From positions 28,411,916-28,475,915 of the forward strand of contig CM067367.1 in NCBI GenBank assembly GCA_034401795.1: DNA of 64,000 bases, read 5' to 3'. Positions 1 through 64,000 of this stretch are shown one piece after another. Source of the DNA: Chaetoderma sp. LZ-2023a (Eukaryota > Mollusca > Caudofoveata > Chaetodermatida > Chaetodermatidae). Position 1 is the first letter of the stretch, and the number at the start of each line of letters is the position of its first letter. The notes under the pieces are model-generated. The model was not told the DNA's origin, made no database searches, and worked only from the letters and a program-made list of their open reading frames with translations. Both the position numbers and the translations under genes were made by a program.

Positions 1-33
1 ATATCCTTATTCAGGACAGCTTACGTGTAATAG

Positions 34-248
34 TTAACCGCTAGCACACTGGTGTCAAGATGTAGATTGTTGCAGCCTCTAGAAAGAAAGGCTGGTGTAC
101 ATTCTGGAACCAATTGCTGCTGAACCATGTTGCTGTCATAGACAGCAACAGCTTTCAGCAACATTGCTTCTAAAACGAACACCAGCTATAATATATGAAA
201 TAAAATTTAATTTAAAAACTTTTTAAATTTCAGAGTGCTAAGGGTTAA
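34..248. mobile_element. TTAA-flanked palindromic MITE, copy 1
   Basis: The segment opens TTAACCGCTAGCACACTGG and closes AGTGCTAAGGGTTAA, so its ends are inverted and sit on TTAA. A second copy with the same ends and similar interior is at 44811-45010. The interior holds an imperfect hairpin (GGAACCAATTGCTGCTGAA pairing with the TTTCAGCAACATTGCTTC side). Ends of the form TTAA-CC(C) are typical of piggyBac- or Kolobok-derived MITEs; that assignment is inference. No coding capacity. Confidence 0.6.
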
Positions 249-458
249 AAGAGTTAGCATAGATCATTTGATAGCTGTGCAAATTTGCAATTGGTCATTG
301 GTTTCTGCACCGTACTCAACACGTATCTGCACCATTGACCAACGGGGCCTGCACTGATAAATTATGTGTTACTTCCAGTCCTGTCCTATTGACCAACATG
401 TGCGCCGATATGCAATAAGTATGTGGTCCCGGTGGCATGACCAATGGACGCGCTGTGG

Positions 459-735
459 CGTGGTGGCCAAGTGGTTAGGGGCATGCACTCGTAAATCTAG
501 GTCTGCTGCGTTGTAACCTTGAGTGAATCGCTTCACTTTGCGCTGTTCCGTCCTTCAGAGGGGGCGTAAATACATCTGTTCCATCTCATGTGGTCTCTGT
601 GCCATGGGAGGTGTAAAAGAATGGACCACCGACAGTGGCATTCTGAAATACAATCAAAATAACCACTATGTACCCCCATATTCCCGTGAAGGGCCTGGGT
701 GTAGCAAAGTGAACCTGACCCTGATGTACAATTGG
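459..735 (+). mobile_element. tRNA-derived SINE-like element
   Basis: Positions 464-474 read TGGCCAAGTGG, a good match to the RNA polymerase III A box of tRNA-Ser/Leu type (TRGCNNAGTGG), in the context GTGGTTAGGGGCATG. The expected B box about 35-50 bp on is degenerate. The following block (GAATCGCTTCACTTTGCG, CTCTGTGCCATGGGAGGTG) looks like a SINE body. It is not a functional tRNA gene because no cloverleaf can be closed. The 3' boundary is uncertain. Confidence 0.45.
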
Positions 736-1278
736 TGAGATGACCAACGGATGCATAGTTGTGCAATTGGTATACATTGTGTAGATATGGGAGTGTCTGG
801 TGGGGAGGTCATGACCCCGCTGGGCAGCTTATATATACAAGAATTAAGCCCTGCGCAAAATGAGCAAAATTCATGTTTGAATACCAGGTGAGCTAAGAGA
901 CTATGTCACTGTGTATATTTAGCTGCACTGATCATCGGCTATAGCATCTTATTATTTGGATATATATTATCAGCACTGGATGTCTGGCAGCAGATGCGTC
1001 AGCTAGTGCAGGTACAGTTTCGCCGAAACTGAGTCGAGCATAAAAGATAATGGGTAGCACCAGGTTGGAATCAATCAAGGCAGTAGATATAACAAACGGA
1101 CTTAGTTAGTTACGTAGCGGTCTGTGTTCCCACGGAAGCGCAGGACCAGATAAGCCGAGAATAACCCGGCTATGAGGAATGGTAACTCGTGTGCGGATTA
1201 ACTCTAGCATTCTACAAGTTGTAGACTAATAGGTAATGAACATGACATGGACATTGTAGCGTCCTGTAGGCGGTAGGT
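736..1278. other. Intergenic, nothing recognised
   Basis: No ORF with coding character, no clear repeat boundary. Short echoes of the phrase GACCAACGG and CAATTGGT found at 280-400 recur here, suggesting a degenerate low-copy repeat. Confidence 0.5.
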
Positions 1279-1378
1279 ACACAATCGAAAGTTATGATCA
1301 AAAACATATCAATTGTAGAGGCGTGTTAGGACACAATCGAAAGTTATTATCAAAAACATATAAATCGAGGGGCGTGCT
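1279..1378. repeat. Local tandem duplication, about 52-bp unit
   Basis: ACACAATCGAAAGTTATGAT at 1279 is repeated at 1331 with few changes, and the unit continues through AAAAACATAT and a GAGGCGTG/GGGGCGTG end. Two copies only. Confidence 0.8.
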
Positions 1379-2040
1379 AATCCACCAGCAAGCCTTGGTA
1401 TCAAACCAGCATTCGTCATTTTGGGCGGGTCATTCGTCAGGAATGACATGGGAAGCCAGCTGGAATTCTAAAATAAAGTTAAGGGAACGACAGATCCCAT
1501 CACTCAAGAACCAGCCAAACCGCAGGTGCTAGGTAGAAAGCACCCTCCCGGGGAGGGAGGGTCGGAGTCTTGATTGGTCAAAATGATGTCATAATCCAAT
1601 GAGAATCAGAGCAACCTCCAGCGGTGCGAAACCAAGATGGAGGGAGAATAGAAACTGAGATAGTATATAAGGGGGACTTTAACTTTAAAGAGGAGTTCGG
1701 TCCGCCTCGCACCTTGTGAAACTCTTGCTGAATGGTTTTAAGTAGGCAAGAGCAGGTCAAAGTGGGAAGCTTAGGAAACATTGAATTGTAATATTTAACG
1801 CGTGTGAATAGATCGCTAGGTAACAGTAAAAGTTACCAACTTTGTAGGTTTATTGTATAGTTAAAGTTAGCAAGTAAAACGATCACCTTGTGATATATAC
1901 AAGGCAAAAGTTTGTCACATATTTGTTGTTATTCTGAAGAACACGAAAGACCACCGTGTCGAACCAATCGTTCTGAAGCGCGCAGTTAGATCAGGCCCAG
2001 GCACTAAAATAAATATCGTCAGGTCTTGCTACCTACGAGG
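1324..2040 (+). promoter_or_regulatory. Promoter-like block, possible degenerate solo LTR
   Basis: A strong TATA-type element TATATAAGGGGG lies at 1664-1675 and an AATAAA signal at 2008-2013, about 340 bp apart, in a segment beginning TGTTAGGACAC. That order (TG start, TATA box, poly-A signal) fits a long terminal repeat. No second copy, primer-binding site, gag or pol coding is visible in the window, so a solo LTR is only one reading; an ordinary promoter or chance are others. Confidence 0.3.
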
Positions 2041-3794
2041 CGAGCTAGTGTCACGCTCCATCTTCATCGGTGGAACCGGTTGTCGCAGCAACCATCCGTA
2101 CAAGGTTTCATCGAAGGGGGCGGAGCATACGTCGTCATCAACAGGGGTAGACGACCCGAAATCTTCAATGGGTCTGTGCTGTTAGTTAACGCTGCAAGCC
2201 CATTGGCCAACGAGACAGACTTGTTATTGGGACAGACCATTACCATCACAGAGACTATAGTGCAATAGGTAATAATATTAATAATATTAACACAACTGAT
2301 TGGACAATGCCGCAAATATGCAATTGATGAATGGTTTCATGGTGCCATTTATAACTGGGTGCGGCGATGCACAATTTGTACATTGCCCAGTACAATTACG
2401 GAATACACCCGCGCCATTGAGAAACGAAGTTGCTGAGACCAGTCCGTGCATGGCCCCTGTGTCTGATCAGTGGATGAAATATAATTGGTAAATGGGCGTT
2501 GCTGCTGATCAACGACCGTGTATCAATATAATTGATGAATGAGTCTGCGCCGTTGAGTCATGGTACGCTGATATAAATGTGTACCGTATTTAGGCTAACT
2601 TCGTTCTCGTGGCCCATCCACCTATATTTAGAAGATAGGAAGTGCATCTATTGATGAAGCAATGATTGAAATGCCAGCATGTATGCGAGATACACAATCC
2701 CTCCAGGACGTTTAAAATTTATATTTCTACCAAGTGAATTAATTAATCTATTTCACTCACTCAAATAAGGGGCACCCAGGGAAGCATGTAAAATTGTCCT
2801 ATATGCACAGAGCATGCCCTTTCAATATGGAGATGTCCTTTATTTAGAGGTTTCCTTAATATAAGGTTTAATCGTTAGAGCACTGCCATTTTAAATTCAT
2901 AAATTAAATTTTCAATTAGATGATAACAGGTTATTGGTTTTGGAACCAATTTTGCTGGAAGCTGCTGCTGTCAGCAACATTTTTCAACTGGAATTGTTTC
3001 CAAAATATACATAAGCCTTTCATTTCTAGACACTATAACAGTTTGCATTTTTTTAATTTTAGTGGGTACTTATGTGTATGGATCTATCAGAGGACTATAT
3101 TTACTATGATTGAGAACAAGATGACCGAAACCGATTGCAACATAGACCAAAATTTCACACAAATTGTTTTAAAAAATATCAGTCTTCAAATCTTCTAATA
3201 TAGCCAATATCTTATATGTTTATACATTTATTTCCATTAGAATTTTAGGATGAAATGGTCCCATCCTTTTCATTCTTAGGCTTTTTGCTACAAGCAGGCT
3301 AGTAGAGGGAAACCTGTCCTGTCTATAATGGACACATTTAACTTGATTCCTCAAAGCAAATTATCGCTGAATACAAATTATTTTATAAACCGTAAATGGC
3401 TTTTGGGGCTAAAGATGGTGATTCTTTAAGATGTGTGGGCTGACAACCACCCACCTTAAAGAACCACCATCGTATAACCCCAAAAGTGGATGTCCGCTAT
3501 ACACAGGTTTTACTGTACTATGATTTAGAAAATTCAAGTTCACTGTACTGACTAAGCAAACAAAAGCACTGGTCAGCAAGTTGAATGTGTGAGATAACAG
3601 GTGGATGGGTGTCCAGGTGTTTTCATTATAAGATAATGATTCCCAAGCCTACTATACTCCAGGGAAGTCCAATTCACACATAAGTGAGCCTGTAGAGATT
3701 AAAGGACAATTTAGTGGCAATTAACCATTTCCCTACATCTTAAAAGAGTTATGTCATAGCCAGTCTCTAACAGTATACTGCAAATGGGTGTGAT
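2041..3794. other. Intergenic AT-rich DNA with short hairpins
   Basis: No supportable gene. It holds an imperfect palindrome at about 2934-3010 (TTTTGGAACCAATTTTGCTG against AACTGGAATTGTTTCCAAAA) and a hairpin at about 3411-3480 (GGTGATTCTTTAAG against CTTAAAGAACCACC). The latter resembles segments at 10460-10520 and 48545-48600, so it is probably a dispersed short inverted-repeat element. Confidence 0.5.
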
Positions 3795-3876
3795 TGAATA
3801 TTTTGAAACTAATTTGTCTAGAAATTGTGTCTGCCTGTTTCACCAATATCTTTCAATCATTAGTTTCAAAATATTC
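3795..3876. repeat. Short hairpin repeat, family H1
   Basis: Perfect 18-bp inverted arms GAATATTTTGAAACTAAT and ATTAGTTTCAAAATATTC close an approximately 45-bp loop. Related hairpins built on TTTTGAAA...TTTGACTGG are at 3936-4011, 11894-11970, 12608-12686 and 58318-58408. Confidence 0.75.
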
Positions 3877-3935
3877 AACAGAATTTCATATATATCATAA
3901 ATTACTGTAACGGTAAACGTAGAGGAAAGATGTAA

Positions 3936-4011
3936 AATTTTGAAATTGATTTGACTGGACAACGCTTCTACCAATAGGAGTGACATCTTTCAGTCAAATC
4001 ACTTTCAAAAT
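3936..4011. repeat. Short hairpin repeat, family H1
   Basis: Inverted arms ATTTTGAAATTGATTTGACT and AGTCAAATCACTTTCAAAAT flank a loop of about 35 bp. Same motif order as the neighbouring copy about 60 bp upstream but a different loop, so the two are separate copies, not a simple tandem duplication. Confidence 0.75.
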
Positions 4012-4419
4012 ATTCAGCAGGAAGTCGATTTTAAAGATTTTTCCCCACCAAGACATAATAGCACATTAATGATCTTACTATCCAACATTGAATTTCACAA
4101 ACCTGATGCTTGTAAGCTCAAACTTGACCACCTAGATTATTTCCAAATTTGGCAGATATCTACATTTAAGCAATATCAACTTGAGCTTTGAAGATGAATT
4201 GACCACACGTTGCAATAGCAGAGTTATTGCCCTTGGTATAGTTTCAAAGTATTGAAGCCTATGGGAACATATGATTGTGTGTCTTTTTGTTATGTGTTGA
4301 TAGATTAAAACCAAATTTGGCAGATATCTTCCTTTATGCAATATCTATTTGAAGTATGAGTATGAAGAGGGCATACTTTTAAACAAGGGCCATAAGATTA
4401 TTCTGGCATTGCTAATTAT

Positions 4420-7400
4420 TGGCTCACCTGACCAGAATGGCCAAGTGAGCTTATGCGATGCCGACCATCCGGCGTCTGTGTGTCACCTGTCGTATGTTGT
4501 CTGGCATCTTTTCCTTTAAACGACTTCTTCTCAAGAACCACTTGACCGATTTCAATTATATTTGGCAGGACGCATCCCTAGGGCCTACAGATTCAAGTTT
4601 GTTCAAACGGAGCCCATCGGCCAAAATCCAAGATGGCCGGCGGCCAAAATGGCCGATTTTTAGAAATACTAAAAAATCTCGGAAACCGCTGGAGGAATTG
4701 ATTCAAAACTCATAACACATCATCTATAGCAAGGGTAGACCCAAGTTTCTTCAACGCAACCTGATTGGCCAATTTGCCTGGCGGCCATCTTTGATGACCT
4801 AGATTTCGCGAAAACGACTTCTCCCGAACCGCTGAAGGGATAGAGCTGAAATTTGGTAAATATGCTTAGGGACCCTGGGTGCCATTCAAGGGAAGTTCGT
4901 ACGTTAATAAAAAAATTGCCCGCCATCAACCAATCAAAATTTAGCGTTTGTTGGTCATATTGACTTTTTTGTATTTGATGTATTTTGATGGCGAAAATTC
5001 CTCTATATATGTTTATCATGGTGGCGAGTTCAAATATGCCACTTTCGAGACTGTCGGATAAACGGTTTGGCTGCCATCTTGGTTTGTTTTCCTGCCATAG
5101 GCTCCCATAGTAAAGCAATGGGCCCATAGTAAAGCAATGGGGAATTCTTTAAACGACTTCTTCTCAAGAACCACTGGGCCGATTTCAATTATATTTGGCA
5201 GGAAGCTGCCTTAGAGCATAGAGATCTAAGTTTGTTCAAACGAAGCGGATCGGTCAAAATCCAAGATGGCCGCCAACCAAAATGGCTGATTTTTAGAAAC
5301 ACTAAAAAATCTTCTCCAAAACCACTGGAGGAATTGATTCAAAACTCATAACACATCATCTATGGCAACGGTAGACCCAGGTTTGTTCAATCAACCTGAT
5401 TGGGCGAGTTGCCTGTTGGCCATCTTGGATGACCTAGTTTTTGTAAAAACGACTTCTCCCGAACCGCTGAAGGGATCTGGCCGAAATTTGGTAAATATGC
5501 TTAGGGACCAAGAGCTATTCAAATTTGTTCAAGGGAAGTTCATACGTTAAAAGACATGTCGCTATCAACCAATCAAAATTTAGCATTAGGTGACAATATT
5601 GGATTTTTTGTATTTGATGCATTTTACTGGCAAAAATAGCTTTATATATGCTTGTCAGGGTGGCGAGTTCAAATATGCCACTTTCGAGAATGTCGGATAA
5701 ACAGCTTGGCTGCCATCTTGGTTTGTTTTCCCGCCATAGGCTCCCATAGTAAAGCAATGGGGCCCATAGTAAAGCAATGGGGGAATTCTTTAAACGACGT
5801 CTTCTCAAGAACCACTGGGCCGATTTCAATTATATTTGGCAGGACATATCCCTAGGGCATAGAGATTCAAGTTTGTTCAAATGAAGCCAATTAGGCCAGC
5901 AGCCATCTTGGATTTTGACCGACTTTTAGAAATGTCTTTAAAAATCTTCTCCGAAACTGCTTGGTGGGTCTATTCAAAACTCATGAAATATCATCTACCG
6001 GTAGGGTAAGAGGTGAATAAAGTTTGTTCAAGGGAACATGATTGGCCAAATAGTTTGGCGGCCATCTTGGATAACCTAATTTGCGCGAAAATGACTTCTC
6101 CAGAACCGCTGAATGGATTGGGCCGAACTGTGACATATATGATTAGGGACTAATGTCCATTAAAGCTTGCGCAAGGGAAGTTGATACGTCAAAAAGCATG
6201 GCTGCCGTGGGCCAATCAAAATGTAGCGTATTTGGCGTATTTTGATTCGTATTGGATTTTTTTATTTGATGGATTTTGAAGCCGAAATTGGTTTTATAGG
6301 GGTTTATTGGTATAGCGATGTCAAATTTGCCACTTTCGGAACCCTGGCCAAAGCGGTTTGGTGGCCATCTTGGATTCTTTTCCTACCCAATACTCCCATA
6401 GTAAAGCAATAAGAAATTTTAAATGTCACCTAAAGAACTAATGGGAAGATTTCAACGAAATTTGGCATGGCCCATCCTTGGGTCATATGAATGCAAATTT
6501 GTTCAAACTAAGCAGATCGACCAAAATCCAAGATGGCCGCTGCCAGTCAAAATCTCCCATAGTGAAGCAATAGGAAATTAATATTTTATCTTCTCGAACC
6601 ACTGGGCGGATTTCAATCAAATTTGTCAACAAGCATCCCTGGACAATAGGGATATATGTTTATACAAATGAAGCCGATCGGCCAAAATCCAAGATGGCCG
6701 CCTAACGTCAAATTCTCCAATAGTAAAGCAATGGGAAATTTAAAATGTCTTTTTCTCGAGAACCACTGGGCAGATTCCAACCAAATTTGTCAGCACGCAT
6801 CCTTGGCGGATAGGGATGTAGCCTTCTATAAATGAACTCGTTCTTCCAAAATCCAAGATGGCTGCTGCCCGTCAAACTCTTTCATAGTAAAGCTATAGGA
6901 AATTAAAAATATTGTCTTTGGTGGCTTCTACACTTCTATATTGAAATTTAAGATGGTCAATTTTTAGCTCACCTGACCAGAATGGATCATTGACCTTTTG
7001 CCATGATGACTGTCTGTCATGCAGCCATCCATCATCCGTCAACTTTTCCCTTTAAATGACTTTTCAAGAACCATTGGTCCGATTTCAATTATATTGGGCA
7101 GGAAGCATCCTTATGGCATAGAGATTCAAGTTTATTCAAACGAAGCTAATCAGCCAATTTGGCCAGTGGCCATCTTGAATTTTGGCCTGTTTTTAGAAAT
7201 ATCCAAAACCGCTTGTCCGGGATCTTTTCAAAACTAATGAAATATCATCTAGGGCAAGCGCTGAACCAAGTTTGTTCAAGGGAATTTGATGGTCCAAATA
7301 GTTAAGCAGCCATCTTGGATGATATAGTTTTCATGAAAACTTCTTTTGTAGAGCCACTGAATGGATTGTGCCAAAATATAGGAGATATAATTATGGAATA

Positions 7401-8117
7401 AGGGCCATTAAAGTTTGTTCAAGGGAAGTTGATACATCAAAAAAACATGGCCGCCATGGACCAATCAAAATGTAGCGTGTTTGGCGGCCATATTGGTTTT
7501 TTTTATTTGATGAATTTTAAAGCCGAAATTAGTTATATATATATTTTGAGGTATCGTGATTTCAAACTTACACTTTTGAAACTGTCGGATAAACAGTTTG
7601 GGGGCCATCTTGGATTTTTCCCGCTAAAGACTCCCATGCTAAATCAATAGGAAATGTTCATCCATCCGTCCATCCATCTGTCAACCTTTGCTTTAAACGA
7701 GTTCTCAAGAACCACAGCGAAGATTTCAGTTATTTTTTGCAGAAAGCGTCCTTATGGCATCACGATTTAAGTTTGTTCAAATGAAGCCTATCAGCCAATT
7801 TGGCCAAAGACCATCTTGATTTTTGCCCGATTTTTAGAAATGTCTTTAAACTTTTTCTTCTCCAAAACCGCTTGAGGGATTGATTCAAAAGTCATGAAAA
7901 ATCATCTAGGGCAATATTAAACTCAAGTTTATTCTTAAGAACCGCATTGGTCCAGGCGATCATCTTGAATGACATCGCTTTCATGAAAACAACTTTACGA
8001 AACTAGAAAGCCTGTACTAGTTCTAGCAGGCATCTTGTTTAAGAGGATTCTACTGTTCGGTTTTGCCAGTGGCCACTAATTCCAGGTGAGCGATACAGGC
8101 CCCTTGGGCCTCTTGTT
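4420..8117 (+). mobile_element. Helentron-like (HINE) non-autonomous element(s) with tandem core
   Basis: The 5' end (GGCTCACCTG at 4421, locally paired with GTGAGCT at 4445-4451) is matched by CAGGTGAGC at 8083-8091, followed by a GGCCCCTTGGGCC hairpin (8098-8110) and CTCTTGTT. A second 5' start, AGCTCACCTGACCAGAATGG, occurs at 6969, so this may be a truncated element followed by a complete one. The core is a tandem array: the phrases CAAGAACCACTGGGCCGATT and CCAAGATGGCCGCC recur, and the best-preserved period is about 640 bp (compare 4500-5130 with 5145-5770). No transposase is encoded. The Helentron-type assignment rests on subterminal inverted repeats plus a 3' hairpin and is inference. 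All ORFs inside are repeat artefacts. Confidence 0.65.
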
Positions 8118-8768
8118 GAACCATAGCTGGAAAATACACTGGTTTCATCAATCGAATGATTAAAATAGCTGATATTTTCCTTCATTAAAATATCTATTTG
8201 GATGATGTATTGAAGAGGCCATACTTTTCAACAAGGTTTATAATTCTGCTTTATTAAGGCATCCCCTGTTGTGAAAATACATGTTTTAATTGTCATTGTT
8301 ATATCAATTAAAATCAAATTTGGTAGACTTGTTTTTGTTCAGGTAATATCTTTACTACTCTATTCACGCTTTTGGATTTTGAATGTTTTGTGCAATTTTT
8401 TTTGCATGTTTAATGCGAACCATACTGATCATTGTCTATTCATAAGACTTACTCAGGCTTGTTGCGCTCGCACTTCAGGCACTGTAAGCAGATAGGTTTT
8501 TCGGTTCAGTCTGGAAGCTATATCCTTTATGGCTTCCCAATTGGCTAATGCCATCATGGGTATCTTGTTCAAGGAAGGAGCTTGCCAGAGTTCAAGATGA
8601 GATTGTATCCGGTGGTTAGCTATATATTTCTACTTTATCAAAGCCTTATTATACAAGCGAGACATATCATGGTTCAGCATTCTTCATGTTCTTGTGTATT
8701 ATTACTGCGATTTAGAAAAATCAATTTGAGTTTTAAGTAACATAAAGAACATATAGGCTCAGTGTTAG

Positions 8769-8803
8769 GCAGCTGAGCGTCAACGCTCTTAGGCGGCTTG
8801 TTG
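8769..8803 (+). repeat. Isolated 3' terminus of the same repeat superfamily (AGCTCAGCTG subfamily)
   Basis: CAGCTGAGC followed by GTCAACGCTCTTAGGCGGC and TTGTTG matches the 3' signature of copies that start AGCTCAGCTG. The corresponding 5' start is not visible between 8118 and 8768, so this copy is 5' truncated. Confidence 0.5.
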
Positions 8804-8887
8804 AATTTTCGTTTCAATTTATTTATCCACCCATCTCTCTGCGTGTCTTTTAGGTTTTTTCTATCAGTGTTATTATGTCACTAACCA

Positions 8888-9530
8888 CTAAAATGGCTGC
8901 CATTGGGGGGGGGGGGATCATGTGATTATATCATCTAGTTGAAATTTAGTTTTATCCAAAATCCAAGATGGCCGCCAGCTACTAGCTGTTTTCGAATGAT
9001 AACTCTGGTAGGTCATCAGATCTCTTCGAAATTTCATACAGTAGGTGGCTTGCACTCTGCCTATGGAAGAAATCCATCAAAATTAAGTTTGATCCAAAAT
9101 TCAAGATGGCCACCAGCCACCTGCAGCCATATTTATTATTTAAAACATGTTTCCAGATGATACAATGTGTTTCTGTTCCCGTTTATCGGTTCTCTTAGAA
9201 ATATCACATGTCTTGCACTAGGTCAGTGAAAGAAAGCTGTCGAAATTGACTTTCGGATGATAACTCTGCTACCATTTATCGGATATCTGACACAATCATA
9301 GGTGGCTTACACTAGGTCTGGGGGAAATACATATTGCAATTAAGTCTGAAACAAAATCCGAGATGGCTGCAAGCCACCTGCAGTTTTCGGATGATACCTC
9401 TGCTAAGCGTTTATCGGATCGCTTCGAAACTTCTTAGGGGGCTTGTACTCTCTAGGAAAAAAATCTATCGAAGTTGACTTTGATCCGAAATCCATGATGA
9501 CCGCAAGCCAGCAGTGGCCATCATGTTAAA
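8888..9530 (+). repeat. Degenerate tandem repeat, about 150-180 bp unit
   Basis: Successive units repeat ATAACTCTGGTAGG, GTTTATCGGAT, CTTCGAAA, GGTGGCTTGCACT and CAAGATGGCCGCCAGCCACC, starting near 8937, 9110, 9255 and 9375. A diverged relative lies at 40381-40520 (GATGATAACTCTGG...CGCTTTGAAACTCTTCATAGG). No coding. Confidence 0.6.
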
Positions 9531-9835
9531 ATATTGCACCATATGAGTAAAATATATTTGTGTTGTTAGCCACTTAACAGTCATATTGCTTCACACACTA
9601 TATCTATTCTAATGATATTTTTAAGCGAGGGGGTGTAATTCTGGTTATGTTGGAGTTTTTGAGTGACTGAAACCTGGCGAAAATATGCTTGTTGAGAATC
9701 AATCATCAATTGGTGAAGTACTAATATCAAATTTGGCAAACATGCTTCTTCGGAGAATATCTATTTGAAATATGAGTAATACATGTAGAGATGTTTCGCT
9801 TTTAAACTACTGTTTGTGTGGTATATCTTTCACAG
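9531..9835. other. AT-rich DNA upstream of the first SET exon
   Basis: Nothing recognisable apart from the splice acceptor tract ending ATATCTTTCACAG at 9835. The ORF can be read back to a methionine at 9772, but the residues before the acceptor show no SET similarity, so I treat them as intron. Confidence 0.5.
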
Positions 9836-9971
9836 GAAGGGGAGTTTTTGCAAAAAGAGCCTTTAGTCGAGGCGAATTCCTCATGGTTTATGAAGGGAAG
9901 CTTCTCACAACTGAGACTGAATTGGATGAAACATATTTGTTCGAATTTGATTACAAAACAAAGACCTACTG
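9836..9971 (+). CDS. SET-domain methyltransferase, exon encoding the N-terminal half of SET
   Basis: SET domains transfer methyl groups from S-adenosylmethionine to lysine; the KMT5A group acts on histone H4 Lys20 and p53. The exon reads GRGVFAKRAFSRGEF (the SAM-binding GxG and the F..GEF strand), then VYEGKLL and FEFDYKTKTYW, matching the first third of KMT5A-type SET domains. It is bounded by an acceptor (TTTCACAG) and a donor (TACTG|GTAAGG), length 136 nt, beginning two bases into a codon and ending after two bases. It joins in frame to the exon at 12897 across a 2.9-kb intron. The residue usually E in the VEY motif is V here. Upstream exons with the gene start are not visible in the window. 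Bivalve genomes carry many KMT5A-like paralogues, so target and activity cannot be inferred. Confidence 0.8.
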
Positions 9972-11234
9972 GTAAGGCGGACAATACATTGTATTATTTT
10001 GATGCCATTGTAACTAAAGTTTAACCCTTCAACCTTTGCAGACCCAAAATGACAAATTCTTTATGTAAGGAATATGGCATGGCGCTATTAGGCAAGGTAT
10101 AGGAAATTGTGTGTGGAATTATATATTATTGATTTTAACCAGCATAATTTAGAATGTTCCTAATTATGACCAGCTGAATCATATGAAATCAAGCGTGATG
10201 ATTCTAGGAATATAGTGAACAGAGGACATAGCCCAATTAATAGCCAGAACAATTAAAGCGACCCAAGACGCAGTGTGAACATAATAAATCACAGTATTCC
10301 AAGACATGTATATGCTGAACTTATATATATATATCACACAGTAAAAATTAGATAACTATAACCTGTCTTGAGGGGCCACCTTATGGGCAAAAAATGTTAG
10401 CCACTACATGTATATGCTCTCTTAAAAGAGTGAGCTGTGATTAGAAGTTCCTTTGGAGCAAGAAAATGTGGTTCTTTAACACAGCTGGTTAAAAGACCAC
10501 TGTCTTAAAGAACCACCATGTTGTTGGCCCAAAGGGCAGGTGGTAATGCTAAAAAAGGTTTAATTTATTTTATTTCCAAGATAATGTATTACTTGCTTGT
10601 ATATAATAATGTGAATAGATGAAAGCCAGTAATTACTTGACCATTGTTGACACCTGAGTCTCTAAAATGAATGATTAACCCTTTCAATGCCAACATCCTG
10701 AAAACATGATATTTATCTCTTGCTAAAATTTAATCTACTGAATATTTTAAAGATACTGTGACAGAAATGTTGTCTTGCCTGATGCGATTCAACATTCAGT
10801 CAGATTGTATTTAAAATATACAGTAGAATTTAATATAAGGTAAGAATAAATTGTAACTTGTGACTACATTGTGTACCAGGCTGAAGGGCTTAATATTGAA
10901 ATGTGTATATTTATATTGGAGCTATGACCATGCAGTCAAAGAGAGAAATAACCATTTATCTGCTACATAATAAGCCATGTAATTTATGAATGTAATGACT
11001 CCTTGTATACTATTTTAGATTTTAATTGATAACCATTTTTAGGATTAATTTAATATTAATGTGTTAAATAATATATGTTAGTTTATGTATACCAGTTAAT
11101 ATAATAATAATACTGTTAAGACAGGTTAGAATAACTGAGTGAAATATGTCACCTCAAATCCCACACCCAGCCTGTGTATAGGTGTATTGTAATATATGAA
11201 CCAATGCCCCGCTCCCTACCCCCAGCCCCCACCA

Positions 11235-11264
11235 CACACACGCACGCACGCACGCACGCACTCA

Positions 11265-11300
<36 letters not shown>

Positions 11301-11310
11301 CACACACACA
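11235..11310. repeat. CGCA/CA microsatellite
   Basis: Tandem CACGCACGCACGCA copies grading into CACACACA. It produces spurious THARTHARTH-type ORFs in one frame. Confidence 0.95.
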
Positions 11311-11893
11311 GTCTGGATATGAATATGTCTAATAAGCTAAATGGCCCTACCCACCACCATCCCCCATGCACCAGACTTGTAAAAACTGGTCAAGTGGTTG
11401 CCATGAGAATAACAGAAAACAAAGTCTTGAAGCAAGGTTGTAGTGAAACCTAGATTCATACTGTGCGGCCAGCTCAGATGGTAAACAATGATTTCTACAC
11501 ATTATACAAAATCATATTCTATTATTCTCAGATGATGACCCAGTACAAATGAAGCCGCACGACCAGAGATAGCCATCCGTGTGTCTGTCCAGTAGTCCAC
11601 CCGTCCGAAATGTTCGTCCATCCAGCCATCGATCCACCCATCTAGATGGCTGGATACTAATCAGCAATCCATCCGTCCATCTGTCAATCCATCGATCCAA
11701 ATGATGGATGAAGCTAATATCCGTTGGACTATCTATCCATCCATAAGTACTCGGACTCAAAGCCATCGCCCCGTTACATATATATAATAACATACTTAAG
11801 AAAATATATGTTTATAATCCAATAACCATTTTCATTCTGAATCCCCACAAACATGATTTGAAGACATTGGCATATTAAGAAACCTGCATTATT

Positions 11894-11970
11894 ATTTTGG
11901 AAATGATTTGACTGAAAGTTGTTTCCGCCTCAAGCAGAAACAACTTTCACTTTGATTGTTTTCAAAATAG
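11894..11970. repeat. Short hairpin repeat, family H1
   Basis: Arms TTTTGGAAATGATTTGACTG and GATTGTTTTCAAAA, with an inner perfect pairing GAAAGTTGTTTC against GAAACAACTTTC. The tight loop makes this the most hairpin-like copy in the window. Confidence 0.75.
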
Positions 11971-12607
11971 ACATCAGGATTTTTTGATTTTGTCAGAGTA
12001 AAATACTGTCAACACCTATACAGAATGAAAGTGGTTAATTATATTTATTTCATAGAATTGCATAAATCCTGTTTGCACAAATACTATTAGTAAAAACCTG
12101 ATTCTTTAAACAAATTATAAATGATTTTAGACATGTTCTGAATTTATTTCGAACATGTCTCTTCACCACCTTCCTGTTTACTTTAGTTACTACTAGCTAT
12201 AAAATGTAGATGAATTTGTATATTTGACAGATAGAATGCGTGAGAGAAACAGTGAGAGACAGACCTAGAGATAGAGAGACAGATTTATAGTCATACACTG
12301 ATTAGAGGCAGCATTATAGAGATAGATACAGAGATTCAGAGTTAGAGATAGTTGCCTATAGATAGATAATTAGTGTTTGTAACGTTTAATGTCACCACTA
12401 TATCGCATGAAGTAAAGTTCAGAATTATTAAAAGTATAATATCAGTAATATTTGAAGAATGATCTTGCTTATTGTTTATTAAAGTGTCTTCACCCGTCGT
12501 CTCATCCTGAAGTGCTATTTCCACCCAGCTTAAAGTGCTATTTCCACCCAGCTAATCCACCGTATTTAGAAATCGGTGGAAAATAGCACTGTAACAAATG
12601 TACTGTT

Positions 12608-12686
12608 AAATATTTTGAAACTAATTTGACTGGGAGCTGCCTATGGCAGAAAACGATGTCCCAGTCAAATTATTTTCAAAATATTT
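12608..12686. repeat. Short hairpin repeat, family H1
   Basis: Nearly perfect 28-bp arms at 12608-12635 and 12659-12686 (AAATATTTTGAAACTAATTT inverted against AAATTATTTTCAAAATATTT, then GACTGGGA against TCCCAGTC). The flanks CTGTTA and TTAACAG extend the palindrome, so ends near TTAA are likely. Confidence 0.8.
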
Positions 12687-12896
12687 TTAACAGCTTTCCT
12701 CCTGTACGACTGTCTTGAAATTGGGATACTATAATTTCAAATGTTAACATGTTAAAAGCAGTATCACCACATACAACCGTAGGGCTGTAGCGATTCATCC
12801 ATGTATCGCATATGACGCATGCACGTACACACACTGTTCCTTTACGGACAAATGAAAATGTGACTTATAGTCAACATTCATTGCCTCAGCTTTCAG

Positions 12897-13092
12897 GGTC
12901 GATGCCAGTGTAGAGGATGCCACGTTTGGCAGGTTTCTGAATGACGACCATGTCTCACCCAACTGCTCCCCAAAGCCTGCTGAAATTGATGGAGTGTCAG
13001 CTATTGCATATTTTGCAACTAAATTCATAAACGTAGACGATGAAATAAGATATTGCTATGGGAAAAGAAAGGATCATTATCACTGGAGAAAG
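12897..13092 (+). CDS. SET-domain methyltransferase, exon encoding the C-terminal half of SET
   Basis: After the acceptor TTTCAG, one base completes the split codon from the 9836 exon and the frame continues VDASVEDATFGRFLNDD, HVSPNC, then VDDEIRYCYGKRKDHYHWRK, with a donor at AAG|GTACAT. This is the pseudoknot half of SET: GRF(L)N..(H)..PNC corresponds to the GRLxNHS..PNC motif and EIRYCYG to EELxYDYG. Two hallmark positions differ: NH is ND, and the D of YDYG is C. The final HYHWRK corresponds to the PWRK end of the KMT5A catalytic core. The exon is 196 nt and ends in phase 0; later exons were not identified. The substitutions may mean altered or lost catalysis, but the frame is open with no stops, so it is not an obvious pseudogene. 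Confidence 0.85.
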
Positions 13093-13656
13093 GTACATTA
13101 TCGCTTAACTATTTCTGTATTTGCTGGATGACCTATAATCTGGTGCTTCTAACTTGTTTACAATGCATTGGTAGTGTATAGTGTCATTAGCTCATTGAGG
13201 AATTTAAGCTACTGCTGTGGTGACCTTCGATTATCTTCCTATTAACTTTTCTAAAGTATTTTTCATCTCATCTACTTTTTAGCTTAAAGGATTCCAGACC
13301 CTCATGGCCATACGGTAGTCTCCAGAACTCTCATTCAGATTACAAATTGGTCAACTTTTGGGTGAAAATCTTCGACTTTCTGATTTCTTTTTCTGAAAAT
13401 TGTTTAGCGACACCTCTATCTGTCTACTGCTCAACAGTCTTCTAGTCCATGATACTATACTCTACTTCTACCATTCACATCTTTTATTAATAAAATTTTG
13501 TTTAGAAATCTTGGATTTGTTTTGAAGATTGACATGAAGTTGTTTAAAATCATTCAGATTTTAATCTATGATCTGATTTCAGTTAAATGTGGGTGGAATG
13601 ATTCCATCATAGTAAAATCCAGAACTTCCATTTCGATTTATGATTGGTCAATTTGG

Positions 13657-13696
<40 letters not shown>

Positions 13697-14977
13697 AAAT
13701 CTTAGATTTTAAAAAGAAAAGGATTTATGGAAATTGGTAAAGTTTTAGCTCACCTGGCCTAGACTTGCCGATTTGAATGAAATTTGGAATATAGCTTCAT
13801 ACTGCCAAGTCAGATGTCAGATTCAATTTCAGGTAAATGTCATCAAAATTTGGAGGAGTTATGCCCGTTGAAATAGATGAACTGTAATTTTATGCTTTCC
13901 GGATTAGACTTTGCCGATTTGAATGAAATTTGGAATATATAGCTTCATGATTTGTTCCAATAAATTTCGTCAAAATTGGGCTGAGTTATTGCCCTTGAAA
14001 CGGGTGGCACATTTATTCCTATTTAGAGCTATTGACTCCTAATTTGGTGGATGGTTACATCTGGGCATAAGCTACCACTCACATAAGAATTAGGTCGGTC
14101 TGACTTCGTTTCCTGATAATATAGGTCAAAGGTAAATTTTGCCATTAAATCAATAGTAAATTATTCAGTCAGGTCTTTGTTGGTATCTCAGCCCCATATT
14201 GATTATTATATGCCAAATCTGGTCAAGACTAAATATGCATGAAAGTTTTAAAAAAACTGACATTAAGAACCTTCTACTGTAAATGATAAATTGCCTATAT
14301 GAAAGCATTTATGTTCTTCAAAGGTACACAAGGGATACTAACTTGGAAAGCCTGACATTTTGCAGTCTATACAAGATTAGTTAAAATACCATTGTCATAC
14401 CATTGCTCAGGTGGGGGTGTTGGAGGAAGGCATATAGTGGCCGCTTTGTCTATCTGTCCATTTGTCTACCCGTTCACCCTATAGAGCTTTGTCCGGGCCA
14501 CTGTTCCAAAAATTATATGTATGATCACGAAACTATGGAGATGCATCTTATGACGTGCAGAGCATAAAAGCTAGATCAGTCATCTGTCTATTTGTCTGTC
14601 CATCCATCCATCTGTCTGTCCATGCATCCCCTACACGTTTGTCTGGGCCATAGTATTAAGTTTTATTTATGAGATTACTAAGTGTATCATCTTAGCAGGT
14701 AGGTGTGTTGTGTTTGCCTATCATTCAGCTGTTTGCCCATTATCCTGTTACAATTGTGTCCAGGGCATAGTTGCAAGACTTATACAATGTTGCTGAGTAT
14801 GCCTTCGTGGAGCATCCATCAGTTTACTGATTTGCTTTGTTACACTTATGTGTCTCCTCTGTTCGAACACATTCGTTTATCAATTTAAATAATCTTGATG
14901 TATTTGTACAGCAGCATACTATATTAATATCCAATTTATTTCAGCGGTCTTTCACATGTGGAAAAGGTACACTTTTT
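13093..14977. other. Non-coding stretch downstream of the SET exons
   Basis: Holds a GT microsatellite (about 13661-13695), a repeat 5' end AGCTCACCTG at 13747-13756 followed by two tandem units with the phrase GATTTGAATGAAATTTGGAA (13774 and 13917), and CTGTCCATCCATCC-type low-complexity DNA at 14580-14620. No exon continuing the SET reading frame was found. Confidence 0.5.
13661..13695. repeat. GT microsatellite
   Basis: Uninterrupted GT dinucleotides. Confidence 0.95.
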
Positions 14978-16452
14978 AGTTCAGCTGATTTGTCAGTCAG
15001 CTGAGCTATAGCGACCACTCCCCGTCCGGTGTATGTATGTCCGTCTGTCTGCCCGTCCATCCGTCCATCCACAATGGTGGCACAAATCTCCAGTTGTTGA
15101 TAGATTAAAACCAAATTTGGCAATATCTATTTGGACTGTGAAAATCAAGTAGTAGCGTTTTCAAATAACAGAGTTATGTCCCTTGTTAAATTTTCAATGT
15201 ACTGAAGCCTATGGGGAAAATGTATTTGTGGCATGTTTCGTCATTTCTCAATGGATTAGCACCAAATTTAGGATATAGGTTCCCTTTGGAAATATCTATG
15301 ACGTGGCCACGCTGTCAAATGGCAGAGTTATGGCCCTTGTTATATTTTCACAGTTGAGGCCTATGGTGAAAATACATTTATGGCATCTTTTGTCAATTGT
15401 AAATGGATTAAGCCCAAATTTGGTAGATATATTCCTTTGAGCAATATCTATGTGGACTGTGAAAATCAAGTGGCTATGCTGTCAAATAACAGAGTTATGG
15501 TCCTTGTTAAATGTTCAATGTATTGAAGCCTATGGGGAAAATGTCCTTGTGGCATGTTTCGTCATTTCTCAATGGATAAGAACCAAATTTGGTTTATAAG
15601 TCCCCTTCAGAAATATCCATTTGCTCTATGGATATGAAGTGGACACGCAGTCAAATAGCAGAGTTATGGCCCTTGTTATATTTCCCATGTATTGTGGCAG
15701 GTTTCTTCATTTCTCACTGGATTAGGACCAAATTTGTATATAGGTTCCTTGTGGAAATATGTTTCTGCTCCATGGATATGAAATTTACCGGAATCTCTCA
15801 AAAGGTTACTAGTCGTTAAACACTTGGTGGATTTCAACTAAATTTGGATGGAATGACTTTATGGTGTTAGGCTTTAGGAATATTATAGGGAATTTTGTTC
15901 AGTGAATTTTTTGGTGAAAAAGTTTTCATTAGAAATTTACCGGAAAATGTCAAAATACTAGTCCTACTTGGTTGATTTCAAACAAATTTGGATGAAAACC
16001 TCTGGTGATAAGCTTCAGAAATACTTTACACAAATTTGATTGGCCAATTTCTTTGGTGGAAAGCTTAGATTTATTTAGACAAATTTATCGGAATCTGTCA
16101 AAATACTACTTCTTCTTAAACATGTGGTTGATTTCAAACACATTTGGATGGAAGGATCTTAAGCTTCAGAAATTTTACTAAGAATTTTGATTGCTTAATT
16201 TTTCTGGTGAAAATTAGGATGGAAGGAGATTATGGTGTTGGGCTTAAATAAATTGTATACAGAATTTTGATTGGTCAACTTTTGTGAAAAAATTATTTTA
16301 TGGAAACTGTCAAAATGCTACATGTACTCCTAATTAACCGGTTTGTGGGTTTCAACTAAATTGGGATGAAAGGTCCTTATGGTCTTAAGCTTCAGGAATT
16401 TTATTTAGAGCCAGTATTAGCCAGCTTATCGTCAAGGCCAGGTTGGGCCTCT
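14978..16452 (+). mobile_element. Helentron-like repeat, AGCTCAGCTG subfamily
   Basis: The 5' end TTTTTAGTTCAGCTGATTTG pairs with GTCAGCTGAGCT about 20 bp further on; the 3' end reads GCCAGCTTATCGTCAAGGCC and GGGCCTCTTATTA. Internal units of about 165 bp carry AATGGATTAGGACCAAATTT, AATATCTATTTGGACTGTGA and CAGAGTTATGGCCCTTGTTA, followed by a distal set of units with TTGGATGGAAGG and TGGTGTTAGGCTT. No coding potential. Confidence 0.6.
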
Positions 16453-17656
16453 TATTATATAGTAATTGTAGATGTGATTTCCATTATGCATCATGATTAG
16501 TCTTTCTCTGATGTGATTGAATTTATGCACATTAAACACACCAATGGTCTTATTTATACATACGAAAGTATAATATTTTGAAAATTTGTTGACTGGCAGC
16601 TTTAGGCCTATAATTTATTTACAAGATTGATTTTAATGCTCACAAAATTTTTGACTATTGCACTAAAGTTGTGATGTAAGAAAATAGGTAAGAAAAGTAT
16701 TTTGCTCTTTAAGTTAGTGAAGTTATCCACTTTTGGAAGTCACATCTGCAGTTGTATTTATATTGGTTTTGTTTGAAATTTTGTTGATATTTGACATTAT
16801 TAAGCCTCTGCATGTTGTCTGTGAAAATCCAGTTCGAGCTGCGTGATATACCGATATCATATCGAAAACCGATATGACATGGTGGTGTTTGAAAAATCGT
16901 GGGGAAAAAATAAATATCGTCAAACAGAATATGAACAAATTTAAATTTAAAAAACTACATGAGCTACCCGAATATGGGATATACTAGGTGACGCACGTTC
17001 TGTAGTGTTTGAAGGCGAGGTCCGAACCGGAAGCGAATACATTTCGGATGAGAAAAAAATTAAATAAGAATGGATTTTATTACACGTTTGAAATAGCGAC
17101 CTAAAGTTAACATTTTTAGTAGCTAGGGTATTAATTTCAGTGTTCCTACTGTGTCTCATGGACCTGTATTTACCTATTTATCTATTTTAATAACTGGTTT
17201 GAGATCGAAGTGAACAACCTTACTTAGCGACAGATCATTCTAATTTCATGGCAATTGACACCACTTCGGATGGACCCAACCACTCCACCCACGCAAAAAA
17301 ACGATATTCGGTTAAAACTGATATGAAGTCATATCGTAACCAATAGGCCACTGGAAAAACCTCGCAGCCCTAGATCGGGTATACATAGATCGCTTTGTTT
17401 AATATAGATTGCCTTTAGCAAAGGAAAATATAATGTATGTTTCCTATTCCCTATATTACATACCTGAATTTTCGTGGCCATAAAAGTATACCTTAAGTTT
17501 ATTCCTACATGTACGTTCTTAGCAGAATTTTCGGGTAAAAACAAAATTCCTACCTACGTATACATACCTGAATTTTAATTTCTACATTCTTGCCAGGATA
17601 GTTTGGGTTATAAAAAAGTTTCATGCATATATGTTCATATACCTACCAGAATTTTC
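16453..17656. other. AT-rich intergenic DNA with a possible foldback
   Basis: No gene. Sequences around 16843-16880 (ACCGATATCATATCGAAAAC) and 17303-17341 (GATATGAAGTCATATCGTAA) are loosely inverted relative to each other and could bound a 500-bp MITE, but pairing is imperfect. A CTACATTC/CCTACATGTACG motif with ACCTGAATTTT recurs at 17460-17650. Confidence 0.35.
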
Positions 17657-20526
17657 AGCTCACCTGAAGGGCCAAGTGAGCTTATGTCATGGTAGCCATC
17701 CGTCGTCTATCTGTCCGTCTGTCAAGGTTTTCATTTAAACAACTCAAGAACTACTAGGTGGATTTAAAACAATTATGGCAGTAACCAACCTTGGGGCAAA
17801 GATTCAAGTTTGTAAGAAATTAAACTGACAGTGGCCATCTTGCATTTAGTCAGATTTTTTTAAACTGCTTTTATAATCAAACTTGGCAGATGTGTTCCTT
17901 TAGGCAAGATATATTTATTGGATAGATATGAAGTGGCCGCACCCTAAAATACCAGAGTTATTGTCCTTGTAAGATTTAAGTATTGAAACCTGCTGGGAAA
18001 ATGTGTTTGTAGTACGTTTTGACATTTGTGGATGGATTAAAACTTAATTTCGGCAATATGTATTTGTGATATGAATATGGAGTAGTCACTCATTCAGATA
18101 TATTTATGGCCCTTTTTAGATTTTCAACGTATTGAAAACTATGGCGAAAATATGTTTGTGGCAATTTTCATGACTTCACACTTCTTCTTCTTCTTTTCGT
18201 TCGCTGATCATACCACCAGTCCTGTAAGTGACTATCGACATGATCATAAGCGTTAAGTGCGTGGATCCATGGTTTATTAGAGTGCGCCGTGCGGCCTGGA
18301 ACCTCCGTCTTCAGCACTCGAGGTTTCTGTCAGGGTTACCTCACCCTTACCTCTTTTAATCGCCTCTTACGACACGCAGAGGATACGGAAGGTGTATTCT
18401 AAGCCCCACCTACAGGGCAAACTTCACACTTTTTAGGTCTTTTTTACGCCTCTGGTGCGTTTTTAAGTTAAGTTGGTTTTGACCAACACTAGAAAATTTA
18501 AAATGCTTCTTTAGCTCAGCTGGCTTGTCACTCGGCTGAGCTATAGCGATCACTCGCTGTCGAGGTATGTCCGTTTGTCCACAATGGTGTCACAAATCTC
18601 CATTTCTTGATGGATTAAAGACAAATTTGGCAGATATGTTCCTTTGGGCAATATCTATTTGGACTGTGAAAATCAAGTGGCTACGCCTTCAAATAACAGA
18701 TTTATGGCCTTTATTAAATTTTCAATATATCGAAAGCTATGGGGGAAAATGTATTTGTGGCACGTTTTGTCATTTCTGAATGGATTAGGACCAAGTTTGG
18801 CAAATACGTTCTCTTTGGCAATACTTATTTGCTCTCTGGATAAGATGGGGGCCACACCGTCAAATCGCAGTGTTATGGCCCTTTTTCACTGTGATGAGGC
18901 CTATGGTGAAAATACGTTTATGGCAGGTTTTGTCAATTGTTGAATGATTAAAATCAAATTTGGCAAATATGTTCCTTTGGTCGATATCTATTTGGACTGT
19001 GAAAATCTAGTGGCCACGCTCTCAAATAACACATTCATGGCCCTTGTTAAATTTCCAATGTATTGAAGTCTATGGGGAAAATTTCTCAATTGATTAGGAG
19101 AAAATTTGGATTATTATTGATTCCGCAGGGTTTTTTTTGCGGGGGTGGGGTGGTGGAAATATTAGATTTCATGAAAAAATTTACCAAAAGGTTTACTCCT
19201 CCTTAACGACTTGGTGGATTTCAACCAAATTTGGATGGAAGGAGCTTATGGTGTTACGCTTCATAAAGTTTGTACAGAATTTTGTTCATTCAATCTTTTT
19301 CACAAAGATCTCATGAAAAATTTACCAGAGAGTGTCAAAATGCAACTGCCCCTTGACTACTTGGTTGATTTCATCCAAATTTGAATGAAAACACCTTATT
19401 GTGATAAGCTTCAGAAATATTATACAGAATTTTGATCGGCCAATTTTTTTTGGTGAAAGACCATAGATTTTTATGAGATCATTCTCGGAATCTGTCAAAA
19501 TACTATTCCTTAACGACCTGGTGGAACCTTATGGTGTTAAAAGCCTCAAAAGTCTTGTACAGAATTTTAATCGGTCAAGTTTTTTATGGAAAATTTACTG
19601 TCAAAATGCTACTCCTTAATCACTTGGTGGATTTCAACAAAATTTGGATGAAAGGACCTTAGGTTGGTAAGCTACAGAAAAGTTGTACAGAATTTTGATC
19701 GGTCAATCTATTTGGGAAAAAATGGTGAATTATTTTGATTAAAAACCTAGATTTAATGAAAAATTTATGGTGTTAATTATTTTTAAGCTTCCAAAAATGT
19801 ATACAGAATCTTGATTGATCAATTTCTATGGTGAAATTTGGGATGGAAGGACCATATGGAGCTAGGCTTAAAATATTGTGTACAGAATTTTGATTGGTCA
19901 ATTTTTTTGTGAAAAAATGATTTTATGAAAAATCGGAATTCTGAGCCCATAGGAAATTTAGAGGCCATGCAATTCCTATGGACATTCTGGACACAAGAAC
20001 TTTATTACTTGCCAGGAACAATTGGAATGCAGGAACAATTGCACTTGCAGACCCTCGCCTTCATCTCATGTTTGTGCAAGAAGGATTGCACTTGAGGACC
20101 TTGGCCCTTTGCAGACCCTTACTACTTAAGCTGACCAGTACCCCTCTTACAAACCCTTGCCCTAAACTCAGTGTGACTTGTATGAAGGTCATTCATGATC
20201 AAGGTCATTTGGCATCAAGCTTATTCATGGCCATCAGAGTCATGGTCAATCAGAGTCAAGGAGGTTTAGGTTCTAGATCAATCAGGGTCATCTGCGTCAA
20301 GGTCATGGTCATTTGGGGTCATTTACACTATGGTATCATGGTCATTTGCAAATATTGGGGTCAATATCATTCAGGGTTATTGTCAAGGTCATTCATGATT
20401 ACTGGGATGGATTACTTCTAGTTTCAGTGGCCATCGTATGCAAACAACGTGTATTGGTCATTTTGCCAATGGCCAATAATCCCAGTTGAGCAATGCAGGC
20501 CCAGAATACAGGCCCTCTGGGCCTCA
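17657..20526 (+). mobile_element. Helentron-like repeat with a nested second copy
   Basis: Starts AGCTCACCTGAAGGGCCAAG (paired with GTGAGCT) and ends CCAGTTGAGCAATGCAGGC, followed by GGCCCTCTGGGCCTC. A second 5' start of the other subfamily (AGCTCAGCTGGCTTGTCACT) lies at 18513, and a retroposon (18181-18418) sits between the two, so the region is layered. Units repeat CAAATTTGGCAGATATGTTC and CAACCAAATTTGGATGG. The distal part (about 20180-20400) is an irregular array of GGTCAT/AAGGTCAT words that opens a 147-residue ORF of no coding significance. Confidence 0.55.
18181..18418 (-). mobile_element. Retroposon with GAA-repeat tail, copy 1
   Basis: On the minus strand the element reads GAGGATACGG...GTCGTAAGAGGCG, GGGTGAGGTAACCCTGACAG, AACCATGGATCCACGCAC, CAGGACTGGTGGTATGATCA, ending in (GAA)n. 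A 5'-truncated second copy on the + strand is at 60816-60995 and ends in the same tail. Shared 3' ends with a simple-repeat tail and variable 5' truncation are typical of LINE 3' fragments or SINEs. No ORF. Confidence 0.7.
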
Positions 20527-20860
20527 TGCTTTAGGTAATGTCATAGGAAACACGGCAAGAAACAAGTGGCAAAAATCTTGAAAAATAAAAAATTCCTATC
20601 TGCCTAATTGCATTTGTGTGGGTAATATAATAGGAAACATATATATTATTTTATTGGGGATTTTCCTGAACCTTTAACTTTCCTGATGGATAGCACTTGT
20701 TTTGCTTTTCAGTGCTTGCTTGTTTTATCTAACTGCAACTGTAAAAAGCCAGCTTGACTGTTTATGAACTGAATTTGGGTTTTTAAATGCTCATGTTAAC
20801 ATTTTATCTTATTCAAGAGATTCATAAATCTCTTTATCCCCCAGGCGAAATGAGCATTGT
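20527..20860. other. Intergenic, nothing recognised
   Basis: AT-rich, no ORF of note and no repeat boundary visible. Confidence 0.5.
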
Positions 20861-21075
20861 ATTACCATGATAGGACCATGGTAAATCATGGTCTACCATG
20901 GTCATGATACCATCATATGGTATACCATGGTAGGGTAATAGGCACCACAGTTAATGACCATGGTCTACCATGATAATTTACAACCTTGGTCTACCACGGT
21001 AATGTACAATGGTCTGCCATATGGTAATTTACCATGGTCTGCCATGGTAATTTACTATTGTAGCCCATGATCAGC
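20861..21075. repeat. Self-complementary CCATGG minisatellite
   Basis: Repeated ACCATGGTCTACCATGGTAA-type words with AATTTACCATGG spacers, a unit of roughly 20-23 bp. Because ACCATGGT is itself palindromic, both strands contain the same words and the block can fold on itself in many registers. Some words are degenerate (CCACGG, CCATATGG). Confidence 0.85.
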
Positions 21076-21427
21076 AATGGTAATAAATTAGCATTAAATG
21101 TATGGCACTAATAAAGCCGTGCCTTTTTTACAGGGACAGGTCCGCTTTGAAATCCGAAGGACATATTTCACCTCCTGATTTGCAGCGGTTATAAACAGAT
21201 TTAACTGTGTATTGTCTCGGCTGCAAAGGCAGAAAGCGACGCATCGGTATCACTTTTCTGACAACGGTTGCGGCGGCGTCAGCAATGTTAAGTTTTTGCA
21301 TTTAGCTGTGGTTTACAGATTATATCTCTGGATTGCTTCTACGTAGTTGAACAAAACTTGGGTACATAGTTCCCTATAAGGTTCCGAAGCATCATAATAA
21401 AATTGGGGTCACAAGGTCAAAGATTAC

Positions 21428-21440
21428 GGTCACCGTGACC
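21428..21440. promoter_or_regulatory. Perfect IR3 nuclear-receptor-like palindrome in module A
   Basis: GGTCACCGTGACC is a perfect inverted repeat of GGTCA with a 3-base spacer, the consensus form of an oestrogen-receptor-type element. It is preceded by AAGGTCAAAG. Whether any receptor binds here is unknown; the same palindrome occurs in modules B (23138-23152) and D (46512-46524). Confidence 0.5.
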
Positions 21441-21591
21441 TTTGTAAAAACGTGGTTGCTTTCAACATTAATTTTTTGCGGTCAGTTTACTATATACTGT
21501 TGTGTGGACCTATATAATTTATTATGCCCTTTCACATATTTACAAGTCCACATAAGACTGATGTCCACATCAAATATTCAATGTCCACATG

Positions 21592-21593
<2 letters not shown>

Positions 21594-21686
<93 letters not shown>

Positions 21687-21702
21687 TTATATATATATAT
21701 AT
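21594..21702. repeat. AT microsatellite
   Basis: AT dinucleotides with one TTTATTTAT interruption; creates a poly-YI ORF that is not coding. Confidence 0.95.
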
Positions 21703-21861
21703 CGTAATGACATAATGAGTGGTGGAAAAATTGCATTAGATAGTAGAATTACGTAAACTTGAAATTGTTTCCACTTGTGAGATCAAGGGTTATTTCCATT
21801 TCATAAGCCTAGGAATATATTTTACCGTGCATTATTCCCTGTCACTAGAGTCTATGTTTTT

Positions 21862-22280
21862 AGCTCAGCTGACAAGCTATAGCGATCAACCACTGTCCGG
21901 CGTCAACCATTGTGTCCCGTTTTGTAAGTTTCTGATAGATTGTGATCGAACTTGATGAAAATGTTCTTATTGGTGTCTAGTTTGTGTATTATGAAATTGA
22001 GGCTGATTCGATGATAAACAGCAGAATTATATCCCTTGCAAATTGTCATCACTATCGGGCCTAATGGGGGAAAATATTACTTTGGTGGCACGTTTCGTCA
22101 TTTTAGGGCTGTTGACTTCTAACTAACTGGGTCGGTTTGACCTAGTTTCTGGTTATTATAGCTCAAAGGCAAAATTTGCCATTGGAACCATAGCCACACA
22201 TTTGGAAATAAAATTGTAAATAGTTTCAAGTGGATAAATTAAATGATTAATTCTATACTGATTTCTTAATTATTCATCAG
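21862..22280 (+). repeat. Helentron-like repeat 5' portion
   Basis: Starts AGCTCAGCTGACAAGC, then GATCAACCACTGTCCGGCGT, as in the copy at 43975. It is inserted in module A just upstream of the exon at 22281. Its own 3' end is not recognisable before the exon. The last part (about 22190-22280) is intron sequence shared with 23545-23636. Confidence 0.5.
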
Positions 22281-22436
22281 TTGAAACAAGCAGTAGCGTC
22301 AGTACATCAGAAACAGTACCACCAAGTTCAACTGTCGGATGCACGGAATCATCAACTGTGACATCACCAACATACAGAACATCTACAGCTACTCAGTCAC
22401 TTGGACTACATGTACCACGATCTTCGACCGCAACAG
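22281..22436 (+). CDS. Ser/Thr-rich exon, copy 1 (mucin-like or linker segment)
   Basis: An acceptor (AATTATTCATCAG) and a donor (ACAG|GTAAGT) frame 156 nt: two bases, 51 codons, one base. The exon is therefore symmetric (phase 1 introns on both sides) and can be duplicated or skipped without changing frame. The peptide is dominated by Ser, Thr and Pro (for example SSSVSTSETVPPSSTV, ESSTVTSPTYRTSTATQS), as in O-glycosylated mucin-like stalks or disordered linkers. No domain is recognisable. A near-identical copy is at 23637-23791; copy 1 has extra codons SLGLHVPR near its 3' end. The rest of the gene was not found; it cannot be joined directly to the phase-0 end of the SET exon at 13092 without an intermediate exon. 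Confidence 0.7.
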
Positions 22437-22812
22437 GTAAGTTACAAATATGAGCGATGGGAAGATTATGTTAGAGAGTTAAATTACGTAGACTTGAAAT
22501 TGTTTACACTTGTGCTTACCTAAGTCTATGTATATATTTATCTCTGAGTTTATGCCATCAAGGCTGGCCGTCGGCCATCCATCCATCCAACGCCAGCTTT
22601 TATTTCAATTCTCTGTAAGGAACTTAAAATATGATCATAATCAGCCAATCACAATTCAGCAATTTGCAGGAACATTTCGGGAAATCCTGTAAAAGATTAT
22701 TCAATCCTCTAAATATTTCAGTCCATCTTGTTCAAATAAAGCATATTCGTCAATTAGTTTGCCAGTGGCCAATGAACCAGGTGAGCGGCACAGGCCCCTT
22801 TGGACCGCTTGT
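22437..22812 (+). repeat. Intronic sequence with a Helentron-like 3' terminus
   Basis: The intron after exon copy 1 ends this stretch with CCAGGTGAGCGGCACAGGCC and CCTTTGGACCGCTTGTT, the 3' signature of the AGCTCACCTG subfamily, preceded by CCATCTTGTTCAAATAAAGC and CAGTGGCCAATGAA. Only the 3' part of the element is present. Confidence 0.5.
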
Positions 22813-22899
22813 TTACACTGCATTATTCCTTGTCACTAGAGTCCTACAAGTGTTTTTACTAATAATTCCCTTAAAAACTTCATGCATAATTTTCTTAAA

Positions 22900-23410
22900 T
22901 CGTTCCGAACGTTTTAACTGTTTATTATCTCGCCTGTGAATTAGAAAGCGAGACAAAGTTATCACTTTTCCGACAATGGCTGCGGCGGCGTCAACAATGT
23001 TAAGTTTTTGCCTTTAGCTGTGGTTTACAGATTATATCGCGGGATTGCTTCAACCTATTTGAACAAAACTTGGGTACATAGTTCCCTATAAAGCTCCGAA
23101 CCATCATAATAAAATTGGATCACAAGGTCAAAGATTAAGGTCACTGTGACCTTGGTAAAAAAGCGTGGTTGTTTTCAACATAAATTTTTTGCAGTCAGCT
23201 TACTATATACGTTTTTGTGTGGACCTATATAATTTATTATGATCTTTCACATATATACAAGTCCACATAATACTGATGTCCACATCATATATTCAATGTC
23301 CACATTATCATATATACAATCATATCGTAATGACATTGAGTGAAGGAAAAATTGCATTAGATAGTTAAATTATGTAGACTTGAAATTGTTTCCACTTGTG
23401 AGTTTCAAGG
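22900..23410 (+). repeat. Duplicated module B
   Basis: Matches module A from GTTTTAACTGTTTATTATCT through CAATGTTAAGTTTTTGC, GGTTTACAGATTATATC, the receptor-like palindrome AGGTCACTGTGACCT (23138-23152), TGGACCTATATAATTTATTA and GACTTGAAATTGTTTCC. The AT tract that is about 110 bp long in A is only a few units here. Confidence 0.75.
23138..23152. promoter_or_regulatory. Perfect 15-bp IR3 palindrome in module B
   Basis: AGGTCACTGTGACCT is an exact inverted repeat of AGGTCA with a 3-base spacer. It is one base pair longer on each side than the copy in module A, so it has not decayed although the surrounding module has. Confidence 0.5.
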
Positions 23411-23636
23411 GTTATTTCCATTTCAAAAGTCTAGGAATATATTTTACACTGCGTTATTCCCTGTCACTAGAGTCTATGTTTTTCCAAATATTTCTCTGAA
23501 AAATCTTCACACATTGCCCTACTAGCTATTTCCGTGCATTTCATAGCCACACATTTGGAAATACAATTGTAAATAGCTTCATCAAGTGGATAAATTAATT
23601 GATTAATTCTATACTGATTTCTTAATTATTCATCAG

Positions 23637-23791
23637 TTGAAACAAGCAGTAACGTCAGTACATCTGAAACAGTACCACCAAGTTCAACTGTCGGATCCAC
23701 GGAATCATCAACTGTGACATCACCAACATACAGAACATCTACAGCTACTCAGTCACCACCATCTTCGACTGCAACTTGTGTTTTCAAATAA
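23637..23791 (+). CDS. Ser/Thr-rich exon, copy 2, converted to a terminal exon
   Basis: Same acceptor context (TTAATTATTCATCAG) and same opening phase as copy 1, with about 45 nearly identical codons (SSNVSTSETVPPSSTVGS). Near its end it lacks the SLGLHVPR codons and the donor: after TTCGACTGCAAC it reads through TGTGTTTTCAAATAA, giving a C-terminal CVFK and a stop at 23789-23791. AATAAA follows at 23818-23823. It could thus serve as an alternative last exon of the gene that contains copy 1, or it is a duplicate cut off by the module C boundary, where the duplicated sequence ATTAATTAGCATTAAATG begins directly at the stop. Confidence 0.6.
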
Positions 23792-24080
23792 TTAATTAGC
23801 ATTAAATGTATGGCACTAATAAAGCAGTGCCCTTTCTATAGGGACATGTCCGCTTTGAAGTCAGAAGGAAATATTTCAACTCCTGATTTGCAGCGGTGAT
23901 AAACAGTTTTAACTCTTTATTGTCTCGGTTGCGAAGCAGAAAGCCACACAGCTATTACCTTTCTGACAACGGTTGCGGCGGCTTCAACAATGTTAAGTTT
24001 TTGCATTTAGCTGTGGTTTACAGATTATATCTCTGGATTGCTTCAAAGTATTTGAACAAAACTTGGGTACATACAGTACA
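23792..24080 (+). repeat. Duplicated module C (partial)
   Basis: Repeats the opening of module A from ATTAGCATTAAATGTATGGC to TTGAACAAAACTTGGGTACA, then diverges. No third Ser/Thr exon follows. Confidence 0.7.
23818..23823 (+). terminator. Poly-A signal after Ser/Thr exon copy 2
   Basis: AATAAA 26 bp after the stop codon. The same hexamer exists in the paralogous position of module A (near 21110), where no exon precedes it, so its presence may be incidental. Confidence 0.4.
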
Positions 24081-25022
24081 GCTCAAAGAAACCCTAACAT
24101 TTAAAGCGCGTAAAGCAGGACAAAAGCAGAACAAAAACAAAACCTAAATGGTTTCATGGACGCGTTCTAATCGCCAGTGGCGACAGTCGATGCCGATCCG
24201 ACGCCGATTATTCAGAAGAGTAAGTACAAATGTAATACACGCGGCGAGTACCGTATTATTGTTATTCGTTGCATCAGCGTACTTGATGACCTCGGGACGT
24301 TTTAGGTCATCCGTTGCCTTCCAACCCTAAAACGCAACACAATTTTACAGCAACCATAGACACTTTTCATAGGCGTCGGTTAGTATGGGGTGGGGGAGGG
24401 TGTTGGGGGGTTAGGCGATGTTTCATCGAATGTGAAGTAACACGCGGTCAGACCTCTCTATAGCGACCACCTGTTTTGAGTAGGGGGTGGGTGGGTTGGC
24501 GTCAAAGGAGTGTGGCTCTTTAAGATGGAAGGCATAGCGCTAAATAAAATACCATCCTTTGATCCCTAAAGCTATTTAGCAAGGAACTTGTTTTAATAAA
24601 TTCCTTTTGGCCGTTTTTATGGCCTACATATGTATGTATATTGTGGACGTTATATACGCAGGTTTAGGTGTACAATAATAAGACAGGATTTAACGTTTGT
24701 ACACATGATCATCCGCAGTATAGCGGGGTGGGGCTGAGGTGCGTACTAGTTTTGTTGATAAGGCCTGGTCTGGGTCATGTTTATAAACGGAATTAGCAAA
24801 ACATTAGCCCACAAATAAAGTGTTATATTAGATAATGAAGCCGTATTTAGATTTTTGGGGACCATGGACAAAGAATTAACAGGGGTGGGGGAGCTGGGAC
24901 TGGGGTCGTCCCTCAGAAAATCTTTGAAATGAAATCCAGATGCACTGAGACTGAGAATGCAGTTCTGGTGTGAAATATGGAGCTTCAGTTTGCTGTAAAA
25001 TTATTTTATTTTGTGAATTTTT
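24081..25022. other. Intergenic, no supportable gene
   Basis: GC-richer than its surroundings at 24150-24310, with an ATG at 24148 and a consensus donor GTAAGT near 24211-24226, so a 5' exon is conceivable, but no partner exon or homology was seen. G-rich runs (GGGGTGGGGGAGGG) at 24380-24410 and 24880-24905. Confidence 0.35.
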
Positions 25023-26010
25023 AGCTCGCCTTTACGAGCTCAACTTTTCTTTTTATATCTCATGTTTGATTAATTATACTGAACCCCAACTTGGGCACAC
25101 GCTTCCTTATAATGACACGCCATCACACAATGATCTTGAGGTCAGAAGGTTAATGGTCAATGTCACTGATCTTGGGAGAAATCTGGGGTTTTTTCAACTT
25201 TAACATTTTTCCGTTTAGCTCAACGTTTCTATTTATAGGTCCCTATCTCATATTTGGTTACTCATACTGGACCCAAACTGGGACATCTGCCTCCTTATAA
25301 TACGGCATCACACAATGATGTTGGGGGCAAAGGGTCAAAAGTCATGGTCACTGATACGCATGTCGACAATCTGTCATTCATCGTCCGTCCGTCTACCTTT
25401 GTTTACAAACGCTACTCCTCATTAACCGGGCTTCAGAATGTGTATGCAGAATTTAGATTGTTCAATCTTTGTGCTGAAAATCTTAGATTTTATGAAAAAT
25501 TTACCGGAAATTGTCAAAGCGCCATTCGTCATTAATAGCTTGACAGATTTCAACCCTAGTTGGCTGGACATACCCTATCGTGGTAGGGTCCAGATCATCT
25601 ATATTTTAACAGGTGGATTTTTTGTGAAAATCTTATTTTTTTTAAATGTACCGGAAATTGTAAAAATGCATCTCCACAACTGCTTAGTCGATTCTATCCA
25701 AATTTGGCTGGAAGCATTCTATAGCGGTAGGCTCTAGAATAAATATTCATGATCTTGGTTGGTCGATTTTTTGGGTGGGCATTTGGATTTTTTTTTAATT
25801 TTCAAGAACCATTGAAAACTCCTTGATTGATTGAGTGGCCCGATTTCAACGAAACTTGGGTGGAATGATCTTATCAACATATCAAACGAGAATTTTGATT
25901 GTTCAATTTTTTTGGTGGGCATCTTTGATTTTTCGAAAATCATCCATCATGTCTACCCGTATTTAGCCTAAATGCAAATGGTTCAAATGCCCATGTGAGC
26001 ATTACATACC
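25023..26010 (+). repeat. Diverged Helentron-like repeat
   Basis: Opens TTTTTAGCTCGCCTTTACGA and closes near CCATGTGAGCATTACATACC. Units repeat CTTCCTTATAATGACACGCC/CCTCCTTATAATACGGCATC and later ATCTTAGATTTTATGAAAAA with TTTACCGGAAATTGT. The typical GGCCC hairpin is lost. Confidence 0.45.
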
Positions 26011-26170
26011 ATTGTCCTCCGGTTGATAAGGGTATTGATAAGCCTTCTATATTTATTTTTTGTTTGAAGTCAAGATTGGTGGTTCATTGCAAGCTTTATA
26101 GTTCATTGCAAAATCGTAAAGTCCAGCTTCATGGTTGCATTGCAACCACATTACTGGTTATAATTAGCAT

Positions 26171-26340
26171 TGTTGCCTAAACGGGGTTAACGTCAGTAGT
26201 CCGACAGCTCAGTGGTCCGACTGCCTAGTAGTCCAACAACCCAGTAGTCCAATAGCCCAACAGTCCGACAGCCTAGTAGTCCGACAACCCAGTAGTCAGA
26301 TAGCCTAACAGTCCGACAATAGAAATTTAATAGTCGATAA
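26171..26340 (+). repeat. Left arm of an inverted minisatellite pair
   Basis: Repeated AGTAGTCCGACAGCC/AACCCAGTAGTCCGACAACC words, preceded by TGTTGCCTAAACGGGGTTAA. The complementary words occur in the opposite orientation at 31995-32254, which ends CGGGGTGTCCCCGCCGAAAC. The two arms could be terminal repeats of a 6-kb element. Confidence 0.65.
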
Positions 26341-26628
26341 TGTGGTTCAACTGATCCGGACTAGGCCTATTACTGTGACATGGTATGCAATGCAGTGCAT
26401 AATAATGGTGCGTGTACATGCGCACACACGGACAAATGTATACGTACGCACGCACGCATGCACGCACTCACTAACGCCCGCACACGAAATATGTAGGGCT
26501 AGTGTTATTGTACGTTATGTTATACTAAAGCATAGGCGGACTGACCAAAGAAATAATAGGTTTCTTCCAAATCTCATAGTCAACATACGGAGATGAAGTG
26601 TCGTTAATATACTTAAAGAAAATAAGTT

Positions 26629-26814
26629 ATGGAAGATGGACGGATCAACGTATTGAAAAATGATTTAAAAAAACCAAGACATCAGTATTACACTGACGGA
26701 TATTGGCTGAAATCTTGCCATCGTGTGCTTCGAAATTCAAATCTAGCTTTGTATCAAGATCACAATTACTTTGACCTCAAAAGTCTGAATGACTGCGATG
26801 TTCCCGCGGGTTGA
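26629..26814 (+). CDS. Possible orphan exon or gene fragment, unknown function
   Basis: Frame from an ATG gives a mixed-composition 61-residue peptide (motifs RHQYYTDGYWLKSCHRVLRN and YQDHNYFDLKSLNDCDVPAG) that looks like real protein instead of translated repeat: it is not low complexity and belongs to no repeat family seen elsewhere in the window. It ends TTCCCGCGG|GTTGAGG, where GT could be a weak donor, before the in-frame stop. I do not recognise the family. It lies between the inverted minisatellite arms at 26171 and 32254. A chance ORF is possible. Confidence 0.35.
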   Translation: MEDGRINVLKNDLKKPRHQYYTDGYWLKSCHRVLRNSNLALYQDHNYFDLKSLNDCDVPAG

Positions 26815-26939
26815 GGTAACTATATGACGATGCTTAGTTCCAATACTTTTGCCAATTCTGAAACAAAGGCCAGATGCGCTGCTGATTCCTTAGACAAAAA
26901 AAAAGAAGAAAAAAAAGAGCAGAACCAAGCTGTTAAAGT

Positions 26940-27250
26940 CTGAATTTTAAACAAATATTACAATGTCCGTGACCTCTAACCTCAATAGCATTCCACTTGA
27001 CATAGGTAACCATGTTCCCAAGTTAAATTCAAGTAGAGTGAACCAATCCGGAAATATAAGACAATATGTTGAGCCAAAGCAAAAACTTGAGCATAAAAAA
27101 ATTGAGTTTTATACCAAAGTCACAGTGACCTTGAACTTTGACCTCATTGTGCTCCATACACCTGATATAAGGAAGCATGTGTCCAAGTTTAGTCCTACTC
27201 GGGTGAACTGATCTGGAGATATAAACGTAATCGAGAGTAGACTCTGACAA

Positions 27251-27295
<45 letters not shown>

Positions 27296-27300
27296 TGGCA
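26940..27300 (+). repeat. Dispersed repeat fragment ending in a CAGA microsatellite
   Basis: Contains GTCACAGTGACCTTGAACTT and CCAAGTTTAGTCCTACTCGG phrases related to the GGTCAnnnTGACC-bearing modules, then (CAGA)n at about 27254-27294. No coding. Confidence 0.55.
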
Positions 27301-27357
27301 TAATGGGACCCGTCGATATATTGGCAAAACTTCTAATTTTCGCCAATAATAAATGAC

Positions 27358-28031
27358 TTCTAACAAGATGGCTAAGGGGCCTATATCGACATTTCAAACT
27401 AGAAAAGACAGGTTCTACAAAACACTCTAGAATTCTAAGAAATGCAACAGTTATGGCCAGGAATAAAAATTTAGCCTACGGTAATTTTCAAAGTACATAT
27501 TGTGCCTATTATACTCCTATTTTAGGAGTAATATTTAAGCAATTTCCTGGAAATCGGTTGAAATAAATTTCTCTTTAGGGGTGTTGATTGAAATATACCA
27601 CACTATGATCGTTACACACAAGTCTCACTGAAATTAGGGGATAGATAAAGGAGGCATAGTATTTTATTTAATTTAAAGGATTTCGTGAGCACTTTTGGGA
27701 AAATCCAAAAAACATCGATCAATCAAAATTATTAATAGAGGTCCTACCGAAATAAGATCCTTCCGCCAAAATTTGATTAAAATTTGTGGAGTGTTTTATG
27801 AGGCGATATGTTTTTAAGGATTTCCTGTTATAGAGCCCACCGCAATACTAACTCGCGATTTAGGTGGTACGTTTTAAGAGCTCCGGGAAATTGTCGGAAA
27901 ATCAAACATGACCACCAAAAAAATTGATCAATCAAAATTCTCGTTTGATATGTTAAAGCCTACCGATGGATGGACGTTGAACGTTAGATGGGCGGTCGCC
28001 ATGCCATAATCTTTCAGGTCAGCTGAGCTAA
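27358..28031 (-). mobile_element. Helentron-like repeat on the minus strand
   Basis: Read on the minus strand it starts TATTAGCTCAGCTGACCTGA near 28031 and ends around GGCCCCTTAGCCATCTTGTT near 27358-27380, consistent with the start and 3' hairpin of the family. The interior carries TTTGGTGGTCATGTTTGATT-like units. It is the only clear minus-oriented copy noted. Confidence 0.45.
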
Positions 28032-28265
28032 TAATATGCTCCTAGAAAATCTTAGAGCAAAGACGTTGGGAAATGTTTTAAGTTATGCCCATAAGCTAGT
28101 TAATGGGCGATATAATGAGTATCTACTAAGTTACAGGCTTTCAAATGCAAAAGCGGTTTAGATGCGACATATGCAGCCTTGGTAAAATGTCACAAATTTA
28201 ACAGGTCGACCAACCGACAGACAGACAGACGGGTAGATGTATACCTGCTGCGGAATCGCAATTAA

Positions 28266-28278
28266 AAATTGTCCGATG

Positions 28279-28337
<59 letters not shown>

Positions 28338-28646
28338 CACTACTTGCTGTTGCTGCTGCTGCTACTTCTGCTGGCGGTGACGCTGACGGTGTTAGCGGTG
28401 ATTCTCTTGGTGGTGGTGGCTGTGTGTGTTGGTGGTGGTAGCGGTTGTTGTTGTTGTTGTTGTTGTTATTGGTGGTGGTGGTGGTGGTGGTGGTGGTGGT
28501 GGTGGTGGTGGCGGCGGCGGTCGTGGTGGTTGTGGTGGTGGTGGTGGTGATGGCGGCTGTGGTGGTGGTTGTATTGTTCGCGGTAGTGGTGAGGGTAGTT
28601 GTGATTGTGGTGGTAGTGGTAGTGGTAGTGGCGGAAATGATGGCGA

Positions 28647-28677
<31 letters not shown>

Positions 28678-28770
28678 GTGCTGTGGATGATGATGATGGA
28701 GAGGTGGAAGAAGAGGGTGATGAAGGGGAGGAGGATGGTGGTGGTGGTGCCAGTCCTGGTGACGATGATG
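28266..28770. repeat. Compound trinucleotide repeat block
   Basis: Successive tracts of TAC, TGC, GGT, TTG, GGT/GGC, AGT-GGT and ATG. Long open frames exist on both strands (up to 203 codons) because tri-nucleotide tracts lack stops; they encode homopolymers such as poly-T, poly-H or poly-V and are not genes. Confidence 0.95.
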
Positions 28771-28785
28771 ATGATGACGATTTTT

Positions 28786-31086
28786 AGCTCGCCTGGCCTG
28801 AAAAGCCAAGTGAGCTTATGAGTTATGTCGTGTCGAACGTCCGTCGTGTGTCCGTCGTCCGTCCATCAACTTTTTCCTTTAAACGACTTCTCAAGAAACG
28901 ATGGGCCAATTTCAATTATATTTGGCAGGAAGCATCCTTAGGGCATTGAGATCCAAGTTTGTTCAAATGAAGCCGATCGGCCAATTAGGTCGACGACCAT
29001 CTTGGATTTTATCCGATTTCTAGAAAAATCTTCTCCGAAACCGCTTGAGGAATTGAAGGAACCCTCATGAAATATGATCTAGGGCAAGAGCTCAACCAAG
29101 TTTGCTCAAGGGAACTTAATTGGTCAAATGATTCGACGGCCACTTTGGGTGACCTAGTTTTAGTGAAAATAACTTCTTCTCCAGAACCGCTGAAGGGATC
29201 AGGCCCAGATTTGGCAGATATTATTAGGGCCAGTAAGGTTTGTTCAAGGGAAGTTGATCAGTCAAAAAACATGGCCGCCGTGGGCTAATAAAAATATAGG
29301 ATGTTTGGCGGCCATATTCGATTTTTTTATTTGATGGATTTTGAGGCCGAAATTGGTTTTATATAGGTTTTTGGGTATTCTGATCTCAAATTTGTAATTT
29401 TCGAAACTGTCGGATGAATGGTTTGGCGGCCATCCTGGATCATTTTCCCGCCAAAAGCTCCCATACTAAAGCAATGGGAAATTTAAAATATCTACTCGAG
29501 AACTACTAGGCCGATTTCAATTATATTTGGCATGAAGTATCGTTAAGGCGTAGAGATTCAAGCTTGTTCAAACGAACCCGATCAACCAATTTGGCCGGCG
29601 ACCATCTTGGATTTCGGCCAATTTTTAGAAATGTCTTTAAAAATCTTCTTCTCCAAAACCGTTTGAGGGATCGATTCACAACTCACGAAATATGATCTGG
29701 GCCATGAGCTGAACCAAGTTTGTTCAAGCGAACTTGATTAACCATATGGTTCAGCGGCCATTTTAGATGACTTAGTTTTCGCAAAAACAACTTCTTCCCC
29801 AGAACCGCTGAAGCGATCAGGCCGAAATTTGTGATATATAATTAGCGACTATTAACGTTTGTTCAAGAGAAGTTGATTCGTCAAAAAAACATGGCCGCGG
29901 TGGACCAATCAGAAGATAGTGTGTTTGGCAGCCATATTGGATTTTTTTATTTGATGGATTTTGAGGCCGAAATTCGGTTTATATAGGTTTTTGGATATTC
30001 TGATCTCAAATTTGCAATTTTCGAAACTGTTGGATAAACGGTTTGGCAGCCATCTCAGATAATTTTCCCGCCAAAAGCTCCCATATTAAAGCAATGGGAA
30101 ATTTAAAATGTCTTCTCGAGAACTGCTGGACCGATTTGAATTATATATGGCAGGAAGCATCCCTATGGCTTAGAGATTTCATTTTGTTCAAACGAAGCCG
30201 ATCGGCCAATTTGGCCGGTGGCCATCTTGGATTTCGCCCAATTTTTAGAAATGTCTTTAAAAATCCTCTTCAAAACCGTTTGAGGGATCAATTCAAACCT
30301 CATGTAATATGATCTAGGGCAAGAGCTCACTCAGGTTTGTTCAACGGAACTTGATTGACCAAATGATTCAGCGGCCATCTTGGATGCCCTCGTTTTCGCA
30401 AAAACAATTTCTTCACCAGAACTTCCCCGGAAATTTGTGATATATGATTAGGGACTAATTTTTATTTGATTGATTTTGAGACCGAAATTGGTTTTATCTA
30501 TGTTTGTGCGTATTGTGATTTCAAAATTGCCATTTTCAAGACTGTCGGATAAACGGTTTAGCGACCATCTTGGATCATTTACCCGCCAAAATCTCCCATT
30601 CTCGAGCAATGGGAAATTTAAAATGTATTTTCATGACATGTTGGATTTTGGTCGATTTTTAGAAATGTCTTTAAAGATCTTCTCCAAAATCGTTTGGGGG
30701 ATCAATTCAAAACGCATGAAATATCATCTAGGACAAGAGCTGCACCAAGTTTGTTCAAGGGAGCTTGATTAGCCAAATGGATTGGCGGCCATCTTGGATG
30801 ACCTATTTTTTGCCAAAACAACTCCAGAACCACTGAGCGGATTGGGCCGAAATTTGGGAGATGTGATTAGGCACTGAGTGCCATTAAAGTGTGTTCAAGG
30901 GAAGGAGCTTACTCAGAAACATGGCAGAATGGACCAATCAAAATGTAGCGTGTTTGGCGGCCATATTGGACTTGCAAAAATGTCCACAAACTCGTTTAAA
31001 AGACTACTCCTAAACCACCCACCAACAATTTTAACAAAAATGCACAGTGCTCCAGGTGAGCAACACAGGCCCCTTGGGCCTCCTGT
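28786..31086 (+). mobile_element. Helentron-like element with about 615-bp tandem core
   Basis: 5' AGCTCGCCTGGCCTGAAAAG pairs locally with GTGAGCT; 3' end is CCAGGTGAGCAACACAGGCC, CCTTGGGCCTCCTGTTT. The core phrase (CTCGAGAACTACTAGGCCGA and GATTTCAATTATATTTGGCA) starts at about 28884, 29495 and 30110, a period near 615 bp, each unit also carrying CAAGTTTGTTCAA, CGGCCATCTTGGAT and ATGGCCGCGGTGGACCAATC. This is the cleanest complete copy in the window. It lies immediately downstream of the trinucleotide block and inside the pair of inverted minisatellite arms. Confidence 0.7.
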
Positions 31087-31302
31087 TTATGTTATAATTG
31101 GGAGGGTGCAATGATAATGGCGGAAGATTATTCAATTTAGGATGTTGTTTCCCGTTTTCGAAATCTTAAAATAATCTTTATATTTATTTCTCCATAACCG
31201 ACCATCTGACACCTGCATCTTTAATTGTTTTAAACGATCCACACTAAATATTAGCTGTCTCTATTTATGCCCAAGCATGATAACCACACCACTCCTCGGC
31301 GC

Positions 31303-31340
<38 letters not shown>

Positions 31341-31994
31341 CAGTCCGCATCTGTATAAAAAACTGCTGGTCCGGTTCGGCTCATCTTTAACACGAGGAAG
31401 GACATTGCCGTGCAGCAGGATTCCCAGACTTTGGCCGTGATCCGGATAAAAATCCCGGAGCCATATCAGATCAAATTCTGGATAGATGCATATCTTGAAA
31501 ATTACTGATACGATTTTGCTCAGATTTTAACGCAACAAAGTGTGAGACCATACACTAAGATTCCACAACTTTTGGCGTGTTCTGTAAAAATCAGAGAAAT
31601 CTAACAGAAATGTGGATAATTCAAAAACACTTCTATCAATCTAACCAAAACATGGGGGGTGGAAGGAGGGGGCGAGGGTCTGAAATCTCCGATTCCTCTT
31701 GTTGTAAGCTGTAGTCCGCTCTTGCTCCAACCCAAACCCTCCATCCATCTATCCATCCATTTATCCAAACAGATCATGATCGGATCAAATGCTGGTTCTA
31801 TTGCTGTTATTGTTGTTTGCATGCCCTTCACTCATTTGTATAGTGTCCAAGACTGCTTTGTTTGATAAAGGCTGCGGTAATATATAGGTCTATAATATAA
31901 AACATTTAGGTATTTCCGATGACGACGTGCCATTCTTATCCTACTTCAACATCTGCACGGTTTTAAGACAATTGCACCGTCTGATAAAATTACT
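31087..31994 (+). repeat. Dispersed repeat R (copy 1) with GT microsatellite
   Basis: GT microsatellite at about 31302-31336, then a unit with ACTGCTGGTCCGGTT, TTTGGCCGTGATCCGG, ACCATACACTAAGATTCCAC and GGGCGAGGGTCTG. Two further copies at 39455-39770 and 41090-41345 share these words in the same order. No coding; function unknown. Confidence 0.65.
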
Positions 31995-32254
31995 AATGTC
32001 GGACTACTGGGTTGTCGGACTACTGAATTTGTAAATTTTCTGTTTGTCGGACTGTTGGGCTGGCTGACTACTGGGTATAATTATCGGACTATTGGGATGT
32101 CGGACTAGTGAGCTATTGGACTAGTGAGTAAATTTGTCGAACTATTGGACTGTCGGACTAATCGGTTGTCGAACTAGTGTGTAAAATTGTCGGACTATTG
32201 TGTTGTCCGACTACTGGGCTGTTGGACTAGCGGGGTGTCCCCGCCGAAACAACA
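31995..32254 (-). repeat. Right arm of the inverted minisatellite pair
   Basis: Words TGTCGGACTACTGGGTTGTC and AATTGTCGGACTATTG are the reverse complement of the left-arm unit at 26171-26340. It ends GGGGTGTCCCCGCCGAAAC, resembling the inverted GTTGCCTAAACGGGG at the left arm. Confidence 0.65.
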
Positions 32255-32434
32255 CCAAACAGCTATAAAACAATTTTGCCAGAAACCTCCATGATACAGT
32301 TGATGGGGTGGGGTGTGGGGGTGGGGTGTGGGCAGGGGAACAATGCCAACAAGACCGTGAATAGTCACGGCAGTGGATAAATTCTTTTATTCAGTTTGTT
32401 TGATATATAATCTAACCTAACAACCAATTTTCAG

Positions 32435-32641
32435 GGTCCATTTACCTAGGGAGGGCTCTTGAGACGACCAACAAAACATCTCAAAAGATGGCTGACACAG
32501 ATGAGAAGAGAATTGGAGACCATTGAAATACCAACAGATTTGCAGCCATCATTTCACATCTGCATGCTTTGAAGGCGGAGCTAGAGAATGTAGAAGACTG
32601 ACTTGTGATGCAGTTCCGACTTTCCAGCTCATCTTAAACAG
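32435..32641 (+). pseudogene. THAP-domain exon of a decayed THAP9/P-element gene
   Basis: Between acceptor ACCAATTTTCAG and donor AACAG|GTTTG the exon encodes the second half of a THAP zinc-coordinating DNA-binding domain: PTKHLKRWLTQMRRE (the helix with conserved Trp), SFHIC, then after a one-base frame change CFEGGARECRRL and the diagnostic AVPT near the end. An in-frame TAG near the 5' end and the frameshift make it non-functional. THAP domains in P elements bind the transposon ends; the partner transposase lies 2.6 kb downstream at 35255. The first THAP exon (C..C) was not found upstream. Confidence 0.65.
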
Positions 32642-35254
32642 GTTTGACCCCTTAATAATTCAATGAATATATACAACTTGTATTATTTCGCAACGTTTTG
32701 TTGATACTTTTTGTGTCACCTTTGAAGCAGAAGCGAAGCATAAGTATCACTTTTCCTATTTCCGTTAAGTTTCACGTTTAGGACTTTGGTTTGGCTTTTA
32801 TTTCGGGATTGGTTAAGCTTACATCGGAACTAGCAATGAATACTTGCATGTGTACAGTCAGGAATCAGTGTGAGAGTTAAGTAGTTCGGTCTAGGCCACT
32901 GTGACCTTGATGCAAAACCTGGGTCTTTAGTCGTTACGTTTTTTGCATTTAACATTAACCCTTTAACACTCAAGCCAAAGCTACCTCTGTAATGTACTGG
33001 CCTTCAGAGTTGTCCATTTGCACACGAAAACAAGGCTATTTTTTATATTGAAAGTTTGTCACAGGAGTGGTTGGCTCGATAACATCTAACCAGACATTCC
33101 ATTTAAAAACTTTCAAAAAATAATGATTAATCTGTTGGTCTGCATATGGACGTTTTCTATGACAATATTGACAATTTAATGATATTAAATTTGCATATAT
33201 GGTTGCCTATGATGCTAGTCCATCCCATTTATGGCAATTTTAGCATGAATGAGAAAGCACGGGAAATCCAGATTGCAGTTTAAGACCCCTAAATTACGGA
33301 TGTGGTCACTGAAACCTAAAAAATGTAGATGCCATGAGAAACACTGATCCTTACCTCGAGTTCTCTGTGTGCACTCTTTAAGGAGACGATTAATTTAATG
33401 GTCAAGTGCTTGCTGAACTCGATACGGATATTAGCCTTCGTGCATCTTTTATATATATGCTTATTATAGTGTCATCAACATGGCATATTGCAACCAGAAT
33501 AAGTCCTCTATTTATTATAACAAATGAATTTGATGGGAGCTGAGGTGTTTATAGACTGCAAGGACAGACATGACATTTAATTCCAAGGAACACATGTTAA
33601 CTCTTTTTAAGGCTTTCATGATTTTCAGCTGTCTTTGAGGCTTAACATTAACTTTGATAAGTTACTAGGTGCTGAGCGGGTATAGTGATCAGTAAATTCT
33701 ACAAGCCCTAGTGACTACAAGCCATGCTTGAACTTTAGCAATTCTACTCTAAGATTATTCAGTTTGCTTTTATATTATAACTGGATAAATTGTGGATTTT
33801 AGAACAGTGCTGCTGAAAACTGTTTCTGCTATGTAGCAGCACTGTTTTAAAAAACATTCCATTTTCCTATCATATTCAACATTCAAAAAACATTCGGAAA
33901 ACTTGATCTGGGTAAAGAGTTGAAGCGAGTTTATTCAAAAGAAGCTGATTAGTTGGATTGCTTGGTGGCCATCCTGGATAGCTGAGGTGTCGCAAAAATT
34001 ATTTCTACAAAACCGCTGAACTGATCAGGCCAAAATCTGGGAAATGTAATTTAAGGGCTAACATGACTACGGGTTTGGTGGCCATCTTGAATTCTTTCCC
34101 GCCAAAACTCCTATAGGAAAACAATTGGAAACTTTAAATGTCTTCTCAGGAATGACCTGATTGATTTCAACAAAATATGTCAGGACGCATCAAACTCTAC
34201 ATAACACTAAGCACAGGTAGCTTATTTTTTCTTACGCATTAATAGGTAAGTACTAATCTTACTGACACGTTGAATGACAGGGTTTATATAAAATCCAAGT
34301 TTTTGCATAAATTATATTCCGCTTTGACGTGTATGTGTTAGTATGGGATTGTTGCCTTAAATGTCTGATTTACATGTAATGTGCATATTCACACCAGAAT
34401 GCTTGAAAATAAAATTGTTGAAAAAAATTAAATTGTATACTGTTAGAAGCTCAAATTATGTGACTAGATGTAATGGAACAAAATAAATCTTAGCCATCAT
34501 GATGATTTCATTCCATATATAGATAAATATTTTTTAGTCGTGTATTTGAATTAGCGACCATTGTCTGTAATTAAATTTCACAACTAAAAAAATTATATTA
34601 AGTTATCTGAAATTAAATCATGTGTTAAGATTTATTTAAATACATTATATCTATGTACACAATTTAAGTATTTTTGAAACTTTACGACTGGAATGACTGG
34701 CTCGATAAGACGATAACCGAGCCTGTCATTACAGTTGTAAAATCTCAAAAATATTCTGTTGGTCTGCAACTGGACTGAAATCTGAAGACTGAACTGGACT
34801 CATATCTTGTAGCGCGTGCATTACATCTACTAGGTGCTTGATAGTCGCAGCTCGTCTCTCCCAAGGGGCATTGGCTGTAGTGGTTCAACTCCACTGGGTG
34901 TCAGAAAACAAAGCATGTTACACAAGACATTCTCTCATGTCTCTTTCTCATCTCTCCTCTCTAGTTGTAATGTAAAATGAAAATGACAGCCACGCCACAA
35001 TGTACACATCAATTTTTCAATTGATACATTTTGTACAAATAAATGAGCCATACCGGGGGATGAAATGCTAAATTAGTTATGGAAAAGTCTGGAATTTCTG
35101 CAGAAGGCATACAATATGAACATCATTCTCGTGAGGAAAGCAGTCATATTTAAATGTTGTGTTTTACTGATGTCTCATTATGCGATGATGAGTAAGTAAG
35201 TAGACTTATTGTCATCATTGGCATTGTGTGAATGAATTGTCTGTTATATTTCAG
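32642..35254 (+). other. Intron-like interval inside the THAP9-like gene
   Basis: Holds dispersed elements: a MITE-like TTAACCCTTTAACACTCAAG start at about 32947 with a diverged H2 hairpin (33041-33130), a fragment of the Helentron-like core (about 33900-34200, GGTGGCCATCTTGAATTC), and an H2 hairpin at 34670-34755. No exon recognised. Confidence 0.5.
34670..34755. repeat. H2 palindromic MITE core
   Basis: ATTTTTGAAACTTTACGACTGG, AATGACTGGCTCGAT and the inverted CGAGCCTGTCATTACAG, TTGTAAAATCTCAAAAAT form a near-perfect hairpin of about 35-bp arms. Confidence 0.75.
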
Positions 35255-36890
35255 GTGTTACATGAGAGAAAATTACCAGCAGTGAGAGAACTCTTGCACG
35301 TTTCCAGCACATCAAAGGCTGAAGATCCACCAAGTGAAACCAGGATGTTTCTATTGACCATAATTATTTTAGTGATTTAAGTCCCCGTAAGTTAAAGCGC
35401 AAATATAATGACATTCTCGATGACAAGGAAAACTCCTTAAAGCACTATCAAAATACATTAGCGACATCCAGAAAGCGAATTAAGAGGCAAAAAACACTAT
35501 TAATATTATGAAGGAGGTTTTCACAGAACTTAATGAGAAAAATCTTCTAAATGAAAATGGATTGGTAGTTTTATTTTTCTAGTGTAAGCCTTGATTTGTT
35601 TAAGAAACAGCGTCTGGCTGACAAAGGTCACTATAGCGAAACACTGAAATCATTTTCCTTAACGTTGAACTTTTATTTACCCAAAGCATACAGCTATGTA
35701 CGTGATGTATTGAAATTCTGCCTTCCACACCCAATCACTCTTAGAACATGGTATTCGATGGTTGACGGTTCACCATGTTTTACAGAGGAGGTATTCAATG
35801 CAATTAAACATCAGGCTAGTTCTGCAAGTGTGCCACTTTCGTGTGCCTTCATCTTTGATGAAATGGCACTTAAGCAAGTGGTAGAGTTGGATGGGTAAAA
35901 CTTTGTTGGTTATTTTGATCTTGGTATTGGTGCCGTCGTAGATTCAGTTCCTGTGGCCAAAGAGGCGCTTGTATTTATGGTTGTAGCTACAAATAGCTCC
36001 TGGAAAATTCCAATCGCATATTTCCATTGATGGTATGTATGCCATTGATAAGCCTAATCTTGTCAAACAGGTGATCTTGAAAGTTCATGATTGCGGGGCT
36101 TCTATTGTATCTTTGACCTTTGATGGATCAACTGTTAACATATCCATGGCCAATCATCTAGGTGCAGTGCTGGGACCAGATATTACTACCATCCGGCCCT
36201 ATTTTGCCAATCCGGTCGATCCCACCACAAAGGTATTTGTATTTCTAGATCCCTGCCACATGATTAAGCTTATCAGAAATTGATTTGCCCATAATGGTAT
36301 TTTAGTAATCATGGATGGTAAGCAAGTTCAGCGGTCTTACGTTAAGAAATTGTATGATCTGCAAACAAGTGGAAGTTTCCGGCTGGCAAACCGATTGCGA
36401 AGGAATCACATCGAATGGTATCAGCAAAAGATGAAAGTGAAGCTTGCAGTGCAAGCTTTAAGTTCATCTGTATCTAAGGCTTTAGATTTTGTGGAGAATG
36501 TCTTAGAATTGCCCGAGTTCATTGAATGTGGACCTACTGCTGAGTTCTGGTCTTTCTTTGATCGTCTGTTTGACATGCTAAATTCAAGAAATGCTTATAC
36601 TAAATGGTATAAAGCTGTCCTACGTGAATCTAACAGTCCGTTCTGGGTATCCTTTCTCCACAATTCCCTTCAGTAGCTCTGTTGTCTTCAATTAAATAGA
36701 GGTACCAATGATTACTGAATGAAATCGTACACCAATAATTGGGTGTGTAGCAGCATGTATGGCTCTTCCTGTTGTGCTTGATGGTTTTTCAGTTTGATAC
36801 GCGGTAGACGTGGTTGGAACAACAACCCCTCATCTCAGCAGTTTCGTGCAGCCTATCAGCGTATGTAGCAATTTTACCCCGCAGGATGAT
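35255..36890 (+). pseudogene. THAP9/P-element transposase, decayed catalytic region
   Basis: After an acceptor (TTATATTTCAG) the coding trace shows a charged coiled-coil-like stretch (SPRKLKRKYNDILDD, SRKRIKRQKTL), then the P-element transposase core: LTLNFYLPKAYSYVR, CLPHPITLRTWYS, AFIFDEMALKQ, FVGYFDLG, KEALVFMVVATNSSWKIPIA, LTFDGSTVN, VFLDPCHMIKLIRN and, near 36820, RGWNNNPSSQQFRAAY. These are the conserved blocks of THAP9 and Drosophila P transposase, including the first acidic catalytic position in FDEM. At least four breaks interrupt it: a frameshift near 35370, stops at about 35896 and 36281, and frame changes after 36676. The 3' part resumes at 37665 after an inserted segment. It once mobilised P-type elements; it cannot now. 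Confidence 0.85.
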
Positions 36891-37664
36891 ATAGGTATAT
36901 TATTAGTTACACCAGTGTTTTGACGGGGGTACAGGCTGTTACCACACGCGCAAACAAATATAATTGTTTGCGCGTGAGGTAACACAGCCTTTACCCGCGT
37001 CAAAACACTGGTGTAACGAATTTATTAACCCTCAGACGTCGAAGATAGAGATTTGATCATAACGTGACAATATAATTAGATAAGCACTTCTTGAATTAGA
37101 CATCTCTAGGCTAGTTCTGCAAGAGTAAAATTGACACGTGTTGCCTTGGCTGTACGCTAAAAACGCCGTCTATGGTTGTGGTCGCACTAGAGAGTTTGCG
37201 ATCGATAATTAACTCGCCGTTTTTATGGCTATAATTAATTTGTCGAGTAATGCATTCGCTATTCGAATACAAGTATTTTGCGGGATATAAAACCTTGCTG
37301 CAACAACAGCTCCCATCAAATTAGTTTCAAAATATGCAACAACGTTCACGTATAGTTGTCTTGAAATTGAGTTACTTGAAATCTTGAAATTCAACACTTC
37401 CGAAGCGGCCCGTATCCGCCATTTTAGCAACAAGCATATTATTATAAAGAGCTTTATGGTTAGCTGCGCAGTAAAACTAAAACACGTTTTTCGCGCATGG
37501 ATACCGTGTGGTATTGCCCTCGCATGAGGGAAATACAAGATCATCCATCCCTGATCTTAGCCAATTAATTAACAGCATTTGGTCATGTGACATTACTCAG
37601 GGGTAATAATAGTTGGTACAACTCTCCAGCAGCAAGCAGAATTAGAAACGTACAATGACACACA
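36891..37664. mobile_element. Insertion in the THAP9-like gene, beginning with a foldback
   Basis: Coding similarity stops near 36890 and resumes near 37665. The insert begins with a near-perfect foldback (36905-37016) and continues with AT-rich DNA that has an open minus-strand frame at 37209-37544 of unknown character. Target duplication was not resolved. Confidence 0.5.
36905..37016. repeat. Near-perfect foldback, about 52-bp arms
   Basis: GTTACACCAGTGTTTTGACG (36905) pairs with CGTCAAAACACTGGTGTAAC (ending 37016); the inner part CACGCGCAAACAA pairs with TTGTTTGCGCGTG around a 5-6 base loop. There are only a few mismatches and a short offset around the middle of the arms. Confidence 0.9.
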
Positions 37665-38292
37665 CAGTGTTCTTTAAGTCATGGGTTTGAAGTTTTGCCT
37701 CCAGGTAATGACAACACAACTGATGTAGATGTTGTATCAAATGAGCATGATTATTCCCAGCTTGTTATAGTTTTGCAGTGTAGCAGTCTGTTTGTATATG
37801 CACAGAATATTGTTGTGTATATTGCAGGATTTATTGTTCGAAAATTGTTGAGGAGCCTTACTTGTAGCACATGTTCAGCAGCCTTAACAGCTGCAGCCGA
37901 TGCAGTTAACTTTTCTGAATTTTTGGTTTAAAAAACAATGGTGGATTAACAGTGCCGTCACCGGACGTTGTTAAAATTTGCAACATAACTGAAAAGTGCA
38001 TATAAGAGGGTTCATTGTCAATGGTAGGCCGGATAGCTCACGAAATCTGTTACTACAAGTATAATGCAAGGTATTGTCATGTCTTCCATTGGGACAGTTA
38101 TTTCCCTCCCTTAGTGAGCATATATATGATTCTGAGTTTCCTGAAAGTCATGTAATGTCGCTAATTAAATTAATCATAAAGGAATACACTACAGTGAAGC
38201 ACTTTCATGTTGGCCGGCTATGCACAGAAGGCATCAAAGGTCGTAATGTCAGAAGCAAATTGACCAAATCAATTCTGTTTCAAGGTCATTAA
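37665..38292 (+). pseudogene. THAP9/P-element transposase, C-terminal remnant
   Basis: The trace resumes with YIAGFIVRKL and a CSTC cysteine pair (37800-37900), which in THAP9 forms the conserved YIAGyv..kl / C..C region, then PSLSEHIYDSEF, KEYTTVKHFHVGRL and NVRSKLTKSILFQ, matching the C-terminal tail of the family. The reading frame shifts at about 37931 and again before 38074. Together with 32435-32641 and 35255-36890 it reconstitutes the order THAP domain, coiled coil, transposase core, C-terminal domain over about 5.9 kb. Confidence 0.75.
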
Positions 38293-38384
38293 TATGGCAT
38301 GATAATGATGTACGATCACCTTTGGCGATTTAGTGGTCAACTGAACCACCGACAGGCTCTGCAGTGGTCTTGGACAATGTCCAT

Positions 38385-38515
38385 TCACAGGTCAAGAGGC
38401 CATTTTATTTAATTTACCACTCGGAGGACTGGCTCGGTAACAGAATCAGTCATTCCAGTTCTAAATTTTAAAAATATAGTCTTGTCCGGCGAATGGACAC
38501 TGATTCAGCAAAACT
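38385..38515. mobile_element. H2 palindromic MITE
   Basis: Outer arms TGTCCATTCACAGGTCAAGA and GTCCGGCGAATGGACA, inner arms TTTACCACTCGGAGGACTGG against CAGTCATTCCAGTTCTAAA with a GGCTCGGTAA centre. Related copies: 34670, 40018, 55295, 57815. Confidence 0.7.
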
Positions 38516-39222
38516 TGCTTTTTTGACCATTTAATGGTCAAAAAGATTATTGGCTTTCATTGCTCTTAGACCTTATAAATCTTCCACATGTGAAACTGTT
38601 TTGCTTTTTGAATTGGTTATGCTAAGATATGTTGCTGTTCTCGATAGCAACAGCTTTCTGTTACCTCTGTAATATATCTCCCAATGTGAAAATAAATCAA
38701 CTTGATTGTGGAGTATTTATCACTTTCAAGCTGGGGTGATTCAATTTCAAATCATGCATATAAGCTGCGAAATATTTTGAAACTGTTTTGGACTTGACGC
38801 CTTAGTTTTGTGCTAATATAAATGCCCAAAAACTATCTTTCAGTTCTGTATAGATCTATCTTGCCGTTTAATTGAATTTACTTTGTATAATGTCTGTATA
38901 ATACTTGTAGATTATTCCACAATAGTGATGAAATTATTGCCAAATTAAGGACACCCGCAATGATAATGATATAGCGACAGAATGATATAATTGATAATGC
39001 AATTATTTATATTATATTGCTACATCTATGATGGCTCAATTCTACAAAATGGCAATGATATAAAGATAATATGTTTGTAATAAGAATAATATTGGTGTTA
39101 AAATGAAATAAGTTGTATAATGTTAAAGTTATAATAATCATAATAACATATTTTTATAATGCCATAATGTTGACAGTGATATGATGGTTATACTGATGAT
39201 GATGACGATAATAATCAAAATG

Positions 39223-39284
<62 letters not shown>

Positions 39285-39454
39285 CAAGGTAGCCAGTGCT
39301 GGTGACGGCACTAGTGATTGTAATAATGATGATAATAATATTTGTAATAATATATATGTACATAGTTATTTGTAAATATTGTACATTTGTGTAAAATGTG
39401 ACCTGGATTTGTAAATAAATTGAATTTGTTACCATTTCCCTGTAAGGGGAAGAG
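38516..39454. other. AT-rich intergenic DNA with TAA microsatellite
   Basis: No gene. (TAA)n at about 39223-39284 is bordered by GAT/AAT-rich DNA. ORFs here encode poly-I or poly-Y and are repeat artefacts. Confidence 0.7.
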
Positions 39455-39770
39455 GGTACTTTTGTCCGCACACGTCTGTATCTAAAACAAACTGCCGTAC
39501 ACGATGATTTCCAGAATTCGGCCGTGATCCGGTTAAAAGAATCTGGAATGGATCGGATCCAATTATGGATCTATGAATATCTCAGAAACTACTGGTCCAG
39601 TATGGCCCACGTTTCAACACAATAAAGCATGTGACCATACACTAGGATTCCACAACTTTCGGCACAATCCGAAAAAATACAGAAAATCTCATAACATCCT
39701 GATAATCAGAAAACTGTGTGCATGGTGAGAAAATCGAGTGGGCAAAGGGTCTGCAACCTCTGATTGTAAT
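39455..39770 (+). repeat. Dispersed repeat R, copy 2
   Basis: Words TTCGGCCGTGATCCGG, CTACTGGTCCAG, GTGACCATACACTAGGATTC, CACAACTTTCGGC and GGGCAAAGGGTCTGCAACC match copy 1 (31340-31710) and copy 3 (41090-41345) in order. Confidence 0.7.
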
Positions 39771-40017
39771 TGTACAAATGGTATGAATATAATGATATGA
39801 TGATATAACAATAGAGTGACAATGATGATAAAGATCTATGCTTCATAATTCAATTTCAAAACAAGCATACAGGTAGGCTGTTGGATATTTTGAAATCAAT
39901 CTGACTTGAAGCCGCCATAGACAACGACAGTTATACTTTGATGGTAAAGATTTGTCCAAAAAGTTTTTATTAAAGTTTTGCTTAAGTAGTGATTGCCTAT
40001 TCGTTGGCTGTTTTTTT

Positions 40018-40165
40018 AACTTTTACCATGGGAACGACTGGCTTTGTAATCGAGCCAGTCATTCCAGTGATAAAATTACAAATATATTTGTTTCTTGTCC
40101 TTCAAATCGACATTCCTCCAGACCACTGTAGAGACCGATTTTTGTCTGGCATGACGATTAAAGGG
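40018..40165. mobile_element. H2 MITE remnant ending in GGGTTAA
   Basis: GGAACGACTGGCTTTGTAAT against ATCGAGCCAGTCATTCCAG, then GACGATTAAAGGGTTAA at the right end. The left TTAACCC end is missing or not recognisable. Confidence 0.6.
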
Positions 40166-40380
40166 TTAAAATAATATTTGTTATCATTATCCTGTAGTAT
40201 GTCAATATCTCCATTTCACAATGAACTACTGTGTATTTTTGTAAATATACATCTAATTTATCATGTTATTATTTCTAATAAATCTAGATTAATTTATCTG
40301 ATTCATTTGTTTGTTACTAAGATATATTTACCCATTTCACACCAAGATTAAGTATCATTTTTATACCCCGCCAAATATTT

Positions 40381-40589
40381 TGTGATGGCGCTGTCCGGGC
40401 AGGTGGCAGAGTGGTTTCTGGATGATAACTCTGGTTACTATTTACCTGATCGCTTTGAAACTCTTCATAGGCTGTTTGGACTACTCTGGGGAACAGACCT
40501 ATCGAAATGGAGGAATCCAGTTTATGGATCAATCACATTACGTCATAATCAACTATGTCACATATAGCTTGACCTCACAATCCAGTGTC
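40381..40589 (+). repeat. Relative of the 8.9-kb tandem repeat
   Basis: TGGATGATAACTCTGGTTAC, ACCTGATCGCTTTGAAACTC, TTCATAGGCTG correspond to the unit at 8888-9530. It directly abuts the Tc1 remnant. Confidence 0.5.
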
Positions 40590-40905
40590 ATAATCAATTC
40601 TCTTCATTGATGACAATGCACGTCCACACCAGGGAAGAGTCGTTAATGAGTTTTTGACTACCCATGGAATTGAGAGAATTTTGTGAACTAACTCTTCAGA
40701 TCTCAATTCCATAGAGCATTTGTGAGATCAGTTGAAGCGAGCTGTTTACGGTAGAGTGAGCGATGGCACTGCTTGGTGGCATGCATCATGTGTTACAAGA
40801 GGAGTGAGTGGCTATCCCGCAACATCGTGTCACTCGACTCATCAACACCATGAGAGCTCGGTGTCGTAATGTGTTACAGCGAAATGCTGGATACACATGT
40901 TATTA
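40590..40905 (+). pseudogene. Tc1/mariner transposase C-terminal remnant
   Basis: A trace reads DDNARPHQGRVVNEFL, HGIERIL, SDLNSIEHL and, in a shifted frame, HRVTRLINTMRARCRNVLQ and AGYTCY, which is the C-terminal half of a Tc1-type DDE transposase: DNA.pH after the second catalytic Asp, SPDLNPIEH.W after which the third acidic residue would lie. The usual SPDLNP is changed and frameshifts plus two stops are present. No N-terminal HTH region or TIR found; the copy is truncated. Confidence 0.75.
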
Positions 40906-41089
40906 ACGCAGTTAATCTGTGATCAAATGACGTGCTGTATGTTTGTTATGATTTGACAGAACGCTCAATGAAATTTCTGTTTTGTGGTTATTAATTATGA
41001 CACGAATTGATAGTGAATAAAATTGGTTTTTGCAATTTTTGAAATGGGTCAGTTTTGCATTCAAGGCATGCTCATTAACACAGCGAAGG

Positions 41090-41345
41090 AACTTGACGTG
41101 CATGAGGATTTCCAGGCATGTGGAACCGAGTAAAAAATGGGTCCAGATCGGATCAAAATCGGAATCTATGGATATCTCGTAAACTGCTGGTCTAATTTGA
41201 TTCACAGTTTAACACTTAGGATTCTACAACTTTTGGCATGGTCTGAAAAAATCTAAAATCCAAAAAAATCTGGAAAATCTGAAAACTTTATGTGACAAAA
41301 AATGGGAGGGCGAGGGTCTGCAATCTGATTTCTCTCGTTTATCAG
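41090..41345 (+). repeat. Dispersed repeat R, copy 3
   Basis: GGATTTCCAGGCATGTGGAA, AAACTGCTGGTCTAATTTGA, TTAGGATTCTACAACTTTTG, GGGCGAGGGTCTGCAATC. Shorter than copies 1 and 2 and flanked by a duplicated TTTGTTTGTTCCTAAGGTAT word also present at about 40307. Confidence 0.65.
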
Positions 41346-42419
41346 GTTATTATTTTTAATAAATCTCTAAATTTTTCGGATCCATTTGTTTGTTCCTAAG
41401 GTATATTTACCCATAGCAGCCATGCATACCGAGATTAAGCACCATTTTACCACTTTATTATGCTAAATATTTTGAAATTAAAATGATGAAAACAAACGTT
41501 CCATAGTTATTGGGGAAAATTAGAATTTTCACAAATACAGTGATTGCCTTGGTTAATCTGTATGTTTGTCTGTGGTTAAGTTCTTGGTAATGGTTTAAGT
41601 TCTGCATATATTGTCTTATATCAGTTAATCCTATTGAAACTAAATTCGAACACATGGTTACCTTATTGAAACTAAATTTGGACACATGGTTACCCAAAGG
41701 TAGTGCAATGAATGTGACGTCACAGGGTCAATGTCATTGTGACCTTGAGCAATATTCAAGTTTTTCAAGTTAGGTCTTCCGTTAATTTTTCTGTAAATTA
41801 ACTACTTTGCGTCTGTCTTTACCTCAGGATTTCTTCACCCTATTGCAATCAAATTTGGACACATGTTAATACCTATATCGAGAGAATGCATAATATCTTG
41901 GTTTGGCAAGTATGATGATGTATCCAGTCCTCAATCATGCTGTCTTTAATCATAGCTTTATTCATGAATACTCATTATTCCCTTCCAAGACCCCCTGAAA
42001 GCTTTCGAATTTTACTGATCAGCTTAGCCTGGACGCAGAAGGCCGGGCAGCCATTTCTCACATTTGCCCATGATTGTTGCTTTTTGGAGGGGGTTGGTGG
42101 TGGTGGATGGAATGGAGAAGGGGCGTGGCCACAATAGGAATAGGGCCTAATATATTTATCACAATTGTTGGGGGTGACTGTTCCGCCGATTATATTAAAA
42201 AATATCAGAAGTCATTTTGAAAACAATTTGACTAAAAGTTACTTTTTAGCAAACGTTATAATACTCGTTAACATTTCAAGGTGGCTAAATATAGAACTGG
42301 TAGAATATTTTTGAAAACTTTGACTCTCTCAGACATCTAAAGTTTCTAACCTCAGTTTTAAAGTAAGCTGATTTCTCTACCATTTAACACATGTTTACTT
42401 ATGTTGATAATATGCCTAT
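41346..42419. other. Intergenic, nothing recognised
   Basis: AT-rich. Contains CACAGGGTCAATGTCATTGTG ACCTTG-type words (41720-41745) related to the receptor-like palindromes, and a repeated ACCTTATTGAAACTAAATT (about 41630 and 41660). No exon seen. Confidence 0.5.
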
Positions 42420-42830
42420 ATAATGGGAGGTACGGTAAATACGAAGATTGTTAACCATTTTGAAAATGATTTCGCTGATTCAGGTACACATATCACTGAC
42501 AATCGGGGATTATTTAAAACATACGTCCATCTAAATAATTAAAATTATGTTCCAATTTTAATTTTTTAAACTCGTAATTAGTTTTTACTCAACAGTGGTT
42601 TGTTTGTTGACTACTTAGACACGGTATAGAGCAACAACGGTAATGAATACTGCTGACTATCTTGAAAGGGATTTCGTTGAAATACTTAACCGATATGTCT
42701 GAAAATCGGGGATTATTTAAAACATGCAGCCTTCTACATATGTTCCAAATTTTATTCAAGAATTTCTAGTAGTTTTTACGCAACAAGGTTTTGTTTGTAT
42801 ACATGGAGCCGCTAGTCGCTCTTTTGCCAT
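42420..42830 (+). repeat. Two-copy tandem repeat, about 215-bp unit
   Basis: AATCGGGGATTATTTAAAAC occurs at about 42502 and 42704, each followed by ATGTTCCAA, TAGTTTTTAC(T/G)CAACA and GGTTTGTTTG. No coding. Confidence 0.7.
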
Positions 42831-43026
42831 ACTAACAGCAAAACCGGCCTGGCTGAGTGCTAGACGTCGAGTGTAATAGTGGAGTATAGGACGCGTTTTC
42901 TCTAGTCAATACCTCCATGGGGTACCAAGTGAGACTGAAGAGTTATCTTCTCTTGGATAGAGACGAGAGTGGCGCCCTCTGTTTGTTTGACTAAATAGCT
43001 TATTCGACTTTAGCCTATTTCATTTG

Positions 43027-43565
43027 GCGTAGTTGTCTGTTCTGTTTGTCATTGATGTCTGTTCTGTTTGCCATTGATGTCTGTTCTGTTTTTCATTATT
43101 GTCCGTTCTGTTTGTCGTATTTGTCTGTTCTGTTTATCATTGATGTCTGTTCTGTTTGTCATAGTTGTCAGTTCTGTTTGTCGTAGTTGTCTGTTGTGTT
43201 TGTGGTAGTTGTCTTTTCTGTTTATCGTAGTTGTCTGTTCTGTTTGTCATTGATGTCTGTTCTGTTTGTCATTGATGTCTGTTCTGTTTGTCGTAGTTGT
43301 CTGTTCTGTTTGTCATTGATGTCTGTTCTGTTTGTCGTAGTTGTCTGTTCTGTTGGTCGTAGTTGTATGTTCTGTTTGACAATAATCTATTCTGTTTGCC
43401 AATAGCCTGTTCTGTTTGATATTAGTCTGTTCTGTTTGACACATAAGTCTGTTCTGTTTGATAATAGCATGTCCTGTTTAACAATAGTCTGTTCTGTTTG
43501 ACAATAGCCTGTTCTGTTTGACACATTAGTCTGTTCTGTTTGGCATTAGTCTGTTCTGTTTGACG
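43027..43565. repeat. GTTCTGTTTGTC minisatellite
   Basis: About 25 tandem copies of a 20-21 bp unit TGTTCTGTTTGTCATTGATG with GTAG, AATA and ACACATTAG variants. It gives a spurious Cys/Val/Phe-rich ORF. Confidence 0.95.
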
Positions 43566-43974
43566 GCGCTGCCTGGATTATTTGGTGTTTCTTTCTGGCC
43601 CATTTGGAATTAGCCTGTTCCATTTGCGTTTTGTATTTTTGGCGGTCATGGCCTTCCATAATTGCGTTATTTACGCGTCAACATAAGAGGCTTGCTTAAA
43701 CGCTGTTAAACTTAAACGCATAGTATGCTTAAATTAGTGAACGAGTTTAGTGTTTAAGGATTTGCCGTTTTGTTTTTCCGGTCGTGCGTTTTGTTCCAGT
43801 ACTGTGGCGACTCGCCAGGGCGTGTAATTAACGCGTTATATATAGCGTGTTGAGAGCCGATTCTGATTTGAAATAACCCAGTTTCCCTTTCCGGAAACAG
43901 CCGATTACTAATTAGTATTGACGTAGTATTTCGCATAATAATGTGATTGGATCCTATTGGAATCACCCTTTTTT
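43566..43974. other. Intergenic with a short dispersed word
   Basis: GATTTGAAATAACCCAGTTT followed by CCGATTACTAATTAGTA (43866-43918) is repeated with few changes at 46131-46190, indicating a small dispersed repeat. No gene. Confidence 0.5.
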
Positions 43975-45390
43975 AGCTCAGCTCACTTGTCGGTCAGCTG
44001 AGCTTTAGCGATCACTCCCCGTCCGGCGTCCGGCTGTCTGTGCATTGTCAACAATGGTGGCTAGTTTTGTTAGTTCTGGACAGATCTTGATCAAACTTCG
44101 GCAAACGTTTCATATAGGCATCTAAGTTAAGCATTATAAAAATGAGGGTGATTTGATGACAAACAGCAGAGTTATTCCCCTTGCAAATTTTCTTCAGTAT
44201 GGGACCCAATGGGGAAAGAGACTACATATGTGGCACACTTCATAATTTCTCTACCTATTGGCATCTATTCTGGTAGGTGGTTACGGATAGGTATACGCTA
44301 CCACACATATAAGAACTAGGTCAGTCTGACCTAGTTTCTTGAAAATATAGGTCAAAGGTCAATTTTCCCATTGGAACCAATGGTAATATATTTGTGCTGT
44401 ATTTTCAATAGTTTTTGACATACAGTAATAAAAACTCGCAGATCTGCTCCTTTATGCAATATCTATTTGGGTTCTGAAGAGGATATGGCAATGCCTTCAA
44501 ATAGCAGAGTTATAGCCCTTGATTTATTTTCATATTGAAGCCTATGGGGAAAATACGTTTGTGGCACGTTTCATCATTTATCGATGGATTAAAGCCAAAT
44601 TTGGCTTATATATTCCTATAGGCAAGATCTCTAGTGACTATAAATGTGAAGTGGTCACACCTTCAAATATTGAAGCCTATCGGGAAAGTATGTTGGTGGC
44701 ACATTTCGTCACACACCCTTAAACAAGGGCCATAACTCCGGTTCATTTATTCGTTTTAAACTATTGAACCGTATTGAGTAAATTGATTTGTTTCGTCAAT
44801 TGTTGATGGATTAACCCTTAGCACGCTGGTGTCAATGGTCTATCTTTTTCTGTGTCCATAGAAGAGCAACTGGTGTACATCTTTCTACAATTTTGGTGGA
44901 CGATGTTGCTGCCACCATCTTCCACCAAATTTGTAGAAAAATAAACACCAGTCCATCTTTTAATTTAATTTGAAGATTAAACATTTTGACATCAGAGTGC
45001 TAAGCGTTAAATCAAAATTGGCAGATATCTTCCTATCAATAATATTTATTGGGACTATGAATATGAAGTGGCTATGCCTTCAAATAACAGAATTATGGCC
45101 CTTGCTATATTTTCAAAGTATATAACCCTATGGGGGAAATGTGTGGCACATTTGCTAATTTATCAATGGATTAAAATCAAATTGGGCAGATATCTTCCAT
45201 TACATGTAAGCATCACTGATTTGAGCTATGAAGATAAAGAGGCCACACCTCTAACCAAGGGCTATAGCTCTGTTTCATTTAGACATTTTAGGCTATAGAA
45301 CCCTATTCATAAGAAAATGCATTTGTTTCGTCATTTGAGCATACTATGTCAGTATTAGGCCGCTGAGTGTCAAGGCCCTTGGGCCTCTTG
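43975..45390 (+). mobile_element. Helentron-like repeat, AGCTCAGCTG subfamily, with nested MITE
   Basis: 5' TTTTTTAGCTCAGCTCACTT paired with GTCAGCTGAGCTTTAGCGAT; 3' GGCCGCTGAGTGTCAAGGCC, CTTGGGCCTCTTGTTT. Units contain AATAGCAGAGTTATAGCCCT and GTGGCACGTTTCATCATTT. The MITE at 44811-45010 interrupts it; its removal would bring ATTGTTGATGGA and AATCAAAATTGGCAGATATC together, as in other units of the family. Confidence 0.65.
44811..45010. mobile_element. TTAA-flanked palindromic MITE, copy 2
   Basis: Starts TTAACCCTTAGCACGCTGGT and ends ATCAGAGTGCTAAGCGTTAA, a 200-bp segment whose ends are inverted. The centre holds CTACAATTTTGGTGGACGAT against CATCTTCCACCAAATTTGTAG. Inserted in a Helentron-like unit, so it is younger than that copy. 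Confidence 0.75.
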
Positions 45391-46445
45391 TTTATTAATG
45401 GCATTCCTCTGTAGTAATAGTATTACGTTACATGCTCATTGAGTGAAGCCTCGTTTTCGTATCTATCTCAAGCTGATCCATTGCTACCCTCTGCACTGAA
45501 CATAAATAATAATGGCTGTTCCATTGATACCTACCGCAGGTGTTTATCGCGAGAAATTTTGATCAAATTTTTGGAAATTTCATTCCTGTCTTCGTTGTAT
45601 AAACTCAAATATTATTCGAGAGGATTTAAAACTGAGAATTGACCAAGAAAGGTGCTGTAAAATTTACGCACATTTTCTAGGGCGTACCAGATTTCGGCGA
45701 AAATCATGTCCTTTTAGATGTATAATTTACCGACCGATACAGTCCGATACTGACCGTACCGATAAGCCATGAGTAATCACGATCGTGACTACTAGGCCCA
45801 ATTAGCCATTAAATCATAGAAAAATAAGTGACCAAATTTTGCAGAATTAATTAACATACTGCCCAAAATAAGCTCGTCCCAGACGGGAAAATGGCAATGA
45901 AAAATATTGTTGTACTGGTACGGCAATTCGATACATGTGTACGCGAGAGTACGCGAAGAATCCGTAATTCGGCTTGTTTCGTCTATATATTCGATAAAGT
46001 AGTGAATCTGAACACAGCCGAATGTGAGAAAAAGTCTGACCAGGCTTCCGTTTAGTCAAACTAGTTTTACAAGGGCAGCTGCAATTGGCTGATAACATGC
46101 GATATGGCCAATCAAATCATGTGTTGCATTGATTTGAAATAACCCGGTTTCCTTTTCTAGGAACAGCCGACTACTAATTAGTAATGACTGTAGTAGGCCC
46201 ATTTAGAACGCTTTTATGCCGTTGGCGTATTTGATCGTGCTTATTTTAAAACGAAATGCGTCTATATTCTACCCTATGTTTTCCAAATGCATTTATATTA
46301 TTAAACCCGCTAAAATATAGACAAACACGTTATATTATTTGAGCGGCTACCCTCTTTGATGTAGTGTCATTTGGAAACTGTCCCGTTTTTGATTTGCTTT
46401 TGTTGTGTTTTTGTGCCCAGAAAATGTTATGTTTTCTTTGAGCTG
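45391..46445. other. Intergenic, nothing recognised
   Basis: No supportable exon. Contains the second copy of the small dispersed word at 46131-46190. Confidence 0.5.
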
Positions 46446-46687
46446 TACTATAGTTCCCTATAAGGTTCCGAAGCATCATAATAAAATTTGGGTCAGAAGG
46501 TCAAAGATTACGGTCACCGTGACCGTTGTAAAAAACATGGTTGTTTTCAACATTAATTTTTCGCGGTCAGCTTACTATATACTGTTGTGTGGACCTATAT
46601 AATTTATTATGCCCTTTTACATATTTACAAGTCCACATAAGAACATAAGACTGATGTCCACATCAAATATTCAATGTCCACATGATC

Positions 46688-46754
<67 letters not shown>

Positions 46755-46870
46755 TGACATTATAAGTGATGGGAAAATTGTATTAGATGTTGAATTACGT
46801 AAACTTGAAATTGTTTCCACATGGTTCGCATTATGAAATTGAGGCTAATTCGATGATAAACAGCAGAATT
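46446..46870 (+). repeat. Module D with AT microsatellite
   Basis: Matches module A from TAGTTCCCTATAAGGTTCCG through the palindrome GGTCACCGTGACC (46512-46524), ATGTCCACATCAAATATTCA, an AT tract (about 46689-46749) to GTAAACTTGAAATTGTTTCC, and carries on with AATTCGATGATAAACAGCAG as in 22005-22030. It lies 25 kb away from modules A-C. Confidence 0.75.
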
Positions 46871-46904
46871 ATCTCCCTTGCAAATTTTCTTCACTGTGGG
46901 CCAC

Positions 46905-47990
46905 ATAATACACCGGCTTCTTCATCTGTTGTCCAAATTCTACCAGCACGAAGCTATCAATTTGTACATGAGCAAAGTTAACTGATCCAGTATGAATTAT
47001 TTCATTCCCTTCCTCGTCCTCCGTAAAGTCAGAAATTCCATCATCACTATCATCTTGTAGTTCAACTTCCTCTTCTGCCGAGGAGGAACTTTCTTGCTGG
47101 TTTCTAGGATTGGTGCATGGTTTCTGTATTAACTGTCTTCTGGTGTCTTGCGTGGACACTCTTTCCCTTTTCGCCGCTCTAATTTCTGCCACCTCGCGAA
47201 TCCGCTTCAGCTCTAGTGTGGACGTTGCTATCATAGTTTTTCCCCTTTTCCTTCCCGTAGGCTTACTTGCTGTTTTTTGCTCAGGCGCCTTTGGGTATCC
47301 TAGGATACGATCTGGAGTTAGAAAACCACTTTTCTTAACAACATTGTCTTGTACAAGAGGAGGGGATGATGGTTCAGCCGAGATGGATGCAGTGGATGCT
47401 TCATTATTGGTCTCAAGGTGGTAATCACTTGGCACTGGACGATCAGTAACCGATGATGGTAGAAACTCCTCCTCTTTGAAAGCATCACGGTTAAACCGCC
47501 AAATTCCCGAAACACGGAAGCCTGAAATGATGTTCTTTGGGCAGGCAGCTTTCGGCCATGCTGCACCAACAAGCTGTGAAACCTGGTAGATGCTAATTGT
47601 TTTGCCATGATTAAGCATCATCCATCAGTTAGCCTCCGCGTTATAGTAGGCTTTTAGTGGTCCAAAAACAGCTCTATCCAATGGCTGTGTCTTATGGCTT
47701 GTATGCTGTGGAAGAGTTAGAATATGAATACCATGCTCCTTTGCATACTCAATTCTGTTCAGAGGGGCATGGCTTTCATGATTGTCCATGGTGAGAACAA
47801 GATGGTTTTCTGGCGAAGCATGCGTGTGTTTGGCAACATGTTCCAGCACTTTTAATGAACAGTTCAGAGTTCATCTAACCGGAGTCTGTAGCTAATCCCA
47901 ATGATCCTTCCGGAGCTCCCGTCAGGAAAATGTCCTGATAGTTCTTATGAGGAAACACAAGAACTGGTGGCAATGCTTTAAAATGTAGTA
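46905..47990 (-). pseudogene. Pogo/Tigger-like DDE transposase, 5'-truncated and broken
   Basis: The minus strand reads PPVLVFPHKNYQD, GAPEGSLGLATDSG, then VLTMDNHESHAPLN (second catalytic Asp in MDNHESH), GIHILTLPQHTSHKTQPLD (the SH..QPLD motif before the third acidic residue) and VFGPLKAYYN, which are DDE_1 (pogo/Tigger/jerky) signatures. The tail has an acidic/Ser-rich segment (SSSSAEEEVELQDD) and ends near VLVEFGQQMKKPVYYV, where it runs into module D. Breaks: a stop after ATDSG with a frame change near 47875, and an in-frame TGA at 47625-47627. The N-terminal HTH half and first catalytic Asp are missing; beyond 47990 the sequence is unrelated repeat. Confidence 0.85.
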
Positions 47991-48913
47991 TATTGCTTTA
48001 CTATGATGAGCTACAGATCAAGGACATAATTCACATGTTTTTGACAATGCTTGATGAGCTTATGCCCCTTGACAGTTTACAAAATCACAAAAATATCAAT
48101 TTCCCAGACTTTCTTGCGTCATGCTTCAACATATTTAAGTGAAACTTTGTATATTGCTTTACTATTATGAGCTACAGATCAAGTTCGGGTTTCAAGTTTT
48201 TCATAAATTTTGTAATGAATTAAATGCCCCTTGCCAGGGAGGGGATGTTTATTGCTTTATCAATACTCTCAGAATGCTTCTTCTTATAAAAATCACAATA
48301 AACAGTTTGGTATGTGCAATACCAATATTTCAGTAGCAGTAACAGTATTTGTACATGTTTTGATCATACTATGGTAATAGCGATATTATTCAGATTTGTG
48401 CAAAGAAAACAATGCATAGTTACACGTTCAAACCTTTTTTATTCCTTGGAGCATATCTATTTGCCATCAGAAAGTAGTCCTTGCAGAGAGAGAGAGAGAG
48501 AGTTGAATAATACAACTCTGGTATGGTAAGTAGCTTTTCTAGCCAATTAAGATAGTGGTTATTTACTACAGGAGGTCTTAAGAACCACCATTTGCTGGCA
48601 CAAAACATGTCCATTATAAATAGGTGAGTCAATTATGTTCCCACAGTCTTTTAGCCTTGAAGGGAAGCGCAAGACGAGTGCATGATAAGTATAAGTATAA
48701 ATAGGTGTACTGGTACATGTAGCTGTATATTAATATAGTATAGCTTTTATTGATTATTTGCCAATTGACAGTTCTTATCAGATATTACAAATACCACAAC
48801 CTAATGTTCATATAATACATAAACAATTATGAAATGGAAATGCTTGACAGAGTGGCTGCAATTCATAGTGTAGATTAAGGCTGAGAGAGTTAGGCATGCC
48901 ATTCTTCTTTCAG
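47991..48913. other. AT-rich intergenic with a small tandem duplication
   Basis: GTATATTGCTTTACTATGAT, GAGCTACAGATCAAG at about 47982 is repeated at 48151, with ATGCCCCTTG in both. A GA microsatellite sits at 48485-48503 and a hairpin word TTAAGAACCACC at about 48579. No gene. Confidence 0.55.
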
Positions 48914-49193
48914 CTGATGACATTTCTATCGGTGAAGAGACGAGTGAAGAGACGAGTGAAGAGGATGTTAACGTAGAAGTCACAAAGAAACAAAGACATG
49001 TATCATGGAGCAAATGGGAAGTGGATTCCGTGAAGAATTTTTTTGCACCATTTATCTATAATAAAAAAAAACAATTCCCAAAACTGAGAATATAAGAGCC
49101 TTTTGTGTCAAATACCCTTCTATGAACAGGTCAGTTCAGAACATCAAAAACAGAGTTCAGTACCTAATCAAGAGGCTAAAAATAAAAGGTTAA
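48914..49193 (+). pseudogene. SANT/Myb-like exon remnant
   Basis: After an acceptor (TTCTTCTTTCAG) the frame gives an acidic stretch (SIGEETSEETSEEDVN) with a duplicated GAAGAGACGAGT, then HVSWSKWEVDSVKNFF and, after a frame shift in an A9 run at about 49067, FPKTENIRAFCVKYPS, RSVQNIKNRVQYLIKR and a stop. The pattern W..WE...V..FF...I....fP....i..f....p....rs.qniKnrV.y.ikr resembles a Myb/SANT-like C-terminal module found in fish and mollusc transposon-associated proteins; that is from memory. The homopolymer frameshift could also be a sequencing error. Confidence 0.4.
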
Positions 49194-49441
49194 AATAGTT
49201 GACTTTTAGAGACTAAAACTGTCAGTATAACACTTAAACAAACTTATTGGATTTTAAATTTTTATTACACTGTCGGAAAGCGCATATAATTTTATGGATT
49301 TCATCTGCCCTGATATCGGGAGAAAAATTGGTGATTTCACTAGAAGACTTGATCAAATAATGGTTATTTTTATTTTCCATTCCACTAATTATGTACTTTA
49401 AAAATATTATACTCGCATTTGTCAAATTTATTGTATTCATT

Positions 49442-50560
49442 AGCTCAGCTGACTTATCAGTCAGCTGAGGTATAGAGATCACCCAGCATCCGGCCATCTG
49501 TCCGTCTGTCGTAAACTGGTGGCACGTTTTGGAATCAACAGTAAATCATTCAGTCATCCATTTCTGCCATCTTTGGAGCAATTTTTGCCAAATTTGCTCA
49601 ATATGTTCCTATGGGCATCTACTATATGCCTTGACAAAAGGATGCCGATTGAATACCAAATTTCAGAGTTATCTCCCTTAAAAGTTTTCTACACTATGGG
49701 AGCCAATGTGGAAAGATTTTTCTTCAGTGGCACATTTCTTCATATTTTGAGCTATTGTCTTCTAACTTGTAGGGTGGGCACCTATGGGCATAAGCTACCG
49801 CCCTCATAAGAAATATGTCACCCTGACCTAAATTCGGGCGAATGTAGGTCAAAGGTCAATTGCCCAATTGGAATCAATAGTAAATCAGTCAGTCATCCAT
49901 TTCTGCCATCTTTGGAGCAATTTAAGCCAAAATTGGTTAATATGTTCCTATCAGCATCAACTATTGGCCTTGCGAAAATGACGCGGATTCGATACCAAAT
50001 TGCAGAGTTACCTCCCTTAGAAAAATTTCTGCAGTATGGGAGCCAAGGGGGAACGATTTTTCTTCAGTTTCACATTTCTTCATATTTTGTTGAGCTATTG
50101 TTTTCTAATTTGCATGGTGGGTACCTATGGGCATACGCTACTGCCGACATCAGAAGTACGTCACTGTGACTCAGATTCCAGACAATATCTATAGGTCAAA
50201 GGTCTATTTTGCCATTGTAATCAACAGTAAATCATTCAGTCATCCACTTCTGCCATCTTTGGAGCAATTTTAGCCAAATTTGGTCAATATGTTCCTATAG
50301 GCATCTACCATCGGCCTTTTTTTAACTTGCAGGGTGAGTACCTATGGGCATTAGCTACTGCCCACAAGAAGTAGGTCACTCTGACCTAGATTCCGGAGAA
50401 TATATAGGTCAAAAGTCAATTTTGTCATTGTAATCAATAGTAAACCATTCGGTCATCCATTTCTGCCATCTTTAGAGCAATTTAAGCCAAATTTGGTCAA
50501 TATGTTCCTATAGGCATCTACTGTATTTCACTTCATGAGAACATACTTACCCCCTTAATA
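49442..50560 (+). repeat. Tandem repeat array headed by an AGCTCAGCTG end
   Basis: Begins TAGCTCAGCTGACTTATCAG paired with GTCAGCTGAGG. Units restart with AGTAAATCATTCAGTCATCC at about 49540, 49889, 50228 and 50440 (the last two closer together), each with CTGCCATCTTTGGAGCAATT and TCAATATGTTCCTAT. No recognisable 3' hairpin, so the copy is 3' truncated. Confidence 0.7.
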
Positions 50561-50964
50561 CTCTTTGATATTAACTAAATATCCAAAACTGTTCAATATA
50601 TACAAATAATAAAAAAGATAGGTTCCCCAACTTGGCAGGAGGAAGTACAGCCTCGCTATGAGCCAGCCCCACGTCTGCACATGTGCGAGAATAGTACTTC
50701 CTCTCAACTAATTGGGCGTATCAATATTGCGCTGGCTGCAACGCGCATGTACTATGTGCTATAATAGTCCTTTACATCCTGGAATGCGAGTTGTAATATT
50801 TTGCTACGAGTATGGGCGTAGTAAAATGCTCAGCCAATCAGCGTGCAGCAAGAAAAGCGATCAATACTTTGGTTCCCACGACGAGAAACGCGACAGCGCA
50901 GCATGTGTGTGTGTGCGTGCGCCTATACAGACCACAGCACACGCGGCCAGATTTCCCGCATGCC
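50561..50964. other. CpG-richer intergenic segment
   Basis: Has CAGCCAATCAGCGTGC (a CCAAT word) at 50831-50846 and a GTGTGTGTGTGCGTGCG stretch. It immediately precedes the TIR transposon and may be a promoter or simply the insertion site. No exon seen. Confidence 0.3.
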
Positions 50965-50967
50965 GAG

Positions 50968-51125
50968 TAGTCCAGTCAATCTAGGCCAAAAATACTTTAA
51001 CCCGGAACAAATTGCAACAGAATTTTTTTACCTCGCCCAGTGTATAGGGGGTCATCATGTACAACATATCAAAAGTCCTCCAAAATCCCAATAGGGGAAA
51101 GGGTAAAATTTGCATAATTATTACC
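50968..51125 (+). repeat. Left terminal inverted repeat
   Basis: Begins TAGTCCAGT; shares GGAACAAATTGCAACAGAAT and CATATCAAAAGTCCTCCAAA with the right repeat. Similarity fades past GGTAAAATTTGCAT. Confidence 0.85.
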
Positions 51126-51424
51126 AGATTTGGGACATTTCACCTATAAAATCCATTTTTCTTTATTTCTTTAAAACCGGTATGTAATATATGTGTGACT
51201 GGGTATTTTTGGGCTTTTTTAGTAATAAATGAATACGATTGACATATTCTCCACAAATTAAATGTATTGTGTTATGCCACTTGCATGAATTTACCTAATA
51301 CCATCATTGATATTGATACAATACATATTATATTTTATTATGTCACGGTATTGTGTGTTTCTAAGCTAAGCTAAGATGAAATAGTATGGCATAGGTACCT
51401 GGTTTCTACTAATTTCATCTTGCA

Positions 51425-52228
51425 TCAATTATCCAAGTCATCTTCCTCAATGAGCGTTATTGAATTCGAGCAACTGAGACCCTTACAGTCTTCGCAGGCA
51501 GATGTGCAGCTGAGCCCATGTTTTCTACAGGTGCATCTCTTTGATTCACAGCCAGTTTTGCAGCTGCATCTAAATGAATACAGTAAATCGTCAGGTGCTG
51601 CCAGCATGTCAGTCTTAACAGGCAGCATTTGGTGGTTGAGAACTTTCCAGCCCCATTCTGTTGGATCCATATCTCCAGCATCTCCTCTCCAAACTTGAAT
51701 TTGGTAGTACACGCGAAGACTGTGAAACTTTGCGGATGCGGGTGTTGGTGGTAAATCTCGTGCTTCAACATACTTGGAACTTTTTGCAACCTTCTCCCTG
51801 AATCGCTTGTACCGCAAAGCAACTAGACTATCCATTGAAGTGCCATTGTATAGAATAAGCATTGCCTTCTCACCTGCTTTTATCACGTCATCTTTATTCG
51901 CATTACTCATTGTAAACACTTCAGCAATTTGAGAGAGTTCTTTGCAGCACTGGATTTTGCTAAGGGATGCAGATTTTCCAATTCCATAAAGCCTAGATGT
52001 TGAGTCACAGCCAAGGATAGCATGGATAAATAACAGCTGTGAGCATAAACAGAACCCGAGTTTTTCCTTTGCCATTTTGATATTCCACAGTCGGGGTTTC
52101 TTTGCATTTTGCTTTGGCTTTGGTCTGAAAAATAGCTGACAGCCATTCATATCAGTATGGTATAGAAGCAACACCAGTAGGTCGGTATCGTCTCTAACAA
52201 GAGCAGTATTTGTTGACTTTGAAGCCAA
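51425..52228 (-). CDS. C-terminal ORF: FEN/XPG-like nuclease end plus CXC domain
   Basis: 267 residues from the first Met of this frame; the frame itself extends upstream to the TAG at 52337. DDTDLLVLLLYH (13-24) is the strand with two acidic residues of PIN/FEN folds, and GCDSTSRLYGIGKSASL (73-89) resembles the GCDY..GIPGIG helix-three-turn-helix that clamps DNA in FEN1/XPG. The tail has cysteines at 221, 223, 227, 232, 234, 241, 245, 248 and 253, spacing CxCx3Cx4CxCx6Cx3Cx2Cx4C, similar to tesmin/TSO1 CXC DNA-binding domains. It ends in an acidic EEDDLDN. Such proteins would cut flap or branched DNA at transposon ends; inference. Confidence 0.8.
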   Translation of the reverse strand: MASKSTNTALVRDDTDLLVLLLYHTDMNGCQLFFRPKPKQNAKKPRLWNIKMAKEKLGFCLCSQLLFIHAILGCDSTSRLYGIGKSASLSKIQCCKELSQIAEVFTMSNANKDDVIKAGEKAMLILYNGTSMDSLVALRYKRFREKVAKSSKYVEARDLPPTPASAKFHSLRVYYQIQVWRGDAGDMDPTEWGWKVLNHQMLPVKTDMLAAPDDLLYSFRCSCKTGCESKRCTCRKHGLSCTSACEDCKGLSCSNSITLIEEDDLDN

Positions 52229-52469
52229 GATAGCCGTTTGCGTAATTAAGACATCAGCATCACCGCTTGCCTTTATCGTTAAGCATCCAGCCTGTTCGAG
52301 AGATGAACTTAAGATTGATATGAACCGATGTTTGTTCTACTTGTTACTAAGAAAAGCAGGCTTACTCAGAGTTACAACTGTTTGCGGAGTCAGTACAACA
52401 GTTGCGCCTGATCCACGAGTTCGCCTCTTATGTGTTACATCTTTTATGTCTGGGCCTTGGTCATAACCA

Positions 52470-54122
52470 TCAAAAACTACTGTAGCCTTTCCATATTTGC
52501 TTATGCAATATTTTACATATCTTTGACAAACATGACTGTCTCCTTGAACGCAGAAACAAAGAGAAATCCCAGAGGATGTCAATGTCAGCTGTTGGGTCTG
52601 TTTGTTCCATCGCAGTTAACTCCTTAAAGGTCAATGGGAAGTTCCTCGTATGCTGAGACTCAAAGTTCCTGATACAGATCTTGCCAACTTGCTTGATATC
52701 TTCAGATGTTACATTTATCCTTGGAATAAGTTTGCACGAAAGTTTTCCTGGTGTAACAGATGCAATGATTCCGATTCCATGAAATGTATTATGCCCATCT
52801 ATTGTGCAAATATTGTGATCCACATTGTCGGCAACTAACTGAATGAACTCGCCTGATAATGGCTGTGGTAGATCTCCACCATGAAGTGATGCACTGCGCT
52901 CAAACCTCTGTATCTCCGCGTATGAACATCCAAATCCGTGCTTGTACAAGGTATCAACAATAAATCTAGATCCAAATGTATGGTGCATCTCACATGACAG
53001 CCCGAACTGCAAAGGTGCCAAAATAACTCTAGGACGAGTTCCTTGCATAATAGCCTGTCCAACTGATGCCTGTTTCATTTCTGTGTCTTTTCCAGTAAAC
53101 AAAATCCGCGATAATTCCCGCAGTGTCTCTGGTAAATAATTCAATGCCTTTACTGGGTCGCTCATTTGCTCCCTTGATGGATAGCTTTCAGATGATGTGC
53201 ATGAATCAATTAACTTAATATCGTGTCTAAGCAGTTTGGCAGCTGTCTGGATGATTAGCATGCTCTCTGATTTGGAATCCTTTCTCTTCTGTTCCTTATA
53301 GAAGTCAGTCAAAATAGTAGATGCTTTAGAACGAAAGGTAACAACGTTTGGCTTACCATTCACAGTGCTAATAAATATTTCATCGCCATAATTATCTTTT
53401 ATTTGATCCTGCATGTATTTTGTACTGTATGCTTTATTCTCTTTATCATCGAGATACTCTTGCATTTTATTAACGAGGTCGTGCAGGGTCAGCTGCTCAT
53501 CATCATTATTTTCAAGAAATGCCATTGTCGCACTAAATGCTCTTACTCTGTCCAAGTCTTCTGGCCTTCCATGTTTTTGGGATGAGCAAGATGAGTGCAG
53601 CTGAGGGATATTTTTCATGGTTCGAAAATTTACGCTGCAGCTTTGATGGTATACTGCATTGACAACGCATAAATCCGGCGTGAAGGCAAGCCGCCCAGCT
53701 ACAAGTTTGCCCCATTCGTCTTTTCTCTGCTCACAGGCCTCGGCGATACTACATTGAAAGTCATGAGTACTTACTGGATAAATATCATAGCCACGTTTCT
53801 TTCCATCTTGAATTTTTGCAGGGTATCCGCATAGCAAACAATGTTCACTAAAATTGAATGTTGGACTTTCTGAACGGAGTGTTCGCATGGGTGGCGGAGA
53901 TTGTTCAATTTTCTCTGCGTCACGGGCAATCCGCTTGGGATCAATGAACTCCCGTCGACATTTTACATGAACCCTCTGTCCTACTTCAGCTATGACATCG
54001 CTTTCACGGGCTCTGCTAGCATTGTTAATACCGTCACAGCCTTTAACTCGAAGCTTAACAGTTTGTGAGCCATTTTCTAGGCTCTGGTTACAAATAACGC
54101 ATGTATCTAAATCCATGTCCAT
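52470..54122 (-). CDS. N-terminal ORF of the transposon gene (550 residues, intact)
   Basis: Starts MDMDLDTCVICNQ. Two similar metal-binding clusters are visible: C8, C11, H52, C55 and C95, C98, H159, C162 (CVIC...HVKC and CLLC...YHQSC), each followed by a basic/aromatic RREF or VNFR. A charged region (about 180-330) is followed by a conserved block near 370-450 with LQFGLSCEMHHTFGSRF, KHGFGCSYAEIQRFE and NVDHNICTIDGHNTFHG. The His/Asp-rich NVDHN..T.DGH.TFHG motif is the most conserved stretch I recall for the family, but its function is unknown to me. The last about 25 residues after DILW are out of family frame. The open frame over 1.65 kb with protein-like composition indicates a recently active gene. 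Confidence 0.85.
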   Translation of the reverse strand: MDMDLDTCVICNQSLENGSQTVKLRVKGCDGINNASRARESDVIAEVGQRVHVKCRREFIDPKRIARDAEKIEQSPPPMRTLRSESPTFNFSEHCLLCGYPAKIQDGKKRGYDIYPVSTHDFQCSIAEACEQRKDEWGKLVAGRLAFTPDLCVVNAVYHQSCSVNFRTMKNIPQLHSSCSSQKHGRPEDLDRVRAFSATMAFLENNDDEQLTLHDLVNKMQEYLDDKENKAYSTKYMQDQIKDNYGDEIFISTVNGKPNVVTFRSKASTILTDFYKEQKRKDSKSESMLIIQTAAKLLRHDIKLIDSCTSSESYPSREQMSDPVKALNYLPETLRELSRILFTGKDTEMKQASVGQAIMQGTRPRVILAPLQFGLSCEMHHTFGSRFIVDTLYKHGFGCSYAEIQRFERSASLHGGDLPQPLSGEFIQLVADNVDHNICTIDGHNTFHGIGIIASVTPGKLSCKLIPRINVTSEDIKQVGKICIRNFESQHTRNFPLTFKELTAMEQTDPTADIDILWDFSLFLRSRRQSCLSKICKILHKQIWKGYSSF

Positions 54123-54434
54123 ATTCTGATTGAATTGTATAGAAATTTATTCAAATTGTGAGATAAAAGTGAAAATTAAAATGCAATTTATTTTAGATAA
54201 AATTTTAAAAGCGAAAAACAAAATTAAACGTACTTTAAATATAATTTTTTAAATTACCCCGGCCCTACAACCATATTTAATCTGTGGTTTGGAGAATCCG
54301 TACAAGTGGTTCAAGGCAATATTGCCAATTGCTTACTGTCTTCCGTGACCATGAAATTCAGAGCTTAGACAACATTTCTACTTCGTTTATTTGCGGAATG
54401 AAGCAGGTAAGGGAAGTTTCATTATTCGGATAAT

Positions 54435-54588
54435 GGCAGTAGCTAAATATGCGAATTTACCCACTTTCCCATCGAGGGATTTTGGAGGACTTTTGATATG
54501 TGACACCTGGCAGTCCCATGAATGCCGCAGAAAAGAAATAAATTCTGTTGCAATTTGTTCTAGGTTAATTTGTAGTTTTACTGGACTA
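54435..54588 (-). repeat. Right terminal inverted repeat
   Basis: On the minus strand it begins TAGTCCAGTAAAACTAC, then AACCTAGAACAAATTGCAAC and CACATATCAAAAGTCCTCC, ending near GTGGGTAAATTCGCATA. Mirrors the left repeat in order and spacing with small indels. Confidence 0.85.
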
Positions 54589-54591
54589 GAG

Positions 54592-55640
54592 AGCTGCCTC
54601 TTGAATGGCATTTATAACTTTCAAGACAACTATACGTACATGGTGATGGTGTTCGAGTTTTGCTCTTGATTTGACTGGATGTTGTCGGTGCCATGCGTGG
54701 CAATGACTTCCAGTCGAAGCATTTTCAAAATAGAGCCCAGTGATTATATTGAAGGTATAGCTTGTCGCTTGCTGCATGTTATAAGTAGAATTTTCTAATA
54801 TTGTTAATTGCTGAGTATCTGTACGGCTACTCGTATTTGTCGGCGTTTACTGACGGTTGTTGCTATCTTTCGTAGCCACAACTTTTAGTAGAAACATTTA
54901 TCAGGTGCTCAGCGTTAGCTGGTCTGCCTGGTTGCATCCACCTGATTAAAATCATGTGTGGACTACCTGCATTTGTCGGGGTTGATTGACAGTTGTTGCT
55001 ATCTTAATTTCGAACCAACCATCAGCGTTTGTGCTCATTTTTCCTGTCGATTTTGACTGGAAGGTGTTGCTGCCATGTGTATCAATAAATTTTAGTGGGA
55101 TTGGCATAAATATAAGATGAGCTACTGATGGGAGATCGCATTGACACCGTTTGGTTTTTCAATTTTTGGGCCAAAAAACTTAAGTTTTGTGATAAATGGC
55201 CCGGAAACCTTCAAGACGCATCTCTTCCTTAACGGCTTGACCGATTTCATATATCCGGCCATACCCGGCTTCTGTAGTGGGCTTGAGGAATGTCCATTTG
55301 CAGGCCAAGAGAAGACTATTTTTGAAAATTTACCACTTGAATGACTGGCTCGATAACCGAGCCCGTCATTTCAGTGGTAAAATTTCAAAAATGGACATTG
55401 GACATTTAATACAGAAATATTTCAAATTTATTGAAAAGATTTCGTCATTAAAGGGTTAAATAAATTTGATCAGAATTACCCTGCAGCGATAGTTTCCAGA
55501 ATAGCCGTTCAGAATTTTAATTGACATATTTTTGGCTTGTTTTTCTTAGATTAAGTTCAAATTTTGTAGTTTATGTCTTGTTGCTGCTGAATTTCAAGAA
55601 TATTGTCTGTGCAAATGCTAATGGTCCAAATGCTAATGGT
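54592..55640. other. Intergenic with hairpin repeats
   Basis: Includes an H1-like hairpin (about 54663-54735, TTTGACTGGATGTTGTCGGT against GACTTCCAGTCGAAGC), two degenerate relatives at 54840-55090 (CTGACGGTTGTTGCTATC, TTGACAGTTGTTGCTATC), and the H2 MITE below. No gene. Confidence 0.55.
55295..55458. mobile_element. H2 palindromic MITE with GGGTTAA end
   Basis: About 41-bp arms: TTTGAAAATTTACCACTTGA, ATGACTGGCTCGATAACCGAG inverted in CGATAACCGAGCCCGTCATT, TCAGTGGTAAAATTTCAAA. Followed by ATTAAAGGGTTAA at 55446-55458. Best-preserved H2 copy. Confidence 0.8.
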
Positions 55641-55672
55641 CCAGGTGAGCATTCAGGCCCTTGAGCCTCTTG
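55641..55672 (+). repeat. Isolated Helentron-like 3' terminus
   Basis: CCAGGTGAGCATTCAGGCCC followed by TTGAGCCTCTTG. The 5' end of this copy is not recognisable. Confidence 0.55.
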
Positions 55673-56016
55673 TTTTTGTATGTTGTTTCATTAACCATAT
55701 ATAATTAACAGTAATACGGTTATTACATATTGACTGATTAAAACACTGACATAAATAATTGAGTGTAATTATTATTTTGTATAAAGATTCATAACATTTA
55801 TCATAATTATATGTCTTTATGTTCTTTATTTTAACACACTTTCTCTGCTTTCTCACAATAAATAAGTTCGAGATCTCCTGTTTGTTGAATTCAGTTTTAT
55901 AGATGGTGTGAGTACTTTGATCCATCCCATCTGCAAACCTGTTTGTCAATCTGTCTGGGTTAGTTCTCCAGAATCCAAGAAACTATAAGCACCATTTTTC
56001 TGCTCCCCGAAAAAAT
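55673..56016. other. AT-rich intergenic, nothing recognised
   Basis: No gene-like ORF and no repeat identified. Confidence 0.5.
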
Positions 56017-56700
56017 TTGGGGAGGGTGTGTGTGGGTGTGTGTTGGGGTGGGGGTGGGGGTACATATAGTCACCGCTTTGTCTGTCTGTCCATCCATTTG
56101 TTAGTCAGTCCGTCCGTCCATCCATCCATTCACCCACTACAAGTTTGTCCAGGGCATAACTTCAAGTGTTTTATACCTAGGATCTCAAATCTTGGTACAT
56201 GGATAAATCTTTGGGAGACGGTTTGCAGAGGTGAATATGGAGTTGATACACTCCCAAACAACAGAGTTATCCCCCTTAGAATATTCTGTCAACCCACTAA
56301 CAGTTTATCCGGGGCATAACTTCAAGAGTTTTATACCTAGGATCACGAAACTGGGTATATAGATACATCTTTGGGAGAGAGTGTGCATAGACGTATGGTG
56401 TTGATCCACTCCCAACCGACAGGGTTATGCCCGTTAGAATTTTCTGTCGATCCGCTAAGTTTGTCCGGGGCATAACTTTAAAGGTTTTTTACTTAGGATC
56501 ACGAAACTTGGTATATGGATACATCTTTAGGAGCCGATGTGCAGAGATGAATACGGTGTTGATACGTTCCCAAACAGCAGAGTTATTACCCGTTGAACTG
56601 TTCTCCAGTATGCAACCCAATGTGGAGAAATATTATTTTGTAGCACATTTCATTATTTTTCAGCTATTAACTTTAGAGCAATTATACGCACGTGGAAAAT
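56017..56700 (+). repeat. Tandem repeat, about 160-bp unit
   Basis: GGGCATAACTTCAAGTGTTT, TATACCTAGGATCTCAAATC, ACATCTTTGGGAGA, and GATACACTCCCAAACAACAG units begin near 56150, 56310 and 56467. Related single units occur at 14470-14700. A G/T-rich GGGTGTGTGTGGG stretch precedes it. Confidence 0.7.
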
Positions 56701-57139
56701 AGACCATACATCAATTTGTCTTTATCCAGGGCATAGTTTGCAGGTATTTTTCCTGTAATGTATTTATCTCGGGGAGCATACAACAGTTTACTGATATACC
56801 TTGTTGACATAATTGCTTCAAATTGGAGATGAGCAACTCTGGTTTGAAATGTGGTCAAATTGTCAAATATCTTGGTCGTGTGGTAACAGAATGCATTCCC
56901 CAAAAGACGATATGGCCATAGCACTAGAATGACAAAGGATAGGATTATCCAGTTTGCCACAAACCTTCCTAATATCAATGCCTACAATACTTGACCTCAA
57001 GGTCAAACTGTCATATCTAGCTCACAGGGTCACCCACAAAATAAGGGTTTTGGTCATTACAGAGTTAAAGATCACATTCCGATCTGCAGATATCTTTTTC
57101 ATTATCTTTTCTATGAACAACATTATTTAACACAGAAAA

Positions 57140-57500
57140 TAACATACAGAAACGCCACATCCACACAACTGTATATAAGTCCACATGGTAAATATTCAGG
57201 TCCACATTGTTACATATATTGTCTATATAAATATATATGATAATGTAGACATTGAATATTTGATAATGTGGACATCAGTACAATGTAAGCTTATATAATA
57301 CTAATGTCCACATTATCAAATATTCAATGTCCACATTGATTATACATACAGTTGTATATCATAAATGTTGTTCATAGAAAAGATAATACCAACACACACA
57401 TGAATATTACTGATGGCCAGAAAATCTGCTTCAAATACACTAACACATAGAATTGACACATCCAGACACAACATGTCCACACAACTGTAGATATTTTAAA
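57140..57500. repeat. Satellite unit with nested palindrome, first copy
   Basis: Perfect-length 39-bp inverted arms at 57242-57280 and 57299-57337 (AATGTAGACATTGAATATTT, GATAATGTGGACATCAGTA against TACTAATGTCCACATTATC, AAATATTCAATGTCCACATT) around an 18-bp centre. Outer AAGTCCACATGGTAAATATTC and AAGATAATACCAACACAC words recur in later units. Confidence 0.85.
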
Positions 57501-57814
57501 GGGAAATTCCAGTGAAAATCGGGAATAAGTCAACTAAAAATATACTATTATCCCAAATAATTGCTGCAAGAAAATATAAAATATACTGTTCCATTGACGA
57601 GAAATAATAAAATGTATATGGCCAAAACGGTTGAAATGCGGCTCTTTGGGCGCATCCATTTTCTCACAACGAGAGCGAGAAACTACGAGATTATGACATC
57701 AGCTACACACCAGCAAAATATTGCCAGCGCTTTAGATTTACCTGTTTATTTCGTGTTATGACGGCCGAACATTAATTAACCCAAATTCTATCAGGAAATC
57801 AGAAAATTTCCTTA

Positions 57815-57957
57815 TTGAATGGCCATTCGCAGGTCAAGCGAAGACTATTTTTGAAAATTGACCACTGGAATGGCTGGTTCCGTTACTGAGACAGTCATTC
57901 TAGTGATAAATTTTAAAAAAAAAGTCTTCTCTTGTCCTGCAAACAGACAAATCCAAC
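57815..57957. mobile_element. H2 palindromic MITE, long-arm copy
   Basis: Arms of about 65 bp with the usual ACTATTTTTGAAAATTGACC, ACTGGAATGGCTGG core and its inverse CAGTCATTCTAGTGATAAA, TTTAAAAAAAAAGTCTTCTC. GAATGGCCATTCGCAGG and CCTGCAAACAGAC extend the arms beyond the core. Confidence 0.8.
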
Positions 57958-58317
57958 TTGACGATTGCAGAGGCCAGTTCTGCCATGAAATGCTTAGTTC
58001 GCAACATGTCCGAATATCAAGCATGGGCTTGCAGTAATAGAAACAATCATGGAAATGGTACAGCAATTAGTACTTTAATGCTTTCACACTATTGAAATCC
58101 AGCGCTATTAATCATTTACAACGTTTACTCCCAATTTTAAATAACCACGCAGAGTGTCGAATATTCTGAATTAAATTTCCTGGAATTATGATGCAGTAGC
58201 TACCAAACAAATTACTTTCACACACCATTCAGGGTAAATGTTACACTTTGCTTTTCTGGCCTTGAAAGAGTTAACTAATTGATCCCAATTTTAAAATGTT
58301 GATCAATACTTACTGCC

Positions 58318-58408
58318 TGTTGAATATTTTGAAACTGGAATTTGATTGGAAGCAGAAGTTGCAATAGGCAGCAACAGCTTTCAGAGAAATAACTTTCAAA
58401 ATTTATTC
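58318..58408. repeat. Short hairpin repeat, family H1
   Basis: TTGAATATTTTGAAACTGGA against AACTTTCAAAATTTATTCAA, with AGCAGAAGTTGC/GGCAGCAACAGCTTTC in the loop. Flanked by CTG/AACTAAC. Confidence 0.7.
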
Positions 58409-58861
58409 AACTAACATATTTTTTACGAATTTGTTGTAACTGGTTGATTGCAAACATGCTACTGGCATAGATCTTTAATGTTTTTAAAATAGAATATGCC
58501 AATTTTTTACAATTTAGCGCTGCAATTGCTGGCGTGATCATCGGGACACTAATTGCATTTTAATTTCCTCCAAATACTGGCAAGGTGTCAGTTGTTTAGC
58601 TAGTACGCTAATTATCCAGAAGTAAATGCTGTAACATGAGCTACAAGATTTATCTCCCCTGGTTACGGCTATCCTAGATTGCGTAAAGAGAGGTGTGTCA
58701 GTGACGTCAGCCGCTTGGCCAAAATGGCGCCTCTATCTACTGGTTATGTTAGCCATTTAAATTGTGGAAATCTCTTTTATTTGTTGGCATAAAATTGTGC
58801 TCTTGGTCTCAAATTAATGCGGAGAATTAGTACTTTACGCCAGATACACAGAATTTCCCAA

Positions 58862-61520
58862 TGGAATATCCCTTTAAGTCCACATGGTAAATATTCCACA
58901 ATATATGATAATGTGGGCATTCACTATTTGAATATCACCCTGATTTGGTGGAGAACATTCTTGAGTGATGAGGATGAAGATGGCCACCGACCACCAAATT
59001 CTTCCATAGTAATGAAATGGGAAATAATGTTTTCTCTAGAACCATTAGGCGGATATCAACCAGTTTGGTAGCAAACATCCGTGGATTATAGATTTGCAAG
59101 TCTGTTCAAGCGATGACGATGGCCACCAGCCATTATGAACTCCCAGAGTAAATCAATGGAAAATCTTTAATGTCTTCTCGCGACCCACTGAATGAATGTC
59201 ACCCAAATTTGGAAACATCAGTCTTGTGCGATATGGATGCAAATTGGCTCAAACCAAGCTGATTGGCTAAACTCCAAGATGGCTGTCGGCCATTAATATC
59301 TCCCATAGCAGAGCAAGGGAGAATTTGCAACGACTTCTTCTGGAGCACCACTGGGCTGATTTCAACCAGATTTTGAGTAACCATCTTTGAGCTCGGCAAT
59401 AGGTATACAAGTTTGTTCAAATGAAAACCAATCAGCCAAAATGCAAGATGGCCACTGGATGTGACAATTTCCCATAGTAAATCAATGTGGTTGTTTGCGA
59501 CAGGCTGTGGAGTTATGTCATGGCGGGCCTCCTCTTTGTGGCATGATAACCATAACACATATAATGACATACAGACATACCACCTCCACACAACTGTATA
59601 TAAGTCCACATGGTAAATATCCAGGTCCACATTGTTACATATATTTTATATATAAATATATATGACAATGTGGACATTGAATATTTGATAATGTGGACAT
59701 CAGTAATATGTGAACTTATATAATACTAATGTCCACATTATCAAATATTCAATGTACACATTATCATATAAATACAGTTGTATATAATGTTGTTCATAGA
59801 AAAGATAATACCAACACACACATGAATATTACTGATGGCCAGAAAATCTGCTTCAAATACACTAACACATAGAATTGACACATACAGACATACCATGTCC
59901 ACACAACTGTAGATATCTTAAGTCCACATGTTAAATATTCCATGATATATGATAAGGTGGACGTTCACTATGTGGATAAACAGTTCGGCGACCATCTTGG
60001 ATTGCTTCCCTGGCAAAAAAATAGTAAAGCAATGAGATTTAAATGTTTTCTCAAGAACCACTTGGCAGATTTCAACCTGACTTGGTGGGGACCATTCTTG
60101 ATTCATGAGGATGAAGATGGCCACCGACCGCCGAATTCTTCCATAGTAACGAAATGGGAAATAATGTCTTCTCTAGAACCATCAGGCGGATATCAACCAG
60201 TTTGTTAGCAAACATCCGTAGGTTATAGAGATGCAAGTTCGTTCAAACGATGATGATGGCCACCAGCCATTACAAACTCCCAGTGTAAATCAATGAAAAA
60301 TTTTAAATGTCTTCTCGCGACCCACTGAATGAATGTCAATCAAATTTGGAAGCATCAGTCTTGATCGATATGGATGCAAATTGGCTCAAACCATAGCAGA
60401 GCGATGGGGAATTTGCAACGACTTCTTCTGGAGAACCACTGGGCTGATTTCAACCAGATTTTGCAGTAAGCATCATTGAGCTCAGCAATAGGTATACAAG
60501 TTTGTTCAAATGAAACCAATCAGCCAAAATCCAAGATGGCCACCGGATGTGACAATTTCCCATAACAAATCAATGGGGTTGTCTGCGAAAGACTGTGGAG
60601 TTGTGTCATGGCGGGCCTAGTCTTTTTGGCATGACAACCATATAAACCATATAACACATACAAAGACATACAGACATACCACCTCCACACAAGTGTATAT
60701 AAGTCCACATGGTAAATATTTAGGTCCACATTGTTACATATATTGTATATATAAATATATATGACAATGTGGACATTGAATATTTGATAATGTGGACATC
60801 AGTAATATGTAAACTAAAGGAGGTAAGGGTGAGGTAACCCTGACAGAAACCTCGAGTGCTGAAGACGGAGGTTCCAGGCTGCACGGCGCACTCTAATAAA
60901 CCATGGATCCATGCACTTAATGCTTATGATCATGTCGATAGTCACTTACAGGACTGGCGGTATGATCAGCGAACGAAAAGAAGAAGAAGAAGAAGATATA
61001 ATACTAATGTCCACATTATCAAATATGCAATGTCCACATTATCATATAAATACAGTTACATATTACTGATGGCCAGAAAATCTGCTTCAAATACACTAAC
61101 ACATAGAATTGACACATACAGACACAACATGTCCACACAACTGTAGATATATTAAGTCCACATGGTAAATATTCCAGAACATATGATAATGCGGGCATTC
61201 ACCATTTGGATAAACAGTTTGGCGGCCATCTTGGATGGTTTCCGTGGCAAAAAGCCCAGTAAAGCAATGAGATTAAAATATTTTCTCAAGAACCACTTGG
61301 CAGATTTCACCTTTATTTGGTGGGAAGCATTCTTGAGTGATAAGTATGAAGATGGCCACCGATCGCCAAATTCTTCCATAGTAACGAAATGGGAAATTAT
61401 GTCCACATGGTAAATATTCAGGTCCATATTGTTACATATATTGTCTATGTGATAATGTGGACATTGAATATTTGATAACGTGGACATCAGCCTTATGTGG
61501 ACTTGTATATATGTGAAAGG
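58862..61520. repeat. Tandem array of about 1.2-kb composite units
   Basis: Each unit carries TAAGTCCACATGGTAAATATTC, ACAGTTTGGCGGCCATCTTG, GGTGGGAAGCATTCTTGAGT, GATGAAGATGGCCACCGACC, CGGATATCAACCAGTTTG, then the palindrome TGGACATTGAATATTTGATA and ACCATGTCCACACAACTG. Equivalent positions: GATGAAGATGGCCACCGACC at 58972, 60110 and 61346; palindromes at 59667-59762, 60766-61040 (interrupted) and 61450-61500. The Helentron-like core words (CAAGATGGC, CGACTTCTTCTGG) are embedded, so the unit itself is a composite of two families. ORFs of up to 143 codons in it are repeat artefacts. Confidence 0.75.
60816..60995 (+). mobile_element. Retroposon with GAA tail, copy 2, inside the satellite
   Basis: GAGGTAAGGGTGAGGTAACC, AAACCTCGAGTGCTGAAGAC, CCATGGATCCATGCAC, GACTGGCGGTATGATC, ending AAAAGAAGAAGAAGAAGA. 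The unoccupied site is visible in the sister unit at about 59703-59716 (GTGAACTTATATAATACTAA), showing a clean insertion between AACTA and TATAATACTAA. Shorter at its 5' end than copy 1 (18181-18418). Confidence 0.85.
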
Positions 61521-61742
61521 TCAGAGTTCAAGGGTTATGTCCTCACTAATTTATATATAATATATAGGTCCACACAACAGTATTTAGTAAGATAATAGAT
61601 CTACTTTCCTAACATTGCTGTATATACGTTATAGTAGATCCAAGTAGTCTAACCAACCTAAATTTAATAAAGGTTTTCAAGTGGAAGTACATGTCCACAT
61701 AAACCCTGCTCAGGACAATTGCCACATAACACAGTAAGATTT

Positions 61743-61743
<1 letters not shown>

Positions 61744-61838
<95 letters not shown>
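61744..61838. repeat. AT microsatellite
   Basis: Uninterrupted TA dinucleotides, third long AT tract in the window. Read through as a poly-YI ORF in the minus strand. Confidence 0.95.
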
Positions 61839-61841
<3 letters not shown>

Positions 61842-64000
61842 TTTCACACTGTATTGATTGTTCTGGTTAGTTTATAGATGGCCAGTGGCCATCAGGTCAT
61901 ATGTTTTGTTTATTTGTAGAAAATATAGGACTGCAGTGCACGTGGGAAATACTATACAGCAACATTTATATATGCAGCACTTTCTCCCGCCACCAACAAT
62001 TTTTCGCTGAGGTCGCTGTCCGTGCTTATAACTCTGTTTATCCCGGCATGCTACCGACTAAAACCCGTTTCTATTCAGCTCGATAGGATAGGTTTAATAT
62101 GATTAGAGACAATCACTTCGTTAGGAAACACATAGTGTACGCCTCTTTTCCGGTAGTTGCAATAATTTAGCCCGCACTCCGGCAAGGTTGTGAAAGATTG
62201 GCCAACATACCTAAAGGGCCTCATATTTCTAAGTTATTGTTTCTCTTCATGTTCCACTAAGCCTTTTCGCTTCTTAATTGTTTGGATGTCCCTATCCACA
62301 CCATGGACTGATCCGACCCTGGGAAACTAATGGGCTTTCCGAGCGGTGATGCCAAGGATGTGGTGTCACACACATTCCCCAGGTATCTTTGGATACTCAG
62401 TAGTTAGTCACCTTTGCCAATGTAGGAAAGCACTGTGAAAACATATCTTAATTATTATTTTCTTTAATCTGCTGAACAATCCTCCCGCACAGCAGTGCAT
62501 AGCTGGGCAACTTGTGTTTAAACCTAACGCCAGGTTAAAAAGTTAGTTCCATAGGACCTGGTGGCGGGCGAGATGCGCATCCCCACCGAATTCCATAAGA
62601 ATGTCTGGGCATGATATTCAGATCTGCCACACCCCTACGGGAGGGACATTTACGGTGGGTATTCGTCACTCTTACCCCCCCCCCCCCATAACGATAGATC
62701 AGTTGCCTAAAAATGCTTTTGTGAAAAGTAACCAATGTCCTGTAACGTTTTATGTGGTTACGGAGTGAGATGTCCGGATTCTTATCCAGTTCGGAGATCT
62801 TACTAAGTAACATGTATGCATGCTGTCTTCAGTATTGATGTCTTAGGGCATTCGTCTCAATGGCAGCCACATCTAAAAGCTAGGTAGACGCCAGCCATTT
62901 GCGGCCTAAAATAATTTTTGCCTCTAAAAACTAAATACGTGGTTAGGCATAGAAGAAGGCCCGCATAAATAAAAGCGGCAACTACTAATTCAGCATACTG
63001 AGAATTACATAAGGCAGTGACGTGGGAATCCTTCGGGAATCGTTCGCCCCGTCTTCACGTAAAACAGCACGCAACCCTATAGTCATAATCTCACTAGGTA
63101 CGGTCTTTTCTTTACAACATTTTGGTTAAATATCAGAGTGGGCCCCTTTCGACCACTACTCTTCTCCCGCTTTAAGCAGTGGTGACATTTTCCTGTGATG
63201 GAGGCCCATGCGAGGCACTTGCCTCTTGCAAGGATTCAGTGACGACGGTCCACACAAGGATAATACTCCTCACCGAAACTAGCACTAGGAGTAGTGCCCG
63301 CGTGAGGCATATGAGTTTCCGACACTACAAAGATAATTTTCTTTCTTTTCAGCTTAGAGGTATAATAGCTTATATTAAGTTAATTAGCTAAGTCTCGTGT
63401 ACGGTAGCCTCCTTTGCGGGGATACCTCTGCGGACCTACGAGTCTGTGTGGTACCTCCGGGAGCCCCACGTTTAAAGGTTCATCAGGCTGTCTCTATGTC
63501 TTGTATTTTCGTATGCTCATTATTTTTATCTAGCATACTTGACGGTCTGTTTAGGTAAAACTATTGTATAGACTTATTTTAATTAGGTCACCAATTAAAT
63601 CTTGTAAGTTCATAGATCACGAAATTGCTATGGACAAGCACACTGGTGACACAAACTCTTGGGATGAGACTGTTGTGTTTAATGTTCGCGATGATGGTTG
63701 CATGGCCCCACCGGAACGATTGAGTTCCACCGGCCTGGGAGCCAAGGAGCCAGTCTTTGTTACCCATAGGGCAGTATCGCACAGGATCCGTCACCCCGAG
63801 ACCAGAAGCTAACCAGCGTCATTATTCGTCGTGCACTTGCGGCGCGGCGAGTCGACACCAGACACCGGAACGGCCCGACACTAATCCGCGAGCTACAGTA
63901 TGTTGCCAAACCCGATCATTGAAAACATGGACTTTCACAAATGTCATACCATAAGAGATGACCTTTTGCCGAACCTAACCCATGAGAGATGACATTTACC
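61839..64000. other. Right-end region, no gene or repeat family recognised
   Basis: Base composition is more balanced than the rest of the window, with a C9 run at 62678-62686, but no ORF shows homology I recognise. A frame at 63561-63812 (HEIAMDKHTGDTNSWDETVV) has mixed composition, yet no splice sites or motifs support it. The last 60 bases repeat CATAAGAGATGACCTTTTGC / CATGAGAGATGACATTTACC, a possible start of a repeat that continues outside the window. Confidence 0.4.

Follow-up and report, generated by a model that had tools for sequence, protein, structure and literature searches.

The window, a stretch of 64,000 nucleotides of the Chaetoderma genome, contains at positions 50968-54588 a copy of a transposon that begins with TAGTCCAGT and ends with ACTGGACTA. 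The trinucleotide GAG is found on both flanks and constitutes a 3-bp target-site duplication. The first-pass annotation of this DNA had placed an element with terminal inverted repeats (TIRs) here, with GAG on both sides, and its coordinates are exact. The inverted termini of about 150 bp that it described are real, but they are imperfect. In the window copy the paired arms are of 38 nt (89% identical), 33 nt (91%), and 16 nt (88%), and in a complete copy found elsewhere in the genome (L025) the two termini align over 154 columns with 71% identity. With up to two mismatches allowed, the TIR end pattern occurs in the window only at the two ends of the element, each time with 0 mismatches (in shuffles, mean 0.54 occurrences; two or more in 8 of 100). 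The features of the window copy are listed in Table 1.

Table 1. Features of the transposon copy in the window (positions are those of the window)
Feature	Position	Strand	Basis
Target-site duplication GAG, left	50965..50967		Flank comparison
Left terminal inverted repeat, about 150 bp, imperfect	50968..51121	+	Inner end from L025 alignment
C-terminal protein remnant, about aa 1118-1482 of L025	51425..52530	-	Translation and comparison with L025
Nine-cysteine CXC-like tail	51464..51571	-	RCSCKTG begins at 51571; end counted from translation
Deletion junction, CAT at both breakpoints	52531..52533		Comparison with L025
N-terminal protein remnant, about aa 1-530 of L025	52534..54122	-	Paired clusters and ADNVDHN
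Right terminal inverted repeat, imperfect	54444..54588	-	Inner end approximate; 145 bases aligned in L025
Target-site duplication GAG, right	54589..54591		Flank comparison

The coding part of the window copy consists of two remnants of one protein. The open reading frames of 550 and 267 amino acids reported in the first-pass annotation are both present, as are the duplicated C..C/H..C clusters, the NVDHN..DGH.TFHG block, the motifs VVFDGY, GDADVLI, and DTDLLVL, the H3TH-like GCDSTSRLYGIGK, and the nine C-terminal cysteines. In the N-terminal remnant the paired C..C/H..C clusters start at 54101, 53969, 53840, and 53648, and the ADNVDHN motif starts at 52832. The C-terminal remnant carries six of the seven FEN-like acidic positions discussed below, the GCDST..GIGK motif, and the CXC-like cysteines, with one in-frame TAG at about 52337-52339. 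The two open reading frames are in different frames, and the shorter one extends upstream past one TAG to the junction between the remnants. A single minus-strand gene had been proposed. The strand is correct, but the gene is not intact: it is the fused remains of a gene with a 1,757-bp deletion, a frameshift, and the TAG. When the pieces of the window copy were searched against Pfam, only DUF3876 (0.09) and BREX_BrxC_helical (0.28) were returned, both far under the cut-off.

The termini were followed across the genome, a check that had been named in the first-pass annotation. The left end (203 bp) was searched against the 2.44-Gb host genome, and among the best 40 of 1819 first-look candidates all 40 scored places, the window included, are 97-100% identical to it. 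Twenty of the other 39 places were sampled together with the window, and in 19 of these 21 copies both ends could be defined (L013, with only its left end, and L019, with an incomplete right end, were excluded). The same ends are found in all 19 delimited copies. An exact target duplication of 3 bp is found in 18 of them and one of 4 bp or more in none, the sole copy without a matching 3-bp duplication being L027; mismatched flank pairs, taken as a control, agree in 24 of 342 cases. These shared ends and duplications bear out the earlier proposal of a mobile TIR element. TAA is the target duplication in five of the 19 copies, the base just outside is C on the left in nine and G on the right in nine, and the target-site preference of the element is mild.

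The delimited copies fall into two size groups. Ten are 5,338-5,392 bp long and nine, the window copy among them, are 3,141-3,918 bp long. Pairwise identity among the ten complete copies, L018 (a copy with the same deletion as that in the window), and the window copy is 98.0-99.4%. In the 11 copies other than L025, differences from L025 at the first, second, and third codon positions number 124, 140, and 160; such near-even counts fit copies that have been decaying since a recent burst of insertion. The family is young, has many copies, and was recently active.

Compared with L025, the window copy is missing 1,757 bp between breakpoints at 52530 and 52534, with CAT between them. The deletion costs about 586 residues (about aa 531-1117 of the complete protein), approximately 40% of the protein, and shifts the frame. 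The deleted segment holds TFDQP (from aa 586, including D588), YVLDGGA (from aa 1095), and the first of the seven FEN-like Asp residues. A 100-bp query spanning the junction matches over its full length with 100% identity at four of 40 places (the best 40 of 1504 first-look candidates), and at the remaining 36 the match runs from position 40-49 onward only. Flanks were read for two of the four junction-bearing places, the window copy and L018. The two share the deletion junction and have different target duplications, GAG in the window copy and TCA in L018. Because the duplications differ, the two copies are separate insertions, and so the deleted form of the element has itself moved. The feature in the window is an internally deleted, non-autonomous copy and not a complete element.

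The complete copy L025 encodes one protein of 1,482 amino acids without a stop. A stop-free protein is found in eight of the best 32 of 21,336 candidates, L025's own copy counted. In Pfam the L025 protein scores 16.7 bits with DUF6589 (PF20231), below the cut-off of 27, and DUF3876 appears at 0.18; no match to XPG, PIN, CXC, or helicase families is found. A search with DUF6589 gave 102 scored matches in the host genome, all above the cut-off, and none in 14 control genomes. Of 14 DUF6589 loci, all except L031 have a tblastn match to the L025 protein (13 loci; E <= 7e-13 for the best piece; pieces 19.5-45.5% identical). The 13 make up a second family, B, of which seven aligned members are 22-24% identical to L025, itself the representative of family A. 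While all eight aligned proteins match DUF6589 at E <= 1 (best 1.5e-14), L025 itself remains under the cut-off of that family, for which no function is given.

The order of motifs along the protein is common to families A and B. Where the sequences cover them, ADNVD, TFD, DG, FDxY, acidic-A-D, DxD, GCD, and the cysteine tail are kept in both, with the Asp of FDxY substituted in L041 and L042. More distant relatives were also sought. No phage relatives were confirmed with the 550-residue open reading frame as query, and none were confirmed in IMG/VR and GTDB contigs. Queried with the protein or with parts of it, NCBIfam, PADLOC, and PDB gave no useful sequence match.

The C-terminal region had been described as a FEN/XPG-like nuclease. 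It was compared with 26 archaeal FEN1 proteins (30 picked from 53 loci, less four with stops). In HHalign the nuclease region scores 30.6 against archaeal FEN1 (P 0.0016, probability 16%, a single comparison of low diversity). The best score in 200 column shuffles is 22.5, none reaching 30.6, and the reversed alignment scores 10.6. Stretches of 275 columns taken before the nuclease region score 13.4-21.5 against FEN1, and those overlapping it score 14.9, 19.0, 23.3, 25.2, and 25.2. In the unforced alignment E152, E154, D173, D175, and D236 of FEN1 align exactly with Asp residues of L025. In an extended alignment, of low confidence in that part, D27 and D80 also fall on Asp, which brings L025 to Asp at all seven of the acidic positions invariant in the archaeal proteins (five unforced, two extended). 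GCDST..GIGK of L025 is aligned to GTDYN..GIG of FEN1. Most of the acidic residues of this region are kept between families A and B, at about 23% identity.

The profile score above all 200 shuffles and the Asp residues at the acidic positions are in favor of the earlier description, and by sequence profile the C-terminal region is FEN/XPG-like. It is filed as such and not as a member of the FEN1/XPG family, from which it differs in having Asp where FEN1 has E152 and E154, in being embedded in a transposon protein of much greater size, and in giving no match to Pfam XPG_I (for L025, at E <= 10). A genome search with XPG_I gave three matches of 10 scored. Weak Pfam matches, each in one of the four alignment members, are to NYN_YacP (0.0079), 5_3_exonuc_N (0.19), and TCR (2.2). 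A single-sequence AlphaFold2 model of the window's own C-terminal remnant had a mean pLDDT of 31.2 and was discarded.

The nine cysteines of the tail are mostly kept in family B. Their CxC spacing is presumably that of a Tesmin/TSO1 CXC domain, and the CXC domain of the first-pass annotation stands as a CXC-like tail, at the level of motif, the corresponding TCR profile reaching only the E of 2.2 just mentioned. A PDB search with the L025 tail gave no match, and one with the family B tail gave chance-level C1q matches only.

The first-pass annotation had further proposed that transposition relies on a flap-nuclease fold in place of a DDE integrase. The copy on which this was based lacks about 586 residues, among them D588 and the first Asp of the nuclease. 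Because 1,757 bp are deleted, the anatomy of the window copy is silent on what the complete protein lacks. The proposed substitution of a flap nuclease for the DDE enzyme was read from a deletion derivative; the deletion removes this claim, and it was rejected as unsupported. The complete protein has two central Asp motifs, ADNVD (D432/D435) and TFD (D588), which are kept in family B at about 23% identity. The NVDHN block, to which no role had been assigned, can now be placed as the first of these two conserved motifs. ADNVD and TFD may hold the first and second residues of a DDD/E triad whose third residue was not placed.

In the same setting, one can consider a protein with no DDE core at all, in which the FEN/XPG-like nuclease does the cutting, the zinc-like and CXC parts guide it, and the central region is structural. 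In favor of it, the central region has no Pfam or PDB sequence match to a DDE enzyme, solved structures included, and most nuclease acidic residues are conserved between two families at about 23% identity. However, the starting point for this explanation was the truncated copy, and ADNVD and TFD are invariant in four aligned proteins of the two families. The duplications are 3 bp in 18 of the 19 copies, and fixed 3-bp duplications are typical of DDE strand transfer. In addition, Academ is listed among the DDD/E superfamilies in the available text of PMC9587614 and treated as a DDE/D group in that of PMC10294476. An element cutting by nuclease only is very improbable. The arguments for a putative DDE core are the pair of conserved Asp motifs, the fixed 3-bp duplications, and this literature.

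Academ elements are described as having XPG nuclease and cysteine-rich domains. The element in Chaetoderma has 3-bp duplications, long TIRs, a length of about 5.4 kb, and a FEN/XPG-like nuclease region, all of which are in agreement with AcademX. According to the portion of PMC10045372 available, AcademX and AcademH belong to the same superfamily, with target duplications of 3-4 bp and 9-10 bp, respectively, and this difference is tied to the presence of a nuclease or a helicase. A mean length of 5,565 bp is given for curated bivalve Academ elements in the corresponding portion of PMC10294476. AcademH is ruled out, as the element protein has no Pfam helicase match and the duplications are 3 bp rather than 9-10 bp. 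The likeness to AcademX is one of printed description and not of sequence identity, and the window copy differs from AcademX in being a deletion derivative. The Academ-type filing made earlier, set by descriptions of Academ, is well supported by the duplications, the length, and the nuclease region. No paper with both whole words "Academ" and "XPG" was found in the set of papers searched.

A sister superfamily to Academ, which would share the nuclease and the cysteine tail through an exchange of domains and would have an unrelated transposase core, is an unlikely alternative given that duplication length, element length, and nuclease fit AcademX and bivalve Academ in the parts of PMC10045372 and PMC10294476 cited above. 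The order of motifs kept along the protein in both families also argues against it. What speaks for such a superfamily is that families A and B are just 22-24% identical, that DUF6589 matches L025 weakly, and that Academ likeness comes from descriptions and not from named Academ sequences. The preferred reading, with a probability of roughly 0.8, is that the window carries a non-autonomous copy, internally deleted, of a cut-and-paste transposon family that was recently active and belongs to AcademX, the nuclease-bearing branch of Academ. Its best classification is as a new family within AcademX, a type already known, Academ members having been compared by description.

For this AcademX-type family the following mechanism is proposed as likely. 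Complete copies of about 5.38 kb encode one protein of about 1,482 amino acids with paired N-terminal zinc-like clusters, a putative DDD/E core, the nuclease region, and the CXC-like tail. The zinc-like and CXC parts may bind the element ends. The central DDE-like core would excise the element and join it to target DNA cut with a 3-bp stagger, and the flap-nuclease part could trim branched or 5'-flap intermediates. Deleted copies, such as that in the window, would arise when an incomplete repair is closed at short repeats, and they would then be mobilised in trans by the protein of intact copies.

The role of the nuclease in AcademX elements is not explained in the available parts of the Academ literature consulted, and PMC10799480, PMC12730594, PMC12477816, PMC8905726, and PMC9143410 hold, in their accessible parts, nothing further on mechanism. 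A more specific proposal, speculative and on present evidence doubtful, is that the flap-nuclease part is active in transposition, where it would make or trim the second-strand cut and thereby fix the duplication at 3 bp, compared with 9-10 bp in AcademH. If this is true, a young family with stop-free copies would be a natural system for studying a duplication length set by a nuclease. With both stop-free copies and a re-mobilised deletion form, the family is a good system for the role of the nuclease in AcademX.

Seven shorter copies of family A, the family of the element (L011, L012, L015, L016, L024, L026, and L028), are 3.1-3.9 kb long and have both ends present. Because these exist besides L018, another shorter copy, deletion derivatives are common in family A. 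A second, divergent family in the host genome (family B, DUF6589; L035-L044) has the same architecture as family A. The main pieces of nine family B loci are about 95-97% identical to one of its members, L041. L041 also contains a direct repeat of ~170 bp.

Other repeats and candidate transposase-like ORFs are found elsewhere in the window (see table). The 121-aa ORF is probably what is left of a P-element/THAP9-like transposase. The 250-aa ORF, which gave zero matches in a Pfam search at E 0.1, may resemble the end of a pogo/jerky-type transposase. The inverted pair, whose arms are 42 kb apart, is probably one dispersed repeat in two copies. The 339-bp/213-bp arrays end ~450 bp before the start of the element.

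Repeats and candidate transposase-like ORFs in the window
Feature	Position	Strand	Detail
Inverted pair	18181-18358 / 60815-60992		178 nt, 97% complementary
121-aa ORF	36311-36676	+	TNP-like_GBD (PF21788), E 2.4e-32, Pfam search
Tandem array	43023-43562		~25 copies of 22-bp unit
250-aa ORF	46869-47621	-	
Tandem arrays	49529-50521		339-bp and 213-bp units
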